This document shows positions 1-64,000 of a DNA stretch of 64,000 nucleotides, piece by piece. Each line of letters starts with the position of its first letter. The first letter of the stretch is position 1. Source of the DNA: Bryobacteraceae bacterium. Its GTDB lineage: Bacteria > Acidobacteriota > Terriglobia > Bryobacterales > Bryobacteraceae. The stretch is taken from positions 1-64,000 of the forward strand of contig JACZJQ010000330.1 in assembly GCA_014860455.1 (NCBI GenBank). Direction: 5' to 3'. The notes beneath the pieces are model-generated. The model made no database searches and was not told the DNA's origin. It was given only the letters and a program-made list of their open reading frames with translations. A program made the position numbers and the translations under genes.

Positions 1-401
1 GGTTGATTGGGAAGAGGTCGAGAAGAAGTGAGAATTATCTACTAATGCTGTGAATCGCTCATGCGCCCCCTGCGGGACCGCACAACGAGGGATGAAAACG
101 CCCGCGAGGAAGGGCTGCGATGTTGCCCGAAAAATTCTTGCGGCGAAACAACGAAGTCCTTTGTTGTGTGCGGACTGCAGCGCGCGTTTTCGAAGGAACC
201 CCTTCGATGCTCACCAATGTGGAAGCAGAACGAGGACTTGGAGACGCCTAAGTGCGCTGGACTCGTCTCGTCATTCCCAAGCTGGAAAAGGAGGCTGCCG
301 GACAACCTCGAACGGCGCTGGCAATCTGGGCCGGGGCGATGGGGACCGATTCGCGGACGATCGGCGTTCCATGATCGGGTGACAGGTGCGCGGACCGCGC
401 G
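1..401. other. Gene-free stretch downstream of the polysaccharide operon
   Basis: This stretch lies past the stop codon of the last operon gene (pglF-like, minus strand). Short open frames occur on both strands, but their translations are rich in Ser, Arg and Cys and show no recognisable domain. I see no RNA gene, repeat or strong terminator in it. It may hold the operon's 3' end or the promoter of a gene beyond the left edge. Confidence 0.5.
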
Positions 402-2354
402 TCAGATGGGAGAGGCCGCAGGTTCATTTCCGGAGTTCAGGCGATCGCGTGAGTGAACGGAGAGGGAGTGAATGGAGGGGGAAGACTGGCTAGCGAGAGA
501 ACGTCCGAGGATGTGGCTGCTCGGGGAATAGTCCGGAACGGATTCCTTTAGTTGCAGGACGAGTTGGCCGAGATTCCTTGACCGGCAGGCGGATTCGAGT
601 CGGCGCAGAATGATCTCGATTTCACGATAGCTGGCGGGTGTACTTGAGAAGACCTTTATCTTCTCGTGAAACGTAGGGAGAATGCTCTCTTCGTGAAGGT
701 GGATCTCCTCATACAGTTTCTCCCCAGGGCGAATTCCAGTGAACTCGACGGCAATATCGACATCAGGCTGCAATCCAGAGAGCAGAATCAGGTTCCGGGC
801 AAGATCAGCGATCTTCACAGGAGCGCCCATGTCCAGCACGAAGATCTCGCCACCGCGGCCGAGCGTGGATGCTTGCAGAACGAGTTGAGCGGCTTCCGGG
901 ATGGTCATGAAATAGCGCTGCATCTCGGGGTGGGTTACGGTGACCGGGCCGCCTTCGGCGATCTGTTTCTTGAAGATAGGAATCACACTGCCATTGCTAC
1001 CGAGAACGTTGCCGAAGCGGACTGAAAGGAAACGGGTACCCCCATTCTGAAGGGAGTTGATCGTCAGTTCAGCGAGGCGCTTGGTGGCTCCCATGATGTT
1101 GGTGGGCCGAACGGCCTTGTCCGTTGAGATCATCACGAAAGCGCCTACCCCGAACTGAGCGGCACAAGCAGCCAGCGTCCGAGTACCGAACACGTTGTTC
1201 TCGACGGCTTCGAAGGGGTGCAATTCCATCATGGGCACGTGCTTATAGGCAGCCGCGTGAAACACGATCTGAGGCCGGTGAAGTGCCAGAACCTCCTCGA
1301 CACGCTGCTGATTCTGGATGTCGCCAATCTCGGGGATGAAGTGGAGATTAGGGAATTTGTCCCTCAACTCCATTTCGAGATAAAAGAGCGGGGTCTCGCC
1401 TATGTCTAGCCCAACCAAAGTGGCTGGCTGGAATCGCGCGATCTGACGGCACATCTCGGAACCGATCGAGCCGGCGGCGCCAGTCACAAGTACTGTCTGG
1501 TCGGCGATAGCAGCTTCGATGCTCCGGGTATCAAGCTGGACCGGGGACCTTCCAAGGAGATCCTCTACCGCGACGTCTCGAACTTGGCTGAAGATAGGCC
1601 CACCGTCAATGATCTCCCCAAGTGGGGGCATCGTCTTGTACTTCACCCGAGCCAGGGCGCAGTGTTTCAGGATGGTAGCGATCTGCTGGCCTGAAGCGGA
1701 CGGCATGGCTATGAGGACCATTCCAACCGCATGCCTGGCTACGAGAGGAGATAGGTCCTGTCCCGTTCCCAGCACTCGTACGCCGTGAATCAGACTACCC
1801 TTCTTGCGTGGATCATCGTCTACGAAGCCGACGAAGGCGAAGGGCAGGTTGCGGCTCTGCTGAATCTCCCTTGCGAGCATGACGCCGGCGTCGCCAGCGC
1901 CATAGATGAGTGCGGGCGTTTTGCCGTTCCGCGCGCCCCGCAGTCGGACTATCTCAAGCGCAAGTTGGGCAGCGACACGGACCCACGCGGTGAGACCGAA
2001 GCAGAGTATGTAATCGAGGACATAGATTGACCTAGGGAAGCCGGGGGGAGAAAGAATGAAGATGGTGATCCCGCACAGCACAGATCCGGCGAAGTTAGCC
2101 ATGGCGAGTCGCAGGAGATCGTTGCTGGAGACATACCGCCAGGATTCCCGGTGCAGGCCGAAGAGAACGAAGGTGACACTCTTGCCGAGGACAAGGCAGA
2201 CGACGCCAAGGAGGAGGTGCGGACGGTAGTAGGTGGGGATGCTGAAGTCGAAGCGAAGCAGGAAGGCACCCAGCGGGGCCAAGGCGACTGCAGCAAGAAG
2301 GATGGCGGCTTCTATGGCCCGGTGGGAGCGAATGGCTAATTTGAGTAAGCGCAT
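402..2354 (-). CDS. pglF: UDP-GlcNAc 4,6-dehydratase, membrane-anchored (PglF/WbpM/CapD type)
   Basis: Probable first enzyme of UDP-N,N'-diacetylbacillosamine synthesis: converts UDP-GlcNAc to its 4-keto-6-deoxy form on the cytoplasmic face. The 650-residue protein has an N-terminal block of about four membrane segments (residues 10-135), a CoA-binding-like Rossmann domain, then the catalytic SDR domain with the nucleotide motif TGAAGSIGSE and the AAAYKHVP signature. The usual SDR tyrosine is replaced by Met in the TNIMGATKR motif, as in the retaining PglF/WbpM group. The ATG at 2354 overlaps the end of the aminotransferase gene by 19 bases, so the two are probably translationally coupled. 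It is the last gene of the operon. Dehydratase class is well supported; the exact product is inferred from its neighbours. Confidence 0.9.
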   Translation of the reverse strand: MRLLKLAIRSHRAIEAAILLAAVALAPLGAFLLRFDFSIPTYYRPHLLLGVVCLVLGKSVTFVLFGLHRESWRYVSSNDLLRLAMANFAGSVLCGITIFILSPPGFPRSIYVLDYILCFGLTAWVRVAAQLALEIVRLRGARNGKTPALIYGAGDAGVMLAREIQQSRNLPFAFVGFVDDDPRKKGSLIHGVRVLGTGQDLSPLVARHAVGMVLIAMPSASGQQIATILKHCALARVKYKTMPPLGEIIDGGPIFSQVRDVAVEDLLGRSPVQLDTRSIEAAIADQTVLVTGAAGSIGSEMCRQIARFQPATLVGLDIGETPLFYLEMELRDKFPNLHFIPEIGDIQNQQRVEEVLALHRPQIVFHAAAYKHVPMMELHPFEAVENNVFGTRTLAACAAQFGVGAFVMISTDKAVRPTNIMGATKRLAELTINSLQNGGTRFLSVRFGNVLGSNGSVIPIFKKQIAEGGPVTVTHPEMQRYFMTIPEAAQLVLQASTLGRGGEIFVLDMGAPVKIADLARNLILLSGLQPDVDIAVEFTGIRPGEKLYEEIHLHEESILPTFHEKIKVFSSTPASYREIEIILRRLESACRSRNLGQLVLQLKESVPDYSPSSHILGRSLASQSSPSIHSLSVHSRDRLNSGNEPAASPI

Positions 2355-3535
2355 GTGTATTCGTCCAATCCCAGATCCTCGGGAAGCGGAGGAATTTCCT
2401 TGAGGGGAGGAGCACTCACGGAATTCCTGACTGCGTTGATAACAACCAGTTGTTCCTCCAGAGTCAGGCTGGAGGAACTGGGCAGGCAGATGCCGCGGCG
2501 GAATAGATCAGCGGCGACTGAGCCACCGATCATTTCGCAAGAGGAGAACAGCGGCTGCATGTGCATCGGTTTCCAGACGGGACGGCTCTCCACCCCGGCG
2601 GCATCCAAGCGTTGGATCAATCGGTCACGGCTGCAACCGAAGCTGCGCTCGTCAATCAGAAACACACTCAACCAGTTGGTGTGAAGGCCGGAAGAGGCTT
2701 GCGGCATCAGACTAACACCATGAATATCCTGGAAAGCGGCACGGTAGCGAAAAGCGTTTGCGCGGCGCTGGCGCACACGGAGATTCAGGACATCTAGTTG
2801 GCCCAGACCAATTCCGGCGAGCACGTTGCTCATTCTGTAGTTGAACCCGAGTTCGGAATGCTCATACGCCAACCCTGGATCTCGGGCCTGTTGAGACCGC
2901 TTGCGGGCGTTCTCCAGGAGGCAAGACTGGGAGGCGAGGAGAGCTCCGCCACCAGTGGTGGTAATGATCTTGTTGCCATTAAATGATAGAGTTCCGACCG
3001 TTCCCAGGGTGCCTGCGGGGCGATTGTCATAAGTGGCGCCGAGGGCCTCGGCGGCGTCTTCGACCACGGGGATTTCGAACTGGCTGCAGACTTCGAGGAT
3101 GGGATTCATCTGGGCACACTGGCCAAACAGGTGAACAACTTCAACCGCACGAGGCAGACGGTTGGCGGCGGCTCTGGCGCGGAGGAACGCGCTCAATATT
3201 TCTGGGTCGAGGTTCCATGTTGTGCTCTCACTGTCAATGAAGATGGGGGTGGCACCCACATACCGGATGGGGTTGGCGCTGGCAACGAACGTCAGGGAAG
3301 GACACACGACTTCGTCCCCGGGCCGGACGCCGAGCGCCAGCAGTCCGAGATGGATTGCGGCCGTGCCACTGGAGAGGGCGAGCGCCGGAAGGCCGGTCAC
3401 TTCCTCAAGTCTTCGCTCAAAGCGATCGAGGTTAGGGCCGATGGTGGATAGCCAGTTGGACGAGAAGGCATCCTGCACGTAGGGCAATTCAGAACCGCCC
3501 ATGTGAGGAACAGAGAGGAGGATGCGCTTGGTCAT
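2336..3535 (-). CDS. pglE: PLP-dependent sugar aminotransferase (DegT/DnrJ/EryC1/StrS; PglE-like)
   Basis: Probable UDP-4-amino-4,6-dideoxy-GlcNAc transaminase acting on the dehydratase product. The 399-residue protein starts MTKRILLSVPHMGG and shows the fold-type I features of the family: the phosphate-binding SSGTAAIHLGLLALGV segment, a VEDAAEALGA stretch holding the PLP-contacting Asp, and the Schiff-base Lys in FNGNKIITTTGGG, whose context is that of PglE-type enzymes. The frame stays open 219 bases upstream of this ATG, but that part lies over the acetyltransferase gene and is not protein-like, so the start is placed at 3535, four bases after the previous stop. Pathway assignment rests on the dehydratase and acetyltransferase on either side. 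Confidence 0.9.
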   Translation of the reverse strand: MTKRILLSVPHMGGSELPYVQDAFSSNWLSTIGPNLDRFERRLEEVTGLPALALSSGTAAIHLGLLALGVRPGDEVVCPSLTFVASANPIRYVGATPIFIDSESTTWNLDPEILSAFLRARAAANRLPRAVEVVHLFGQCAQMNPILEVCSQFEIPVVEDAAEALGATYDNRPAGTLGTVGTLSFNGNKIITTTGGGALLASQSCLLENARKRSQQARDPGLAYEHSELGFNYRMSNVLAGIGLGQLDVLNLRVRQRRANAFRYRAAFQDIHGVSLMPQASSGLHTNWLSVFLIDERSFGCSRDRLIQRLDAAGVESRPVWKPMHMQPLFSSCEMIGGSVAADLFRRGICLPSSSSLTLEEQLVVINAVRNSVSAPPLKEIPPLPEDLGLDEYTCAYSN

Positions 3536-3539
3536 AATC

Positions 3540-4181
3540 TCAGGACTTGGTTTTGAGAACGCGGGCTGGGACACCGACGACAGTGCATCCGCTCGAGACA
3601 TTTGCGATGACGGCAGACCCTGCGCCGACGGTGGCCTGATCACCGACATGAACACCCGGGATGATGCTGCCATGGCTACCAATGAAGACCTCTTCACCAA
3701 GTTCGACCTGGCCGGTGATGTCAGCATGGCAGCAGACGGAGCTAAAGTCGCCAATCCGGGCGTCGTGGCAAACGCTTGCGGCGGTATTGAGAAGGACGAA
3801 ACGGCCTACCACTGCCTGCGTGCTGACAACGGCATACGGGCAGATAACCGACCCAACGCCGATCTGACACCGCGAACTGACAACCGCAGTGGGATGGATG
3901 AGCTTGTAAAAGTGAGCACCACGTGCCAAGAGGGTTTCGACGACGCGGCGTTTCGGGGAAGGGAGGCCAAGGCCGCAGACGAAGACGTCGATTGATGAAG
4001 GCTGGTAATCGGCGGGGTCTCCGAGTATGGGGATATCGAAATCCAGACCCGCGAGGGCGTCCGGATCGCGGTCAAGGAAGCCAGCCAGTTGCCACTCCGC
4101 CCCTTTGCCGGGCAGGGTGAGGAGATAGTCCGCGATTTCACGCCCCATGCCTCCGGCACCGACAATGATTAAGCGTTTCAT
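3540..4181 (-). CDS. pglD: Sugar O/N-acetyltransferase, left-handed beta-helix (NeuD/PglD family)
   Basis: Likely acetylates the C4 amine of the aminotransferase product with acetyl-CoA, giving UDP-N,N'-diacetylbacillosamine. The 213-residue length and two-part layout match PglD: an N-terminal Rossmann-like nucleotide-sugar domain beginning [18 protein letters not shown], then hexapeptide repeats from about residue 105 (QIGVGSVICPYAV, ARIGDFSSVCCHADI, VFIGSHGSIIPGVHVG). Several His residues, including one in VCHDARIGD, sit where PglD uses its catalytic base. The start codon overlaps the stop of the sugar-phosphate transferase gene by four bases (ATGA). A sialic-acid O-acetyltransferase would look similar, but no sialic acid genes are nearby. 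Confidence 0.88.
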   Translation of the reverse strand: MKRLIIVGAGGMGREIADYLLTLPGKGAEWQLAGFLDRDPDALAGLDFDIPILGDPADYQPSSIDVFVCGLGLPSPKRRVVETLLARGAHFYKLIHPTAVVSSRCQIGVGSVICPYAVVSTQAVVGRFVLLNTAASVCHDARIGDFSSVCCHADITGQVELGEEVFIGSHGSIIPGVHVGDQATVGAGSAVIANVSSGCTVVGVPARVLKTKS

Positions 4182-4780
4182 CGGCCCTGGAACTCCTGCA
4201 TTGTGGCTTGTCCTTCCGCGCTAATCCCGTCGCGTTTGATAACTTGCACTACGGTCAGCATGAGGATTCTGAGATCGAGAAGCAACGAGCGATGTTCGAC
4301 ATACCAGACATCCAATTCAAGCCGGTCCTGCCATGTGAGTGCGTTCCGCCCGTTGACCTGAGCCCAACCCGTGATGCCTGGGAGGACCTCCTGGCGGCGC
4401 CGCTGGCGAGTCGAGTAGCGATCGATGTAGTGAACGTAGAGCGGCCGGGGACCCACCAGGGACATTTCGCCTCTGAGCACATTCCACAATTGCGGCAGTT
4501 CATCGAGGCTGGTTGCCCGAAGGAAAGCGCCGGTTCGGGTCAGGCGGGCGCCGTCGGGAAGGTCGTGACCGTGAATGTCCTGGTCCATAGTCATTGTACG
4601 GAACTTGTGCAGGATGAAGGGCCGTCCGCCAAATCCGGCGCGGGATTGGTGGAAGAGTACCGGAGACCCCATCGTGAGCCGCACAAGCACGAAAACCAGC
4701 AACAGGACAGGAGAAAGGAGAGCGAGTGAGAGCACCGCGGCAGCGAGGTCCAACATCCTCTTAAACGGTTCGTAGTTCAT
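4178..4780 (-). CDS. pglC: Undecaprenyl-phosphate sugar-1-phosphate transferase (PglC-like)
   Basis: Initiating phosphoglycosyltransferase: transfers a sugar-1-phosphate, here probably diacetylbacillosamine-1-phosphate, to undecaprenyl phosphate on the inner membrane. At 200 residues it has the minimal PglC architecture: one N-terminal hydrophobic segment (residues 9-36), then the catalytic domain with [20 protein letters not shown], the [21 protein letters not shown] core carrying the Asp-Glu pair, and [13 protein letters not shown]. It lacks the extra membrane helices of WcaJ/WbaP enzymes. It overlaps both neighbours by four bases. Substrate is inferred from the adjoining pglD/E/F homologues. 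Confidence 0.92.
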
Positions 4781-5937
4781 GAAGTGCTCAGAGGGAGGAG
4801 GTCAAAGGAACGCAGCCGATTGATGAAATCTCGGCATATCATCCGATCATCGAATCTGGTCTCGGCGGCCAGCCGGGCTGCCAGTCCAAGGCTTTTTGCG
4901 AGTTCAGGATCGTTAAGGATTCGGGCTACGGCCCGGCATAGCGAGGGAGCGTCCATGGGCGGTACGAGCAACCCGGTTACACCATCTGTAACAGCCTCCC
5001 GGCAGCCGCGAATGTTTGTCGCCACAACGGGCAAACCGGTAGCCATAGCCTCAAGAAGTGAGACCGGGAACCCTTCCCTGTACGAGGGGAGTACGAACAC
5101 GTCCATTTCGCGATAGCAACTCGCGACCTCCTCAGTGAACCCGCGGAAATCGAATCTGGATTCAAGTCCGGCATCACGCACTTCCTGTTTGAATTGCCCG
5201 GCAAACTGGTCACGGTCAGATGGCAGGCTATCGCCGACGACCAAGAATCTTGCCGGGAGCCCTTGTTGGACAAGCCCAGAAGCCATTTCCAGAAACTCCC
5301 TATACCCCTTCTCGCGGACGACGCGCGCGACGATTCCAATAGTGAAAGGGGCAGCCAGGGACCCTTGCTGGCGTGGACCGGGGCAGAACCTGTCCAGGTC
5401 GACCCCATTCCAGATGGTGGAGGCGCGATCGGCGCGATGTGCGATTCCCAGTCGAAGCGCGAGTTGTCGATCTTCGCCGGAAACGAAAAGGAATGCGTCA
5501 GTCAACCGTCCGAGCATGCGTTCGATAAGGATGGTCAGCCAACGCAGGAAGGGCTTGGTACCTTCATGGAAGTAGAAACCGTGGACCGTGTTGACGACAG
5601 GGATGTGACTGATTGCGGCGGCCACGCGCCCAACCGCAGCCGCGACAGGGCCATTTGTATTCACGAGGAAGAACCGGTGCTGCTGCATGAGGCGGGTAAG
5701 GCGGAAGAGAGCACCGATGTGAGCGAGTGGGTTAAGGCGGCGCCGAAAAGGGATGGGGTGAACGGTGAAGCCAGCCTTGGTGAGAAGCTGCGCATGCTGG
5801 CCACAAGCGCACGCGATGTGAACGTCGAATCCGGCGGCGCGTAGGGCGACCAGCTTCGAACGCAGGAGAATCCACGGCATCACATCGACCGCGGAAACAA
5901 CGAGGACGCTATTGGAACTGACTCTCAACGAAAACAC
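4777..5937 (-). CDS. Glycosyltransferase family 4 (PglA-like candidate)
   Basis: GT-B retaining glycosyltransferase, probably adding the second sugar of the lipid-linked unit. The core shows an N-terminal SAVDVMPWILLRSKLVALR segment, VNTVHGFYFHEG, the donor-domain start FTIGIVARVVREKGY, and the EX7E-type motif in PSYREGFPVSLLEAMATGLPVVATNIRGC. The frame is open up to 6249, but the first hundred residues of that version lie over the preceding gene and are low-complexity. I place the start at a GTG (5937) just inside the end of that gene; a TTG at 5928 is an alternative and neither has a strong Shine-Dalgarno. The position next to pglC and the HGFYFHEG motif suggest a PglA-like role, which is inference. 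Confidence 0.85.
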   Translation of the reverse strand: MFSLRVSSNSVLVVSAVDVMPWILLRSKLVALRAAGFDVHIACACGQHAQLLTKAGFTVHPIPFRRRLNPLAHIGALFRLTRLMQQHRFFLVNTNGPVAAAVGRVAAAISHIPVVNTVHGFYFHEGTKPFLRWLTILIERMLGRLTDAFLFVSGEDRQLALRLGIAHRADRASTIWNGVDLDRFCPGPRQQGSLAAPFTIGIVARVVREKGYREFLEMASGLVQQGLPARFLVVGDSLPSDRDQFAGQFKQEVRDAGLESRFDFRGFTEEVASCYREMDVFVLPSYREGFPVSLLEAMATGLPVVATNIRGCREAVTDGVTGLLVPPMDAPSLCRAVARILNDPELAKSLGLAARLAAETRFDDRMICRDFINRLRSFDLLPLSTS

Positions 5938-7192
5938 CGTGCTTCGATTGAAGATATCGTTCGGTTGAGTGGAGGAGTTGCCGGTAGAACATCTCGCGCT
6001 TACCGCGGAGGAGAACCGGCGAAAATCGTTGCGATTGCTCGCGGTTGGCGGCACCCATGGCCTTACGACGCGTGGGATCGGAGAGCGCGGAAGAGATGGC
6101 CTGAGCGAGGAGGACGGGGTCTCCCGATGGGACGAGGTTGGGCGGCGTAAGGAGTTCGGGGATACCGCCAACCGAAGTGCCAATGCAGGGCAATCCGATC
6201 GCCATGGCTTCGACCATAGCGCGCGGAAGACCTTCCGTGCGGGACGCAAGGACGAATAGGTCCGCCTGTTGGAGCAGTGGGAGGATCTTGTCGGGACCGC
6301 TTAACGCGCCATGGAACCTGACAAAAGAGCTGACTCCACACTTTGCTGCCAGCGATTCCAGATTGACCCGGAAGCGCCCATCGCCCACCAATTCGAGACA
6401 GACGTCGGCGCCTTCGCGGCGGCAGATTGCGAGAGCTTCAATCAGAACGTCGAAGCCCTTATAGAGCTGTTCCATCGAGCCTACCGACACAACAACGGCG
6501 CGCCGGCCGTCGAGTGGACGAGGGGTGTGGAGAAGACAAGTTGAAACATCGGGAATCTCAACGCTGGGTGCACTAATGGACCACCCATTCCGAGATTGAT
6601 CCTCCTCTCCAAAGCCGGGCGCTTCGACATCTGAGATGTCGGCAGTGTAAGAAAACGCCGGGTACTTGTTCTGGAGGAAATGTTCGGTGACGTACGCAAC
6701 CGCTGCGGCAGATTCGCACTGGCGGCGCAGGGTTCGTATGGACCAGTATCTGATGATCGGGCGGAGTGGGTGAGCGGTTACGTGTGGGGCGAACACGCCA
6801 TCCGGGTCTCCGCAAACCTCCAAACCAAATGGACGGCGCTCCCTGATCATCCGATTCGAGATCAAGTGCGCAAAATGGGAGGGTGTCTTGAGGAGCACGG
6901 CATCGGCTGGTCCAACTGCCTCGCGCGCTAACCTCTCCATCTCTCGATAGCGCGTCAGAAAGGCCCAAATCCCGCTGTAACCTGGCAGCGGGAAGACCGA
7001 AACCCCCGGGCCGGTAACTCTAGCCCAGTCAGGCGAAGCGGCCGTGGCTTCGCACACTCTCGCTAGTATGGAAACCTCTTCAAAAACAGAGAGATAGCGC
7101 TGCCAGAAGCTATGGCAAAAAGCCGCATTCGTCCAGACGACGCCGTCTGGTGTACGGGAGAAGCGATGTTCGCAAGTGACGACGAGCTTCAT
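5909..7192 (-). CDS. Glycosyltransferase family 4
   Basis: A 427-residue GT-B enzyme of the polysaccharide operon. The C-terminal donor domain is clear: VVVSVGSMEQLYKGFDVLIEAL, LVGDGRFRVNLE, and the EGLPRAMVEAMAIGLPCIGTSVGGIPE motif with the two acidic residues of GT4 enzymes. The N-terminal half (CEHRFSRTPDGVVWT...) is the more variable acceptor domain. The ATG at 7192 overlaps the stop of the preceding glycosyltransferase by four bases. Donor and acceptor cannot be told from sequence. Confidence 0.9.
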   Translation of the reverse strand: MKLVVTCEHRFSRTPDGVVWTNAAFCHSFWQRYLSVFEEVSILARVCEATAASPDWARVTGPGVSVFPLPGYSGIWAFLTRYREMERLAREAVGPADAVLLKTPSHFAHLISNRMIRERRPFGLEVCGDPDGVFAPHVTAHPLRPIIRYWSIRTLRRQCESAAAVAYVTEHFLQNKYPAFSYTADISDVEAPGFGEEDQSRNGWSISAPSVEIPDVSTCLLHTPRPLDGRRAVVVSVGSMEQLYKGFDVLIEALAICRREGADVCLELVGDGRFRVNLESLAAKCGVSSFVRFHGALSGPDKILPLLQQADLFVLASRTEGLPRAMVEAMAIGLPCIGTSVGGIPELLTPPNLVPSGDPVLLAQAISSALSDPTRRKAMGAANREQSQRFSPVLLRGKREMFYRQLLHSTERYLQSKHGVFVESQFQ

Positions 7193-8361
7193 GCCAGCGT
7201 CTCAGGCGATTGAATGAGGCCCAAGCGAGTCAGGAGGCAGGTGATCTCGCGCCGCCAGCGGTCACGGCTCAGAGCGTGCCTCATGGAGAGACATGCGAGT
7301 GCATAGTCCGTGTATTTGTCTCGATCGCCGAGCAGGAGTGCAGCAGCATCGGCCAATTCTTCGGCAGCGGGAGCCACGAGGAGGCCGTTGAATTCCGGCA
7401 CGATGAGATTTGCGAGGCCACCAACGTTGGTGGCTATGACCGGGACTCCAGATACAATCGACTCCGCGGCGCTTAGGCTCGTCCCCTCGGACCATTCGGT
7501 TGGCACAATGGAGATCGACGCCTCGTCGAGCTCGCAGTAGACTTCATCAAACGCGCAGGCTCCGATGGAGACGATCCGATCCAGGCCAAGAGCGGAGATC
7601 CGGCCGCGAGCGTGCTCCTTGAGCGATCCATCGCCAATCATGCGGGCCTGGAAGGCGATCCCGCGCAGATGGAGAAGTTGGCACATCCGAATAAAGAGAT
7701 CGACACCCCGCTGCGGCTCGAAGCGCCGAAGGAATAGGAGGGACCGACGGCCCCATCGCTGGTGGATTTTCTCGATGGAGGGCTCCCGCGAGAGCCCGAT
7801 ATCAGCGTAGTTTGGGACGTAGGAGCATTTCCGAAGATCTTGCGGACCGGCAATTCCGTTCGCCCTGAGGTAGTTTATGAAATTGGTGTCTACGCAGACA
7901 ACCGCACCGACCCGGTGGACCAACCACCAATTACGCAAGGACTGAATGCTTCGGACCATGAAGCCCCTGATGGACCGGTAGCCGGGTCCGTCCCACCAGA
8001 TTCCGTGCTGAACGGCGAAGCTGTTTTGGGCGTAAAAGGGGAACCCCAGTTCCGGTGTGAGGTAGCCACAAAGATCGGCGGTAGCAGCGATTCTGCGAGA
8101 TTTCAGGGCGAACAAGAAATCGCTCCAACTGCGCGTAGGGCAAGCAATGCTCACGACCTCAATGCCGTTGTCCAACATGATTCTGCCGGTGGAAGCGGCC
8201 TTTTGGACCACCATGACTGCAAAGCCAGAATCCTGAAGCAGGCCAGCGAAATCCAGGGTGACCCGAACGCTGCCACCCCGACGGAGAGACGAGGTCCCAT
8301 CTTCGAGGAACGAGCTGGTAAACAGGACCGCAACTTGCCGGCGTTGGGCGGAAGCACTCAC
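7189..8361 (-). CDS. Glycosyltransferase family 4
   Basis: A 390-residue GT4 enzyme with an N-terminal VAVLFTSSFLEDGTSS segment, a central FLRRFEPQRGVDLFIRMCQLL donor-domain start, and VPTEWSEGTSLSAAESIVSGVPVIATNVGGL. The GTG at 8361 overlaps the stop of the upstream polymerase gene by four bases and is preceded by GAGG (8369-8372 on the minus strand) at a spacing of 7, which decides this start over longer in-frame versions reaching 8469. Specific sugar transferred is unknown. Confidence 0.88.
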   Translation of the reverse strand: MSASAQRRQVAVLFTSSFLEDGTSSLRRGGSVRVTLDFAGLLQDSGFAVMVVQKAASTGRIMLDNGIEVVSIACPTRSWSDFLFALKSRRIAATADLCGYLTPELGFPFYAQNSFAVQHGIWWDGPGYRSIRGFMVRSIQSLRNWWLVHRVGAVVCVDTNFINYLRANGIAGPQDLRKCSYVPNYADIGLSREPSIEKIHQRWGRRSLLFLRRFEPQRGVDLFIRMCQLLHLRGIAFQARMIGDGSLKEHARGRISALGLDRIVSIGACAFDEVYCELDEASISIVPTEWSEGTSLSAAESIVSGVPVIATNVGGLANLIVPEFNGLLVAPAAEELADAAALLLGDRDKYTDYALACLSMRHALSRDRWRREITCLLTRLGLIQSPETLA

Positions 8362-9746
8362 CGATGGACCTCGTTCGGACTGATGAGCCCGGGCTTGACG
8401 ATTGAAACAAAACGAGTCCGGAGCGGAGACTTCCGCAAGCGGATGAGGACGAACAGCCACATCCACCACAGCACGGACTGCCTGGGCCGGTAGAGCAGAA
8501 AGAGGTCAAAGAAAAGCGCAGCCGTGGACGCCGCTAGCCCGAGTGCCCACAGTTGGTGCTCGGAGGAGACCTCACTCCAGCGCAAGTTGCGAAAGACCCA
8601 ATATCCCAAGAGCACAGTAAAAGCCGCTCCGACCAATCCGAGTTCAACCGCGAACAGGAGCGGGAGCGAATGAGGGTGATAGAGCTGGGTCGATCCCTGA
8701 ATGGCCTGATAGGCAGTGTCGATGGTCGCGGACCGGAGTTTGGAACTGACGAAGTAGTCCATGCGGTACCAAGGCCAGACTGAGCCATATCCGGATCCGA
8801 AGAGAGTGACCGACGGATCACGGCTGTAGATGATGTCGAACGAATAGGCATGGATCGAGGATCGCGCGTCATCGACCATGCGGACGGTTCGACCCAGGTC
8901 GGCGTTACTGAACGCAACGGCCAGGAGAAGGGCAGAGAGTGCGCAGACTGCGAGCATGGCTACCAGGAGCCGTCCTTTGACTTTTCCTTTCACGATTGCC
9001 AGGAAGAGGAGAACAACGCCGAGAGCGACCGTACCGCGTGAACCGAGTCCGATCAGCGCGGCGAGCAATGACGTGAGTGCGGCGAACGATGCGATGCTCA
9101 GTTTGTGGGCGACCACGTAACCGACCAGATAGACAAATGCCGGCGCGAGGATGAAGTAGCCGGTGCTCCCCGTGAAGAGCGGGCCGCCGACACGCATGAA
9201 TCGCATGTCCGTATCCAAGCGGGCATACTCGGCACTCCTGAACCCCAAGGTGAATAGGCTATCACTGGTGTAAATAGCGGAAATCGCGGCCAAAGCGAGA
9301 GTAGATTGATAGACGAACGGATACAGACGTTCGATTGGGGTCCAGATGATCAGCCCGTAGGCATAAACAATGCTCGCTAAGAAGAGCCCCATGGAATACG
9401 CCATGCACCATTTGTCTTCCAGTTGGATTGCCGACCATGCCAAGGATGTGAAAGCGTAACCGCAGAAAAGGGCGCAGACCAGGAGGATGCGCGCGAGGCC
9501 GGAAGGATGAACCGCGCGAACAAAAGAGATGCCGAACAGGCATGCGAGCAAGACCAGCAGAACATCGCGGGGATCCATGGGGACCTCACCGACCTGCATG
9601 AATGGGAAAAACCGCGAGGGAATCATGCTCCAGAGAACCAGAGGAACCCAGAAAGCGACCAGGACCAGTTTGGACTGCCCTCCCCCTCCCCTTAAGGCAG
9701 GACTGGTGGGGAGTTCCGGTCTGACAACCTGAGTGTGGCTACTCAC
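8358..9746 (-). CDS. wzy: O-antigen polymerase/ligase-like membrane protein (Wzy candidate)
   Basis: A 462-residue protein that is almost entirely hydrophobic, with roughly ten to twelve membrane segments and one large polar periplasmic loop (about residues 285-355) as expected for the Wzy/WaaL (Wzy_C) superfamily. In this position, next to a flippase and a Wzc, polymerisation of lipid-linked repeat units at the periplasmic face is more likely than ligation to lipid A. It starts at a GTG whose codon overlaps the stop of the flippase gene (GTGA). Wzy proteins are poorly conserved, so the call rests on topology and context. Confidence 0.8.
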   Translation of the reverse strand: MSSHTQVVRPELPTSPALRGGGGQSKLVLVAFWVPLVLWSMIPSRFFPFMQVGEVPMDPRDVLLVLLACLFGISFVRAVHPSGLARILLVCALFCGYAFTSLAWSAIQLEDKWCMAYSMGLFLASIVYAYGLIIWTPIERLYPFVYQSTLALAAISAIYTSDSLFTLGFRSAEYARLDTDMRFMRVGGPLFTGSTGYFILAPAFVYLVGYVVAHKLSIASFAALTSLLAALIGLGSRGTVALGVVLLFLAIVKGKVKGRLLVAMLAVCALSALLLAVAFSNADLGRTVRMVDDARSSIHAYSFDIIYSRDPSVTLFGSGYGSVWPWYRMDYFVSSKLRSATIDTAYQAIQGSTQLYHPHSLPLLFAVELGLVGAAFTVLLGYWVFRNLRWSEVSSEHQLWALGLAASTAALFFDLFLLYRPRQSVLWWMWLFVLIRLRKSPLRTRFVSIVKPGLISPNEVHR

Positions 9747-11056
9747 GCACTAATTCTCCTCGCCACGATGGCGCTCAATCCGAGATGGACGGCATAGGCA
9801 CCGCAGTAGGCAACCGCAAGGCCGATAGAGCCCGACCGCGGCAGCAGGAGAACTGTCAGGAGAACGAGTGCTGCAGCCCATACCAGATTCAACCCAAAGC
9901 CCAGCCACATCCGGCCGGCCGCCACAAGGGCTTGGCCGAGGACGTTTGAAACGAGATTGAGCGCCGTGGCGACAACCAGCGCGACGAGCACCAGCGCTCC
10001 CCCGGAGAAATCTTCCCCATACAAACCCATGATCGGTCCAGAAAATAACGCAACAGGGACACCGAACCCGATGGCAAGCAGCGCTATTCCTACAACTGTC
10101 CACCGGAGCAGTTGTCGAAAGCTTGAGCCACCTCCCGAGACATGCAATGACGTCAACCGCGGAATTGTGATCTGACTGAACTGCGAGGGCAAGAAGAGCA
10201 GAGCCTGCCGCCATTGGAAAGCAGCTCCAAAGATCCCCAGTTCGCGATAGCCTCCCGGTTGCGAGGCGAGCAGCACATTCGTAAGCCAGGTAACGGGACT
10301 GAGTAGGAGGCTGGAAAGCAAGGTCGGCAAGGCGAATCTGCTGAACACTGCATAGACTTTCAGACTCACACCAATCCGGATTCGTAGCCCGGCGTGCGCA
10401 GCAAGGGACCTGATCTTCCAGTGCAGTAATGCGCTGTGCGCGAGTCCAGCGGCGACCAGACCCCACAATACGCCGTTGAGTCCCGCCAGAGTGCTTCCGG
10501 CCCAAAGGGCGACGAACGTCAGCAGACCCTTCGCCATGTGCAGAAACGCAAGTGTGGAAAACCGTTCCAACCCGTTGACAATCCCGATCTGGACTCCACC
10601 GAGCGTGCTTGTGAGGAGCAGGAGAGAGGAAATCCGAAGCGGGATAGACAGACCTGGAGCAGAGAGCACTCGCCCGGCAAAATATTCCGAGCCGAGGGCG
10701 AGGCAGAGGGCGACAGCACCGCTGGAGAGGATGGACAACAACTGGCAAGCCCCAATGATCTCGCCGGTCTGGATAGGATCACTCACACGAAGTGCCGCAA
10801 CGAAGCGCGTCGCAGTAAGCCCGAGGCCAAGCCCGGCGAAAGTGCCCAGCATGTTCACCGAGGCACTCAGGATGTTCAGTTCACCGAAACTCCTCACCCC
10901 CAAAGCGTGTCCCGCAACGACATAGCCGGCCAGAATCAATAATTGACTTGCGGCTGCAGCGACAACCGCTTGGATTGAAGCGGCTTCGAAAAGTGATGGA
11001 GCCAGTTCAGTGCGAATTCGGAGCCAGTGCGGGGCTACGCTTGCTAGCGGTCGCAA
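9743..11056 (-). CDS. wzx: Polysaccharide flippase (Wzx/MOP superfamily)
   Basis: A 437-residue membrane protein with about twelve hydrophobic segments, of the MOP/Wzx type (for example QLLILAGYVVAGHALGVRSFG near the N-terminus and VALVVATALNLVSNVLGQALVAAG near the C-terminus). It would flip the undecaprenyl-linked repeat unit to the periplasmic face. The start is a TTG at 11056 with a GGGAG-like site about 9 bases upstream; no better ATG is present, so the start is less certain than the family. The gap to the preceding wzc stop is 43 bases. Confidence 0.85.
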   Translation of the reverse strand: MRPLASVAPHWLRIRTELAPSLFEAASIQAVVAAAASQLLILAGYVVAGHALGVRSFGELNILSASVNMLGTFAGLGLGLTATRFVAALRVSDPIQTGEIIGACQLLSILSSGAVALCLALGSEYFAGRVLSAPGLSIPLRISSLLLLTSTLGGVQIGIVNGLERFSTLAFLHMAKGLLTFVALWAGSTLAGLNGVLWGLVAAGLAHSALLHWKIRSLAAHAGLRIRIGVSLKVYAVFSRFALPTLLSSLLLSPVTWLTNVLLASQPGGYRELGIFGAAFQWRQALLFLPSQFSQITIPRLTSLHVSGGGSSFRQLLRWTVVGIALLAIGFGVPVALFSGPIMGLYGEDFSGGALVLVALVVATALNLVSNVLGQALVAAGRMWLGFGLNLVWAAALVLLTVLLLPRSGSIGLAVAYCGAYAVHLGLSAIVARRISA

Positions 11057-11099
11057 TGTGGCACACTCCCGACCGATTGATCATGCCGCACTTGCGCCC

Positions 11100-13358
11100 T
11101 CAAGCCTGCTCCGAGAGGTACTTCTTGTAGTATTTGCCGTAGTAGCCGTAGTAGTAGTAGTGATCGGAGTGGCTCTTTTTGACTTGGTTTAGGACTAGGC
11201 CGAGGACGTTGGCTCTTAGGTGCCCCAGGGTTGATATGGCGGCGGCTACGGCTTTTCTTGAGGTTTCTCCGGCTCTAGTTACGACTACCACCCCGTCGGC
11301 GGCGCTGGCCATTTGGAGGGATTCGGCGAAGCCTAGGAGCGGGGGGGCGTCGAGGATGACGAGGTCATAGTCTCGGGCCATCTCTTCCATGATGGGTCCG
11401 AGGAGTGTGCCGATGAGATCGGCGGCGCGGCGCGAGGGCGGGCCGGCGGTGATGATATGGAGGTTGGGGTTGGCTTCAGATTCGATGATGGCGGCGCGCC
11501 AGTTGGTTTCACCGTTGAGGACGTTGGAGAGGCCTGTGGAGAGGGGGAGTCCGAAGAGTTTGTGTTGAGAGGGGCGGCGGAGGTCGCAGTCGATGAGGAG
11601 GGTCCGCTTTTTCTGTTCGGCGTGGGCGGAGGCGAGGTGGCCGGCGGTGGTGGATTTGCCTTCGCTGGCGGTGGCGGAGGTGAACAGAAGGGTACGAAGG
11701 CGGCGGTCGAAGTCGGTCAGCAGGATTGAATTGCGGATGGTGCGTATGGCTTCGTCGTAGGTGGAGAGCTGGCGTTCGCGGGGCTTGGTGACCAGGACGG
11801 CGCTAGCGGCGGAGTCGGGCGGAGCGGGCAGGGGGATGGAGTTGGAGAGGGTGAGTTCCTTGGGGTTTTTGACCGAGGGGAGTGTGCCGACGATGTGTGT
11901 GCGGAGGGTGCGGGAGACCTGCTCGGGGTCGCGTATGGTGTTGTCCATGGTGTCTGTGAGGATGGCGACACCGAAGGCAAGCAGGGTGGAGAACAGGAAT
12001 GCGAGGGCGAGATTGAGGGGGATCTTGGGGAAGACGGGTTTCCAGCCGGGGCGGGCGGTGTCGGCGATGCGCACCATGTTGTTCTGGAATCCGGCGTTGA
12101 TGCCGGCTTCGCGGATCTTGCGGTTGAGTTCGTCGTAGAGGTTCTTGTCGGCGTCGGCTTCGCGTTTGGCCCGCTGGTATTCGAATGAGCGGAGGTTGAG
12201 TTTGTCGTATTCGGCCTTGGTTTCGGCAACGCTCTTTTCGAGCATCTGTTCACGGGCGCGGGCCTCGTTGAACTGCACTTCGACGCGCTTGAGGGCGTTC
12301 AGACGGGTGGCGTCGACCTGGCGTTCGAGTTCGCGGAACTGGGCCTGGAGTTTACGGTATTCGGGATGGTTGACGCCGTAGTGGGACTTGGCTTCGGCGA
12401 AGCGTTCGGAGACTTCGTCGCGGCGTTCGATGAGGCGCTTGATGGCATCGCCCTGACTGGAGACCTGGGCGACTTCGAGCGAGCCGGAGGCGGCCTGATT
12501 GAGCTGGGCCTCGGCGGTGACGCGGTCGGCCTGGGCGCGTGTGTATTCGGTATTGAGCTGGAGCAGGCGGGCGGAGAGGATGTTGGTCTTCTCTTCGGGG
12601 TTGATGACGTTGAGTTCGCGTTCAAGCGAGGCGAGGCGGGAGGAGGAGGACTCCATTTTGGCGCGGAGTTCCTCGATCTGTTTCTCCATGAATTTGGAGA
12701 GCGACTGGGAGGAGCGGATGCGGATGTTGTAGGTGTGTTCGATGTAGGACTGGGCAATTTGATTGGCGACGTCGGCGGCGAGTTGGGGGTCAGTGGAGCG
12801 GTAGGAGACCTGGAGGAGGTAGGTATTGGGCGGGCGGGCGATGCGGAGCTGTTTGAGGACGATGGGCGCGTCCTTGGCGCGGGTGACGCGGTCGGAGGAG
12901 TCTTCGGCGCGGTTGAACTGTTGTTCACGCTCGAGGAGGTTGTAGCGCTGGGCGACGGGGCGGACGACGGAGTCGGACTGGAGGAGGCGGATCTGGGAGG
13001 CGAGGAAGGACTCGGCGTCGAGGTTGGAGTAGGTTTGGGCCTGCGATTCCTGGCCGACGATGCCGCGGGCTTCCTGGCGGTCGACGTAGAGGGTGGCGGT
13101 GGATTCGTAGACAGGGGTGAGGCGGAAGCTGACAACGGCGGTGGCGAAGCAGACGATGAGGACGAACGCCGCGATGGCCCACATGTGGCGGCGGAGGATC
13201 CAGAGGTAGTGGGAGAGGGGGAGCGAGACCTGGGCGGGTCCGGCGTCAGACAGGATGACTGTGGCGGGGGAGAGAGGCGATTGCTGGTAGGAGGCGAGCG
13301 GGGTGATGCGGTTCAACTGGGGGGTAAGGTCGGGGAGGTCGGGTTTATCGTTGGGCAT
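11100..13358 (-). CDS. wzc: Wzc-type co-polymerase / bacterial tyrosine autokinase
   Basis: A 752-residue inner-membrane protein controlling chain length and export. A Wzz domain has its first membrane helix near residues 58-80 and a long periplasmic coiled-coil region (about 200-430, rich in E, R, Q, L). The second membrane helix (about 470-490) is followed by a cytoplasmic kinase with Walker A SATASEGKST (about residue 556), Walker A' LLIDCDLRRP and Walker B LVILDAPP. The C-terminus is a tyrosine cluster of nine Tyr within 13 residues (HYYYYGYYGKYYKKY), the autophosphorylation tail. The start is placed at MPNDKPDL; the upstream in-frame extension is a Ser/Pro-rich read-through over the NusG-like gene. 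Confidence 0.93.
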   Translation of the reverse strand: MPNDKPDLPDLTPQLNRITPLASYQQSPLSPATVILSDAGPAQVSLPLSHYLWILRRHMWAIAAFVLIVCFATAVVSFRLTPVYESTATLYVDRQEARGIVGQESQAQTYSNLDAESFLASQIRLLQSDSVVRPVAQRYNLLEREQQFNRAEDSSDRVTRAKDAPIVLKQLRIARPPNTYLLQVSYRSTDPQLAADVANQIAQSYIEHTYNIRIRSSQSLSKFMEKQIEELRAKMESSSSRLASLERELNVINPEEKTNILSARLLQLNTEYTRAQADRVTAEAQLNQAASGSLEVAQVSSQGDAIKRLIERRDEVSERFAEAKSHYGVNHPEYRKLQAQFRELERQVDATRLNALKRVEVQFNEARAREQMLEKSVAETKAEYDKLNLRSFEYQRAKREADADKNLYDELNRKIREAGINAGFQNNMVRIADTARPGWKPVFPKIPLNLALAFLFSTLLAFGVAILTDTMDNTIRDPEQVSRTLRTHIVGTLPSVKNPKELTLSNSIPLPAPPDSAASAVLVTKPRERQLSTYDEAIRTIRNSILLTDFDRRLRTLLFTSATASEGKSTTAGHLASAHAEQKKRTLLIDCDLRRPSQHKLFGLPLSTGLSNVLNGETNWRAAIIESEANPNLHIITAGPPSRRAADLIGTLLGPIMEEMARDYDLVILDAPPLLGFAESLQMASAADGVVVVTRAGETSRKAVAAAISTLGHLRANVLGLVLNQVKKSHSDHYYYYGYYGKYYKKYLSEQA

Positions 13359-13392
13359 TTTCAAGTGACTCGAACGGCCGGGGTTTGCGCGG

Positions 13393-13917
13393 TCAGAGGC
13401 GAGGCATGACGGCATCACCATCGAGGGTGACGGCGACGGAGCGCTGGAGGATGCTGATGGAGACGACGAGGCAATGCTCGTCTTTGATTCGGAGAACGTG
13501 GCCGTCGAGGCCGGCGAGTGGGCCGGAGACGACACGGATGCGTTGGCCCTCGCGGAGCAGGGAGAGAGGGCGTAGGCGGCGGCCGGAATCGAGGATGCGT
13601 TCGAGGGCTTGGATTTCGATGGCTTGGATGGGAGCGGGTCCGGAGCCGAAGCCGACGAAGCCGATGGCGCCGGGGAGGGTCACGAGTTTGAGAGGGGTGG
13701 CGGAGTGGAGGCGGCAGAAGAGGTAGCCGGGGAAGAGAGGGCGGTCGATGGTCCTGATGCGGTCGGACCACTGGCGGCGGTCGGGGTAGAGGGGGAGCAT
13801 GGTCTCGACGCCGTGGGCGCGAAGGGCGGCGAAGAGGGATCGCTCGGTATTGGGTTTCACCCGGAGGGCGAACCAATCCGGTTCGGCCGAGGGGGCGAGT
13901 TTGGCGGATGTGGACAT
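13393..13917 (-). CDS. NusG-like antiterminator at the head of the polysaccharide operon (RfaH/UpxY type)
   Basis: A 174-residue NusG paralogue. The N-terminal NGN domain begins WFALRVKPNTERSLFAALR and contains FPGYLFCRL, the hallmark of this family; the C-terminal KOW domain (GQRIRVVSGPLAGLDGHVLRI) follows. Such paralogues bind RNA polymerase at one operon and stop premature termination. It is the first gene of an 11-gene, 13-kb minus-strand polysaccharide operon, which fits that role. The start is taken as the ATG at 13917; an in-frame GTG at 13938 is possible and neither has a clear Shine-Dalgarno. General NusG is less likely because the secE/rplK context is absent. Confidence 0.88.
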   Translation of the reverse strand: MSTSAKLAPSAEPDWFALRVKPNTERSLFAALRAHGVETMLPLYPDRRQWSDRIRTIDRPLFPGYLFCRLHSATPLKLVTLPGAIGFVGFGSGPAPIQAIEIQALERILDSGRRLRPLSLLREGQRIRVVSGPLAGLDGHVLRIKDEHCLVVSISILQRSVAVTLDGDAVMPRL

Positions 13918-13931
13918 AGCTGCCGCTGGGG

Positions 13932-13945
13932 CTGTCACATGACAG
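13932..13945. promoter_or_regulatory. Palindrome before the polysaccharide operon
   Basis: CTGTCA-CA-TGACAG, with perfect 6-base arms and a 2-base centre, 15 bases upstream of the first ATG of the operon. It could be an operator or an RNA structure in the leader. No convincing -35/-10 pair was found around it, so the operon promoter itself is not assigned. Confidence 0.35.
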
Positions 13946-14049
13946 GCCCAGAAACCTAGTCCCGGAGATGGCCGGGGCAGGGTGGATGGGAACTATGGTA
14001 AAGCGAACGGAGGGACGAAGTCCAATTGAGTGGAGACGCCGGAAAGGGG

Positions 14050-14072
14050 GGAGCCGGCGCGGGTCCGGCTCC
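14050..14072 (-). terminator. GC-rich hairpin downstream of kgd
   Basis: GGAGCCGG and CCGGCTCC form a perfect 8-bp stem with a 7-base loop, 33 bases past the kgd stop and before the polysaccharide operon. There is no U-run, so it may be a weak or Rho-assisted terminator, or an mRNA 3'-end stabiliser. Confidence 0.45.
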
Positions 14073-14104
14073 GGGATTCAAGGGGCTGGGTGGGATCGAG
14101 CGTT

Positions 14105-17100
14105 TCAACTTTGCTGGACCTGTTCGCGGGCGACGACGCGGTAGCGGCGGGTGCGGATAGTGCCGGTGGTGAAGGCGTCCTCGATGAGAGCGGCGACTTC
14201 CTGGTTGTGGCGTTTATAGGAACCGGCGGCGGGGCTGGCGGATTCGGGGCGGCCGGCGTAGAGCAGGGTGCGGCGGGTGGCGTCGAGCATGGGTTGGAGT
14301 TTGTCGCGGACAAACATAAAGCCACCCTGATTGCGCGGCTCTTCCTGGACCCAGACGACCTCGGCGGTGGAGGGGTAACGGAACAGGGTGGATTCGAGAT
14401 CGGTTTCGGGCCAGGGATAGAACTGTTCGAGGCGGACGATGGCGGTGTTTGAGGCCTGGTGGGCGTCGCGGGCGGCGATGAGGTCGTAATAGACCTTGCC
14501 GGAGCAGATGAGGATGCGGGAGATGCGGTCGGGGGCGGAGTCGCCGGCATCGCTGATAAGGGGGGCGAAGGTGCCGTGGGTGAAGTCGTGGGCTGGAGAG
14601 ACGGCTTTGGGGTGGCGCAGGAGGCTCTTGGGGGTGAAGACGACGAGGGGTTTGCGCATCCCGCGGCGGTCGCGGCCGCCGTACATCTGGCGGCGGAGGA
14701 GGTGGAAGTACTGGGCGGGAGTCGTGACGTTAGCGACCTGCATGTTGTCCTCTGCGCAGAGTTGGAGGAAGCGCTCGATGCGGCCGGAAGAGTGTTCGGG
14801 ACCTTGGCCTTCGAAGCCGTGCGGGAGCAGGAGGACGAGACCGGAGGGCTGGCCCCATTTGGATTCGCAGGAGGAGATGAACTGGTCGATCATGATCTGG
14901 GCGCCGTTAACGAAGTCGCCGAACTGGGCTTCCCAGAGGGTGAGGGCGAGGGGGTCGCCGAGAGAGTAGCCGAACTCGAAGCCCATGACGCCGTATTCGC
15001 TCAAGCTGCTGTCGTGGACTTCGAAGGCGGCCTGATTGGGGGCGAGGTGCATGACCGGGACATAAGGGATGCCGGTTTCGTAGTCGAAATACTCGAGGTG
15101 GCGGTGGGAGAATGTTCCGCGCCCGCTGTCCTGGCCGGAGAGCCGGACTGGGGTGCCTTCGAGCAGGAGAGAGCCGAAGGCGAGGGCTTCGCCGAGGGCC
15201 CAGTCGGCGGTGGCGCCTTTGAGGAAATCCTTGCGTTTTTCAACGATGGACCGGAGTTTGGGATGGAGGTTGAAGGAGTCGGGGAAGTGGGTGAGTCCGT
15301 CGATGATCTTCTCGATGGCGGGTTCGTCGATGGCGGTGCGGGGGCAGGATTGAGGGAGATCGTCGCCGACGATTTCGGTGACTTCCTGGAGTTCCCATTT
15401 CTCGCCGCGGGCGGTGGCCTCTTCGTGGGCCTGGTTCATGCGCTCCTGGATGGACTTGCGGACGCGTTCGACGAGGGTTTTGTCGGCGACGCCTTCGCGG
15501 GTGAGGCGGGCGGTGTAGATCGAGGCCACGGAGGGGTGGTTCTTGATCTTCTTGTACATGAGCGGCTGGGTGTAGGAGGGGTCGTCGCCCTCGTTGTGGC
15601 CGTATTTGCGGTAGCAGATCATGTCGATGACGACATCCTTGCTGAAGCGCTGGCGGTAGTCGAAGGCGATCTGGATGGCGCGGACGCAGGCGTCGGGGTC
15701 GTCGCCGTTGACGTGGAGGATGGGGGCCTGGACGGTGCGGGCGACGTCGGTGCAATAGGTGGACGAGCGGGCCTCTTCCGGGGTGGAGGTAAAGCCAAGC
15801 TGGTTGTTGATGATGAGGTGGATGGTGCCGCCGGTGGTGTAGCCCTTCAATTGGGAGAGCTGGAGGGTTTCGGCGACCACGCCCTGGCCGGCAAACGCGG
15901 CATCACCATGGACGAGAACGGGCAGGACCTTCTGGCGCCGGGCGTCGCCCATGTGGGTCTGTTTGGCGCGGACGATGCCTTCGACGACGGGGTCGACGGC
16001 TTCCAGGTGCGAGGGGTTGGGCGAGAGCGAGACCTTGATTTCGCGGCCTGACGTGGTGCGCTGGATGCCGGAGGCGCCGAGGTGGTATTTGACGTCGCCG
16101 GAGCCCTGGGCCATCTCGGGATCGACGTTGCCTTCGAATTCGCCGAAGATCTGGGCCATGGATTTCGACAGCAGGTTGGCGAGCACGGTGAGGCGGCCGC
16201 GGTGGGCCATGCCGATGACGGCCTCCTGGACGCCGGCATCGGCGGCGCGTTCGAGCAGTTCGTCGAGGATAACCATGGCGGATTCGCCGCCTTCGAGCGA
16301 GAAGCGTTTCTGGCCGACGAAGCGGGTGTGGAGGAAGTTTTCAAATCCTTCGGCTTCGATAAGGCGGAGCAGGACGCGGCGGCGGAGTTCGGGTTCGAGG
16401 GTCCAGGCGTTGGCTTCGGGTTCCATGCGTTCCTGGAGCCAGCGTTTTTCCTCGGGGTGCTGGATGTGCATGTACTCGCAGCCGAGGCGTCCGCAGTAGG
16501 TATTGCGGAGGGTTTCGAGGATTTCGCGCAGGGTGGCGACGGCGCGGGCTTTGCCCGACTGGGCGAGGTTGCCGGTGATGAAGTCGCGTTCGAGGTCCCA
16601 GATGGTGAGGCCGTAGGTGGCGGGGTCGAGCTCGGGGTGGTAGCCGAGGGAGACGCCGAGGGGGTTCAAGTCGGCGATGAGGTGGCCGCGGACGCGGTAG
16701 GCGTTGATGAGCTGAAGGACAGCGGCCTGTTTGGCGATTTCCTCCATGCGTTTTTCGTCACGGAATCCGGGCAGGGAAGAGCGGCGGTCGGTCTGCCAGC
16801 GCACGGGCTGGTAGGGCATGCCGGTGGCGGTGAAGATTTCGTCGTAGAAGGCGTCCTCACCTTCGAGCAGGGACTGGATCTTGTCGAGGAACATGCCGGA
16901 CTCGGCGCCCTGGATGATACGGTGGTCGTAAGTGCAGGTCACGGTCATGACCTTGCAGATACCGAGCAGGGCGCGCGTCTCTTCGCTGACGCCCTGGAAC
17001 TCGGGCGGGAAGTCGATGGAGCCGGTGGCGACGATGGCGCCCTGGCCGGGCATGAGGCGGGGGACGGAGGCCTTGGTGCCGACGGTGCCGGGGTTGGTGA

Positions 17101-17803
17101 GGGAGATGGTGGTGCCGTGGAAGTCCTCGACAACGAGTTTGCTGGAGCGGGCGCGCTGGACGAGATCCTCAAAGGCGGTGAGGAACTCGTAGAAGTTCAT
17201 TTTGGCGGCGTTCTTGATGGAGGGGACAAGGAGGGAGCGGCGGCCGTCGCGGCCGGCGACATCGACGGCGATGCCGATGTTGACTTCGGGTCGGACGATG
17301 CGGTGGGCGAGGCCGTCTACCTCGGCGTAGGCGTCGTTCATGCCAGGCATGGCGGCGGTGGCGCGGACGATGGCCCAGGAGATGAGGTGGGTATAGCTGA
17401 TCTTGCCTTTGCCGTGGAGCTCGCGCCACTGGTTGAGCATGCGGCGGTTTTCGTCGATCACCTTCACGGGGATGGTGCGCTGTGATGTGGCCGTGGGCAC
17501 CGACAGCGACAAGTTCATGTTCTCGGCGATGCGCAGGGGCGCACCCTTGAGCGGAACGAGCGACTCGGCGGGGCTCAAGGCGATGGGCGCGGCCGGGGTC
17601 TTCGGCGAAGGGGCGACCGGCGGCGGGACAACGGCGGTCTCTGGGGCTGCATCCTGGGCTGGTTTCGCCGGGGTTTCAGGGGCAGAATCGAAGATCTGCT
17701 TCCAGCTTTCATCGACGCCGGAGCGGTTGTTTACATACTGCTGGTAGAGCTCTTCTTCGAGCCAACTATTGATGCTGATTCGCTGGTCTGATTCCGTAGG
17801 CAT
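14105..17803 (-). CDS. kgd: Multifunctional 2-oxoglutarate decarboxylase/dehydrogenase (fused E2-like + E1)
   Basis: TCA-cycle enzyme of the mycobacterial Kgd (SucA) type, 1,232 residues. It opens with the E1o N-terminal helix motif (SWLEEELYQQYVNNRSGVDE), has an Ala/Pro-rich linker, an E2-type acyltransferase domain ending in TYDHRIIQGAESG (about residue 293, catalytic His), and then a full ThDP-dependent E1 with MAHRGRLTVLANLLS (about 530), the HGDAAFAGQG segment, YRKYGHNEGDDPS, and LLLPHGFEGQGPEHSS. There is no lipoyl domain, as in Kgd. The ATG at 17803 gives the standard family start; the 117 upstream in-frame residues are not protein-like. It probably works with a separate E3, not seen here. 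Confidence 0.96.
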   Translation of the reverse strand: MPTESDQRISINSWLEEELYQQYVNNRSGVDESWKQIFDSAPETPAKPAQDAAPETAVVPPPVAPSPKTPAAPIALSPAESLVPLKGAPLRIAENMNLSLSVPTATSQRTIPVKVIDENRRMLNQWRELHGKGKISYTHLISWAIVRATAAMPGMNDAYAEVDGLAHRIVRPEVNIGIAVDVAGRDGRRSLLVPSIKNAAKMNFYEFLTAFEDLVQRARSSKLVVEDFHGTTISLTNPGTVGTKASVPRLMPGQGAIVATGSIDFPPEFQGVSEETRALLGICKVMTVTCTYDHRIIQGAESGMFLDKIQSLLEGEDAFYDEIFTATGMPYQPVRWQTDRRSSLPGFRDEKRMEEIAKQAAVLQLINAYRVRGHLIADLNPLGVSLGYHPELDPATYGLTIWDLERDFITGNLAQSGKARAVATLREILETLRNTYCGRLGCEYMHIQHPEEKRWLQERMEPEANAWTLEPELRRRVLLRLIEAEGFENFLHTRFVGQKRFSLEGGESAMVILDELLERAADAGVQEAVIGMAHRGRLTVLANLLSKSMAQIFGEFEGNVDPEMAQGSGDVKYHLGASGIQRTTSGREIKVSLSPNPSHLEAVDPVVEGIVRAKQTHMGDARRQKVLPVLVHGDAAFAGQGVVAETLQLSQLKGYTTGGTIHLIINNQLGFTSTPEEARSSTYCTDVARTVQAPILHVNGDDPDACVRAIQIAFDYRQRFSKDVVIDMICYRKYGHNEGDDPSYTQPLMYKKIKNHPSVASIYTARLTREGVADKTLVERVRKSIQERMNQAHEEATARGEKWELQEVTEIVGDDLPQSCPRTAIDEPAIEKIIDGLTHFPDSFNLHPKLRSIVEKRKDFLKGATADWALGEALAFGSLLLEGTPVRLSGQDSGRGTFSHRHLEYFDYETGIPYVPVMHLAPNQAAFEVHDSSLSEYGVMGFEFGYSLGDPLALTLWEAQFGDFVNGAQIMIDQFISSCESKWGQPSGLVLLLPHGFEGQGPEHSSGRIERFLQLCAEDNMQVANVTTPAQYFHLLRRQMYGGRDRRGMRKPLVVFTPKSLLRHPKAVSPAHDFTHGTFAPLISDAGDSAPDRISRILICSGKVYYDLIAARDAHQASNTAIVRLEQFYPWPETDLESTLFRYPSTAEVVWVQEEPRNQGGFMFVRDKLQPMLDATRRTLLYAGRPESASPAAGSYKRHNQEVAALIEDAFTTGTIRTRRYRVVAREQVQQS

Positions 17804-18349
17804 AGTAAGTGTGTAGTCGCACCGGCCTGGGTGCGTACCCAGTCTAGCCAATAGTTTAGCGCGATGGGCGTGAGGGCCGGGTTCCCCTTTTTGATGCCCA
17901 GGACTGGCGATCGGTGGCGGCAATCCTGGGCGCTGGCGGCGCGGAACTGAGGGCCGGAGAGTCAATTGGGGATGCAAAAGCTGTCGATAGGGGAGAGTTG
18001 TCAACTGGTTTCGATCAATTCGCGAACAGGTGGTATCAGTCCGGCGGCTTCGCGGCATCGTCGGCAGCAGATCAGGGCTCAGTTGGTCGAGGTCGCTCAG
18101 AGCCTCGCAGACGAGCGCCAATCCGTAGGTGCGTTGGGACAGGATCTGCCGCACGCTGTGACGGCACCGATCCTGAGACCCGAGATCGCGGCTCTTGGAT
18201 GGACGCCTCGTGTAACATCCGGGTAGGGGGCCGGGACCGTCCAGTCTACTCGGTCCAACGTGGAATCAGTCACTTGCAGAGGAGTTTCGGAAGTTACTCT
18301 TTGGCCGCGCAGCCCCGATTTCGCTTCGCCAACCCTGACCCACCGCTGC
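17804..18349. other. Intergenic region between yceD and kgd, no gene seen
   Basis: This 546-base gap lies upstream of kgd and downstream of yceD. Open frames on both strands give Arg/Ser/Gly-rich translations without any family signature. A small hairpin CTGGGT-GCGT-ACCCAG (17827-17842) sits in the kgd leader. The ribosomal L32 gene that often follows yceD in other bacteria was looked for and not found. Confidence 0.5.
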
Positions 18350-18865
18350 TCAGAGGTCTTTGAGCGCCGCCCAGGGGGAGGGTATCGGTTCCGGGGCGCA
18401 ACCGCAGGAGGTGCGGTTCAGGTTGACGCCGCACTGTGTGCAGAGGCCTTTGCAGTCCTCCTGGCACAGCGCGCGCATGGGTAGCGCGAGAAGCACGTAC
18501 TCGCGCAGGACGTCTTCGAGTTTGACGCCGTCGCCTTCATAGAACGAGATGTCGATCTCGCCCTCTTCCAGATGGATCTCGCCATGCGCGCCTTTCTTGA
18601 TGGCCGGGCGGTAGAAGAAGTCGAATTCGGAGTCGAAGGCGAGCGGGGCGACCTCAAGACAGCGGACGCAGACGGTGCTCAGGCCCACCTTGACGTTCCC
18701 GCGGACGCGGATCTCGCCCAGAGTGTTGTGGAGGAGGGTGGCCGAGCCGGTGGCGACAAGATCTGTGGTCTGGGTGAGTTCGTCGGAGAAGGTGAGTTCG
18801 CCGGGCGGATAGGAGACCTCGAAGAGGATGGGGTGGTGTTCGAGTTCGGTGAGTGTAAAGATCAC
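18350..18865 (-). CDS. yceD: DUF177/YceD family protein, Zn-type Cys motif
   Basis: A 171-residue member of the YceD (DUF177) family, implicated in 23S rRNA accumulation and ribosome assembly. It carries CVRCLEVAP in the middle, and the typical C-terminal signature CQEDCKGLCTQCGVNLN, whose cysteines probably form a metal site. The start is a GTG at 18865 preceded by GGAG (18873-18876, minus strand) at 7 bases; the frame extends to a TTG at 18904, but that version has no ribosome site. The usual partner rpmF is not adjacent. Confidence 0.87.
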   Translation of the reverse strand: MIFTLTELEHHPILFEVSYPPGELTFSDELTQTTDLVATGSATLLHNTLGEIRVRGNVKVGLSTVCVRCLEVAPLAFDSEFDFFYRPAIKKGAHGEIHLEEGEIDISFYEGDGVKLEDVLREYVLLALPMRALCQEDCKGLCTQCGVNLNRTSCGCAPEPIPSPWAALKDL

Positions 18866-19039
18866 AGGGGCACTCCAGGGCGCTTCAGGGCTCGGCTGAT
18901 TCAATGATACGAAATCGGGGAGGACGGGCGAAGATCGCGGCCGTCACCCGCTTGCTGCGCGCGCGGCCTCGGGCGATGGTGTTGGGATGGTCTACCCGCT
19001 CCCTCCGGTCGCGGCCTCAGGTGGTCGGGGCCTCGGGTG

Positions 19040-19813
19040 TTAGCGTTGGGGGAGGAAGCGGCGGATGCCGAGGTCGTAGATGCCGGCGCCGAGCAGGCCG
19101 CCGAGAAGGGGGGCGACGATGGGGACCCACCAGACGCCGGTGGAGTCTGTGAGGCCGTTGTTGCGGAAGCCGGCCAGGACGGTGAACAGGCGGGGGCCGA
19201 GGTCGCGCGCCGGGTTGATCGCATAGCCGTGGAGGGCTCCGAAGCTGATGCCGATGGCGACGACGATGGCGCCGATGGCGACGGGGGCAAACCAGGAGGG
19301 GCCGGGTTCGTTGCGGTCGTCGGTGACGACCAGGACGAGAAACAGCAGCAGGGCCGTGCCGACGACCTGATCGATGAAGCCGGCGGCGGGTTGGGCGGGG
19401 AAGGCGGGGAAGGTGGTAAAAATGCCGGCGGTCTTTTCGAGCATGGGGTCGAATTGCTGGAAGGCGGCGCGGTAGTTGGTGAAGACCAGGGCGGCGCCGG
19501 CGAAGGCGCCGGCGGTCTGGGCGGCGATGAACGGCAGGACGTGGGTCCAGCGGAAGCCACGGAAAACAGCGAGGGCGACGGTGACCGCCGGGTTCAGATG
19601 CGCGCCGCTGATACGGGCGGTGGCCCAGACGCCGAAGGTGACGCCGAGACCCCAGCCGAAGGTGATGTTGGTGTAGCCGCCTTTGACGATTTCGCCGGGG
19701 ACGCCGGTGGCGAACAGTACGGTCATGGCGCAGACGCCGGCGCCGAACAGGATGATGATCATGGTGCCGATGAATTCGGCGATGAGTTTGGCCAACAACG
19801 ACGGCGGCTGCAT
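19040..19813 (-). CDS. glpF: MIP channel, glycerol facilitator subtype (GlpF-like)
   Basis: A 257-residue major intrinsic protein with six hydrophobic helices and two half-helix NPA motifs: GAHLNPAVT (residues 71-78) and GYAINPARDLGPR (197-208). The Asp straight after NPAR in the second motif is the mark of the glycerol-conducting subgroup rather than water-only AqpZ. It would let glycerol or other small neutral solutes through the inner membrane. It stands alone: glpK and glpD are not neighbours, so the physiological substrate is uncertain. Confidence 0.9.
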   Translation of the reverse strand: MQPPSLLAKLIAEFIGTMIIILFGAGVCAMTVLFATGVPGEIVKGGYTNITFGWGLGVTFGVWATARISGAHLNPAVTVALAVFRGFRWTHVLPFIAAQTAGAFAGAALVFTNYRAAFQQFDPMLEKTAGIFTTFPAFPAQPAAGFIDQVVGTALLLFLVLVVTDDRNEPGPSWFAPVAIGAIVVAIGISFGALHGYAINPARDLGPRLFTVLAGFRNNGLTDSTGVWWVPIVAPLLGGLLGAGIYDLGIRRFLPQR

Positions 19814-19830
19814 TTAGTATGGGGATGTTA

Positions 19831-20565
19831 TCACGGCAAAAGGCCGTCAAGCCACTTGAGCATTTCCGACTGAGCCGCGCGGTTGCCGAGAGCGCATTCC
19901 AAATTGACGTAGCGGATGGCGCGGGCGGCGCAGAGGCGGGAGAGCGATCCGTCGTCAGGGCCGCCGGCGTCACTTTGGAGGACGGCGTTGTAGGGGCCTC
20001 GATCGATGAGGTTGAAGTCGGATTCAGAGGTTGCCAGGAAGAACTCGTGCGGGGTAGCGGGGGAGGGCAGGTGGACGCGATTGCTGATGGGGGCTTCGGA
20101 TTGGATGGCGTATCCGCGGGCGTTGTTGTGCAGCGCGATGAGGAGTCCTCCGGGCGGGGGCAGGATGGCTTCGAGGAGTTGATGGCGGCGGGCGTCGAGC
20201 CAGCGGGTTTCGCGCTGGATGGCGGCGGGCGAGGCCGAGGCGTTGAGTTTTGCAAGACTGGCTGCGGCGCCGGGGCTGGAGAACATGCGGTTGGGGTCGA
20301 TTTCGAGCAGGTGGGGGCGGACGGTGCGGGTGCGGCTGTCGATGAGATAGGCGACGCCGGGGGCGGATTTCATGTGTTCGATGAGGGTGTCGCGGGCGGT
20401 GGATTCGTCGCCGTGGATGAGGAGGAGTCGGCGGTTGGAATGGCCGTTGCGGATACGGAGGAACGGGATGCCGGAGATGGTTTTGCGGTCGGGCTTCGCC
20501 GGTGCGGGGAAGGGGAATGCTGCGGCGGCGAGGAAAGCGCGGCGGTTTAAGCGGAGTATCGCCAT
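19831..20565 (-). CDS. Exported M14-like zinc carboxypeptidase/amidase fold protein, uncharacterised
   Basis: A 244-residue protein with a twin-arginine leader (LNRRAFLAAAAF, residues 6-17). I do not recognise a named family, but the order of residues resembles M14 metallocarboxypeptidases: HGDE (H51 and E54, an HxxE zinc pair), DPNR (N92-R93, like the substrate-binding Asn-Arg), H146 in ALHNN (third zinc ligand) and E223 in VNLE near the C-terminus (general base position). The spacing is compact compared with a typical 300-residue M14 domain. It ends 18 bases from the glpF start and reads in the same direction, so they may share a transcript. Substrate unknown; a peptidoglycan or peptide amidase is a guess. 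Confidence 0.6.
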   Translation of the reverse strand: MAILRLNRRAFLAAAAFPFPAPAKPDRKTISGIPFLRIRNGHSNRRLLLIHGDESTARDTLIEHMKSAPGVAYLIDSRTRTVRPHLLEIDPNRMFSSPGAAASLAKLNASASPAAIQRETRWLDARRHQLLEAILPPPGGLLIALHNNARGYAIQSEAPISNRVHLPSPATPHEFFLATSESDFNLIDRGPYNAVLQSDAGGPDDGSLSRLCAARAIRYVNLECALGNRAAQSEMLKWLDGLLP

Positions 20566-20595
20566 GAAACCGCCAGTATAGGGCGATTGGATAGC

Positions 20596-20624
20596 TTGCC
20601 GCCGGAGATGGCTGTAGGGATAAT
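20596..20624 (+). promoter_or_regulatory. Sigma-70-like promoter of gdhA
   Basis: TTGCCG (-35, 20596-20601), a 17-base spacer and GATAAT (-10, 20619-20624) precede gdhA by 17 bases. The inferred transcript start near 20631 leaves a very short leader containing GGAGG, 7 bases before the ATG. Confidence 0.6.
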
Positions 20625-20641
20625 GGAGCCGGAGGTCCACG

Positions 20642-21955
20642 ATGACCATCGAAACAATAACTCCACACGGGACTCCTACCACGGGTTCCTCCGCGCAGCC
20701 GGATATGAGCCGGGAATTCAATCCCTGGCTGGCTGCGGAAGTGCGCTTCGATCGGGCCGCAGAGCTGCTAGGGCTCGACGACGGCTTGAGGAAGCTGCTG
20801 AAGACGCCGGGGATGGAAGTGACCGTCAATATCCCGGTGATGATGGATGACGGCCGGTTGGAGGTGTTCACCGGCTACAGGGTGCAGCATTCCATTGCGC
20901 GCGGCCCGGCGAAGGGCGGCATCCGGTTTTCGCCTGACGTGACGCTTGACGAAGTGCGGGCACTGGCCTCATGGATGACCTGGAAGTGCTCGGTCGTCAA
21001 CATTCCGTTTGGCGGCGGCAAGGGTGGAGTGATCTGCGACCCGTCGATACTCTCTCGCAACGAAGTTGAAAGGATCACCCGGCGGTATACGGCCGAGTTG
21101 ATCGACGTGATCGGGCCGGAACGCGATGTGCCGGCGCCGGACATGAACACCAACGAACAGACCATGGCCTGGATCATGGATACGTACTCGATGCACAAGC
21201 GGACGACGGTGACGGCGGTGGTCACGGGCAAGCCGCTGAACCTGGGCGGTTCAAAGGGGCGGCCGGAGGCGACCGGGCGCGGATGCCTGTTCGTGACGCT
21301 GCAGGCGTTGAGGCGGTTCCACATTGACCCGTCGGAGGCGCGGGTGGTGGTGCAGGGCTTCGGCAACGTAGGCGGGCTGGGCGCGAAGCTGATGCGCAAG
21401 GCGGGCATGAAGGTGATCTCGATAATCGAATGGGACGGGGCGCTGTACAACGAGCACGGCCTTGACATCGAAGCGCTGATGGCGCACCGACAGAAGACCG
21501 GGTCGATCAATGGATTCGAGGGCGGCGAGGCGATTGACCGCCACGAAGCGATGTTCCTGGATTGCGACGTGCTGGTGCCGGCGGCGAAGGAAAATGTCGT
21601 TCATTCGCAGAATGCGGCGAAGATCAAGGCGAAGATCATGACCGAGGGCGCCAACGGGCCGACGACGGCCGTGGCCGATAAGATCCTGGCCGAAAAGGGG
21701 GTCTTCGTTATTCCGGACATCCTGGCGAATGCCGGGGGCGTGACGGTGTCGTACTTTGAGTGGGTCCAGGACCGCCAAGGGTATTTCTGGAACGAGCAGT
21801 TGGTGAACGGCCGTCTAGAAGAGATCATGGTGAACTCCTTCAAGGACGTCGTTGAATACGCGGAGCGCCACCATGTGGACAACCGCACGGCGGCCTATAT
21901 GCTTGCGCTGGACCGGGTGGCGTTCGCCATCAAGTTGCGTGGAATCTACGCCTAA
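20642..21955 (+). CDS. gdhA: Glutamate dehydrogenase (Glu/Leu/Phe/Val dehydrogenase family)
   Basis: Reversible NAD(P)-dependent oxidative deamination of glutamate to 2-oxoglutarate. The 437-residue protein has the substrate-binding GPAKGGIRF and [12 protein letters not shown] lysines, the catalytic Asp in VPAPDMNT, and a Rossmann fold beginning [21 protein letters not shown] and [11 protein letters not shown] are family motifs. The ATG at 20642 has GGAGG 7 bases upstream. Its 3' end overlaps the likely mutS start. Cofactor preference cannot be read safely. Confidence 0.96.
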
Positions 21956-24551
21956 CCCATCGACGCCGCTGATGCGGCAGTACACCGCGGCGAAACAGCA
22001 GGCGCCGAACGCGCTGCTGCTGTTTCGCCTCGGCGATTTTTACGAGCTGTTTTTCGACGATGCGGTGACGGCTTCGCGCGAGCTTGAGATCACGCTCACC
22101 TCGCGCAACAAGGAGAAGGGCGAGCCGGTGCCGATGTGCGGCGTGCCGGCGCATTCGGTCGAGGGCTATATCGCGCGGCTGATCCAGAAGGGCTACCGGG
22201 TGGCGATCTGCGACCAGGTGGAGGATCCGAAGCAGGCCAAGAAGCTGGTGCGGCGCGAGATCACGCGGATCGTGACACCGGGCACGGTGACCGATCCGGC
22301 GCTGCTGCGTTCGCATGAGAACAACTACCTGGCCGCGGCGTATGTGAAAGAGGCGCGGGCCGGGATTGCGTTTGTAGATCTGTCGACGGGCGAGTTCCGG
22401 GCGACCGAGGCGTCGCTGGCCGAGCTGCAGCCGGTGCTCGAGCATCTGAACGTCAGGGAATTGCTTTATGCCGACGCCGCGCGGGATGAGGCTCCGGCGG
22501 GGCGGTGGATCGTGACACCGGTGGAGGCGTGGACGTTCACGCACGACCACGCGGCGCGGTCGTTGATGGATCATTTCGGGCTGCTGACGCTGGAGGGGTG
22601 CGGGCTGGCCGACCGGAGGCTGGCGGTTTCGTCGGCGGGGGCGTTGCTGGGGTACCTCAAAGACACGCAGCGATCGGCGCTGGATCACGTGGAGCGGCCG
22701 GCGTGGCTGGACCGGTCGGACTCGATGATGCTCGACGCGGTGACGGTGAGGAATCTTGAACTCATCGAGCCGCTGTTTTCAGCCGATTTGGACGGGCGTC
22801 GGGATTCGACGCTGGTGTCGGTGCTGGACATCACGAAGACGGGGATGGGCGGGCGGCTGCTGCGGAAGCGGATTCTGAGGCCGTCGCTGGATCAGGCGGA
22901 GATCGAAGCCAGACTGGACGGCGTGGAGCACCTGGCGAGGGCGACCATTGAGCGGTCGAGGATTCGCGAAACGCTCTCGAAGATGATGGACATCGAGCGA
23001 CTGCTGGCGAAGGTGACGCTGGGGACGGCGAATCCGAGGGATGTGCTGGGGCTGGGGCGGACGCTGGCGCTTGTGCCGACGTTGAAGGCTCAGATTGGGG
23101 AGGGCGCACCAGCGCGGCTCGGCGAGGTTCACGCGGGTTTGGATGAACTTGCCGGACTGCGGGACCGGATTCTGACCGCCATAGCCGATGAGCCGCCGAT
23201 CAACATCGCCGACGGAGGCGTGATCCGGGCGGGCTACAACGCGGAGTTGGATGAGCTGCGGGTGTTGAGCAAGGATTCGCGGTCGGTGATTGCGGCCGTG
23301 GAGGCGCGGGAGCGCGAGCGGACGGGGATCGGATCGCTGAAGGTCCGGTTCAATAACGTGTTCGGGTTTTATATCGAGATCTCGAAGGCGAACCAGCACC
23401 TGGCGCCGGCGGATTATGAACGCAAGCAGACGCTGGTGAACGCCGAGCGGTTCACTACGCCGGAGTTGAAGGAACTGGAAGCGAAGGTCCTGGACGCAGA
23501 GGACCGGATGACGGCGCTGGAGCGGGATTTGTTTGCGCAGGTGAGGTCGGATGCCGCGGCCGAGGCGGTGCGGATCAGGCAGACGGCGGCGGCGATTGCG
23601 GAGTTGGACGTGCAGGCGGCGCTGGCGGAGACGGCGGTTACGAACCGCTATTGCAGGCCGAAGTTCTCACCCGACGGCGTCATGAAGATTGCCGCCGGAC
23701 GCCACCCGGTGATCGAGCGGCTGACCGAGCGCGAGGCGCAGAGGTTCATCCCGAACGACCTCTATCTGGACCGGACGACGTGCCGAATTGCGTTGATTAC
23801 GGGTCCGAACATGGGCGGCAAGTCCACGTACCTGAGGCAGGCGGCGCTGATTGCGGTGATGGCTCAGATGGGCTCGTATGTGCCGGCGGAGGAGGCCGTG
23901 CTGCCAATCGTGGACCGGGTGTTCACGCGCATCGGGGCTTCGGACAACCTGGCGCGGGGCCGGTCGACGTTTATGGTGGAGATGACCGAGACGGCGGTGA
24001 TCCTGAACACGGCGACCGAGCGGAGCCTGATCGTGCTGGACGAGATCGGGCGCGGCACGGCGACCTACGACGGGCTGGCGCTGGCGTGGAGCGTAATCGA
24101 GCATATCCACGAGCGGTCTGGGGCATATACGCTGTTCGCAACGCATTATCACGAGCTGACGGAGCTTGCGGATAAGCTGGACGGGCTGAGGAATTTGCAC
24201 GTTTCGGTGAGGGAGTCGGGCGAGCAGATCATCTTTTTGCGCCGCGTCGAACCGGGGGCGGCCGACCGCAGCTACGGCATTGAAGTGGCGCGGCTGGCCG
24301 GGTTGCCGATGGGGGTGATCGAGCGGGCGCGGGAGATTTTGGCGCTGCACGAAAAGAGCGAGCATACGGTCAGCGAAGAGTTGAACCCGCCCAAGCGGGG
24401 CCGCGCCGTGCCGGCGATGCAGATCCGGCTGTTTGAGCCGGTGGGGTATCAGATCGCCGAGCGGATCAGGGGGTTGGACATCGACAACCTGAAACCGATC
24501 GAGGCGCTACAGTTGCTGCACGAGATCAAAGAGGAGTTGAAGGGCCAATGA
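21939..24551 (+). CDS. mutS: DNA mismatch repair ATPase MutS
   Basis: Recognises mismatches and starts methyl-independent or MutL-directed repair. The N-terminal mismatch-binding domain has [11 protein letters not shown] with the Phe-x-Glu reader motif; the core and clamp domains follow, then the ATPase with Walker [27 protein letters not shown] (Walker B and D-loop) and LFATHYHEL. The start is uncertain: a GTG at 21939 overlapping the gdhA end by 17 bases gives the normal STPLMRQY leader, while an ATG at 21972 would truncate it. The end overlaps anmK by four bases. About 870 residues, normal for the family. Confidence 0.96.
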
Positions 24552-25678
24552 GAGTCGCAGGGATCATGAGCGGGACGTCGCTGGATGGGGTGGACGTCGC
24601 ATTGGTGGATATCGACGACGACGGTTTTGACACCGTAGGATTTCATACCGTTGCGTATCCGGAGCCACTCAGGGCGGCGCTACTGGCGGTGAGCAACTGC
24701 GAGACGCATACGCGGGAGATTTCGCGGCTCAATTTCCTGCTGCCAGAGATCTACGCGGAGGCGTTTTTCGATGCGTGCAAGGTGGCCGGGATCGATCCGA
24801 AGTCGGTGGATTTGATCGGGTGCCACGGGCAGACGATTTTTCACGAATCGGAACCGGTGGAGGTTCTAGGGCGCAAAGTGGCATCGACGCTGCAGATCGG
24901 CGACGGGTGTGTGCTGGCGGAGCGGACGGGTGTGCCGGTGGTGAGCGATTTCCGGCCGCGGGATATGGCGGCAGGAGGGAAAGGCGCGCCGCTGGTGCCG
25001 TTTGTGGATTACCTGCTGTTCCGGTCGGACGAATTTGGGCGGGTGGCGCTGAACATCGGCGGGATTTCGAATGTGACGATTCTGCCGGCCGGGTGTACTA
25101 CGGATGGCGTAGTGGCGTTCGACACCGGGCCGGGGAATATGGTGATGGATCAGTTGGCGGCGAAGTATTCGGGAGGGAAGAAGCGCTGCGACGAGGGCGG
25201 GGAACTGGCTTTAGCCGGCGAGGTGGACGGCGAGCTGCTGGCCGAACTGCTTGAAGATGAATACTATACGCGGAAGCCGCCAAAGACTGCGGGGCGCGAG
25301 CAATATGGGGCGCAGTTCGTCGATCGCCTGATCGCGAAGGGGCTTTCCGAGACCGATACCATGGCCACGGCCACGATGCTGACGGCGGCGACGGTGGCTG
25401 ACGGGGTTTATCAGTTCAGCGACGCGGAAGAGGGCGGCATTGGTGAAGTGATTGTGTCGGGCGGAGGGGTGCACAACCCGGCGCTGATGCGGATGTTGAG
25501 GGCGGAACTGGCCGATATGGAGGTAGTGGACGCTTCGGAACTGGGCCTGGATCCGGATGCCAAGGAGGCGATCGCGTTTGCGATCCTGGCGCATGAGACG
25601 TGGCACACCAGACCGAACAACCTGGCGTCGGCGACGGGGGCGCGACGGGGTGCCGTCCTAGGGAAACTCAGCCGCTAA
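24548..25678 (+). CDS. anmK: Anhydro-N-acetylmuramic acid kinase
   Basis: Peptidoglycan recycling: phosphorylates and ring-opens anhydro-MurNAc to MurNAc-6-phosphate. The 376-residue length is typical. Seen motifs: [15 protein letters not shown] at the N-terminus (ATP phosphate site), the Asp in [18 protein letters not shown] (catalytic base region), [13 protein letters not shown], and [13 protein letters not shown]. It starts at ATGA overlapping the mutS stop, with an AAGGG-type site just upstream, so it is translationally coupled to mutS. Confidence 0.95.
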
Positions 25679-25698
25679 ACTGCGGCTATTACACAACT

Positions 25699-25728
25699 TT
25701 GACAAAACCGGACGGCGCGATCTGAGAT
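25699..25728 (+). promoter_or_regulatory. Possible promoter of the nitronate monooxygenase gene
   Basis: A perfect -35 TTGACA (25699-25704) lies in the 61-base gap after anmK. The -10 is poor: TGAGAT at 18 bases is the best fit at near-normal spacing. Low confidence. Confidence 0.3.
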
Positions 25729-27198
25729 GATCGAAGAAGATGACTGATCGACTGTCCACAAGACTTCCCCTCATCATTCAAGGCGGCATGGGCGTAGCCG
25801 TCTCTGGCTTCAGGCTGGCAAACACAGTCGCCCGGCTGGGCCAGCTTGGCCTGGTATCGGGCACGGCATTGGACCGGGTGATGGTGCGCCGGCTGCAGGG
25901 CGGCGACCCAGGCGGCCATATCCGCCGGGCGCTGGACCATTTTCCGTTCCGCGACATGGCCGAACGGGCGTATGCGAAGTATTACGTGGAAGGCGGCATT
26001 GCGTGGGGCGCGACCTACCTGAACCCGGCGGTGCACGACAAGGACACGCCGCGCGAGTTGGGCGAGCTGTGCATCATCTCGAACTTCGTCGAGGTGTGGC
26101 TGGCCAAGGAAGGGCACGGCAACCCGGTCGGCATCAATTATCTGGAGAAGATCCAGCCGCCTCACCTGGTGTCGATTTACGGGGCGATGCTTGCCGATGT
26201 GGACTATATAGTCATGGGCGCGGGTATCCCGATGAGGATTCCGGGAGCAATCGATAAGTTCGTCAACCATGAGACGGCCACGTATCCACTGACAGTCGCC
26301 GGCGCCAAGGAAGGCGACGACACGACGATGGTGATGAACCCGCGCGACTACATGGAATGCGACCTGCCGCCGCTGAAGCGGCCGATGTTTTTGCCGATTA
26401 TCGCCTCGAACGTGCTGGCGCAGACGCTGGTAAAGAAGGCCAACGGGCGGGTGGACGGGTTTGTGATCGAGGGCCCGACGGCGGGCGGCCATAACGCGCC
26501 GCCGCGCGGCAAGTTGCAGTTGAACGAGCGGGGCGAGCCGATCTATGGCGAGCGCGACGTTGTCGATCTGGCGAAGATGCGCGAACTGGGCCTGCCGTTC
26601 TGGCTGGCCGGGGGATATGGGCAGCCTGAGCAACTGCGCTACGCGCTGAGCGAAGGCGCGGCGGGGATTCAGGTGGGCACGGCGTTTGCGTATTCGGCCG
26701 AATCGGGGATGAGGGACGACTACAAGCAGGAAGTGTTGCAGAAGGTGAAGGACGGGACGGTGGACGTGTTCACCGATCCGCTGGCGTCGCCATCGGGATT
26801 CCCGTTCAAGGTGGTTCAAATCCAGGGTTCGTCATCGGATCCGGAGTATTATGCATCGAGGCCGCGCATCTGCGATCTGGGCTATCTGCGTGAAGCCTAC
26901 CGGACCGATGAAGGCAAGGTGAGTTTCCGATGCGCCTCGGAGCCGGTGAGCGTGTTTCTGTCCAAGGGCGGGACGATCGAAGACACCGTGGGCCGCAAGT
27001 GCATCTGCAATGCGCTGATGGCTTCCATGGGCCACCCGCAGGGCCGTGCTGGTGGCAAGTTGATCGAAGCCGGCATCATCACCAGCGGCGACGACCTGTT
27101 GAAACTCAGACGGTTCCTGCCTGAGGAAGGAACGGAGTATCATGCCGCCGACGTGATCCGGATCCTGTTGAGCGGGCTGGAGGGGACCGAGTTCGAGG

Positions 27199-27986
<788 letters not shown>

Positions 27987-27990
<4 letters not shown>

Positions 27991-28880
27991 GATGCCAGCG
28001 GCAACTCCAGCACGAAGGTGGATCCCCGGCCTGGACCCTGGCTCTCGGCCCAGACGCGGCCGCCGTGGCGTTTGGCGACAGAGCGGACGATATAGAGGCC
28101 GAGGCCGGTGCCTTTGACGCGGGCGGCGATGGGTCCGGGGACGCGATAGAAACGTTTGAAGACCTGTTTCAACTCCTGCTTGGGGATGCCGGGGCCGCGG
28201 TCGGTGACACGGATTTCGGCGAAGCCGCCCGTGAGGGGCGATGTTTCGACGGTGACGTCCACATCGCGGCCCGAATACTTCACGGCGTTGTCGATCAGGT
28301 TGGAGATGGCGGTGCGGATCTCTTCGGCGTCGCCCATGACGGTGATGGGCGAGGTGGAGGCGTACTTGAGGGCTTCAGGCGCGACGGCGTGGAGGGTGCG
28401 GGCGCGGGCGATCGACTCCTCGACCAGGGCGTTCAGATCTAGAGGCGCCTTGACGGGCTTGGCGCGCGACGATGCCACGCGGCCGGTGCGCAGCACCTGC
28501 TCGATGGTGGACAGCAGGCGTTCGCTGTCGGTGAGCATGATGCGGTAGAACTCCTGGCGCTTGGGCTCTTCGACGGTGCGCGTCTGGAGGGTTTCCAGAT
28601 AGAGGCGGATGGAGGTGACCGGCGTCTTCAACTCGTGGGTCATGGCGTTGATGAAGGCGTCGTGCTGTTCGTTGCGCTGGATCTCGCGAACCAGAAAAGT
28701 GGTGTTCAATACGACGCCGCTGATGATGAGGGCCAGCAGGACGACGCCGAGGGCCAGCAGGATGCCGGTACGCCAGCTGAGCAAAACCCAGCCGACGTAG
28801 AGCAGCACCGTGACGGCGATGAGGGCAACGCCGAGCGCGATGAAGAAGGCGACCGACCTGCGCCGGCTGCTGGCGATCAT
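27987..28880 (-). CDS. Membrane sensor histidine kinase
   Basis: A 297-residue HisKA/HATPase_c kinase, cognate of the overlapping OmpR-type regulator (ATGA). Two adjacent membrane helices (about residues 10-34 and 39-62) are joined by a very short loop, so there is practically no periplasmic sensor; the signal may be sensed in the membrane. The phospho-acceptor is H82 in MTHELKTPVTS. N-box LIDNAVKYS, G1 DRGPGIP, F box and G2 GTGLGLYIV are all intact. Confidence 0.93.
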
Positions 28881-28902
28881 GCTTTCAGATTAGCCGATGG
28901 GC

Positions 28903-30441
28903 CTAGTCGCCCATAATCGGGAATGCCGTGGGCGAGGCCGCCGGCATGGGCAGTTCCGGCATGGGTTTGGCGCGGAACAGCTTCAGGCAAGGCTTGGCGA
29001 TCCAGCGCGACCACTGGGTGGCGCTCTTACGGCGGGCGCTGTCGGTGGTGATGCCGGTGTTGGCGTACATCTGGCGGTAGAGCTTCGAGATGAGCACGAA
29101 GGCGAGGCGCGCTTTGAGCGACTTGACGCATTTGGCGCGTTGCCAGACGGCCTTGAACTCATAGAAGCTGTCCCAGACCTTCTGGGTATTGGCGCGGATT
29201 TCGTCCACCGTCATCGTGGGGTGGGGCGAGTAGCGCTTGGGCCGGATCTCGGAAGGAAGTTGCCAGTAGCGAGTGACGGGCACGCCATGGAAACGTTCGG
29301 CTTTGTCGCCGAGATCCTTTTCCCATTTGTTGAAATCGACGGTGCCGGGGAACGGCGTCATGACGACGAACTGGGCGAAGGTCATGTCGGACTTCTTGGC
29401 CAGTTCGGCGGTGGCGCGGAAGGTGTCTTCGCGGTCGGTGGGCAGGCCGAAGATGAAGGAGCCGAGGACGTGGACGTCGTGCTTGCGGAAGGTCTTGAGC
29501 TTTTCGACGAGGTTTTCGCCGGAATAGTTGAAGTCCTTGAAGACGGCCTTGAGTCCTTCTTCGGTGACGGCTTCGACGCCGACCAGGGCGCCCTTAATGC
29601 GGGCCTTGCTCATTGCGGCGAGGAACAGCGGATCCTCGGCGGCTTCCATGGTGATCTGGGTGAAGAACACCATATCCTTGGGCAGTTTCGAGAGCTGCTC
29701 CATGAGTTCGAAGCGCTCGGCGCGCATGGCCTTGAGTTCTGCCACGCGCTGGGCGTTGCCCTGTTTTTCGGCGAGTTCGATGTCGGTGAGGGTGACGGGG
29801 TAGAAGTTGTCGTCGGCCAGGGCGATGAAGCGGTAGCCGAGGCGGCGGAGTTCGACGACTTCCTGGACGATGGGATGGGCTGCGCGCTGGCGAGGTTTCT
29901 GGCCGTCTGTGCGCCAGACAGAACAGAACGAGCAGTGCTTGGGGCAGCCGCGGACGGTCTGGACCGAGGCCCACATGTAGCTCTTGGGGGGCAGCAGGTC
30001 CCAGCGGGCTCGGAGGAAGTTTTCCGAGGCGACACGGCCGCCGTCGTAAATACGCTCCGGGGCGCCCTGTTCGCAACCTTCGATTGCCTCGCCCCAGGCG
30101 ATGTCGCCGTCGCCTTTGACGACGGCGTGGGCGGCGCCGAGTTCGTGGGCTTCTTCCGGGAACAGCGTGGAATGGATGCCGCCGTAAACAACCCAGGCGC
30201 CGCGCTCCCGGGCGATCTTGCCGATTTGGTAACCGCGGTAGGCGTTGGCGGTATGGATGCCGATGCCGACGACGTCGCCCTTCTGGATGATCTCGGGATT
30301 GATCTTCTCCAGGGTTTCGTCTGTGATGATGGGGTCGCCGTACTTGCGCGGGGTGGCCGCGGCAAGCACATAGACCCAGCGTGGCGTGATGACTCCGACG
30401 CCAAACGCGTCATCGCTGGGGTTGATGATGTGAATTCTCAA
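28903..30441 (-). CDS. B12-binding-domain radical SAM protein
   Basis: A 512-residue protein with an N-terminal cobalamin-binding-like domain (IGIHTANAYRG, VVYGGIHSTLFPEEA) and a radical SAM core with C166xxxC170xxC173 in GCPKHCSFC. It would bind a 4Fe-4S cluster and SAM, and possibly cobalamin, for a methylation or rearrangement. It starts at a TTG preceded by GGAGGT (30450-30455, minus strand) 8 bases away, which decides the start. No partner gene reveals the substrate. The B12-binding half lacks an obvious DxHxxG motif, so cofactor use is not certain. Confidence 0.85.
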   Translation of the reverse strand: MRIHIINPSDDAFGVGVITPRWVYVLAAATPRKYGDPIITDETLEKINPEIIQKGDVVGIGIHTANAYRGYQIGKIARERGAWVVYGGIHSTLFPEEAHELGAAHAVVKGDGDIAWGEAIEGCEQGAPERIYDGGRVASENFLRARWDLLPPKSYMWASVQTVRGCPKHCSFCSVWRTDGQKPRQRAAHPIVQEVVELRRLGYRFIALADDNFYPVTLTDIELAEKQGNAQRVAELKAMRAERFELMEQLSKLPKDMVFFTQITMEAAEDPLFLAAMSKARIKGALVGVEAVTEEGLKAVFKDFNYSGENLVEKLKTFRKHDVHVLGSFIFGLPTDREDTFRATAELAKKSDMTFAQFVVMTPFPGTVDFNKWEKDLGDKAERFHGVPVTRYWQLPSEIRPKRYSPHPTMTVDEIRANTQKVWDSFYEFKAVWQRAKCVKSLKARLAFVLISKLYRQMYANTGITTDSARRKSATQWSRWIAKPCLKLFRAKPMPELPMPAASPTAFPIMGD

Positions 30442-30587
30442 TCTACGACACCTCCACTCTCTAGGCCGGCGCCGCAGATCCAGATACCAATGATGGAACC
30501 GTCAAGATGCGATCAGCCTGTGCCAATGATACCAGTTAAGCCGGTACATAGTTCTTCCCGTCCGGCAAATCAGTTGCGGCAGACTGC

Positions 30588-31079
30588 TTAGGCACTTCTG
30601 GCGGCGCGTGCCGCTTTGTAGGCGTCGCGGGCCGCCTTGATCTGACGGGCGTGGCCTTCGGCGTGTTCGGCGTACATGAGCAGCAGGTCTTTGAGCGACA
30701 TGACGCCGTTTTTCGAATGGGTGCCGGTGCGGAGGAAAGTCTCTTCCGGGAGGTCTTTGAGCAGTTCGTAGTTTTCGCCGCGGACGCGTCTGAAAGTTTC
30801 CAGGGCCTGGGAGAATTTGCGCCGCGAGTGGTCGAGGTTCGTGGCCCAGGCATCCTGGTCGTACCACATGAGAGTGGGGTTGTCCTCGGCGATAACGCTG
30901 GCCAGGCGGTAGCGGCCGATCATTTCAGAGTCGGCGAGGTGGCAGATGATCTGGCGGAGGGTCCATTTGCCGGGCCCGGGGACGAAGTCCCATTCGGCGC
31001 CGGCCGAGCCGGTGCTGACGACGGCCACAAGTTCGGCGCCGCGGCGGAAACGTTCGAGAAGGTCTTTGATTTCGCTCAT
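30588..31079 (-). CDS. DinB-family four-helix protein
   Basis: A 163-residue protein of the DinB/YfiT-like superfamily, a four-helix bundle that usually binds a metal through three His. Visible candidates are the His in RQIICHLADSE and the pair in YAEHAEGHARQIK near the C-terminus, both in the expected contexts, and a WTLRQ motif before the first. The start is at MSEIKDLL (31079); upstream in-frame residues are unconvincing. Some members are thiol-dependent transferases (for example with bacillithiol), of interest because a BshB1 homologue lies 11 kb away. Function not determined. Confidence 0.85.
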   Translation of the reverse strand: MSEIKDLLERFRRGAELVAVVSTGSAGAEWDFVPGPGKWTLRQIICHLADSEMIGRYRLASVIAEDNPTLMWYDQDAWATNLDHSRRKFSQALETFRRVRGENYELLKDLPEETFLRTGTHSKNGVMSLKDLLLMYAEHAEGHARQIKAARDAYKAARAARSA

Positions 31080-31177
31080 GGGATTGCCGGCGCTGTGCCG
31101 AATCTCCAGTCTAGCCGACACGCGGAGACGACAATCGCCGGGGTGGGCGAAGGCTTCGGCGAGGGGAAGGAGGCGGA

Positions 31178-31795
31178 TCAGTCGAGTTTGCGGATGACGG
31201 TGCGGACGACGCCTTGGATGACGAGGTCGGCGCGGGGGTGGAGTTCGGGGTAGGCCGGGTTCTCGGCTTTGAGGAACCAGCGGCCCTGGACCTTGACCAG
31301 GCGCTTGAGGGTGCTTTCGCCGTCGATGAGGGCAGCGACAATCTGGCCGGCGCGGGGTTCCGGGTTGGGCTCAATGATGACGGTGTCGCCGTTGAGGATG
31401 CCGGCGTCGCGCATGGAGTCGCCACGGACTTTCAGGGCGAAGCAGCCGGGCTTGGGTTTGAAGCCGAGCGTGAGTTCGTCCATCGTCGTGGTGGACTCGG
31501 CCTCGGACGGCGAGAACATCTGCGGCGGGCCGGCCGGGATCTGGCCGAAGACCGGAAGGGCATGAAGGTTGGCGCGCGCGGCGTCGGGACCGGCGAGGTC
31601 GATCTGGCGTGAGCCGCGGTCGGCGCGGCGGATGGCGCCCTTGGTTTCCAGGGCGTGGAGATGGCCTGCGACGCCGTTGGGGCTGCGGATCTGGAATCGC
31701 CGCTGGATCTCCGGGATGGACGGCGAGCAGCCGTTCTCCTGGCGGTATGTGACGATGAAGTCGAGAATCTCACGTTGCCGTGAAGTGAGAATCAT
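31178..31795 (-). CDS. lexA: SOS repressor LexA
   Basis: Represses SOS genes and self-cleaves with RecA after DNA damage. The 205-residue protein begins MILTSRQREILDFI with a winged-helix domain (residues 1-65). The peptidase half has the Ala88-Gly89 cleavage bond in GQIPAGPPQ, catalytic Ser127 in VRGDSMRDAGI and Lys164 in STLKRLV. No Shine-Dalgarno is visible before the ATG. It is divergent from a DUF72 gene across a 28-34 base gap that holds a palindrome, the likely autoregulatory operator. Confidence 0.96.
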   Translation of the reverse strand: MILTSRQREILDFIVTYRQENGCSPSIPEIQRRFQIRSPNGVAGHLHALETKGAIRRADRGSRQIDLAGPDAARANLHALPVFGQIPAGPPQMFSPSEAESTTTMDELTLGFKPKPGCFALKVRGDSMRDAGILNGDTVIIEPNPEPRAGQIVAALIDGESTLKRLVKVQGRWFLKAENPAYPELHPRADLVIQGVVRTVIRKLD

Positions 31796-31796
31796 A

Positions 31797-31812
31797 GTAT
31801 AAGTATTTACAC
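31797..31812. promoter_or_regulatory. Candidate LexA operator
   Basis: Imperfect 16-bp palindrome GTATAAGTATTTACAC, symmetric at 12 of 16 positions (GTnTAAnTAnTTAnAC), placed directly upstream of the lexA ATG and in the shared gap with the divergent DUF72 gene. Autoregulation of lexA is general; this particular motif is inferred. Confidence 0.5.
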
Positions 31813-31829
31813 ATTCTGCGAGGATGTCA

Positions 31830-32795
31830 ATGGGCGGCTTCGAGAACCTGAGTTTATTTGGCCAGGAGAGCGCGCCGCGATCGGCGCTGGCGGCAAAACT
31901 GGCTGAACTGGCCGGGCAGGGGATCTACTTGGGCACGAGTTCGTGGAAGTACGAAGGCTGGCTGGGGCAGATCTACTCGGCGGAACGGTATGCGACGCGG
32001 GGGCGGTTTTCTCGCAAGAAGTTCGAGGCCGAGTGCCTGGCCGAATACGCCGAGACGTTCCCGGCGGTGTGCGGGGATTTTTCGTTCTACCAGTTTCCGT
32101 CGGCGGCGTACTGGGAGCGGCTGTTTACGGGCGTGCCGGCGGGGCTGAAGTTCGCCTTCAAAGTGCCGGAAGAGATCACCGTGCGGACGTGGCCGGCACA
32201 CGCGCGTTACGGGCAGAGGGCAGGGAAGGAGAACGAGGGATTTCTTGACGTCGGGCTGTTTGGTGAACTGTTCCTGCGGCCGTTGGAGCCTTACCGGGAG
32301 CGGGTGGGGGCGCTGATTTTCGAGTTTGGCACGTTCTCGAAGAAGCACTATGACGCCGGCGCGGCGTTTGCGGAGGATCTGGGCGGGTTCTTGGACCGGT
32401 TGCCGGGCGGGTGGCGGTATTCGGTGGAGATCCGGAACAAGGAGTTTCTTGAACCGGGTTATTTCGACGCGCTGCGGCGGCGCAACACGGCGCATGTGTT
32501 CAATTCGTGGACGCGGATGCCGGAGTTGGGCGACCAAGCGGCGATGGGCGATGCGTACACGGCGGATTTCGTGGTGTCGCGGGCGCTGCTCTCGCATGGG
32601 CGGACGTATGAACAGGCCGTCGAGCGGTTTCAGCCGTATGACCGGGTGCAGCTTGAGAATCCGGGGGCGCGCGATGCGTTGCGGAAGCTGGCCGAGCGGG
32701 CGCGGACCGAGGGGCAGATGGCGTTTCTGTTTGTGAACAACCGGCTGGAGGGCAATGCGCCGGGGACGATCGAGGCGGTGGCGGGGGCGATTTGA
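31830..32795 (+). CDS. DUF72 (YecE-like) TIM-barrel protein
   Basis: A 321-residue DUF72 protein of unknown biochemical role. Seen: the N-terminal GTSSWKYEGWLGQIY signature, FYQFPS, FAFKVPEEIT, the YSVEIRNKEF segment and the C-terminal AFLFVNNRLEGNAPGT motif, where family members keep conserved Asn residues. Two ATGs (31824 and 31830) are in frame; the second is 6 bases after GAGG and is preferred. It is divergent from lexA with the candidate operator between, so it may be damage-inducible. Confidence 0.9.
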   Translation: MGGFENLSLFGQESAPRSALAAKLAELAGQGIYLGTSSWKYEGWLGQIYSAERYATRGRFSRKKFEAECLAEYAETFPAVCGDFSFYQFPSAAYWERLFTGVPAGLKFAFKVPEEITVRTWPAHARYGQRAGKENEGFLDVGLFGELFLRPLEPYRERVGALIFEFGTFSKKHYDAGAAFAEDLGGFLDRLPGGWRYSVEIRNKEFLEPGYFDALRRRNTAHVFNSWTRMPELGDQAAMGDAYTADFVVSRALLSHGRTYEQAVERFQPYDRVQLENPGARDALRKLAERARTEGQMAFLFVNNRLEGNAPGTIEAVAGAI

Positions 32796-32801
32796 AACCG
32801 T

Positions 32802-32830
32802 TTGACTATGTACCAAGAATGGTACATACT
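32802..32830 (+). promoter_or_regulatory. Promoter with embedded operator for the XRE gene
   Basis: -35 TTGACT (32802-32807), 17-base spacer, -10 CATACT (32825-32830). A perfect inverted repeat, TATGTACC and GGTACATA around a 6-base centre (32807-32828), fills the whole spacer and touches both boxes. A repressor bound here would block RNA polymerase. The expected transcript start is about 32837. Confidence 0.7.
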
Positions 32831-32835
32831 GCGTC

Positions 32836-32868
32836 ATGATCGGACCGCCGGTTGAGGTGAAGGGATGA
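32836..32868 (+). CDS. Ten-codon leader ORF overlapping the XRE gene
   Basis: Encodes MIGPPVEVKG and ends in a TGA that overlaps the XRE start as ATGA. Its ATG lies at the predicted transcript start, so if translated it would be leaderless. It may be a coupling peptide, the remnant of a deleted upstream toxin gene, or chance. Confidence 0.3.
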   Translation: MIGPPVEVKG

Positions 32869-33152
32869 GCGGGAAGAACAAGCATGTCGGATCGTCGCTG
32901 GACGATTTCCTGAGGGAAGAGGGGATTCTTGAAGAGGCGCGGGCCACGGCGTTGAAGGAAGTGATTGCGTGGCAGGTGCAGCAGGTGATGGAACGCGATC
33001 ACATCACAAAGATTGAAATGGCGCGGCGGATGAAGACGAGCCGGGCGGCTCTGGACCGGTTCCTCGATCCGGCGAACACGTCGGTGACGCTGCAAACGCT
33101 GTCGAAGGCGGCGAGGGCGATCGGACGGGATTTGAGAATCGAACTCGTTTAG
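32865..33152 (+). CDS. XRE-type helix-turn-helix protein (antitoxin-like, orphan)
   Basis: A 95-residue protein with a C-terminal HTH: ITKIEMARRMKTSRAALDRFLDPANTSVTLQTLSKAARAIG. The DRFLDP and VTLQTL motifs are those of HigA/XRE antitoxins and small autorepressors. It has its own GAGG 7 bases before the ATG. A promoter with a perfect operator-like repeat precedes it, suggesting autoregulation. No toxin gene lies on either side: DUF72 is upstream and a convergent SDR downstream. DNA binding is well supported; a toxin-antitoxin role is not. Confidence 0.85.
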   Translation: MSGKNKHVGSSLDDFLREEGILEEARATALKEVIAWQVQQVMERDHITKIEMARRMKTSRAALDRFLDPANTSVTLQTLSKAARAIGRDLRIELV

Positions 33153-33187
33153 CCCTCGGCTTCAGGCCTTGTCGCGAGGGGCTGGGG

Positions 33188-33982
33188 TCAGACAGGTTTG
33201 CGAATCCAGCGCTGGCCGTCGAACTCGCCCATGTTGTCGTTCCAGACGCCGAATTTTGCGGCCATTTGACCGCCGTCGACGAACAGGTGGGCGCCGGTGA
33301 TGAACGAGGCGGCGTCGGAGGCTAGGAAGACGATGGCCTTGGCGACCTCGTCGGGCGAGCCGCCGCGGCCGAGGGGGATGTTCTGGAAGTAGGGTTTCAG
33401 GAAGTTGGGATCGTCGAATCCGAACTGGGTTAGGCGGGTGCGGATGAGGCCGGGGCAGACGGCGTTGACACGGATGCCGTAGGGGCCGAGTTCGTTGGCG
33501 GCGGTATGGAGCAGGCCCATGAGGCCGGCCTTGGTGGAGTTGTAGGCGGTGAGGTCGGATTCGCCGTCGAAGGAGTTTGTGGAGGCGGTGAGGACGATAG
33601 ATCCGCCGGAGCGGGCGGCCATGCGGCGGGCGGCGGCGCGGAGGGTGTGGAAGGCGCCGGTGAGGTTGACGCGGAGGGTGAGGTCCCAATCGGCGTCGGT
33701 GGTGTCGAGGAGGCGGGCGAAGCGGGCGACGCCGGCGTTGATGATGACGATTTCGGGGTCGAGGGCGGCGTCGAGAGCGGATTCGATGGATTCGACGGAT
33801 GTGACGTCGAGCGGGACGCCCGCGAAGCCCATGTCGCGGGCGGCGGCGGCGGGGTTTTCGGCCGGCAGGTCGCCGATGGTGACCGAAGCTCCGCAGTCGC
33901 GCAGCAGCAGGGCGGCGGCGCGCCCGATTCCATTGGCGCCGCCAGTGACCAGGGCGGTTTTGCCGAACAGCTCGACGTGCAT
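33188..33982 (-). CDS. Short-chain dehydrogenase/reductase
   Basis: A 264-residue classical SDR, NAD(P)-dependent oxidoreductase. It has the cofactor motif TGGANGIG near residue 14, the INAG motif in IVIINAGVARF, catalytic Ser in VLTASTNSF, the YxxxK pair in AYNSTKAGLMG, and CPGLIRTRLT. The Asp in IGDLPAEN after the second strand favours NAD over NADP. Substrate cannot be assigned and neighbours do not help. Confidence 0.9.
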   Translation of the reverse strand: MHVELFGKTALVTGGANGIGRAAALLLRDCGASVTIGDLPAENPAAAARDMGFAGVPLDVTSVESIESALDAALDPEIVIINAGVARFARLLDTTDADWDLTLRVNLTGAFHTLRAAARRMAARSGGSIVLTASTNSFDGESDLTAYNSTKAGLMGLLHTAANELGPYGIRVNAVCPGLIRTRLTQFGFDDPNFLKPYFQNIPLGRGGSPDEVAKAIVFLASDAASFITGAHLFVDGGQMAAKFGVWNDNMGEFDGQRWIRKPV

Positions 33983-34035
33983 GGAGACGATTCTACCCTG
34001 TCATATGAGAGACTGAGAGTTTTGCACCTCATCGC

Positions 34036-34749
34036 ATGAGCTCACCAGTCAAGATCGAATACGATACCGAGCGGAAGATCCGCACACGGAACAAGACCTA
34101 CTACCGGGTAAACCACTGGCCGATCTGGATCTTCGTGTTTTTCCTGATCCCGGGTCCGATGACGTTTCACCTGTTTGCCGAGGGGTTTGGCGGCATCATG
34201 ACGTGGTGGCTGGCGGCGGTGCTGCTGGGCACGGCCATGGCCGGACTGCGCGGGAAGCTGCCGGGCTGCGAGCCGGCGCCCTACATCATCCGGTTCACCG
34301 AGGACAGGCCGAATCCGCTGTACAGGCGTGTCTGCTACACGTTTGCGTGGGGGGCGGCGATCAGCTATGGATTGCTGAACCTGACGGGGTTGGTGGTGGC
34401 CATCGTCACGGGCAAGTGGATGATGAAGCAGATCTATTATTACGGCTACTTCCCGGTGGTGATTCCGGTGTGGATCCTGGGGGCGTTGGGAAAGTTGCCG
34501 AGGGTGAAGGCGTCGACCGAGGGCGAGGGGACCGAGAGGCGGTATTTCTATGGGACGGTATGGGCGATGTGCATCGCGCAGCCGGCGGTATGGTTCCTTT
34601 ACCTGCTGCTGCCGCGGAACCGGACAACCGACGTGATCGAGCTTGTGGTGTTTGTGGGGTTGCTGGGGTTGGCGGGGTATCTGAGCTATCGGGGGCATCT
34701 GCCGCGGACGCGAAAGATCTTGCCAGGGGAGCTGGCGGCTCTGGATTAG
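34036..34749 (+). CDS. Uncharacterised multi-pass membrane protein
   Basis: A 237-residue protein I do not recognise. A charged N-terminal tail (KIEYDTERKIRTRNKTYYR) is followed by about six hydrophobic segments (residues 28-45, 52-70, 103-126, 135-150, 173-192, 200-218). Many aromatic residues and conserved-looking polar spots (CEPAPYIIRFTEDRPNPLYRR between helices) suggest a defined fold. It is divergent from the SDR with a 53-base gap and is not part of an operon. Confidence 0.7.
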   Translation: MSSPVKIEYDTERKIRTRNKTYYRVNHWPIWIFVFFLIPGPMTFHLFAEGFGGIMTWWLAAVLLGTAMAGLRGKLPGCEPAPYIIRFTEDRPNPLYRRVCYTFAWGAAISYGLLNLTGLVVAIVTGKWMMKQIYYYGYFPVVIPVWILGALGKLPRVKASTEGEGTERRYFYGTVWAMCIAQPAVWFLYLLLPRNRTTDVIELVVFVGLLGLAGYLSYRGHLPRTRKILPGELAALD

Positions 34750-34811
34750 GGCGGGCGCGCAGGGCGGGAGTCGGGTTGGGGTTTTTCCCAGAAGTTAGGG
34801 GAATGCCAGTG

Positions 34812-35138
34812 CTAAGGGAGAGCGCCGACGCGAATCACCTGCCGGGGCCGGATGCGGGCCAGGGCGGAGAGACATTCGGGCACCACTGGAACTAGATCCT
34901 GAATACGGTTTGACCAAGCGCGGATGATCAGTACCGCGATGCGCCCTGAGTTCAGGTCCTGCTGGTAGGGGAGGTTCTTGTCGAGGGTGAGCAGGACGTC
35001 GAATGCCGAATCCGCCAGTTCAAGCAACTCCCCGTTCTTCTTGCCTGACCAGTCGCACTCGACGACAGTGCTGCAATGGTGACCGGGCAGAAGGGCTGCG
35101 AGTTTGCGGGGCAGATTCTCGTCGAGCAGGCTCTTCAT
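34812..35138 (-). CDS. DUF5615 PIN-like toxin of a DUF433/DUF5615 pair
   Basis: A 108-residue PIN-like (Mut7-C/VapC-related) protein: the N-terminal LLDENLPRKLAALL motif and LLTLDKNLPYQQDL carry the acidic residues expected of the nuclease fold. It follows its DUF433 partner with a four-base overlap. Such pairs are considered type II toxin-antitoxin modules, with the PIN-like protein as presumed RNase toxin; activity here is inferred. Confidence 0.85.
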   Translation of the reverse strand: MKSLLDENLPRKLAALLPGHHCSTVVECDWSGKKNGELLELADSAFDVLLTLDKNLPYQQDLNSGRIAVLIIRAWSNRIQDLVPVVPECLSALARIRPRQVIRVGALP

Positions 35139-35347
35139 CGCCGGCTGATGAGTAGAGCTTTCGCCTCTTCGAGCGCGGCGACGGCGGCATCGCGGGTGAC
35201 CGAGGGGAAGTTGTCGAGGAACTCGTCGAGCGAGTCGCCGGCTTCGAGGTAGTCGATCAGCGATTCGACGGGCACGCGGGTCCCGCGAAAGCAGGGTGTG
35301 CCGCCGAGAATCTCAGGGTTGCTGACGATGACGGAAGCGCGTTCCAT
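35135..35347 (-). CDS. DUF433 antitoxin
   Basis: A 70-residue protein with the family signature NPEILGGTPCFRGTRVPVESLIDYLEAGDSLDEFL, a helix-turn-helix-like domain. It is the upstream partner of the DUF5615 gene and presumably neutralises it and represses the operon. Start at MERASVIVSN. Confidence 0.88.
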   Translation of the reverse strand: MERASVIVSNPEILGGTPCFRGTRVPVESLIDYLEAGDSLDEFLDNFPSVTRDAAVAALEEAKALLISRR

Positions 35348-35403
35348 AGGCGGACTTTTCGACTTTCAGTCTATCAGGGCGAGGGGAGCCCAGATTCGAT
35401 TGG

Positions 35404-35937
35404 TTAGCGGCCTTCGCCTGACTCGACTTTTCTGAGGCTATTTCCATCCCATTCAAAGAAGTGCTCGCCGCACTCCCGGCCGACAGGCGCCTCGCTGGGA
35501 CTTGAGTGCCATTCCAGGGCGCCGTGGACAACAAGCAACCGGCTGCGGGTGTGGAATTCAAGTTGGCCAACCTCCTGTCCTCTGCACATAGCGGCATTGA
35601 AGGGCAGCAAGGTGACGCGGCCGTCCCGTGCATTCACGATCTCTGAGCCGACACAACTCGCACCGCAACTCCACCCGACGATGGCATAATCCCCAGCGAA
35701 TGTCCTCTTTCCTTTTGCGGCGCTTCGAACCCTGGCGAAGAACTCATCCCGGCTCTCGTCGGCGACATAGACGCCAGTCCGGGCGATGATGATCAGGTGA
35801 CTTCTCAGAGACTCCCCGGAAGCAGACTGAGAGTCATGCACCGGACGCACGGCGTACTGCCTGAAGAGGTCTTCGCGGGAAGATGAACCCTGGGGTGACA
35901 GCAAGAGCATCATGGCAAGCGTTGAGCAAGGAGACAA
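35404..35937 (-). CDS. Small exported protein of unknown function
   Basis: A 177-residue protein with a short hydrophobic N-terminus (LAMMLLLSPQG), probably a signal peptide. The TTG at 35937 is preceded by AGGAGG (35945-35950, minus strand) at 7 bases, which selects it over the ATGs 24 bases inside. The mature part has paired cysteines (WSCGASCVG, AAMCRG, GRECGEHF) that could form disulphides. No family recognised. It is separated by 56 bases from the DUF433 gene on the same strand. Confidence 0.65.
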   Translation of the reverse strand: MSPCSTLAMMLLLSPQGSSSREDLFRQYAVRPVHDSQSASGESLRSHLIIIARTGVYVADESRDEFFARVRSAAKGKRTFAGDYAIVGWSCGASCVGSEIVNARDGRVTLLPFNAAMCRGQEVGQLEFHTRSRLLVVHGALEWHSSPSEAPVGRECGEHFFEWDGNSLRKVESGEGR

Positions 35938-36134
35938 CGTCGAACCTCCTGTCTTTCCGGATCTGCTTCATCTGAACTGCACCAAAAAACGCCCGTCGAG
36001 CGAAGCGATTGGCGATCCAGGCGCATCGGGTGAGTCGAACCGACGATGCACGAATAAACCGTCAGGCCACCCATTTCCAGTTTCAGTCGAGGCAGAAGAC
36101 CAGTTGAGTTGTGTTGCCGGCGAGGGCGCCGGCA

Positions 36135-36151
36135 GCAGGCCAGGGGCCTGC
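36135..36151 (-). terminator. Hairpin downstream of the phosphodiesterase gene
   Basis: GCAGGCC-AGG-GGCCTGC, a perfect 7-bp stem with a 3-base loop, 37 bases past the stop of the 36188-36928 gene. No U-run follows. It may be a terminator or a REP-like palindromic unit. Confidence 0.4.
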
Positions 36152-36187
36152 CCTACGAGGGGTGGCTGGCGCGGGTGAGTGGCCGGG

Positions 36188-36928
36188 TCAGTGGCCGGTG
36201 GCGAGGCGTTCGGCGAGGAACTGAGGCAGGCCGGCATCGAGGATTCTGCGTTGGGCCGAGGCGATGTCGTAGGCGATGCGGCGTAAATGCAGTTCCCTGG
36301 TAGCGCTGTCCCAGATGGCATAGGCGGCGCGGGGGTCGCGGTCGCGGGGTTGGCCGACCGAGCCGGAATTGATCAGGTAATGGTTCTGCGGGCTGAGCTG
36401 ATGAACGGTTTCGCTGCGGCCTGCCACGGGGCCTTGCAGGGCGTAGAGGTCGTCGCGGTACCAGGTCCAGGCGCCCTGGAAATGGGTATGGCCGATGAAG
36501 CAGATCGGGCGGACCAGCATTTCGACGAGCGTGTAGACCTCTTCGTACTCCATCAGGTAGGCGTCTTCGTCGGCGGGCGAACCGTGGGCGAGCATGAAGC
36601 CGTCGACGAAGAGGGGGCCGGCGGGCAGCGCGGCGAGCCAGGCGAGTTGATCTTCGGTCAACTCGTTGACAGTCCAGCGGACGGCGGCTTGGGCCTTGGA
36701 GTTGAACCAGTCGTGGTCGTCGAGGCCGGCGCAGACCCGGTCGTGGTTGCCGCGGACGATGAGGCTGACGTCTTTGCGCGCCCATTCGACAATTTCGGCC
36801 GGCGAAGCGCCGTAGCCGACAAGGTCGCCGCAGCAGACGATTTCGTCATAGAGGCCCTTGGCGTCGGCAAGCACGGCTTCGAGGGCTTCGAGGTTGGCGT
36901 GGATGTCGCTGACGATCAACCGGCGCAT
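36188..36928 (-). CDS. Metallophosphoesterase (calcineurin-like, YfcE/DUF2437-type phosphodiesterase)
   Basis: A 246-residue cytoplasmic metallophosphatase with every metal motif: SDIHANLEAL (DxH), CCGDLVGYG (GD), RGNHDRVC (GNHD), a HGSP histidine and IGHTHFQGA (GHxH). Such proteins hydrolyse phosphodiesters or nucleotides; substrate not assigned. The ATG at 36928 overlaps the end of a second metallophosphoesterase gene by 13 bases, so the two are co-expressed. Confidence 0.9.
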   Translation of the reverse strand: MRRLIVSDIHANLEALEAVLADAKGLYDEIVCCGDLVGYGASPAEIVEWARKDVSLIVRGNHDRVCAGLDDHDWFNSKAQAAVRWTVNELTEDQLAWLAALPAGPLFVDGFMLAHGSPADEDAYLMEYEEVYTLVEMLVRPICFIGHTHFQGAWTWYRDDLYALQGPVAGRSETVHQLSPQNHYLINSGSVGQPRDRDPRAAYAIWDSATRELHLRRIAYDIASAQRRILDAGLPQFLAERLATGH

Positions 36929-38061
36929 AACCTCACTACTGTAACCTCTGGCGGGGCTCCAAGGCGGACGGGGGCGCCGACAGTGCCGAGGCCGCCGCTG
37001 ACATAGATGGACCTGCCGCCCTGGCGGTAGAGGCCATAGACCCAGGGGGTAAAGAAGCGGGCGACGTTCAAGTGTTCATGGAGGATCTCGACGTTGATCT
37101 GGCCGCCGTGGGTGTGGCCGGCGAGAGTGAGGTCGAAGCCGAGCAAGGCGGCGCGGCCGAAGACGTCGGGGTTGTGCGACAGCAGGATATTGACGGCGCC
37201 GGGCTGAGGGCGGACGGTGCGAAGGTAGCGCGATGCCTGGGGTTGATAGTCGACGCCGGTGAGGGCGAGTTTAGCGGAGCCGAAGTTGAGGGTGGCGGAT
37301 TTGGAGCGGAGGAATTGGATGCCGGCGGCCCGGCCCAGCGCCGTGGCGGCGTTGACGGCCCTGGCATAGACCTCGTGGTTGCCATGGCAGCCATAGACGC
37401 CGGCGTCGGCCTTGAGGCCGCGGAGGATCCAGACGCACTCTTCGAGGTTGTCGGAACGGCGGGTGATGAGGTCGCCGGTGACGACGGTGAGGTTGGGTTT
37501 GGCTTCATTGGCCATGGCGACGGCCCATTCGAGGTCGCGCATGGAGAAAAAGGGTCCGTAGTGGATGTCGGTGAGTTGGGCGATGCGGAGGCCTTGGAGA
37601 TCTTTGGGAAGGCCTGGGATGGCGATGCTGATCTCGCGCAGTTCGGGCCGAGACCAGGCGCGGATGATGCCGGCGGCGGCGAATCCGGCAGGCAGGGCGA
37701 CGATGGCGCCGCTGATGGCTTTGAGCGCCTGGCGGCGTGATGGGTTGACGACGTTGCGGCTGGTGAGGAAGTAGGCGGCGCCGCCGGCGAAAGCGGTTGC
37801 GAGATAGAGCAAGGTGGCGGCCATGGCCCATTGGGCGCCGTTGCCGGGCAGTTGGAGTTGGAGCCCGGTGCCGAAGACGACGGGCATGAGCAGGGTCCAG
37901 GCGATGAGGACGAAGCCGAGAGCGCGCCAGGTGCGGGCCTTGCCGTGGCGGCCGGCGCTATCGGCGGCGCGGGCCAGGCGCGCGGCGAGTTGCCACTGAA
38001 CCAGGGCGGCGGCCAGCGCGATGAGGATATTCGGGAGATTGCGTCGGAGGATTTCGTTCAA
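36916..38061 (-). CDS. Membrane metallophosphoesterase (YkuE/YaeI-like)
   Basis: A 381-residue protein: two to three N-terminal membrane helices (about residues 10-26, 48-66, 82-100), then an RRQALKAISG stretch with another hydrophobic run (a Tat-like or helix segment), then a phosphoesterase domain with LTDIHYGPF, VTGDLITRR, HGNHEVYA, LSHNPDVF and LAGHTHGGQ. This layout matches the YkuE/YaeI group, phosphodiesterases acting on lipid or nucleotide substrates at the outer face of the membrane. Which substrate is unknown. Confidence 0.9.
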   Translation of the reverse strand: MNEILRRNLPNILIALAAALVQWQLAARLARAADSAGRHGKARTWRALGFVLIAWTLLMPVVFGTGLQLQLPGNGAQWAMAATLLYLATAFAGGAAYFLTSRNVVNPSRRQALKAISGAIVALPAGFAAAGIIRAWSRPELREISIAIPGLPKDLQGLRIAQLTDIHYGPFFSMRDLEWAVAMANEAKPNLTVVTGDLITRRSDNLEECVWILRGLKADAGVYGCHGNHEVYARAVNAATALGRAAGIQFLRSKSATLNFGSAKLALTGVDYQPQASRYLRTVRPQPGAVNILLSHNPDVFGRAALLGFDLTLAGHTHGGQINVEILHEHLNVARFFTPWVYGLYRQGGRSIYVSGGLGTVGAPVRLGAPPEVTVVRLCAG

Positions 38062-38148
38062 GGCGTCTTTCCATTTTAGTGTGCGCGGACGCTCGTCCTG
38101 CTATTGGATGCGGGGAAGGGGCGTGGCGGAGACGGTACAATTGAAAGA

Positions 38149-39066
38149 ATGTCCCTTGTTGTTGTCGGTTCGGTCGCCTATGACGGCCTCAAGACGCCCG
38201 CCGGAGAGCGGGCCCGCGCCCTTGGCGGCGCAGCCACCTACATCGCCTTGTCGGCGCGGTATTTCACGCCGGCGAGCATAGTCGCAATTGTCGGCGAGGA
38301 TTTCGACCAGCAGGATGTGGATTTCCTGGCATCACGGCAGATTGGCCTGGAAGGGCTGGAACGGGTTCCGGGCAAGACGTTCTTCTGGGCCGGCGTCTAC
38401 AGCGACGACATGAACGATCGCACGACGCTGGCGACGGAATTGAATGTCTTTGCAGGTTTCGATCCGAAGCTGCCGGAGAGCTACCGCAGCGCGCCTTACC
38501 TGATGCTGGGCAACATCCAGCCGGGGTTGCAGCGCAGCGTGCTGGGGCAGATGGCGAGGCCGCGGCTGGCCGGCGGCGACACGATGAATTTCTGGATCAA
38601 CGATTTTCGCGGCGAGTTGCTGGAGACCATCAAGGATTGGGACTTCCTGCTGATCAACGACAGCGAAGCAAAGCTGCTGTCGGGCGAGACGAACTTGAAG
38701 CGGGCGGCGTCGGCGATCCGGGCGATGGGTCCGAAGATCATTGTGATCAAGCGGGGCGAGTACGGGGCGGTGCTATTCCACGAGGGCGGGCATTTCAGCC
38801 TGCCGGGCTACATCCTCGAAACGCTCAAAGACCCGACGGGCGCGGGCGATTGTTTCGCCGGCGGGTTTATCGGGTACCTGGCCTCGCGCGGCGTTTCACC
38901 GCTGGACGGCACGGCGACGCAGGAGGACCTTGCGCGGGCCGTGGTGTATGGATCCGTGATGGGCAGCTTCTGCTGCGAGGAGTTCAGCGTGGACCGTTTC
39001 CGCACGCTGACGCGCGAGGAGATTGACACACGCTTTGACGAGTTCAGGCGATTCACCGCGTTCTAG
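38149..39066 (+). CDS. PfkB-family carbohydrate/nucleoside kinase
   Basis: A 305-residue ribokinase-fold kinase. GGAATYIALSARYF is the N-terminal substrate-lid motif, IVIKRGEYGAVLF the ATP site, and DPTGAGDCFAGGFIGYLA the PfkB signature 2 with the catalytic Asp. The ATG at 38149 (GAAAGA before it) is preferred over an in-frame start at 38104. Its 3' end overlaps the next gene by 44 bases. Substrate is not determinable; the group includes adenosine and sugar kinases. Confidence 0.9.
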   Translation: MSLVVVGSVAYDGLKTPAGERARALGGAATYIALSARYFTPASIVAIVGEDFDQQDVDFLASRQIGLEGLERVPGKTFFWAGVYSDDMNDRTTLATELNVFAGFDPKLPESYRSAPYLMLGNIQPGLQRSVLGQMARPRLAGGDTMNFWINDFRGELLETIKDWDFLLINDSEAKLLSGETNLKRAASAIRAMGPKIIVIKRGEYGAVLFHEGGHFSLPGYILETLKDPTGAGDCFAGGFIGYLASRGVSPLDGTATQEDLARAVVYGSVMGSFCCEEFSVDRFRTLTREEIDTRFDEFRRFTAF

Positions 39067-40576
39067 ACGGCGCTGGACGGCGTGGCTGGCCGTGGCGCTG
39101 CTCGCCGGATTGAGCGCGGCGGCGGTGTTTGTCACGGCATCGCAGGGGTGGACTCTGTGGTACGGCGACGCTGAAGCGCATCTGAACATTGCACGCCGGC
39201 TGCTTGACGCGCGCGAACCGGGTTACGAACAGATCGGCACCGTTTGGCTACCGCTGCCGCATGTGCTGATGGCGCCGTGGGTGCGCGACGATGCTATGTG
39301 GCACAGCGGGATGGGCGGCGTGATTCCGGTGGCGGTGTGTTACGTGCTGGGCGGATTGCTGACGTTTCTCGGGATGCGCAGAATTTTTGAGTGCGAAGCT
39401 GCAGGGTGGGCGGCGCTGGCGGCGTGGGCGTTGAATCCAAACCTGCTGTACCTGCAAAGCGCACCGATGACTGAGCCGATTGCACTCTGCGCGTTCGCAG
39501 GCATGGTGTGGGCGCTGGCGAATGTGAAAGACGGCGGATCGCGGTGGGCGGCGGCGGCGGGCGTGTTTACGCTGATGGGGACGCTGACGCGGTATGAGTT
39601 CTGGTTCCTGATTCCGGTTGTGACGGCGGCGGTATTGTGGGTGTCGAAGAGGCGGCTGAGGGACGCGTTGATTGTTGGGGCGATTGCGTCGGCGGGTCCG
39701 CTCTATTGGCTGGCGCACAACTGGATTCTGTTTTCGAATCCGCTGGAGTTTTACAACGGCTACTGGTCGGCGAAGGCGATCTACCAGCGGGCGCGGGACG
39801 GCGGGATGGCGCCGTATCCGGGCGAGCATGACTGGGCGGTGGCGCTCGAATATGTTCTGGCGGCGGCGCGGCTGTGTCTGGGCTGGCCGCTGGCTCTTCT
39901 CAGCATTGCGGGCGCGGCGGCGGCGATCTGGAAGCGGGCGTGGGTGGCGCTAGCGGTTTGCGCGGCGCTGCCGGCGTTCTATGTGATGAGCCTGTATTCG
40001 TCGGGCACGCCGATCTTCGTGCCGCACCTATGGCCGAACACGCATTACAACACGCGCTACGGAATGGCGGCGATGCCGCTGGCCGCTCTGGCTCTGGCGG
40101 CGCTGGCCGCTGCTGTGCCGGCGAGATGGCGCGGTTGGGCGGCGGGGGTGCTGGCGGCGGTGGTGATCTCGCCTTGGTTGATCCAGCCTGGGCCGGAGAG
40201 TTGGATCTGCTGGAAGGAGTCGAAGGTGAACTCCGAGGGCCGCAGGGCATGGACGAAGGAAGCCGCCGAATACCTGGCGCCGCGTTACAAGGCGGGCGAG
40301 GGCATCTTTACGAGCTTTGGCGACCTGTCGGGCATCTTAAGGACAGCGCGGATTCCGTTGCGCGAAGGGTTTCATGAAGTCGAGCGGCCGCCGTGGCTGG
40401 CTGCGGCGATGAGGCCGGAGACGCTGCTCAAGGAAGATTGGGCGATTGCGTATTCGGGCGATAAGGTGTCGAAGGCGATGCACCGGCTCAGCCGGGGACC
40501 GAGGCGGTTTGAGTGTGTGAGAATGTATGCGGTCAAGGGTTCGCCCGTGGTCGAAATCTGGCGGCACATCCAATAG
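39023..40576 (+). CDS. GT-C-like membrane glycosyltransferase (ArnT/PMT superfamily candidate)
   Basis: A 517-residue membrane protein with about ten hydrophobic segments and a C-terminal soluble tail of some 130 residues. The first periplasmic loop carries YGDAEAHLNIARRLLD, an acidic motif like the one at the first loop of GT-C enzymes using polyprenyl-phosphate sugars. Start is uncertain: TTG at 39023 inside the PfkB gene, or one of the TTG/GTG codons shortly after. Linkage to a sugar kinase fits a glycosylation role, but no family was recognised with certainty. Confidence 0.65.
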   Translation: MTHALTSSGDSPRSRRRWTAWLAVALLAGLSAAAVFVTASQGWTLWYGDAEAHLNIARRLLDAREPGYEQIGTVWLPLPHVLMAPWVRDDAMWHSGMGGVIPVAVCYVLGGLLTFLGMRRIFECEAAGWAALAAWALNPNLLYLQSAPMTEPIALCAFAGMVWALANVKDGGSRWAAAAGVFTLMGTLTRYEFWFLIPVVTAAVLWVSKRRLRDALIVGAIASAGPLYWLAHNWILFSNPLEFYNGYWSAKAIYQRARDGGMAPYPGEHDWAVALEYVLAAARLCLGWPLALLSIAGAAAAIWKRAWVALAVCAALPAFYVMSLYSSGTPIFVPHLWPNTHYNTRYGMAAMPLAALALAALAAAVPARWRGWAAGVLAAVVISPWLIQPGPESWICWKESKVNSEGRRAWTKEAAEYLAPRYKAGEGIFTSFGDLSGILRTARIPLREGFHEVERPPWLAAAMRPETLLKEDWAIAYSGDKVSKAMHRLSRGPRRFECVRMYAVKGSPVVEIWRHIQ

Positions 40577-40583
40577 GCAAACC

Positions 40584-41408
40584 ATGATGAGAATCCCCTT
40601 CACGAAAGCGCACGGCGCGCGAAACGACTTTCTACTGACCTGGTCGCACGAAGCTCCGGCCGAGGCGATGCTGGCAGAGGCGGCAGTGGCGATCTGCGAC
40701 CGCAACGCGGGGGCAGGCGCCGATGGATGGATGCTGGTGACAGGGCCGGTAAGTGGAAAGCCGGCATCGATCCGGCTGTTCAATCCCGATGGCGGCGAGG
40801 CCGAGATTTCGGGCAACGGCACGCGGTGCGCGGCGGCGTTTTTGTGCGACGCGGGGCTGGCGTGCGGGGAGATTGTGATCGAGACGGGTGCGGGCGCAAA
40901 AGAGTTGCGGCTGCTGGAACGGCACGGCCTGAAGTATCAGTTCGAGATGAACATGGGCGAGGCGGTGATCGCGCCGGGCCACCTGCGATTCGAGTTGTCG
41001 TTGCCGGACGGCGCGCGAGAGTGCACGATTCTCTATGTCGGCAACCCGCAGTGCGCCTTCTTCGTCGAGGATTTTGGATTCGACTGGAAAGACATGGGGG
41101 CGATGGTGGAGCGCCATCCGCAGTTTCCCAAACGGACGAATGTCAGCTTTGTTCGCGTGGCCGACCGGCACACGCTGGAGGTCAGGTTTTTCGAGCGCGG
41201 GGCGGGTTTCACGATGTCGAGCGGGACGGGTTCGACGGGCGCGGTGGCGGCGGCGATGGCCCGGGGACTGGTGCAGAGCCCTGTCACGGTGCGCACGCTG
41301 GCCGGGCCGCTGGAGTTCACGGCCGAGGGCAGGATTCTCAGAATGCGCGGGCCGGCTGAGATTGTCGCCGGCGGCGAGTTCTACTTCGAGGCCAAGGCGA
41401 GCGAATAG
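40584..41408 (+). CDS. dapF: Diaminopimelate epimerase homologue with second catalytic Cys replaced by Ser
   Basis: A 274-residue DapF-fold protein, which would convert LL- to meso-diaminopimelate for lysine and peptidoglycan. It has the N-terminal HGARNDFLL, first catalytic Cys82 in ISGNGTRCAAAF, the YVGNPQCAFFV segment, Glu204 in FFERGAG, and substrate-binding residues. However the second half reads GFTMSSGTGS: the Cys of the normal T-x-A-C-G-T-G motif is Ser213. Either activity is changed or the enzyme acts on another substrate (epimerase or dehydratase of the same fold). ATG at 40584; the end overlaps the convergent beta-lactamase gene by 28 bases. Confidence 0.85.
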   Translation: MMRIPFTKAHGARNDFLLTWSHEAPAEAMLAEAAVAICDRNAGAGADGWMLVTGPVSGKPASIRLFNPDGGEAEISGNGTRCAAAFLCDAGLACGEIVIETGAGAKELRLLERHGLKYQFEMNMGEAVIAPGHLRFELSLPDGARECTILYVGNPQCAFFVEDFGFDWKDMGAMVERHPQFPKRTNVSFVRVADRHTLEVRFFERGAGFTMSSGTGSTGAVAAAMARGLVQSPVTVRTLAGPLEFTAEGRILRMRGPAEIVAGGEFYFEAKASE

Positions 41409-42256
41409 GCCTGGCGCGCGGCCTGGGCGATGGCGGCTTCGAGTTTCGGGTCGGGGACCGTGCCGAGTTTGACGAAGACGGCGATGGCAACGTGAGAGCC
41501 GTCAGGGAGCCGGAAGAAGCCTACGTCGTTGGTGGCGAGGTTGACGCCTTTGATGCGGTGGCCGGTGCCGGTTTTGTGCCAGAGCGGGGTGGAGGGCGGC
41601 AGGCCGGCCTTGAGGCGGCGGGCTCCGGTGGCGGTTTCGGCGAGGACGCGGATGATGAGCCTCTGCGACTCGGGTTTGAGTTGCAGTTCGGCGCGATGGG
41701 TCATTTCAAGCAGCGCGGCCATGGCGGCGGGCGAGGATGAGTTGCGGCCGTCGCGGTCGAAGCCCTGGAGTCCGAGGCGGGTGACCTCGCGGTCCATGTC
41801 GCGTTCGTCGAGGTCGACGCTCATGCCGGTGATGCCGAGCGCGCGCAGGGTGCGGGTGACCTCGGCGGGGCCGCCGATGCGGGCAAGCAGCATGTCGCAG
41901 GCGGTGTTGTCGCTATGGGAGACCATGCCGGAGATCAGTTCGCGGACGGTGAACTGGCGCGGCGCGGGCAGTTTCTTGTTGTCGAGGAAAGAACTGAGGC
42001 CGTCACGGATGTCGGACTGGCGGATTGTGATGGGTTCGTCGAGGCGGAGGCGTCCGGCGTCCACAGCCTTGAGCACGGCGATGGCGATGGGGTATTTATA
42101 AACGCTCATCGTGGGGAAGCGCTCGTCGGCGCGCCAGTTCCAGGTGCGGCCTGATTCGATGTGGCGGATTGCGACGCCGATGCGCGCGCCAGTCTGTTTT
42201 TCGAGCGCGGCGAAATCGGGTTGGGCGAGGAGAGTGAGAAGGAGAAGGGAAGTCAT
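41381..42256 (-). CDS. Class A beta-lactamase-like serine hydrolase
   Basis: A 291-residue exported protein with a short hydrophobic leader (LLLLTLLAQ). Class A motifs are complete: S51xxK54 in SVYKYP, S115-D-N in SHSDN, E151 at the distance from SDN expected of Glu166, and K228-T-G. The position equivalent to Asn170 is Asp155, unusual in the omega loop. It could hydrolyse beta-lactams or be an environmental DD-peptidase relative. Last gene of a five-gene operon; it starts four bases inside the cupin stop. Confidence 0.9.
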   Translation of the reverse strand: MTSLLLLTLLAQPDFAALEKQTGARIGVAIRHIESGRTWNWRADERFPTMSVYKYPIAIAVLKAVDAGRLRLDEPITIRQSDIRDGLSSFLDNKKLPAPRQFTVRELISGMVSHSDNTACDMLLARIGGPAEVTRTLRALGITGMSVDLDERDMDREVTRLGLQGFDRDGRNSSSPAAMAALLEMTHRAELQLKPESQRLIIRVLAETATGARRLKAGLPPSTPLWHKTGTGHRIKGVNLATNDVGFFRLPDGSHVAIAVFVKLGTVPDPKLEAAIAQAARQAYSLALASK

Positions 42257-42579
42257 TTCTTTGATGGCGGCGGCGAGAAGACGACAAGAACCACGAGGTT
42301 GCTCTCGCCCGTGTTTTTCATTCCGTGGATGATGCCAGCGGGTGCGAAGACCATGTCGCCGGGGGACACAGGGCGGATGTCGTTGCCGACCGAGGCTTCG
42401 CCCTGGCCTTCGACGATGACGTACATCTTGTCCTGATCGGCGTGGATGTGGGCCTTGTGCTCCTGACCGGGCAAAAAGCAGTTGAGGCCAGCGTAGAGAT
42501 GATTACCGGCGGCGAGGGAGACCTTGCCCATCTTCGATTCGCCGAATTCGGCTTTGGCTGCGATGTTTCCGATAAACAC
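42253..42579 (-). CDS. Single-domain cupin
   Basis: A 108-residue conserved-barrel protein. Cupin motif 1 is GQEHKAHIHADQDKMYVIVEG with two His and a Glu-like set for metal, motif 2 is PGDMVFAPAGIIHGMKN with the third His. Short cupins of this type are sugar-binding, isomerase or dioxygenase-like; no function is assigned. It sits two bases after the BshB1-like gene and overlaps the beta-lactamase start. Confidence 0.85.
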   Translation of the reverse strand: MFIGNIAAKAEFGESKMGKVSLAAGNHLYAGLNCFLPGQEHKAHIHADQDKMYVIVEGQGEASVGNDIRPVSPGDMVFAPAGIIHGMKNTGESNLVVLVVFSPPPSKK

Positions 42580-42581
42580 GG

Positions 42582-43328
42582 CTAGAACGACCGGCTGCCC
42601 ATGGCGACGATGTCGTCGACGCGCATGGTCTCCTTGACGACATAGGGTTCGCCGTACTTCGAGCCGATCAGGTTGCCGTAGTAACGGGCGATGGAATGGA
42701 GGCGGTCAGTGATCTCCTCGCGGTTGGGGAACAGGTTGCCGCCGGCGGATTGTTCGGCGTATTGCGACTTGTAGGCGAACAGCGATTCCATGCGGCGATC
42801 AAAGTAAGGCGTGATGTCGATGACGAACGACGGCGTGACGGGTGCGTACATCGACGCGTAGACGACTTTGCGCGGGCGGTGGGGCGGCGCCTGGTCGTCC
42901 ATCTTCGTGAGGCCGGCGAGGAACGACGCTTCGAAGCCGAGGATGGAGGCCATGTAGTGGTCCGGATGGCGGGCTTCCCAGTACGGCAGGATGACGGTTT
43001 TGGGTTTCAGGCGGCGGATGACGGCCATGAGCGTCATCTTGAGGGCGATGTTGTTTTCCAGGCGGGCGTCGGGCATCTGGAGGTTTTCGCGGAAGCCGAG
43101 GCGGAGGATGGCGGCGGCGTCGCGAGCCTCGCACATGCGGATTTCGGGTGTTCCGCGAGTGCCCATATCGCCGGCGGTGAGGTCGAGAGCGCCGGTGACG
43201 TAGCCCATCTCCTGCATCTTCATGAGTGCGCCGCCGCAGGTCTGTTCGATGTCGTCGGGGTGGGCGGCGATGGCGAGCACGTCGAGTTCGGGTGCGTTGT
43301 CGAGATCAAGCAATGGCGGATAGAACAT
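42582..43328 (-). CDS. bshB1: LmbE/PIG-L zinc deacetylase, BshB1-like
   Basis: A 248-residue deacetylase similar to BshB1, which removes acetate from GlcNAc-malate in bacillithiol synthesis. Zinc motif AHPDD (H23, D25, D26) lies near the N-terminus, and RHPDH (H121, H124) supplies the further His; GDMGTRGTPEIR and the MASILGFEASFLAGL region resemble BshB1. The ATG at 43328 gives a length typical for BshB1; longer in-frame versions run over the rhomboid gene. bshA and bshC are not in the window, so another LmbE role remains possible. Confidence 0.85.
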   Translation of the reverse strand: MFYPPLLDLDNAPELDVLAIAAHPDDIEQTCGGALMKMQEMGYVTGALDLTAGDMGTRGTPEIRMCEARDAAAILRLGFRENLQMPDARLENNIALKMTLMAVIRRLKPKTVILPYWEARHPDHYMASILGFEASFLAGLTKMDDQAPPHRPRKVVYASMYAPVTPSFVIDITPYFDRRMESLFAYKSQYAEQSAGGNLFPNREEITDRLHSIARYYGNLIGSKYGEPYVVKETMRVDDIVAMGSRSF

Positions 43329-43348
43329 GGTTTGAAGTCCAGTCGGGG

Positions 43349-44014
43349 CTACCAGGTCAGGTCGCGGCGGTCGTGGTAGCGGTCGCGCGTCTTGAGAAGG
43401 AAGATGAGCGCCATGCCGGCGAAAAAGCCGCCGATGTGCGCGAAGAACGCAGTGCCGCCGGTCTGGGCGAAGACGTCGCCGATCGACGAAAAGCCCTCGA
43501 TGAACTGGAAGACGATGAAGTAGAGCATCACCAGCCAGGCGGGCACTTCGAAGGTGAAGACGAACAGCATCCAGCCGATCATGACGATGCGCGAGTGCGG
43601 GAATTTGAGCGCATAGGCGCCCATAACTCCGAAGATGGCGCCGCTGGCGCCGACCATCGGCACGCGGGAATCGGGGTTGATGGCAAATTGCGCCAGCGCC
43701 GCAGCCACGCCGCAAAGGACGTAGAACAGCAGGTACTTGCCGCGTCCGAGGATGTCCTCGACGTTATCGCCGAAGACCCAGAGGAACAGCATGTTGCCGA
43801 TCAGGTGCATCCAGCCGCCATGCATGAACATGGAGGTGAAGATGTTGGCCCATGCGAAATTGTCGGGGATGAAGCCGAACATGAAGGTGAAATCGCGTTG
43901 GGTGTAAGGGTCCAGCGAGCGCTGGAAGAGAAAGACGAAGACGTTGATGGCGATAAGCACAGCCGTGACGACGGGCTTGGAATAATTGGTCTGGCTGTCG
44001 CGGATGGGGATCAT
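43349..44014 (-). CDS. Rhomboid-family intramembrane serine protease
   Basis: A 221-residue membrane protease with six hydrophobic helices. The catalytic dyad is Ser124 in VGASGAIFGVMG (GxSG) and His193 in AFFAHIGGFFAG; the L1-loop HGGWMHLIGNMLFLWVFGD motif is typical. It would cleave membrane proteins within the bilayer; targets unknown. Its ATG overlaps the kinase stop by four bases and its stop is 20 bases from bshB1. Confidence 0.94.
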   Translation of the reverse strand: MIPIRDSQTNYSKPVVTAVLIAINVFVFLFQRSLDPYTQRDFTFMFGFIPDNFAWANIFTSMFMHGGWMHLIGNMLFLWVFGDNVEDILGRGKYLLFYVLCGVAAALAQFAINPDSRVPMVGASGAIFGVMGAYALKFPHSRIVMIGWMLFVFTFEVPAWLVMLYFIVFQFIEGFSSIGDVFAQTGGTAFFAHIGGFFAGMALIFLLKTRDRYHDRRDLTW

Positions 44015-44970
44015 CCGGTGATGGGTCCCGCCCAGTATTTCGTGTAATCGGACTTGGCGCGGCGTTCGCCGCGAGCCATGAGGGCGCGGGCATCGGCCTG
44101 GGCGGCGATCCGGCCGCGGGCGCCCATGGCGGTGCAGTTGAGCGCGGCCATGGCGTTGGAGAATTCAAGCGACTCATGGAGCGAGTAGCCCTGGACGACG
44201 GAGTAACAGAATGCGCCATGGAAGACGTCGCCGGCGCCGGTGGTGTCGAGGCAGTTGACGACGAAGGCGGGCGAGTAATGGTAGGCACCTTCGAAGCGGG
44301 CAAGAGCTCCGTGGGCGCCGAGCGTCATGGCGGCGACCTTCATGCCGTAGGTTTCCTGAAGGAGGGTGAGGGCCTTGAAGGGGTCGGCTTCGCCCGTCCA
44401 GCGCTCGGGGAATTCGCTGGAGGTGATGAGGTAGTCGACAAACGGCAGGACGTTTTCAAAGCCCTTGTAGATGGTGTCGACATCGACGGTGACGGGAATG
44501 CCGTTGGCGCGGGCGATGCGTGCGGCGTGGGCGACGGCGGCGGTGTCGTGGCCGTCGATATGGAGGAGACGGGCCGAAGTGATCTGGTCTTCGGTGATCT
44601 CCTCGGGGTCGATCCTGAGGCAGTCGGGGCGGGACCAGAAAACGGTCCGCTCGCCGGTGGTCTGATCGATGAGGATGTAGGCGGACTGGTTCGGGCAGCC
44701 GATGCGGCGCTGGACATGGTCGAGGTTGACGCCGGTGCCGAGCAGGCTCTGCATCTGGATCTCGCCGCGTTCGTCATCGCCGATGGTGCCGATGTACTTG
44801 GCCTTCAAGCCGAGCATCGAACAGCAGACGATGGCGCTGGCGACCTGGCCGCCGGGGCTCAACACATCCTTCAAAAAAGGCACCTTGCCGCCATAGGACG
44901 GCATGTGCGGGATCAGGATCATGGTGTCGGTGGCATTCAAGCCGACGCCGACGACGTCAAACTCTTTCAT
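44011..44970 (-). CDS. PfkB-family sugar kinase
   Basis: A 319-residue ribokinase-like kinase, first gene of the 41.4-45.0 kb minus-strand operon. It shows SPGGQVASAIVCCSMLG (PfkB signature 1 region), MTLGAHGALARFEG and LDTTGAGDVFHGAFCYSV with the catalytic Asp. It is distinct from the PfkB protein at 38149 in sequence. The substrate is not known; fructose- or ribose-type sugars are typical. Confidence 0.9.
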   Translation of the reverse strand: MKEFDVVGVGLNATDTMILIPHMPSYGGKVPFLKDVLSPGGQVASAIVCCSMLGLKAKYIGTIGDDERGEIQMQSLLGTGVNLDHVQRRIGCPNQSAYILIDQTTGERTVFWSRPDCLRIDPEEITEDQITSARLLHIDGHDTAAVAHAARIARANGIPVTVDVDTIYKGFENVLPFVDYLITSSEFPERWTGEADPFKALTLLQETYGMKVAAMTLGAHGALARFEGAYHYSPAFVVNCLDTTGAGDVFHGAFCYSVVQGYSLHESLEFSNAMAALNCTAMGARGRIAAQADARALMARGERRAKSDYTKYWAGPITG

Positions 44971-45059
44971 CTACCTATTGATTCTCTTACGCCGGCCTCA
45001 ACCGCACAACCAGAGCCGGGCGCATCTCCATGCCGGCGCTTCGATTGGTTGTCCCAGGA

Positions 45060-45617
45060 CTACTGCTTCTGGGGCAGTTCGTAGACGTAGATCGTGTAGG
45101 GGTGGCGGTGGGCTTCCACCTTTTCAACCTTCGAGGGCTTCCAGCCGCGCATCTTGAATTCGAGCGAAACGACGCGTGCGCCGGGTTTGAGTTCCTTTTC
45201 GAACTTGGGGCGGAGTTGGTCGTTGGCCTCGGTGATGAGGTAAAGCGTGACGACGTCGGCGTCCTTCAGGTCCACCTGCATCATGTCGCCTTGGATCACC
45301 TTGATCTGATTGGACAGACCCATGGTTTCGCTCTGTTCGCGGGTCCGGCGAACCAGGGTTCCGCTCAACTCGACGCCAACGGCCTTGGCGCTGAAATTCT
45401 TCGCGGCTGAGAACAGGATGCGGCCGTCGCCGCAGCCGAGGTCGTAGACCGTCTCGCCGCTCTTGAGTCCGGCGAGTTGGAGCATCCTGTCCACCACGGG
45501 TTGGGGAGAAGTGACGTAAGGCGCAAGCTTGGCCGGCTTCGGTCTGGGTGGATCGATGGCAAGCGCGGGCACGGCGAGGATCGCCAGCGTGACGAGTGAT
45601 CGGACCAGATACCTCAT
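45060..45617 (-). CDS. Exported SAM-dependent methyltransferase (class I)
   Basis: A 185-residue protein with a signal peptide (LVRSLVTLAILAVPALA) and a Rossmann methyltransferase domain: LAGLKSGETVYDLGCGDGRI (motif I), AVGVELSGTLVRR (acidic residue for ribose) and LKPGARVVSLEFKM. It overlaps the upstream exported gene by four bases (ATGA). A paralogue of the same layout lies at 59571-60158. SAM methyltransferases behind a signal peptide are unusual because SAM is cytoplasmic; an uncleaved membrane anchor is an alternative. Confidence 0.85.
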   Translation of the reverse strand: MRYLVRSLVTLAILAVPALAIDPPRPKPAKLAPYVTSPQPVVDRMLQLAGLKSGETVYDLGCGDGRILFSAAKNFSAKAVGVELSGTLVRRTREQSETMGLSNQIKVIQGDMMQVDLKDADVVTLYLITEANDQLRPKFEKELKPGARVVSLEFKMRGWKPSKVEKVEAHRHPYTIYVYELPQKQ

Positions 45618-46885
45618 AGACCTATTTGCACGGCCGGCTTGGCCGTGGCGCTCTTTTTCTCTGATTTGGATTGTACAACCTTCGAAACGATCTCGGTCAC
45701 CGCGTTCCAGAGATCCTTGGGCCGAGAGATGGTGTACTCGATGCCCTTGAGAATGCGGACGGCGTTGCCGATCGAGTCCCGCCACGGATTGTTCTGCGGG
45801 TTCAGGTTGTAGTTCATGTAAAAGACCGGATACTCGATCGGGCCCACAGTCTTCAGGTCCTCGGCCGGCACGTTGCGCTCCAGCATCGCCTTCGGCCCGG
45901 CAAACACCAGCGCGTCGGGTGGACTCTCGATCGCCAGTTCGGTCCGGATCAGGTTTGACAGAAATTCGGTCTCTGAGTGCTTCTCCTGCAGGGCCGCCAT
46001 GTCGACCGTGCCCAACTGGAGCGATTCCAGTGCCTTGCCGATGGCCGGAATGTCGATGTTGCCGGCTGACTCCTGGCGGTACAGCACCTTCTGTTGCTGC
46101 AAATTGAAAGCCACCACCGAAAAGCGATGGATCCGCGGTTCGCGCTGGAACTGCCGCAGAATCGAAACCAGAGCCGCGGTATCCACCGGCCGCAAGGCCG
46201 CCGACAGCGCATTCTGCGGCGCGAAGTTCACCATCACCTTCACGTCCAGCGGACTGTCCACCTCGGCCCGCTCCACCGGCGGTTCCTCGGGAAAGCTCTC
46301 TCTTTCGCTGGCTTCGATGCGGCCCGCGGCCAGCGTCAATTCCAGTTGGCTGTCCCTCTCGGGCAGCTTGGCTTCGGCGTCCCAATACTGTGAACATACC
46401 CGCTCCAGGCGATCCCTCATCAGCCAGTCGATCTTGTAGCGGCCTTCGCCGAGATCGAATGAACCCTGAAGGTACGCATCTCCCTTCGCATCTTCTTCTA
46501 TCTGTGGGACGTGGATGCGCTGCTGAAAGTAAACAGGAGATTCACCCTCTTTTTCGGGCGTGACGCGGAAGACGATGGTCAACAGGTTCTCGACGCCGGC
46601 GAGTTCCTTGAGGGGAACGCGGATCTCATAACCGGCATGGAAGCGCAAGTCGAATCCCAGCAAGGGTTTAACCGGGTCCACCAGACAAGGCAGGTCAGTC
46701 CGCGGGTCGCGTGCTTCGAAAACAGCCATGTCGGCGCCGACAATCGATGGCGGACCGCCCTGGGCCGATCTCAGCAGGCTCTGCCCGGCCAGGCCAGGCG
46801 CGCCAACCACAGCCGCTGCAAGCAGCAGGGCGACTGCGCCCCCGAGGGGTGTCAACCGGCAACGATTATGCCTCGTGCTCCGCAT
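45614..46885 (-). CDS. Exported protein of unknown function, possibly VWA-like
   Basis: A 423-residue protein with a clear signal peptide (GGAVALLLAAAVVGAPGLAG). The ATG at 46885 follows a GGGATTGGGG site; a second ATG at 46912 lacks one. The N-terminal half is beta-rich; the C-terminal half (VMVNFAPQNAL, ILRQFQREPRIHRFSVVAFNLQQQ, PDALVFAGPKAM) resembles a von Willebrand A-like Rossmann fold of a kind frequent in acidobacterial secreted proteins, but no MIDAS DxSxS motif is seen. It is coupled to the following exported methyltransferase. Confidence 0.65.
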   Translation of the reverse strand: MRSTRHNRCRLTPLGGAVALLLAAAVVGAPGLAGQSLLRSAQGGPPSIVGADMAVFEARDPRTDLPCLVDPVKPLLGFDLRFHAGYEIRVPLKELAGVENLLTIVFRVTPEKEGESPVYFQQRIHVPQIEEDAKGDAYLQGSFDLGEGRYKIDWLMRDRLERVCSQYWDAEAKLPERDSQLELTLAAGRIEASERESFPEEPPVERAEVDSPLDVKVMVNFAPQNALSAALRPVDTAALVSILRQFQREPRIHRFSVVAFNLQQQKVLYRQESAGNIDIPAIGKALESLQLGTVDMAALQEKHSETEFLSNLIRTELAIESPPDALVFAGPKAMLERNVPAEDLKTVGPIEYPVFYMNYNLNPQNNPWRDSIGNAVRILKGIEYTISRPKDLWNAVTEIVSKVVQSKSEKKSATAKPAVQIGL

Positions 46886-47031
46886 GCCCCAATCCCTAGT
46901 TTCGATTCCCATCTTATACCGATACGCCCGCGATACGTGCCCCGTAAACGGCCGCCCTGTTTTTATAGATCGGCTGGCCCCGCCGATGGCTTCACATTCC
47001 TGGCCAACGCCATGTGCTACTCTGCCTTCGT

Positions 47032-47508
47032 ATGGCCGGACGCAGCGTTAACAAAGTCATCCTCATCGGGCACCTCGGCAAGGATGCCGAAACCCGGTTT
47101 ACCACCTCGGGAGTCGCCCTCACCCGATTCACTCTTGCGACCAACCGCCGCGTTAAGGATTCGCAGACCGGGGACTGGCGGGACGAAACAGATTGGCACA
47201 GCCTCGCCCTATGGCGCAATGAAAACCTTGGCCAGTATCTGCTCAAGGGCAAGCAGGTCTACGTTGAAGGTCAGCTCCGCAGCAGGTCCTACGAAGACAA
47301 GGACGGGCAGAAGAAGTATGTCACCGAAGTCGTGGTGGATGAGATCATCCTGCTCGGCGGCGGCGGCGGCAGAGGCGACGATGCCGGCGGCGGCTGGGGC
47401 GATGCCACCCAGCGCGCACCAATGAACCGTCCGGCACAGAAGCCCGCCTCCGGACCGCCCGAGGCCGAAATGCCGCCCGAACTCGGCGAAGACGACGTGC
47501 CTTTCTAG
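47032..47508 (+). CDS. ssb: Single-stranded DNA-binding protein
   Basis: A 158-residue SSB for replication, repair and recombination. The OB fold begins MAGRSVNKVILIGHLGKDAE and contains W-x-x-LALWRNENLGQYLLKGKQVYVEGQL; a Gly-rich linker leads to the acidic tip GEDDVPF, the docking peptide for partner proteins. The start is at 47032, since the six upstream in-frame codons are not part of the family N-terminus. Confidence 0.97.
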   Translation: MAGRSVNKVILIGHLGKDAETRFTTSGVALTRFTLATNRRVKDSQTGDWRDETDWHSLALWRNENLGQYLLKGKQVYVEGQLRSRSYEDKDGQKKYVTEVVVDEIILLGGGGGRGDDAGGGWGDATQRAPMNRPAQKPASGPPEAEMPPELGEDDVPF

Positions 47509-47568
47509 ATTCGGACTCTTCCAGTCCCGTTCGCGGCGTGATAGTGTTGCCGCATGACCGGAGTGTCC

Positions 47569-48138
47569 ATGCCCGACACGCCCGCGTCCCTGGACCTGGA
47601 CGGCGGACTCTACCTCCGCCAGCCGACCCTCGGCGATGCGCCCATCATCTATGCCGCCGTCAGCCGCCACCGCGAAGATCTGAGCTGCTGGCTGCCCTGG
47701 GTCGATGTCACCGAATCTGTGGCCGACACCATCGCCTTTGTTGAATCCTCACTCGAGCGCCGCGCCGCCGGCGAGGCCTTTGTCTACGGCATCTGGCTGG
47801 ACCTGGATTTCGTCGGGGTGATCGATCTTCATGCCGTCGATGCGCTGAACGCCTCGGCCCAGGTCGGCTACTGGCTCGCACCCCCGGCCCGTGGCTGCGG
47901 ACACATCACGCAGGCTGCCGCCGCCGTGCTCGGCATCGCTTTCGAAATCCTGGGTCTGGAACGCGTCGAGATCCGCTGTGCAGCCGGAAACGACGCCAGC
48001 GCCCGCATCCCCGAAAAGCTCGGCTTCACCGAAGAGGCCACGCTGCGCCACGCCCAGCACATCGGGCGCGACTTCGCCGACCTGAGGCTGTTCAGCCTGT
48101 TGTCGGATGAGTACCAGGCGCTGCTGAAGACCGTTTAG
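47569..48138 (+). CDS. GNAT N-acetyltransferase (RimJ/RimL type)
   Basis: A 189-residue acetyltransferase: LYLRQPTLGDAPIIYAAV (RimL-like start), VGYWLAPPARGCGHITQAAAAVLGIAFE (acetyl-CoA motif A, degenerate R/Q-x-x-G-x-G/A) and AAGNDASARIPEKLGFTEEATLRH. It may acetylate ribosomal protein N-termini or small molecules. The ATG at 47569 has GGAG 5 bases upstream and is preferred to the ATG at 47554. The end overlaps the convergent TPR gene by four bases. Confidence 0.88.
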   Translation: MPDTPASLDLDGGLYLRQPTLGDAPIIYAAVSRHREDLSCWLPWVDVTESVADTIAFVESSLERRAAGEAFVYGIWLDLDFVGVIDLHAVDALNASAQVGYWLAPPARGCGHITQAAAAVLGIAFEILGLERVEIRCAAGNDASARIPEKLGFTEEATLRHAQHIGRDFADLRLFSLLSDEYQALLKTV

Positions 48139-48443
48139 ATGAGCATGTCGAGCGCGGCCTGCATCTCGCTCTCGGCGTGGTGGTCGCCGATTTGACGGGC
48201 CGTTTCGATGCCCTGTTCGAGATAGCCGCGAGCGCCGGCGATGTCGCCCACAGATTCGCATACGCGGCCGGCCATGAAGTAGGCCGAGACGTAATTCGGG
48301 TCGCGGTTGATGAGTGAATCGAACTCCTGCTTGGCCTCGGCGAACTTCTCGCTGTTCGAGTATTCCATGGCCAGCATGAAGCGCACGCGGCTGTCATCCG
48401 GCGCCTGCTCGACCATTCCCTTCAATGCATCCAATCTCGACAT
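48135..48443 (-). CDS. Small TPR protein
   Basis: A 102-residue protein of two and a half tetratricopeptide repeats: RVRFMLAMEYSNSEKFAEAKQEFDSLINRDPN, YVSAYFMAGRVCESVGDIAGARGYLEQGIE, and a closing helix pair. A protein-interaction scaffold; partner unknown. GAGAGA lies just before the ATG. It is divergent from the thioesterase gene. Confidence 0.85.
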   Translation of the reverse strand: MSRLDALKGMVEQAPDDSRVRFMLAMEYSNSEKFAEAKQEFDSLINRDPNYVSAYFMAGRVCESVGDIAGARGYLEQGIETARQIGDHHAESEMQAALDMLI

Positions 48444-48491
48444 ATCTCTCTATGGTAGCGGGGCGGCCGGGGGGATGGTACTCTGCCATTC

Positions 48492-48986
48492 ATGGAAGGC
48501 CGCGCGGTGAGAGAGTCTGTCAGCGAGATCGCCGAGTTCGCACTGCCGATCTACGCTAATCCGCTGGGGTACCTGCTGGGCGGGCGCATCATGCACCTGG
48601 TGGACCTGGCGGCGGCGACTGCGGCGATGCGTCATGCGCGGCGCAGCGTGGTGACGGCATCAGTTGATTCGATGACGTTCCTGCATCCGGTGCGGATCGG
48701 GCAACTGGTGACGCTGAAATCGTCGGTGAACCGGGTGTTTCGCAGTTCGATGGAAGTCGGCGTGAAGGTGACGGTGGAGGATCTTAGGACCGGCGAGGTC
48801 CAGCACACCAACTCCTGCTATTTGACCTTCGTCGCGCTGGATGACGAAACCGGCCGCCCAGTGGCCATCCCGTCCGTCATCCCAGTTTCCGATACCGAAC
48901 AGCGCCGCTACGCCGAAGCCGGTATCCGCCGCGTCGCCCGCCTGGACCAGAAGCGCCAGGCGCTGAACCACGAAGAGCAGTCTTAG
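48492..48986 (+). CDS. Acyl-CoA thioesterase, hotdog fold (YciA/BACH type)
   Basis: A 164-residue hotdog-fold hydrolase. NPLGYLLGGRIMHLVDLAAATAAMRHARRSVVTASVDSMTFLHPVRIGQ is the acyl-CoA hydrolase signature with the Asp/Asn-loop and hot-dog helix; a C-terminal tail is variable. It would cleave acyl-CoA in the cytoplasm. Its stop is four bases from the convergent pyk stop, overlapping it. Confidence 0.9.
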   Translation: MEGRAVRESVSEIAEFALPIYANPLGYLLGGRIMHLVDLAAATAAMRHARRSVVTASVDSMTFLHPVRIGQLVTLKSSVNRVFRSSMEVGVKVTVEDLRTGEVQHTNSCYLTFVALDDETGRPVAIPSVIPVSDTEQRRYAEAGIRRVARLDQKRQALNHEEQS

Positions 48987-50404
48987 CGGCCCTCGCCTAC
49001 CCGGTGCAGTTTCATCAGGTTCGTCGTTCCTGGCCGCCCGATCGGCTGGCCGGCGACAAAGACTACGCTCTCGCGGGCTGTCACCCAGCCTCGCTCCAGC
49101 AGCATGCGGTCCATCTCGCCCATCATCTCGTCGGTCGACAGCAGGTCCGGTGCGATCACGGGCTTGACGCCATAGACCACGCTCAACGAACGGGCCACCT
49201 TCTCGGTCTGCGTGAAGGCGTAGATCGGCACCGGCGGTCGGAACCTGGCCACGAGGCGGGCGCTGGATCCGCTGGAGGTGAAGACGACAATCGCCGCCGC
49301 CTTGGCCAGCTTCGCCGCGTGATAGGCCTGTTGGGCTACGATCTCAGCGTGGGTGTTGCTGGTGCGCTCCGGCGGGTCGGGGAAGCCCAACTGGCGCAGG
49401 CTCTCTTCGGCCTGTTTCGCCACGCGGTCCATCATTCGCACCGCCTCAACCGGGTACTTGCCCACCGAAGTTTCGGCCGAGAGCATCACGGCGTCGGTGC
49501 CGTCGTAGATGGCATTGGCGACATCGCTGACCTCGGCGCGCGTGGGCACCGGGCTCTCGATCATCGATTCCAGCATCTGCGTGGCCGTGATGACGAACTT
49601 GCCGGCCCGCCGTGACTGGTCGATGATCGACTTCTGAATGAACGGTACCTTTTCCAGCGCCATCTCGACGCCCAGATCGCCGCGCGCCACCATCAAGCCG
49701 TCCGATTCGCTGATGATGTCCTTGATCTGCTCCACGGCTTCGGGCTTCTCGATCTTGGCGATGATGGGCAGGTTGGCGCCCTTTTCTTCGAGAAACAGCC
49801 GCAACCGCAGCACGTCGCTCGGTTTGCGCACGAACGACATCGCCACCAGGTCGATGCCCGAATCGAGGCCCGCCTGCAGATTCACCATGTCGGCGCGTGT
49901 GAGCGACGGTGTGCTCAACTGCGCGCCCGGCAGGTTTATGCCCTTGCGGTCAGAGATCCAGCCGCCGCGCTTGATGAGGCACTTCACGGCCGTTGAGTCG
50001 CCGCCAGTGACTTCCAACTCCAGGGTTCCGTCGGCCAGCAGAACGCGGTCGCCGGGCTTCAGGTCCTTGGCGAAGTCCGGATAGGTGGTGGACGCCGCCG
50101 CCGCGTCGCCGAGCACCTCTTCGGTGGTGATGGTGAAATTCTCACCCGCCTCCAGCAGCGCCTTGCCGCCCTGGAAACGCCCGATCCGGATCTTCGGGCC
50201 TTGGAGGTCTAGCAGGATGCCCACCTGCTGTCCGACGTCCTTCTCTGCCCGGCGGATCCGGGCCACCATTTCGGTCCGCTCCTGCGCTGTGCCATGCGAG
50301 GCATTCAGCCGGAAGACGTCCACTCCGGCCAGCATGAGTTCCTCGATGCGCTCTTGTGACTCAGTCGCCGGCCCCAGCGTGGCGATAATCTTTGTGTTTG
50401 TCAT
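48983..50404 (-). CDS. pyk: Pyruvate kinase
   Basis: Final glycolytic step, phosphoenolpyruvate plus ADP to pyruvate plus ATP. The 473-residue protein has TKIIATLGPATESQE at the N-terminus, MSFVRKPSDV, IIAKIEKPEAVEQ (catalytic Lys), VARGDLGVEM, TATQMLESM and SAETSVGKYPVEAVRMM. The C-terminal domain carries ASAIVVFTSSGSSARLVARFRPP. An RNA hairpin at 50414-50427 covers its only Shine-Dalgarno-like sequence. Confidence 0.97.
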   Translation of the reverse strand: MTNTKIIATLGPATESQERIEELMLAGVDVFRLNASHGTAQERTEMVARIRRAEKDVGQQVGILLDLQGPKIRIGRFQGGKALLEAGENFTITTEEVLGDAAAASTTYPDFAKDLKPGDRVLLADGTLELEVTGGDSTAVKCLIKRGGWISDRKGINLPGAQLSTPSLTRADMVNLQAGLDSGIDLVAMSFVRKPSDVLRLRLFLEEKGANLPIIAKIEKPEAVEQIKDIISESDGLMVARGDLGVEMALEKVPFIQKSIIDQSRRAGKFVITATQMLESMIESPVPTRAEVSDVANAIYDGTDAVMLSAETSVGKYPVEAVRMMDRVAKQAEESLRQLGFPDPPERTSNTHAEIVAQQAYHAAKLAKAAAIVVFTSSGSSARLVARFRPPVPIYAFTQTEKVARSLSVVYGVKPVIAPDLLSTDEMMGEMDRMLLERGWVTARESVVFVAGQPIGRPGTTNLMKLHRVGEGR

Positions 50405-50413
50405 GGAAATGCA

Positions 50414-50427
50414 CCCACCTCGGTGGG
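50414..50427 (-). promoter_or_regulatory. Leader hairpin covering the pyk ribosome site
   Basis: CCCACC-TC-GGTGGG reads on the minus strand as CCCACCGAGGTGGG. Folded as five pairs with a four-base loop it would hide GAGG, the nearest Shine-Dalgarno-like sequence, 13 bases before the pyk ATG. It lies also 22 bases upstream of uppP on the other strand. Confidence 0.4.
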
Positions 50428-50449
50428 TTACGATGGCTCTTTATCCATT

Positions 50450-51268
50450 ATGCCAATCCATCAGGCGGTGATCCTCGCCATTGTTCAGGGTCTGACCGAG
50501 TTCCTCCCCATCAGTTCCTCGGCCCATCTCGCTCTCGCCCCCTGGCTGCTGGGCTGGAAAGACCAGGGCCTCACTTTCGACATCGCACTTCACTTCGGCA
50601 CCCTGTCAGCCGTCCTGATCTACTTCTTCAAGGACTGGGTCCAGATCATCGGCCAGGCCTTCGGCTGGCGGGGCGGCGCAGACGCCCAACTCCGGATGTC
50701 GCCGAAGTTGCTGTGGACCATTGCCGCGGCTACCCTGCCTATCGGTATCCTGGGCCTGCTCTTTAAGGATGCCGCGGAAACCACCTTGCGCTCGCCCTGG
50801 GTGATTGGGACAATGCTCATCCTGGTTGGACTGCTGATGCTGTGGGCCGAGAAGTTCAGCCGCCGCGAAAAGGGGATCGGCCGGATGACGTTCGCCGACG
50901 CCATGACCATCGGCTTTGCCCAGGCGCTGGCCATCATTCCCGGCACCTCCCGCAGCGGAATCACGATCACCGCCGGCCTGTTCCGCCACATCGACCGCGA
51001 GGCCGCCGCCCGTTTCTCCTTCCTGCTTTCCACCCCGGCCATCGGGGCCGCCGCGCTGCTGGCCTTCAAGGATCTCCATGAAGCCGGCGGCGTGCCCAGC
51101 GCCGAAATCCCATCGTTCATCACGGGCATCGTGGTCAGCGCCCTCACCGGATCTCTCGTCATTGGCCTGCTTCTGAAGTACCTCCGTTCACATAGCCTGC
51201 GCTTTTTTGTTGCATACCGGATCATCTTTGGTATTCTTGTACTGGCTCTGGCTTTCTTCCGCCGTTAG
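50450..51268 (+). CDS. uppP: Undecaprenyl-diphosphatase
   Basis: Recycles undecaprenyl diphosphate to the monophosphate carrier used for peptidoglycan and for the polysaccharide operon at 0.4-13.9 kb. The 272-residue membrane protein shows QGLTEFLPISSSAHLALAP and the PGTSRSGITITAGLF phosphate motif, with about eight hydrophobic segments. The ATG at 50450 gives the standard MPIHQAVILAIVQG start; the in-frame extension to 50423 is unlikely. ftsK follows after 5 bases. Confidence 0.96.
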   Translation: MPIHQAVILAIVQGLTEFLPISSSAHLALAPWLLGWKDQGLTFDIALHFGTLSAVLIYFFKDWVQIIGQAFGWRGGADAQLRMSPKLLWTIAAATLPIGILGLLFKDAAETTLRSPWVIGTMLILVGLLMLWAEKFSRREKGIGRMTFADAMTIGFAQALAIIPGTSRSGITITAGLFRHIDREAAARFSFLLSTPAIGAAALLAFKDLHEAGGVPSAEIPSFITGIVVSALTGSLVIGLLLKYLRSHSLRFFVAYRIIFGILVLALAFFRR

Positions 51269-51273
51269 GCGGG

Positions 51274-53757
51274 ATGAAGGTACGTTTACACAGTTTTGGC
51301 GCTCGCGTCCGCGAGGCAGCCGGGATCGTGATCCTGGCAGGTGCGGTTGCGTTTATCTGCGCGCTCCTCTCCTACACCCCGTCTGACCCCTCCTTGAACA
51401 CGGCATCGGGAGTAGACCGTCCAGGCAATTGGATCGGCCCGATCGGCGCACACCTCTCCGACCTCTGCTATCAGACCTTCGGACTCGCCGCCTGGCTGAT
51501 TCCGTCGATTATCGCCATTGGCGGCTGGGCTTGGTTCCGGCGCCGGGAATGGCACTCTCCCGGAGTCCATTTCGCCGGCTACGCGCTGATGACGGTTTGC
51601 GTGGCCGCAGCCGCCAGTATCCTCGCCCCCGTGCGCCCTTATGACGGAGCCTTTGAGATCGGCGGCGCCGCAGGCTTCCTCATCTCCACTTCCCTGATCG
51701 GCATCCTCAACCCCGTGGGCAGCCTCATCGCGCTCGCCACGCTGTTGATCCTGTCACTCTATCTGGTTTCCACTTTCTCGCTCTCCTCCGCCGGCGACGC
51801 GGTCGAGTCGTGGTTGGCCCCGCGACTCGACCGTTTGCGTCGCCGGAAATCCGAACCCCAGCCCGACTTGGTCTACGTGCCCGAGACGCCCGCGCAAGCG
51901 ATGGCCGCCGCAGCCGGGGCCGGACACGGGATGGCGTTTTCCTCGCCCGGCCTGACCGCCGACCTCGAAGCCGGCTATGCCGACCAGCCCTACGAGCCGC
52001 AGTATGAGATCCGCGACGAGGTCTTCGCCCAAGACGCCGCCCTCGCTCTTCATCAAGCATCGGGCGGCTACTCCAACGGCCGCGGTTCAAGTGGCTACTC
52101 CGGCGGCTCCGGCAACGTTGCCGTCGAAGACGACCTTGCCCCATGGGAAGACGCCGCCGATCCCGAGATTCCCATCCAGGAGCTTGCGCCCGAAGAGCCG
52201 GCCATCACACCGCCCGCGCCCGAGCCCGTCAAGGCCGCCAAGATATCCCACTCACCGGTGCCGGCCTGTTTCCAAAGGCCGCCAACCAAGTTGCTCAACC
52301 CCGTCCCCGATCGCGAACTCTACGATTCCGACGAACTCAAGGAGATCGCCTCCAGCATCAAGGCCAAGCTGGAAGAGTTCAACGTCCGCGGCAACGTAGT
52401 CCAGATCAATCCCGGGCCCGTCGTCACGACGTTCGAATTCAAACCCGACGCCGGTGTCAAAATCGCCAAGATCACCACGCTGGCCGAAGATCTCTGCCTG
52501 GGACTTCAAGCCGAATCGATCCTGATCGAACGCATCCCCGGCAAGCCCACTGTCGGCATCGAGGTCCCCAACACCCGCCGCGAGACGATTTCGCTGCGCC
52601 AGATCATCGAATCGGCCGAATTCCAGGACGCCCACTCGCACCTGACCATCGCGCTGGGCAAAGACATCAGCGGACGGATCCGCATCACCGAACTCGACAA
52701 GATGCCGCATCTTCTCATCGCCGGTTCGACGGGTTCCGGCAAGTCCGTGATGCTGAACGCGCTGATCATGTCGCTGATCTACAAGTCGACGCCCGACGAG
52801 GTCCGCATGATCATGGTGGATCCCAAGCGCGTCGAGCTCGGCATCTACGACGGCATCCCCCACCTGCTCACGCCCGTTATCACAGAGCCGAAGAAGGCCG
52901 TGAACGCACTGCGCAACGCCGTCCTCGAGATGGAGCGCCGTCTGAAGCTGCTGGCCTCGCACGGCGTCCGGAACATCGATCAGTTCAACAGGAAGATGCG
53001 GCAGGCCATGGACAAGCCGCTCACGCTGTTCCCGGAATCCGACCTCCGGGTGCTGGACGAAGACAAGCCGCTGCCCTACATTCTTGTGGTGATCGACGAG
53101 CTGGCCGACCTGATGATGCTCGAACGCGCCGGCGTCGAGGCCAGCGTCATCCGATTGGCCCAGATGGCCCGCGCCGTCGGCATCCACCTGGTGCTGGCCA
53201 CGCAGAGGCCGTCGGTGGATGTGATCACCGGCCTCATTAAGGCCAACTTCCCGGCCCGCATTTCTTTCCGTGTCGCCACGCGCGTCGATTCGCGGACTGT
53301 GCTCGACGTCATGGGCGCGGAACACTTGCTGGGCAAGGGCGACATGCTCTTCCTGCCGCCGGGCAGCGCGCGATTGGTGCGAGTGCACGGCGCGTTTGTC
53401 ACCGAAAACGAGATCACCGAAGCGGTCGATTTCTGCCGCCAGCAGGCGCAGCCCGACTACGATGAAAGCTACCTCATCGCGCCGCCGTCGGAAGACGATG
53501 AAGACGGCTCGTGCGACATCGTCGACGAAGTGGAAGACCCACTATATGTCGATGCCGTCGGCGTGGTCTGCGAGATGGGCAAGGCTTCGACGTCGATCCT
53601 GCAGCGGCGTCTGCGGCTGGGCTACGGCCGCGCCGCCCGCATCCTGGACCGGATGCAAAGAGAAGGAATTATCGGCCCGCCCGACGGGTCGCGCCCGAGA
53701 GACGTTTTGCGCCGTCCCGACTTCCTGGACGCGCCGGGCGATGAGAGTTTGCGCTGA
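51274..53757 (+). CDS. ftsK: DNA translocase FtsK/SpoIIIE
   Basis: Chromosome segregation motor at the division septum. The 827-residue protein has four N-terminal membrane segments (about residues 12-165), a variable Pro/Glu-rich linker (180-330), and a RecA-like motor with Walker A GSTGSGKS (near 484), Walker B VVIDELADLMM and RPSVDVITG. The C-terminal winged-helix gamma domain (VDAVGVVCEMGKASTSILQRRLRLGYGRAARILDRM) would read KOPS-like DNA polarity signals. Shares a transcript with uppP and ends in a strong terminator. Confidence 0.97.
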   Translation: MKVRLHSFGARVREAAGIVILAGAVAFICALLSYTPSDPSLNTASGVDRPGNWIGPIGAHLSDLCYQTFGLAAWLIPSIIAIGGWAWFRRREWHSPGVHFAGYALMTVCVAAAASILAPVRPYDGAFEIGGAAGFLISTSLIGILNPVGSLIALATLLILSLYLVSTFSLSSAGDAVESWLAPRLDRLRRRKSEPQPDLVYVPETPAQAMAAAAGAGHGMAFSSPGLTADLEAGYADQPYEPQYEIRDEVFAQDAALALHQASGGYSNGRGSSGYSGGSGNVAVEDDLAPWEDAADPEIPIQELAPEEPAITPPAPEPVKAAKISHSPVPACFQRPPTKLLNPVPDRELYDSDELKEIASSIKAKLEEFNVRGNVVQINPGPVVTTFEFKPDAGVKIAKITTLAEDLCLGLQAESILIERIPGKPTVGIEVPNTRRETISLRQIIESAEFQDAHSHLTIALGKDISGRIRITELDKMPHLLIAGSTGSGKSVMLNALIMSLIYKSTPDEVRMIMVDPKRVELGIYDGIPHLLTPVITEPKKAVNALRNAVLEMERRLKLLASHGVRNIDQFNRKMRQAMDKPLTLFPESDLRVLDEDKPLPYILVVIDELADLMMLERAGVEASVIRLAQMARAVGIHLVLATQRPSVDVITGLIKANFPARISFRVATRVDSRTVLDVMGAEHLLGKGDMLFLPPGSARLVRVHGAFVTENEITEAVDFCRQQAQPDYDESYLIAPPSEDDEDGSCDIVDEVEDPLYVDAVGVVCEMGKASTSILQRRLRLGYGRAARILDRMQREGIIGPPDGSRPRDVLRRPDFLDAPGDESLR

Positions 53758-53763
53758 CGCTTA

Positions 53764-53811
53764 AACCCTGGGGGCCTAATATTCCTGAGCCAGGCCCCCA
53801 GGGTTCTTTTT
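53764..53811. terminator. Strong intrinsic terminator between ftsK and the pirin gene
   Basis: A perfect 14-bp stem (53764-53777 with 53792-53805, arm ACCCTGGGGGCCT plus one A-T pair) with a 14-base loop, followed by TCTTTTT on the + strand. It lies 7 bases after ftsK and 18 bases from the convergent pirin stop, so it may serve both, though the U-run is good only for ftsK. Confidence 0.9.
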
Positions 53812-53822
53812 CGCAGCCGGAC

Positions 53823-54521
53823 TTACTTAACGTCAAACACAAGCACCTCGGCCTTCTTCAACGTCTCGATTTGAAGCAGCGATTCCTGTTCCAGCGCCAT
53901 TGCATCGCCGTCGTTCAAGATCTGGCCGTTCGCGGTCACCTCTCCGCCTGCCACTTGCAGCCACACGCCACGGCCTTCGGCGATCGGGTATTCGACCGTG
54001 CTGCCCGCATCCAGCCGTCCTGCGAGAACCACGGCATCCTGATGGATCGTCACTGAGCCTTCGCGGGCGTCTCTGGACGCAATCACGCGCAGCCTGTTCC
54101 GTAACTCCTCCGGAGAAAACGCCGTCTGCTCGTAGCCCGGTTCCAGGCCCGGCCGTTCTGGATGGATCCAGATCTGCAGCAGCCGCATGTCTTCGGTCTC
54201 AGAGCCGTTGGCTTCGCTGTGGAAGATGCCCGTGCCGGCGGTCATGCGCTGGATTTCGCCGGGCCGCGTTTCGCCCTTGGCGCCGGTGGAATCCTCGTGC
54301 ACGATGCTGCCGTTCAGCACCCAAGTGAGGATCTCCATGTTCTCGTGCGGGTGCATGCCGAACTTGCCGCCGCCGCCGATGAAATCGTCGTTGATGACGC
54401 GCAGTGTCCGGAAGCCCATGTGCTCCGGGTCGTAATAGCGGTTGAACGAAAACGAGTGGCGGCTGTCGAGCCAACTCCACTTCGAGCGGCCCCGGTCTTC
54501 ACCCTTTCTTACTTTGATCAT
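53823..54521 (-). CDS. Pirin-family bicupin
   Basis: A 232-residue pirin (YhhW-like). The N-terminal cupin has RHSFSFNRYYDPEHMGF, KFGMHPHENMEILTWVLNG and GIFHSEAN, which supply the His/Glu metal site; some relatives act as quercetinases or as redox-sensing regulators. It starts at MIKVRKGEDRGRSKWSW. It is the third gene of a serine hydrolase-MarR-pirin unit. Confidence 0.92.
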   Translation of the reverse strand: MIKVRKGEDRGRSKWSWLDSRHSFSFNRYYDPEHMGFRTLRVINDDFIGGGGKFGMHPHENMEILTWVLNGSIVHEDSTGAKGETRPGEIQRMTAGTGIFHSEANGSETEDMRLLQIWIHPERPGLEPGYEQTAFSPEELRNRLRVIASRDAREGSVTIHQDAVVLAGRLDAGSTVEYPIAEGRGVWLQVAGGEVTANGQILNDGDAMALEQESLLQIETLKKAEVLVFDVK

Positions 54522-54543
54522 GCGACCCTCCCTGGAGTATCGA

Positions 54544-54567
54544 TTAACGCGTCAACTAACCGCGTCA
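54544..54567. promoter_or_regulatory. Candidate MarR operator upstream of the pirin gene
   Basis: A near-perfect 12-bp palindrome TTAACGCGTCAA (54544-54555; one mismatch) overlaps two direct repeats, TAACGCGTCA (54545-54554) and TAACCGCGTCA (54557-54567). They lie in the 61-base gap between the marR and pirin genes. Binding by the neighbouring MarR protein is inferred. Confidence 0.45.
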
Positions 54568-54582
54568 CGATAATTGATGAAG

Positions 54583-54996
54583 CTAGACGGTGAAAAGTTT
54601 CAAGGTCTCGGCCACCAGCCGTTTGGTTCCGGTGTCCAATCCGGCAAACTGCCTCTGGTGGCATTCCAGGATTGGAGTGTCGAGTTCGGCCAGCAGATTC
54701 AACCCGGCCTCAGTAATTGATGCCAGCACGACGCGGCGGTCGCAGCCGTCGCGGCTGCGCTCGATCCAGCCTTTGGCCTCCATGCGGTCGAGCAGACGGG
54801 TGATATCGGGGTCACGGTTAATCATCCGGCTGCCGATCTCGGTGCAGTTCAGGCTGCCTTGCGCGCCGCGCAGAATGCGCAGCACGTTGTACTGAGGACC
54901 GGAGAGGCCACGGCTTCTCAGTAGCGCCTGCGGCTCCTGGATCAACCGGTCGGCGGCCCGCTGGATGGTGACGAACAACTCCTGGTCCTGGTCCAT
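54583..54996 (-). CDS. MarR-family transcriptional regulator
   Basis: A 137-residue winged-helix regulator: LSGPQYNVLRILRGAQGSLNCTEIGSRMINRDPDITRLLDRMEAKGWIERSRDGCDRRVVLASIT covers the recognition helix and wing (DRR motif). The single Cys in RDGCDRR sits in the wing tip, and another in SLNCTEIG, so redox sensing is conceivable. The ATG follows the serine hydrolase stop with no gap. It probably controls the pirin gene and itself. Confidence 0.92.
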   Translation of the reverse strand: MDQDQELFVTIQRAADRLIQEPQALLRSRGLSGPQYNVLRILRGAQGSLNCTEIGSRMINRDPDITRLLDRMEAKGWIERSRDGCDRRVVLASITEAGLNLLAELDTPILECHQRQFAGLDTGTKRLVAETLKLFTV

Positions 54997-56229
54997 CTAG
55001 CGTCCCGTTTGAACGATGCTCGTGTTGGCCATGCCGATGAAGGCGTCCCGCGCGTCAAAGGTGGCGCCGGAGTGTTGCACCAGGAACACACCCACCATCT
55101 GGCGTCCCGGATCCACCCAGCCGAAGGTGCCGAAGGCGCCGCCGTGGTTGTAGCAACCTTTGGTCATTCCTGTGAGGGTTCCCGACGCGTCGTCCACTAC
55201 TTCCCAGGTGAGGCCGAACCCCGTCCCCTTGAGCCACCCGGCCCGGATGGCGCCCGTATGGACCTGGGACATGATTTCGACCGACACGGGCGACAGGATC
55301 CGTGTCTGGCCCAGCGCGCCGCCGTTGAGCATCATCTGGTAGAACTTGGCCAAGTCTTGCGCCGTCGAGTGCAACGCATATTCCGGACCCGAGTATTTCG
55401 CGCCCTCGCGGTAGTTCATCGGATCGCCTGCGAGCAGCCCGCCGCCGGCTTTCACCAGTTTGCCTTCCTTCACCGTATATACCGGCGCCAGACGGGCCCG
55501 CTTTTCCCGCGGCAGGTAGATGTGGCTGTCCAACATCCCCAGTGGTTTGAAGATCCGCTCTTCGAGGAATTTCTCATACGGCATCCCCGACGCCACCTCG
55601 ACCAGGCGGCCGAGCGTAGCGATGCCGGTGTTCGAGTACAGCCACCTCGATCCCGGTTCGAACTCCAGCGGAGACTGCGCATAGATCGCCACCGCCTCGG
55701 CCAGGGTCCGGTCCATTGTCCGCAGCAACTCGGCGATGCCCGGAGGGGGGCCACCGATCATGCCCGAAGTATGCGTCATCAAGTCCCTGATCGTGATCGG
55801 TCGAGCCGGCTTCCTCAGCACGACCTTATCGCCTTCCTTGGACTCCACCATCAACTGCCCGCGGAACTCCGGCAGGTGTCTTTCCACCGGGTCGGCCAGC
55901 CGCAGTTTGCCCTCCTCCACCATCATCATGACGGCAACGCCGGTGACGGGCTTGGTCATCGACATGATCTGGAAAATGGTGTCGGTCCGCATCGGCTTCT
56001 TGGCTTCGATGTCCTGCCAGCCAGCGGCTTCCAGGTGCACCGGTTCGCCGCGGCGCATCACCAGCGTCACGGCGCCGGCGATGTAGTTTGAATCCGCAAA
56101 CTGCTGCATGCGCGGCTTGATCCGCTCCAGCCGCGAGCGGTCCACGCCCGCCTTGGCGAAGTCCACGTCGGCGGCCGGAGCCGCCATCACCAGGGCAAAT
56201 GCCGCGATTCCGATCCAACTCAAACGCAT
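54997..56229 (-). CDS. Exported class C beta-lactamase-fold serine hydrolase
   Basis: A 410-residue exported hydrolase with a signal peptide (SWIGIAAFALVMAAPAA). The active-site motifs are S90-M-T-K93, Y198-S-N200 and the third box NHGG in CYNHGGAFGTFG. Such proteins act as esterases, DD-peptidases or D-aminopeptidases more often than as beta-lactamases. The ATG at 56229 has GAGAGG 6 bases upstream; a longer version to 56325 has no such site. It leads the MarR-pirin unit. Confidence 0.9.
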   Translation of the reverse strand: MRLSWIGIAAFALVMAAPAADVDFAKAGVDRSRLERIKPRMQQFADSNYIAGAVTLVMRRGEPVHLEAAGWQDIEAKKPMRTDTIFQIMSMTKPVTGVAVMMMVEEGKLRLADPVERHLPEFRGQLMVESKEGDKVVLRKPARPITIRDLMTHTSGMIGGPPPGIAELLRTMDRTLAEAVAIYAQSPLEFEPGSRWLYSNTGIATLGRLVEVASGMPYEKFLEERIFKPLGMLDSHIYLPREKRARLAPVYTVKEGKLVKAGGGLLAGDPMNYREGAKYSGPEYALHSTAQDLAKFYQMMLNGGALGQTRILSPVSVEIMSQVHTGAIRAGWLKGTGFGLTWEVVDDASGTLTGMTKGCYNHGGAFGTFGWVDPGRQMVGVFLVQHSGATFDARDAFIGMANTSIVQTGR

Positions 56230-56268
56230 GTGGTACCTCTCGTTCGATATTGTGCCAGTGTTGGGCAT

Positions 56269-56274
56269 TATAAT
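56269..56274 (+). promoter_or_regulatory. TATAAT box placed for a leaderless transcript
   Basis: A perfect -10 TATAAT ends 7 bases before the ATG at 56282. Transcription would begin at or next to the start codon, and no Shine-Dalgarno is present. The matching -35 is poor (GATATT at 17 bases). Confidence 0.5.
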
Positions 56275-56281
56275 CACTCCG

Positions 56282-57943
56282 ATGCCCTCAACGTCCATCT
56301 CCCGCCGCTCTTTTGCAGCCTCCATACCTGCTCTTGCCGTTGCCCAGCCGCCGGCTGACCTGCGTTTCGACGACGCGCTGGTCCGCCGTCACGACGGCTA
56401 TGTCGACACGCTGCTGGCTAAGCAGATCACCTCGCCACAGGATCCAGACCGCGGTGCGTTCGCCGACGATTTCGGCATCGTCTTTGCCGGCACCCCGGCC
56501 GGAATCATCGACGCCACGGTGGCCGCCGTGCTCTGCCGGCAGTCGCGCCACTTCGGCTCGGCGGCGCTGATGGATCGGATCCGCCTGGCCGCCGGCTGCC
56601 TGGAACGCAGTCAGTTGAAGTCAGGCAATTTCGACCTGCCGATCACCAACTTCAACTCCCCGCCCGACACCGCGTTCATTACACATTCGCTTGGCTCGGC
56701 CGCGTTGCTTGCCCGCCGCGGCGGTCTCAAAGAGGTCTCCGCCCTGATCGAACCCATCCTTCGCCGCATGGCCTCCGCGATGGCCGTGGGCGGCGTCCAC
56801 ACGCCCAATCACCGCTGGGTAGTTTGCGAGGCGCTGGCTCAAATGTACGAACTGTTCGGCGACCCGGCCTACCTGCGCCGTATCGACCAGTGGCTGGCCG
56901 AGACGATTGACATCGACGCCGACGGCCAGTTCAACGAACGCTCGACGACCATCTACAACGCGGTCACAGACCGCGCTCTCACCGTCCTGGCCGACAAACT
57001 GAAGCGGCCCGAGTTGCTCGACCCCGTCCGCCGCAACCTCGAGTCGATGATGTACCTGCTTCACGCCGACGGCGAGGTGGTGACCGAGATCTCCATCCGC
57101 CAGGACGCCTTCGAGCGCGGCGATATGCGCCGTTACTGGTTCCCGCTGCACTATTTGGCAGTGACCGACAACAACCCGCGGCTGGCAAATCTCGCCCGTG
57201 CCTATGCCGGCCACTCGTCGCTATCGCTGTCGATGATCTACCCGCAACTGCGCCAGCCCATGCCCACGCCCGCGCCGCTGCCGGACGACTACGTCCGTGA
57301 GATGCGCGCAATCCACGCCGCCCGTATCCGCCGCGGCCCGCGCAGCGCCACCGTGCTCTGGAACGGCGTCAACCGATTTTTCGCTTTTCGCAAAGGCAAC
57401 TGTGTCATCGAAGGCGTCCGCTTCGCCTCGGCGTTTTTCGGCAAGGCCCAGTTCGTTCCGTCAACGATGCGGAAGACAGCCGCCGGCTATCAATTGACGC
57501 AGGTTCTCGACGGACCTTATTTCCAGCCCATCGAACCAAGCCGCCCCATCGCCGTCCAGGAATACGGGCCGACGCGTCCGCTGCGCCGCCGCACCGAGGT
57601 CTGCCGGCTCAACCAGTCGGCGACGGTTCGTGAGACGCCATCCGGCTTTGAAATCGACATCTCGATCGAGGGCACGGACAAGGTGCCTGTCGCCATCGAA
57701 GTCCTGTTCCGCCAGGGGACCCGCCTCGATGGCGTCACCCCTGCCATGGTCGCCGATTCGTTTCTGCTGTCTGAAGGCCATGCCACCGCCACGTCCGGCC
57801 CGGATTCGATCCGCGTCGGCCCTGGCCTTGGACTTCATCGCTGGACCCAGATCCGTGGCGCCGCGCCGAAGCTGCCCGGCCCGTCGGTTTATCTCTGCGG
57901 CTTCACGCCGCTGCGGCACACGCTCAAGATCGAATGCCCGTGA
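56282..57943 (+). CDS. Tat-exported protein, (alpha/alpha)-toroid-like, unknown substrate
   Basis: A 553-residue protein with a twin-arginine leader (SISRRSFAASIPALAVA). The first half (about residues 60-330) is helical with repeated aromatic/Asn motifs, of the kind found in glycan lyases and unsaturated glycuronyl hydrolases; the second half (350-553) is beta-rich, as in heparinase II/III-like proteins. No catalytic set can be stated with confidence, so the glycan-active call is a guess from architecture. It is divergent from the serine hydrolase and appears leaderless. Confidence 0.7.
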   Translation: MPSTSISRRSFAASIPALAVAQPPADLRFDDALVRRHDGYVDTLLAKQITSPQDPDRGAFADDFGIVFAGTPAGIIDATVAAVLCRQSRHFGSAALMDRIRLAAGCLERSQLKSGNFDLPITNFNSPPDTAFITHSLGSAALLARRGGLKEVSALIEPILRRMASAMAVGGVHTPNHRWVVCEALAQMYELFGDPAYLRRIDQWLAETIDIDADGQFNERSTTIYNAVTDRALTVLADKLKRPELLDPVRRNLESMMYLLHADGEVVTEISIRQDAFERGDMRRYWFPLHYLAVTDNNPRLANLARAYAGHSSLSLSMIYPQLRQPMPTPAPLPDDYVREMRAIHAARIRRGPRSATVLWNGVNRFFAFRKGNCVIEGVRFASAFFGKAQFVPSTMRKTAAGYQLTQVLDGPYFQPIEPSRPIAVQEYGPTRPLRRRTEVCRLNQSATVRETPSGFEIDISIEGTDKVPVAIEVLFRQGTRLDGVTPAMVADSFLLSEGHATATSGPDSIRVGPGLGLHRWTQIRGAAPKLPGPSVYLCGFTPLRHTLKIECP

Positions 57944-57983
57944 CCGCCCGCCCGCAATTGCATCCAAAGTCGTCCCGGCGAGC

Positions 57984-58457
57984 CTATTTCAGCGTCACCG
58001 TCTTCTCCAACCGAACTGTCTTCGGCGGCAGGCACTGCTTGTTGTCGCAGGCCTGATATTTCGCCGTCACCGTCAGCTTGTGTACGCCCGGCTTGGCATC
58101 CCGGTTGATCTCCACCGGCAGGCGGAACTCCACTTCGCCGAAGTAGAACTCGACTGACATATCGAACGCTTCCTCGTGTGCGGTCAGCGGCACCGGCGCA
58201 TCAATCACCCCTGCCAGCTTGAACTGCTGCGGCGCGGGCATGGCGATCTGCGTCGCGATCGGCCCGCCTTCCAGGGCTCTGAGTGAATACAGGTGCCAGC
58301 CTTCATCCACTGTCGCCGTTACCAGCGCCTCGATCCTTGTGCCCGTGTCCGCCTGTGCCGGCACCGACAGCGTCCACTTCACCGGGTCCAGCTTCGGCTC
58401 GGCCTCCTGCGCCTGAACGGCGAAGGCCATCGCAACCACTGCCATCAGATATCGCAT
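57984..58457 (-). CDS. Stand-alone DsbD-alpha (DsbD N-terminal) domain protein
   Basis: A 157-residue exported protein with a signal peptide (MRYLMAVVAMAFAVQAQ). The rest is a single immunoglobulin-like domain matching the N-terminal alpha domain of thiol:disulphide interchange protein DsbD: WTLSVP, DEGWHLYSL and YQACDNKQCLPP with the redox pair C137 and C142. The membrane (beta) and thioredoxin-like (gamma) domains are missing, and no CcdA-like gene is nearby, so the electron source is unclear. Confidence 0.8.
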   Translation of the reverse strand: MRYLMAVVAMAFAVQAQEAEPKLDPVKWTLSVPAQADTGTRIEALVTATVDEGWHLYSLRALEGGPIATQIAMPAPQQFKLAGVIDAPVPLTAHEEAFDMSVEFYFGEVEFRLPVEINRDAKPGVHKLTVTAKYQACDNKQCLPPKTVRLEKTVTLK

Positions 58458-58465
58458 CCCGGCCT

Positions 58466-59470
58466 CTACAGATTCCCGATCACGGCTTGTGTGAATTCGG
58501 CCGTATGCGCCGTACCGCCGACGTCACGCGTCAGGTACTTCGCCTGGCGGAAGGTCTCCGACAGCGCCCGCTGGAAGCGGTTCGCCGCTTCGGTTTCCCC
58601 CAGGTGCCGCAGCATCAGGATCGCCGACGACATCAACGCCGTCGGATTTGCCAGCCCGCCGCCGGCGATATCCGGAGCAGAGCCGTGCACCGCCTCGAAC
58701 ACCGCGCACTTCTCACCCATGTTCGCCCCAGGCACCACGCCCAGTCCTCCTACCAACCCCGCCGCCAGATCCGACACGATGTCGCCATAGAGATTCGGCA
58801 GCAGCAGCACATCAAACGTCTCCGGCCGCATCACCAACTGCATCGACGCGTTGTCGACGATCAGTTCGTTATAGGCGATCTCCGGATACTCGGCCGCAAT
58901 CTCCCGGCAGCAGCGGATGAACAACCCGTCGCTCAGCTTCATGATGTTGGCCTTGTGCACCGCCGTCACCTTCTTGCGGTGATTGGCCCGCGAATACTCA
59001 AAGGCGTAGCGCGCAATGCGGATCGACGCATAGCGCGTGATGATCTTCAGGCTTTCGACGACGTCTTTCACCACCTCGTGTTCCAGCCCCGAATACAGAT
59101 CCTCCGTGTTCTCGCGGAAGATCACCATGTCGATGTTGACGTCCTCGAACCGCGTCTTCAGCCCCGGCAACGTGAACACCGGCCGCACGTTCGCAAACAG
59201 ATCCAGTTGCTTCCTCAGCGACACGTTGACGCTCTTGAAACCGCCGCCGATCGGTGTCGTCACCGGACCCTTCAGTCCCACCCCGGTCCGCTCCATCGAC
59301 TTGATGACGTACTCCGGCAGGCTCGATCCCATCTGTTCGATGATCGTCGCCGTCAACTCCTGCCTGTCCCACTCAATCGGCACCTTCAGCGCCGAAAGAA
59401 CCTCCACCGTGGCTTCCGCGACTTCCGGCCCGATGCCGTCCCCGGGGATCAACGTGACTTTGTACGCCAT
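58466..59470 (-). CDS. icd: NAD-type isocitrate dehydrogenase (beta-decarboxylating dehydrogenase family)
   Basis: Oxidises isocitrate to 2-oxoglutarate, feeding Kgd and GdhA. The 334-residue protein has IPGDGIGPEVAEAT at the N-terminus, the isocitrate loop SVNVSLRKQLDLFANVRP, FRENTEDLYSGLEH, and LLPNLYGDIVSDLAAGLVGGLGVVPGANMG with the metal Asp. GSAPDIAG favours NAD. Isopropylmalate dehydrogenase is less likely because of the S-x-N loop and the absence of leu genes. The ATG at 59470 is preferred to 59488. Confidence 0.9.
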   Translation of the reverse strand: MAYKVTLIPGDGIGPEVAEATVEVLSALKVPIEWDRQELTATIIEQMGSSLPEYVIKSMERTGVGLKGPVTTPIGGGFKSVNVSLRKQLDLFANVRPVFTLPGLKTRFEDVNIDMVIFRENTEDLYSGLEHEVVKDVVESLKIITRYASIRIARYAFEYSRANHRKKVTAVHKANIMKLSDGLFIRCCREIAAEYPEIAYNELIVDNASMQLVMRPETFDVLLLPNLYGDIVSDLAAGLVGGLGVVPGANMGEKCAVFEAVHGSAPDIAGGGLANPTALMSSAILMLRHLGETEAANRFQRALSETFRQAKYLTRDVGGTAHTAEFTQAVIGNL

Positions 59471-59570
59471 ACTTCGATGGTAGCTCACGCGATTTTTTCC
59501 CGTTCCCGTAACCCTGCTTCCTTTCGTACCGCCTCTGATTGAGGTAATCTCGGATACTCAAGGAACTCGC

Positions 59571-60158
59571 ATGATGACCACTCGCAAGACCTTCGCTTCG
59601 GCGCTGCTCGCCTCTCTGCTGCTCGTCTCTTCCTCCTTCGCTCAGGACGCCAAACCAAAACGCGACCCCGACGTCCCTTACGTCCCCACCACTGAGCGCG
59701 CCGTCGAGGAGATGCTCAAACTCGCCAACATCAAATCCACCGACGTCATCTATGACCTCGGTTGCGGCGACGGCCGCATCGTCGTCACCGCGGCCAAGAA
59801 GTACGGCATTCGCGGCGTCGGCATCGACATCAACCCTGTCCGCATCCAGGAAGCCCGAGAAAACGCCAAGAAGAACGGCGTCGAACACCTGGTCCGTTTC
59901 GAGGAAGGCGACCTGTTTGAAGCAAAGATCGGCGACGCCACCGTCGTCACGCTCTTCCTGCTGCCCAGCGTCAACCTGAAGCTCCGCCCGAAACTCATGG
60001 CCGACTTGAAGCCAGGCACACGTGTCGTCTCCAATACCTTCGACATGGGCGATTGGAAGGCCGAAAAGGAAACCGCGCTCGATGACCAGGACGACGAGGA
60101 CACCTACTTGAGCCACAAGTTTTTCCTCTGGACCATCCCGCAGCGCGGCGCAAATTAG
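59571..60158 (+). CDS. Exported SAM-dependent methyltransferase (class I), paralogue of 45060-45617
   Basis: A 195-residue protein: signal peptide (FASALLASLLLVSSSFA), then LANIKSTDVIYDLGCGDGRIVVTAAKKYG (motif I), GVGIDINPVRIQEARENAKK and LKPGTRVVSNTFDMGDW. The layout and spacing equal those of the copy at 45 kb. AAGGA lies 6 bases before the ATG. It is divergent from icd. Confidence 0.87.
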   Translation: MMTTRKTFASALLASLLLVSSSFAQDAKPKRDPDVPYVPTTERAVEEMLKLANIKSTDVIYDLGCGDGRIVVTAAKKYGIRGVGIDINPVRIQEARENAKKNGVEHLVRFEEGDLFEAKIGDATVVTLFLLPSVNLKLRPKLMADLKPGTRVVSNTFDMGDWKAEKETALDDQDDEDTYLSHKFFLWTIPQRGAN

Positions 60159-60208
60159 TCCCCCGGACTTGATTCCTGCCTGCGGCTGGCCGTATGCTTT
60201 GATGCACC

Positions 60209-60964
60209 ATGGAACGCCGCGACTTGCTTGCCGCCGCCACCGCCCTCGGGCTGTCTCCATCCGCTTCCGCCGCCGGCGCCGCCGGCCCGCTGGAGTTCAA
60301 GGTCCTGCTCGACATCAAGCGTTTCGACACCCCGACGGTCGCCAACGCCATCGAAACCTTCAACGTCCGCCCGCGCAACCAGGGATTCATGCGGCCGGAG
60401 ATCAAGTGCGTCTTCCCCGAGTTCAGCCCTATGGTCGGCTACGCCGTCACCGGCAAGATCCGCGCCGCCCAGGCCCCGCCCTCGGGCGCGAGCTACACCA
60501 AACGCTCCGATTGGTGGGACTTCATCGTCTCCATCCCTCAGCCGCGCGTCATCGTCCTTGAAGACCTCGACGACCCGCCCGGCTGCGGCTCCTTCTGGGG
60601 CGAGGTGAACGGCAGCATCCACCGCGCCCTGGGCTGCGTCGGAGCGGTCACCAACGGTTGTGTTCGCGACCTCAAGGAAGTCCGCGAGATGGGCTTCCAT
60701 TTCTTCTCGCAACACATTGCCGTCTCCCACGCCTACGTCCACATGGTCGAGTTCGGCAAGCCGGTCACTATCGGCGGGCTCACCGTCAAACCCGGTGACC
60801 TGCTGCACGGCGACCAGCACGGCGTCCACTCCGTCCCCATCGACATCGCCCCCCGCATCCCCGAAGCCGTCGCCAAAATCGTCTCCGCCGAACGCCGCAC
60901 CATCGACTACTGCCATTCGCCCGGCTTCACCCTTGAAGGCTTGAAAAAACTCACCGGCGGCTGA
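60209..60964 (+). CDS. RraA-like aldolase-fold protein with Tat-type leader
   Basis: A 251-residue RraA-family protein. DIKRFDTPTVANAIETFNVRP is the usual N-terminus after the leader, VIVLEDLDDPPGCGSFWGEVNGSIHRALGCVGAVTNGCVRDLKEV contains the family's conserved G-x-R-D motif, and GGLTVKPGDLLHGDQHGVHSVP the metal loop. Relatives are 4-hydroxy-4-methyl-2-oxoglutarate/oxaloacetate aldolases or RNase E regulators. The N-terminus MERRDLLAAATALG suggests Tat export, unusual for this family. Confidence 0.85.
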   Translation: MERRDLLAAATALGLSPSASAAGAAGPLEFKVLLDIKRFDTPTVANAIETFNVRPRNQGFMRPEIKCVFPEFSPMVGYAVTGKIRAAQAPPSGASYTKRSDWWDFIVSIPQPRVIVLEDLDDPPGCGSFWGEVNGSIHRALGCVGAVTNGCVRDLKEVREMGFHFFSQHIAVSHAYVHMVEFGKPVTIGGLTVKPGDLLHGDQHGVHSVPIDIAPRIPEAVAKIVSAERRTIDYCHSPGFTLEGLKKLTGG

Positions 60965-60967
60965 CGC

Positions 60968-61717
60968 TTACTTCAGCCCCGCCATCAATTCAGACGACTC
61001 AACCGTCGCGCACCAGTACCGCTCGATGTGCTCGATCACCAGTTGCGTCCCCTTATCGTGCGAGACGTAGGGCCGGTCGGCCGGGTTGTACATCGCATCC
61101 GTCAGGTCGCGGATCAGCACGCATTTCACGCCCCAGCGCGTCATCTGCCTGATCGCGAACGTCCGGTTCAGAATGCACATGTTCGTGTGCACGCCCATGA
61201 TGAAAAGCGTCTCAATGCCGCGCGCCTTCAGAATCGAATACACCTCGTCGCCCTTGTCGGTGACGTAATCCTGCATCTCAACCGGGATCCCGGCGTGCTG
61301 CCGCGTCCATGCCTTGTAGCTCTTCTCGCCCGTGTCGCATCCGCCGCCGGCATCGTCGATCGGCAGCGGCGGCGCATCGATCGCTAGTGGAGCCGGCGGC
61401 GTGGTCTTCGGCGTCGCCTGCGCGGCTTTGCGCTGCGGAGCGTCGCGGTAGAACTCCATCGTGTCCGACGGCGCGTGAATGATCACCACGCCCTTGCTCC
61501 GTGCCCGGTCAAGCATCGGACGCGCCTTTTCGATGATGGGAACCAGCCTCTCGTTCGCGCCCCGGCACCAGTGCTTGTCCCACATGTCGCAGAGGATGAT
61601 CGCCGATTTCTTCGGGACAAGCTCCGCCGCCCAGTCCTTTGCTCCGGCCTCGTCCCGGCGCCGCAACGTGATCGCCGGCCCCGCCGCCATTGACGCCAGA
61701 AACTCCCGCCGGTTCAT
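60968..61717 (-). CDS. Isochorismatase-like cysteine hydrolase with Tat leader
   Basis: A 249-residue member of the cysteine hydrolase (isochorismatase/nicotinamidase) family. D44 in ILCDMWDKHWC and C181 in GVHTNMCILNR are the catalytic acid and nucleophile; the cis-peptide region GVHTNM is standard. The leader NRREFLASMAAGPA is of Tat type. The substrate is probably an amide or a small cyclic compound. It ends four bases from the convergent RraA-like gene. Confidence 0.87.
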   Translation of the reverse strand: MNRREFLASMAAGPAITLRRRDEAGAKDWAAELVPKKSAIILCDMWDKHWCRGANERLVPIIEKARPMLDRARSKGVVIIHAPSDTMEFYRDAPQRKAAQATPKTTPPAPLAIDAPPLPIDDAGGGCDTGEKSYKAWTRQHAGIPVEMQDYVTDKGDEVYSILKARGIETLFIMGVHTNMCILNRTFAIRQMTRWGVKCVLIRDLTDAMYNPADRPYVSHDKGTQLVIEHIERYWCATVESSELMAGLK

Positions 61718-61720
61718 CGC

Positions 61721-62923
61721 CTAGATCTCCACTTTCCTCGCTGCCACGTTCCACTTCATCCGCCGCCCGTTTTTCAGCGACAGATTCGCCAACTGCACCA
61801 CAAGCGCCGCCTGGAAGCCCAGCCACATCGGCGCCGTCGGCGTCTTGCGCGTCCTCACGCACTCCAGGAAGTTCTGCACATGCAGATCCGTCGCCCAGCC
61901 AAAGCCCTTTGCCGACTGCTTTTCAATCGCCGGCTTCTGCTCTTCGCCCTGCGCATAGACCTTCAAATCCACCCGCCCAATATCCATCCGCGCCTTCTGC
62001 CCGTCCAGGTGGTTCATCTGGTCGAACCGGCTGGCGTACTTCATCGCCGCATAGTTCACCGTGAACACGCCGATGAAATCCTCGGGATACTCGGCCGTCA
62101 CCACAACTGACTCCGGCGTGTCGCCGCTCGCCGCATGTGCCCGCCCCGCCGCTGCCGTCACCGCCGACGGATAGCCCGCGCCCATCAGCATGTGGATGCC
62201 GTCGTAGACGTGCGCTCCCTGGTCGGCCACGATCCCGCCGGCAAACTCCGAATACAGCCGCCAGCGCCGGAAGATATCCGGATCCGCCGGGCGATCCCCG
62301 CGTGGACCCAGCCACTGCTTCCAATCCAACACGCCATCCAGCTTCGTCGTCTTCGTCCCGCCCAACTGAGTGTTCAGCCACCAACTGCGCACCATGTGCA
62401 CCTTGCCCAGCGTCCCGGCGGCCACAATCTCTCGCCCCTGCTGATACAGATCATAGCTGCGCCGCTGCATGCCCACCTGCACGATCTGCTCTGACCGCTT
62501 TTCGGCCTCCACCAGTTCCACGCCCTCTTCTGGCGTGTGGCAGAGCGGCTTTTCGACATAGACATCCTTTCCCGCTGCCAGCGCGTCGAGCACCATCCGG
62601 TGGTGCCAGTGTTCGGGCGTGGCGATCAACACGGCGTCGATCGACCTGTCGTCCAGCAGTTGCCTGTAATTCCTGTAGGCCGCCGTCGCCCGCCCGCCCT
62701 GGTTCTTCGCCCCCACCGAAAGCGTCCGTTCCAGGTTCGGCTCATAGACGTCGCACACCGCGCCCACTTCAACGTCCTGGTCTTTCTGAAACGTGGTCAT
62801 CACCAGCGTGCCGCGGCCGCCCGCCCCGATCACACCCAGCCTCACGCGGTTTGCCGGGGCCGCTCTCAACGCCGCTCCTGTCGCGCTCATGAGGAAGATC
62901 CTGCGGGATGAATTCACTGTCAT
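61721..62923 (-). CDS. Gfo/Idh/MocA oxidoreductase with Tat leader
   Basis: A 400-residue NAD(P)-dependent sugar or inositol oxidoreductase, exported in a folded, cofactor-loaded state. The leader has SSRRIFLMSATGAAL; then RLGVIGAGGRGT (Rossmann), ATPEHWHHRMVLDALAAGKDVYVEKPLCHT (catalytic EKP motif) and WWLNTQLGGTKTTK in the substrate domain. Substrate not known. It is separated by only 3 bases from the isochorismatase-like gene on the same strand (operon). Confidence 0.93.
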   Translation of the reverse strand: MTVNSSRRIFLMSATGAALRAAPANRVRLGVIGAGGRGTLVMTTFQKDQDVEVGAVCDVYEPNLERTLSVGAKNQGGRATAAYRNYRQLLDDRSIDAVLIATPEHWHHRMVLDALAAGKDVYVEKPLCHTPEEGVELVEAEKRSEQIVQVGMQRRSYDLYQQGREIVAAGTLGKVHMVRSWWLNTQLGGTKTTKLDGVLDWKQWLGPRGDRPADPDIFRRWRLYSEFAGGIVADQGAHVYDGIHMLMGAGYPSAVTAAAGRAHAASGDTPESVVVTAEYPEDFIGVFTVNYAAMKYASRFDQMNHLDGQKARMDIGRVDLKVYAQGEEQKPAIEKQSAKGFGWATDLHVQNFLECVRTRKTPTAPMWLGFQAALVVQLANLSLKNGRRMKWNVAARKVEI

Positions 62924-63074
62924 TTCGCTCCTGAAGTTGATCCGGGCCGTGCCCTGCTACGCCACGCACCGCCCACGAGTAGTTTATGACAACCAGCCCG
63001 TCCTGATCCTTCCATGAAGCCCCCTACATCATCCCGCCCGTACACCACATGCAATTCAGGCGTAGAATGTTCCC

Positions 63075-64000
63075 ATGCAGGACAGACGAATGTTCTTTAA
63101 GACCGGCGTCGCGGCAGCGCTGTCCATTGGATCCAGCCGCATTCTCGGAGCCAACGATCGCGTCAACCTCGGTATCATCGGCCTGGGCGGCCGCGGCCGC
63201 TACCATGTCGGCGCCTATAGCCGTATCCCCGAGGCTCGCATCGCCGCTCTCTGCGACGTCAACCAGGAGGCCCGCGAACGCAACTCCGCCATGGTCATCA
63301 AGGCCGGCGGCCAGAAACCAGCCGAGTTCGAGGACATGCGCAAGCTGTTCGAGGACAAGTCCATCGACGCCGTTTCCATGGCCACCCCCAACCACTGGCA
63401 CTCGCTTGGCACCATCTGGGCCTGCCAGGCTGGCAAGGATGTCTACTGCGAAAAGCCCGCCAGCCACAACATCTACGAAGGCCAGAAAATGGTCGAGGCC
63501 GCCCGCAAGTACAAACGCATCGTGGAAGTCGGCTCGCAAGACCGCTCGGATGTCGGATTACTACCTCTTGCCGAGCATATCAAACAAGGCGGCCTGGGCA
63601 AGATTCAGCGAGTCCACGCCATAACTTATAATGCCCGCCAGAGCATTGGCAAGGTCATTGGTCCACAGCCGATCCCGGCGACATGTGACTACAATCTATT
63701 CCAGGGGCCGGCCCCGATGACGCCGCTGATGCGTACGAACCTGCATTATGACTGGCACTGGTGCTGGCCAACCGGTACAGGTGAGATGGGCAATCTTGGC
63801 GGCCACGTGCTGGACGACTGCCGCTGGACAACCGGCGTGGCTGCAATGTCACCGCGTATAGTGAGCCTCGGCGGGCGTTTCGGCTACGATGATGACGGCC
63901 AAACGCCCAATACGATCATATCACTGTTTGACTACGATGCCTTTCCTATCATCTATGAAATCCGCGCCCTGCCTCGCGCCAAAAGTGAAAAGGTTGACAC
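63075..64000 (+). CDS. Gfo/Idh/MocA oxidoreductase with Tat leader, truncated by the window end
   Basis: The first 308 codons of a second Tat-type oxidoreductase; no stop occurs before the window edge. Leader QDRRMFFKTGVAAALSIG, then NLGIIGLGGRGRYH, ATPNHWHSLGTIWACQAGKDVYCEKPASHN (EKP motif) and, in the substrate domain, DWHWCWPTGTGEMGNLGGHVLDDCRW. About position 63546 the codon use changes sharply from C/G-ending to many A/T-ending codons (tta, cta, ata, aat, cat), although the protein stays in frame and family-like. Unrelated in detail to the 61721 copy. Confidence 0.93.
   Translation, partial: MQDRRMFFKTGVAAALSIGSSRILGANDRVNLGIIGLGGRGRYHVGAYSRIPEARIAALCDVNQEARERNSAMVIKAGGQKPAEFEDMRKLFEDKSIDAVSMATPNHWHSLGTIWACQAGKDVYCEKPASHNIYEGQKMVEAARKYKRIVEVGSQDRSDVGLLPLAEHIKQGGLGKIQRVHAITYNARQSIGKVIGPQPIPATCDYNLFQGPAPMTPLMRTNLHYDWHWCWPTGTGEMGNLGGHVLDDCRWTTGVAAMSPRIVSLGGRFGYDDDGQTPNTIISLFDYDAFPIIYEIRALPRAKSEKVD

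Follow-up and report, generated by a model that had tools for sequence, protein, structure and literature searches.

The stretch of DNA that we analyzed (the window) comprises 64,000 nucleotides and forms part of contig C102 in a 5.29-Mb draft genome (G000) that is 95% complete. The named relatives closest to it are Candidatus Solibacter, Paludibaculum and Bryobacterales, which places the genome in the Bryobacteraceae (Acidobacteriota). On its forward strand, positions 40584 to 41408 hold an intact open reading frame (ORF) of 274 amino acids, which profile searches, alignment, AlphaFold2 modelling and Foldseek comparison identified as dapF, encoding a Ser/Ser homologue of diaminopimelate (DAP) epimerase. 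Upstream on the same strand lie a PfkB-family kinase gene (38104-39066) and an ORF of 517 amino acids (39023-40576), which ends 8 bases before dapF and is likely to share a transcript with it. The 517-residue product had no Pfam match; the ORF at the equivalent place in the related locus L237 (genome G144) matches PMT_2. A PfkB kinase gene also lies upstream of dapF in L237 and, by sequence likeness, in L235, with the order of kinase and large membrane-type ORF before dapF (38104-40576) being repeated in L237. Downstream, a convergent gene of the class-A-like beta-lactamase family (PF13354; 41381-42256, reverse strand) overlaps the 3' end of dapF by 28 bases with its own 3' end.

The encoded protein scored 181.6 bits against the DapF equivalog profile TIGR00652 (curated cut-off 114.65) and 142.7 bits against PF01678 (cut-off 34.7), bearing out the assignment to DapF made in a preliminary description of this DNA, and the solved structures closest to it in sequence are likewise those of DapFs. 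The AlphaFold2 model (pLDDT 94.6, pTM 0.90) exhibited the two-domain DapF fold: the first 26 Foldseek matches were DapFs and one DapF-like racemase, with TM-scores to the query of 0.81, 0.88 and 0.87 for the first three PDB entries, i.e., 8qzy, 9mro and 3ejx, respectively. Structures of the proline racemase superfamily ranked far below the DapFs in this search, and profile searches returned no match between the window protein and a family of that superfamily. The protein thus has its length, two-domain fold, family score and all DAP-contact residues in common with the canonical Cys/Cys DapFs of Anabaena (9mro), A. thaliana (3ejx), P. aeruginosa (8qzy) and H. influenzae (1gqz), to which it is approximately 32-35% identical in fold alignments; unlike them, it carries serine in place of both catalytic cysteines.

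The catalytic cysteines of Anabaena DapF are Cys75 and Cys224 (PMC12039745). When the Anabaena, Arabidopsis and Pseudomonas enzymes were aligned with the window protein, EMCGNGIRC fell against EISGNGTRC and TLACGTGA against TMSSGTGS. The first catalytic position (Anabaena Cys75, H. influenzae Cys73, motif C-G-N-G) is therefore Ser76, with codon TCG at 40809-40811 of the forward strand, and the second (Anabaena Cys224, H. influenzae Cys217) is Ser213, with codon AGC at 41220-41222. In the AlphaFold2 model the two serines stand directly before helices 77-89 and 214-226, respectively, which is where the catalytic cysteines are placed in known DapFs. The preliminary description had correctly read the second position as Ser213, in GFTMSSGTGS, and its point that a thiol is missing there, and that this matters, stands. 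It erred, however, in counting Cys82 (TGC, 40827-40829, forward strand) as the first catalytic cysteine, since the first catalytic thiol is absent as well. Cys82 is the non-catalytic cysteine of GNGxRC. Cys/Cys enzymes have it too, and four of 68 Ser/Ser relatives carry I, N or A instead. The DapF signature of PROSITE, N-x-[DN]-[GS]-[SENGFT]-x(4)-C-[GI]-N-[GA]-x-R in the form given by PMC8225329, fails on the window protein, in which NPDGGEAEISGNGTR fits except for S in place of C; with Ser76 and Ser213, neither of the two catalytic cysteines expected of a DapF is present. By profile, fold, substrate contacts and genetic context, the protein is a Ser/Ser variant of DapF, and what is new is this natural form of a known enzyme.

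The Ser/Ser pair was found in all Bryobacteraceae loci sampled, comprising 30 fetched family loci and 80 named loci (partly overlapping sets). The named loci were the best 80 of 475 contig-scan matches, and by title and placement these 80 belong to Acidobacteriota, although one is labelled Arcobacter. The closest relative, which is 92% identical, is also Ser/Ser; comparison of the window gene with this relative gave a dN/dS of approximately 0.1, and selection on dapF looks strong. Relatives encode both serines mostly with TCN codons and less often with AGY. The one circumstance that would favor a sequencing or assembly error is that the window derives from a single draft metagenome-type assembly. 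Such an error, for which the preliminary description had allowed, can nevertheless be dismissed, given that relatives read serine at both columns, in the sampled Bryobacteraceae loci and in approximately 40 families, and that TCG at Ser76 lies two base changes from any cysteine codon. The same description had also looked to relatives with serine and known DapF activity; relatives with serine do exist, but no report of an assay on them was found, and a literature search of open papers revealed no published natural Ser/Ser DapF.

Ser76 and Ser213 were invariant in all 68 sequences of the Ser/Ser clade, whereas the neighboring residue 212 was serine in 52 and alanine in 16. Because both serines are fixed while this neighbor varies, a hydroxyl group at each position looks to have been selected. 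This pattern bears on the idea that the protein is dead or structural, retained for instance to bind a partner protein, as E. coli DapF binds RppH. Both catalytic residues have indeed been replaced, and RppH-DapF complexes are known as structures. A dead site should drift, however, rather than fix serine at two positions beside a variable one, and the need for meso-DAP would otherwise go unmet, so that we regard this explanation as scarcely credible.

To assess the substrate pocket, the DAP contacts of Anabaena DapF were taken from PMC12039745. The window protein retains the positions of Anabaena Asn13, Asn66, Gly76, Asn77, Asn164, Asn197, Glu215, Arg216, Gly225 and Thr226. Amongst these (all coordinates on the forward strand), Asn14 (40623-40625) corresponds to Asn13, which contacts the reacting amine; Asn67 (40782-40784) to Asn66, which contacts the distal amine and carboxylate; Asn154 (41043-41045) and Asn186 (41139-41141) to Asn164 and Asn197, respectively, which contact the distal carboxylate; and Glu204-Arg205 (41193-41198) to Glu215-Arg216, which contact the distal amino acid of DAP. 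Across the Ser/Ser clade, Thr215 is sometimes serine, with the other DAP-contact positions being retained. We also compared the 68 Ser/Ser sequences with six Cys/Cys references from cyanobacteria, plants, Pseudomonadota, Bacillota and Actinomycetota. Among positions conserved in at least 90% of the Ser/Ser sequences, only Ser76 and Ser213 were absent from all six references, and this comparison yielded no residue, peculiar to the Ser/Ser clade, that might compensate by activating a serine alkoxide.

These contacts also speak to whether the DapF scaffold has acquired a new function, as an isomerase, a dehydratase or an epimerase of another amino acid. Ser/Thr pairs mark dehydratases in the proline racemase superfamily (PMC4113996), and relatives of DapF have become histidine and diaminobutyrate racemases (PMC11602996, PMC8225329). 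On its change of substrate, however, the diaminobutyrate racemase PddB lost the distal-carboxylate contacts (PMC8225329), whereas Asn67, Asn154, Asn186, Glu204 and Arg205 are all retained here. A new function would, moreover, leave the genome without a DAP epimerase. The different epimerase or dehydratase suggested earlier therefore finds no support in a protein whose DAP-contact residues match those of canonical DapF apart from the two Cys-to-Ser changes, and we consider a new function very unlikely.

We then examined the genetic context of meso-DAP synthesis. The window genome contains a single PF01678 gene, i.e., the dapF described here, and no second copy. On contig C341, a dapE-like M20 gene, lysC, a DapB-like ORF, dapA and dapD follow one another in a row, the M20 gene scoring below the dapE cut-offs and dapB being recognized by eye and position. 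The genome also holds lysA (501 bits; cut-off 298), a DAP-type murE with the DNPR motif (543 bits; cut-off 373) and several aminotransferases that are candidates for dapC. No ddh (PF16654) was detected in the window genome; its product would provide the meso-DAP dehydrogenase route, the only one among those listed in the preliminary description that avoids DapF. Among 297 Acidobacteriota genomes, PF01678 occurred in 280 and a ddh-like match in two, both of family f28. In Acidobacteriaceae-type relatives of family f2, the Ser/Ser dapF is followed directly by a gene scoring above the cut-off for mpl (meso-DAP tripeptide ligase). LysA requires meso-DAP, so something must make it, and the Ser/Ser DapF is the only candidate seen. 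With one dapF, the expected pathway genes in place and no ddh, meso-DAP should come from this enzyme, and the alternative route to meso-DAP that had been proposed is not supported. An extra gene may have gone unseen, given that the genome is 95% complete. On the basis of this context, the window protein likely catalyzes the conversion of LL-DAP to meso-DAP.

DapL was considered separately as an alternative and rejected. The best match in the genome (G000:C108:6575-7717; L037) scored 428 bits where the cut-off is 593, and an alanine transaminase model fitted it better; searches of 61 family genomes gave similar matches in almost every one. Since the product of DapL is LL-DAP, this enzyme would not in any case bypass DapF.

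Across the phylum, Ser/Ser forms of the main clade were found in approximately 40 of the 76 Acidobacteriota families sampled, and Ser/Ser forms of a second lineage in two (f3 and f30). Cys/Ser forms occurred in four families (f8, f19, f41 and f74) and Cys/Cys forms in approximately 30. This survey covered one or a few draft genomes per family. A few genomes contain two dapF forms. The extra Cys/Cys copy of the related genome G025 shows that spare dapF genes occur, though exceptionally.

To determine how often the Ser/Ser form arose, a tree of 45 sequences was built with the catalytic motif columns left out. The main Ser/Ser group formed one clade (support 98/89); a 100/100 branch separated it from the second pair of Ser/Ser sequences (f3, f30). 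Forcing all Ser/Ser sequences together cost 62 log-likelihood units (AU p = 0.00045), and parsimony on this tree gave four state changes. Cys/Ser forms appeared in two places of the second branch, weakly placed. These results indicate that Ser/Ser arose at least twice independently. An earlier tree had shown a single origin, which we regard as an artefact, since the second lineage was then unsampled and the enlarged, motif-free tree rejects one clade. In a larger quick tree, in which both search and resolution were poor, Cys/Cys references fell inside the first Ser/Ser clade; constraining that clade gave a likelihood 69 units better, and placing all Ser/Ser sequences in one clade was non-significant on this poorly resolved tree (p 0.38). 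The claim of at least two origins rests on the 45-sequence tree and not on the quick tree. The second lineage is of the ERGVExETLSSGTG type and is represented by L278 (G200, f3; 1297-2526) and L267 (G268, f30; 922-2244); the same branch includes the Cys/Ser forms and most of the Cys/Cys forms.

One objection to an active Ser/Ser enzyme is that serine is much less acidic than cysteine, so that an alkoxide base would need strong activation. In the mechanism that we propose, LL-DAP would bind in the usual two-domain cleft of the Ser/Ser DapF, and one alpha-carbon would be inverted to give meso-DAP for lysine (via LysA) and peptidoglycan (via MurE). Ser76 and Ser213, each at the head of one of two opposed active-site helices, would replace the thiol/thiolate pair as a two-base proton relay, one serine taking the alpha-proton and the other giving a proton back on the opposite face. 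The alkoxide may be stabilized by the helix ends, backbone amides and a closed, dry pocket. The model for this relay is the Cys/Cys enzyme, whose thiolate removes the alpha-proton while the opposing thiol supplies another, in a pocket that is closed and dry and lies at the ends of two helices (PMC12039745).

Partial precedents exist in related folds. The proline racemase superfamily includes a 4-hydroxyproline 2-epimerase, B9JQV3, that epimerizes with Ser93/Cys236 and so naturally uses serine as one of its two proton-transfer residues (PMC4113996); it differs from the window DapF in belonging to another superfamily branch, acting on another substrate and keeping one cysteine. The trans-3-hydroxyproline dehydratase B9K4G4 (Ser/Thr) resembles the window DapF in lacking catalytic cysteines (PMC4113996), but performs a one-base dehydration, unlike the two-base epimerization proposed here. 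In addition, threonine replaces one cysteine in an aspartate/glutamate racemase (PMC8142540). Each of the H. influenzae DapF variants C73S (2q9h) and C217S (2q9j) carries one Cys-to-Ser change at an equivalent position and is alike in overall fold; these are, however, single laboratory-made changes, whereas in the window protein both positions are changed, naturally and long since fixed. Counting against activity of a Ser/Ser enzyme, Cys-to-Ser changes strongly lower the activity of HisR (PMC11602996), and the activity of PddB was abolished by C101A and C233S (PMC8225329). A Ser/Ser DapF is surprising precisely because such engineered changes cripple related enzymes.

The crippled mutants are also what lends weight to a further explanation, in which the Ser/Ser protein has DAP or a close analogue as its substrate but works slowly or in a side role, while an unrecognized enzyme, e.g., a broad-specificity PLP racemase, supplies meso-DAP; a sequence search leaves room for other genes of this kind. 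Against it, dapF is single-copy, phylum-wide and strongly conserved, retains all DAP contacts and is not accompanied by ddh, and the same shift would have had to occur independently in two lineages. We consider a side role unlikely. From gene content and conservation we infer instead that the Ser/Ser DapF is probably a working, housekeeping DAP epimerase, with its two serines serving as the acid-base pair.

According to textbooks, racemases that need no cofactor work with two cysteines, and how the thiolate can remove a proton with a pKa of ~29 is a long-standing puzzle. On balance, and with some reserve, the comparative data favor the broader view that a fully active DAP epimerase with Ser/Ser in place of the thiol/thiolate pair evolved at least twice in the Acidobacteriota. 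If so, the two-cysteine rule of this enzyme class would not be a chemical necessity, and the pocket, rather than the thiol, would do most of the job. A natural, apparently essential and repeatedly evolved Ser/Ser form would offer a clean comparison with Cys/Cys enzymes. Neither disulfide formation nor thiol-directed inhibitors should affect such a form. Since C. glutamicum DapF is inactivated when its two catalytic cysteines join in a disulfide (PMC5296763), resistance to oxidation is a possible, though speculative, benefit. Annotation rules keyed to the active-site cysteines would misread much of the Acidobacteriota, which are among the commonest soil phyla.

Several loci departed from the common pattern. 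The Cys/Ser loci, i.e., L141 (f8), L258 (f19), L179 (f41) and L285 (f74), retain the first catalytic cysteine and carry serine at the second position; they are possibly halfway stages. LysA matches were absent from the f8 genome and the f19 genomes, and were weak in those of f41 and f74. The Bryobacteraceae genome G025 has, besides its Ser/Ser dapF (G025:C35), a Cys/Cys dapF that adjoins a true dapL (619 bits; L040, G025:C50:14047-16061), and these two genes look like an acquired pair. Finally, within family f23, genome G264 (L254, L299) holds a diverged Ser/Ser copy together with an odd Cys/Cys copy (CSNG ... CCGTG), and genome G226 (L298) holds the odd Cys/Cys copy only.
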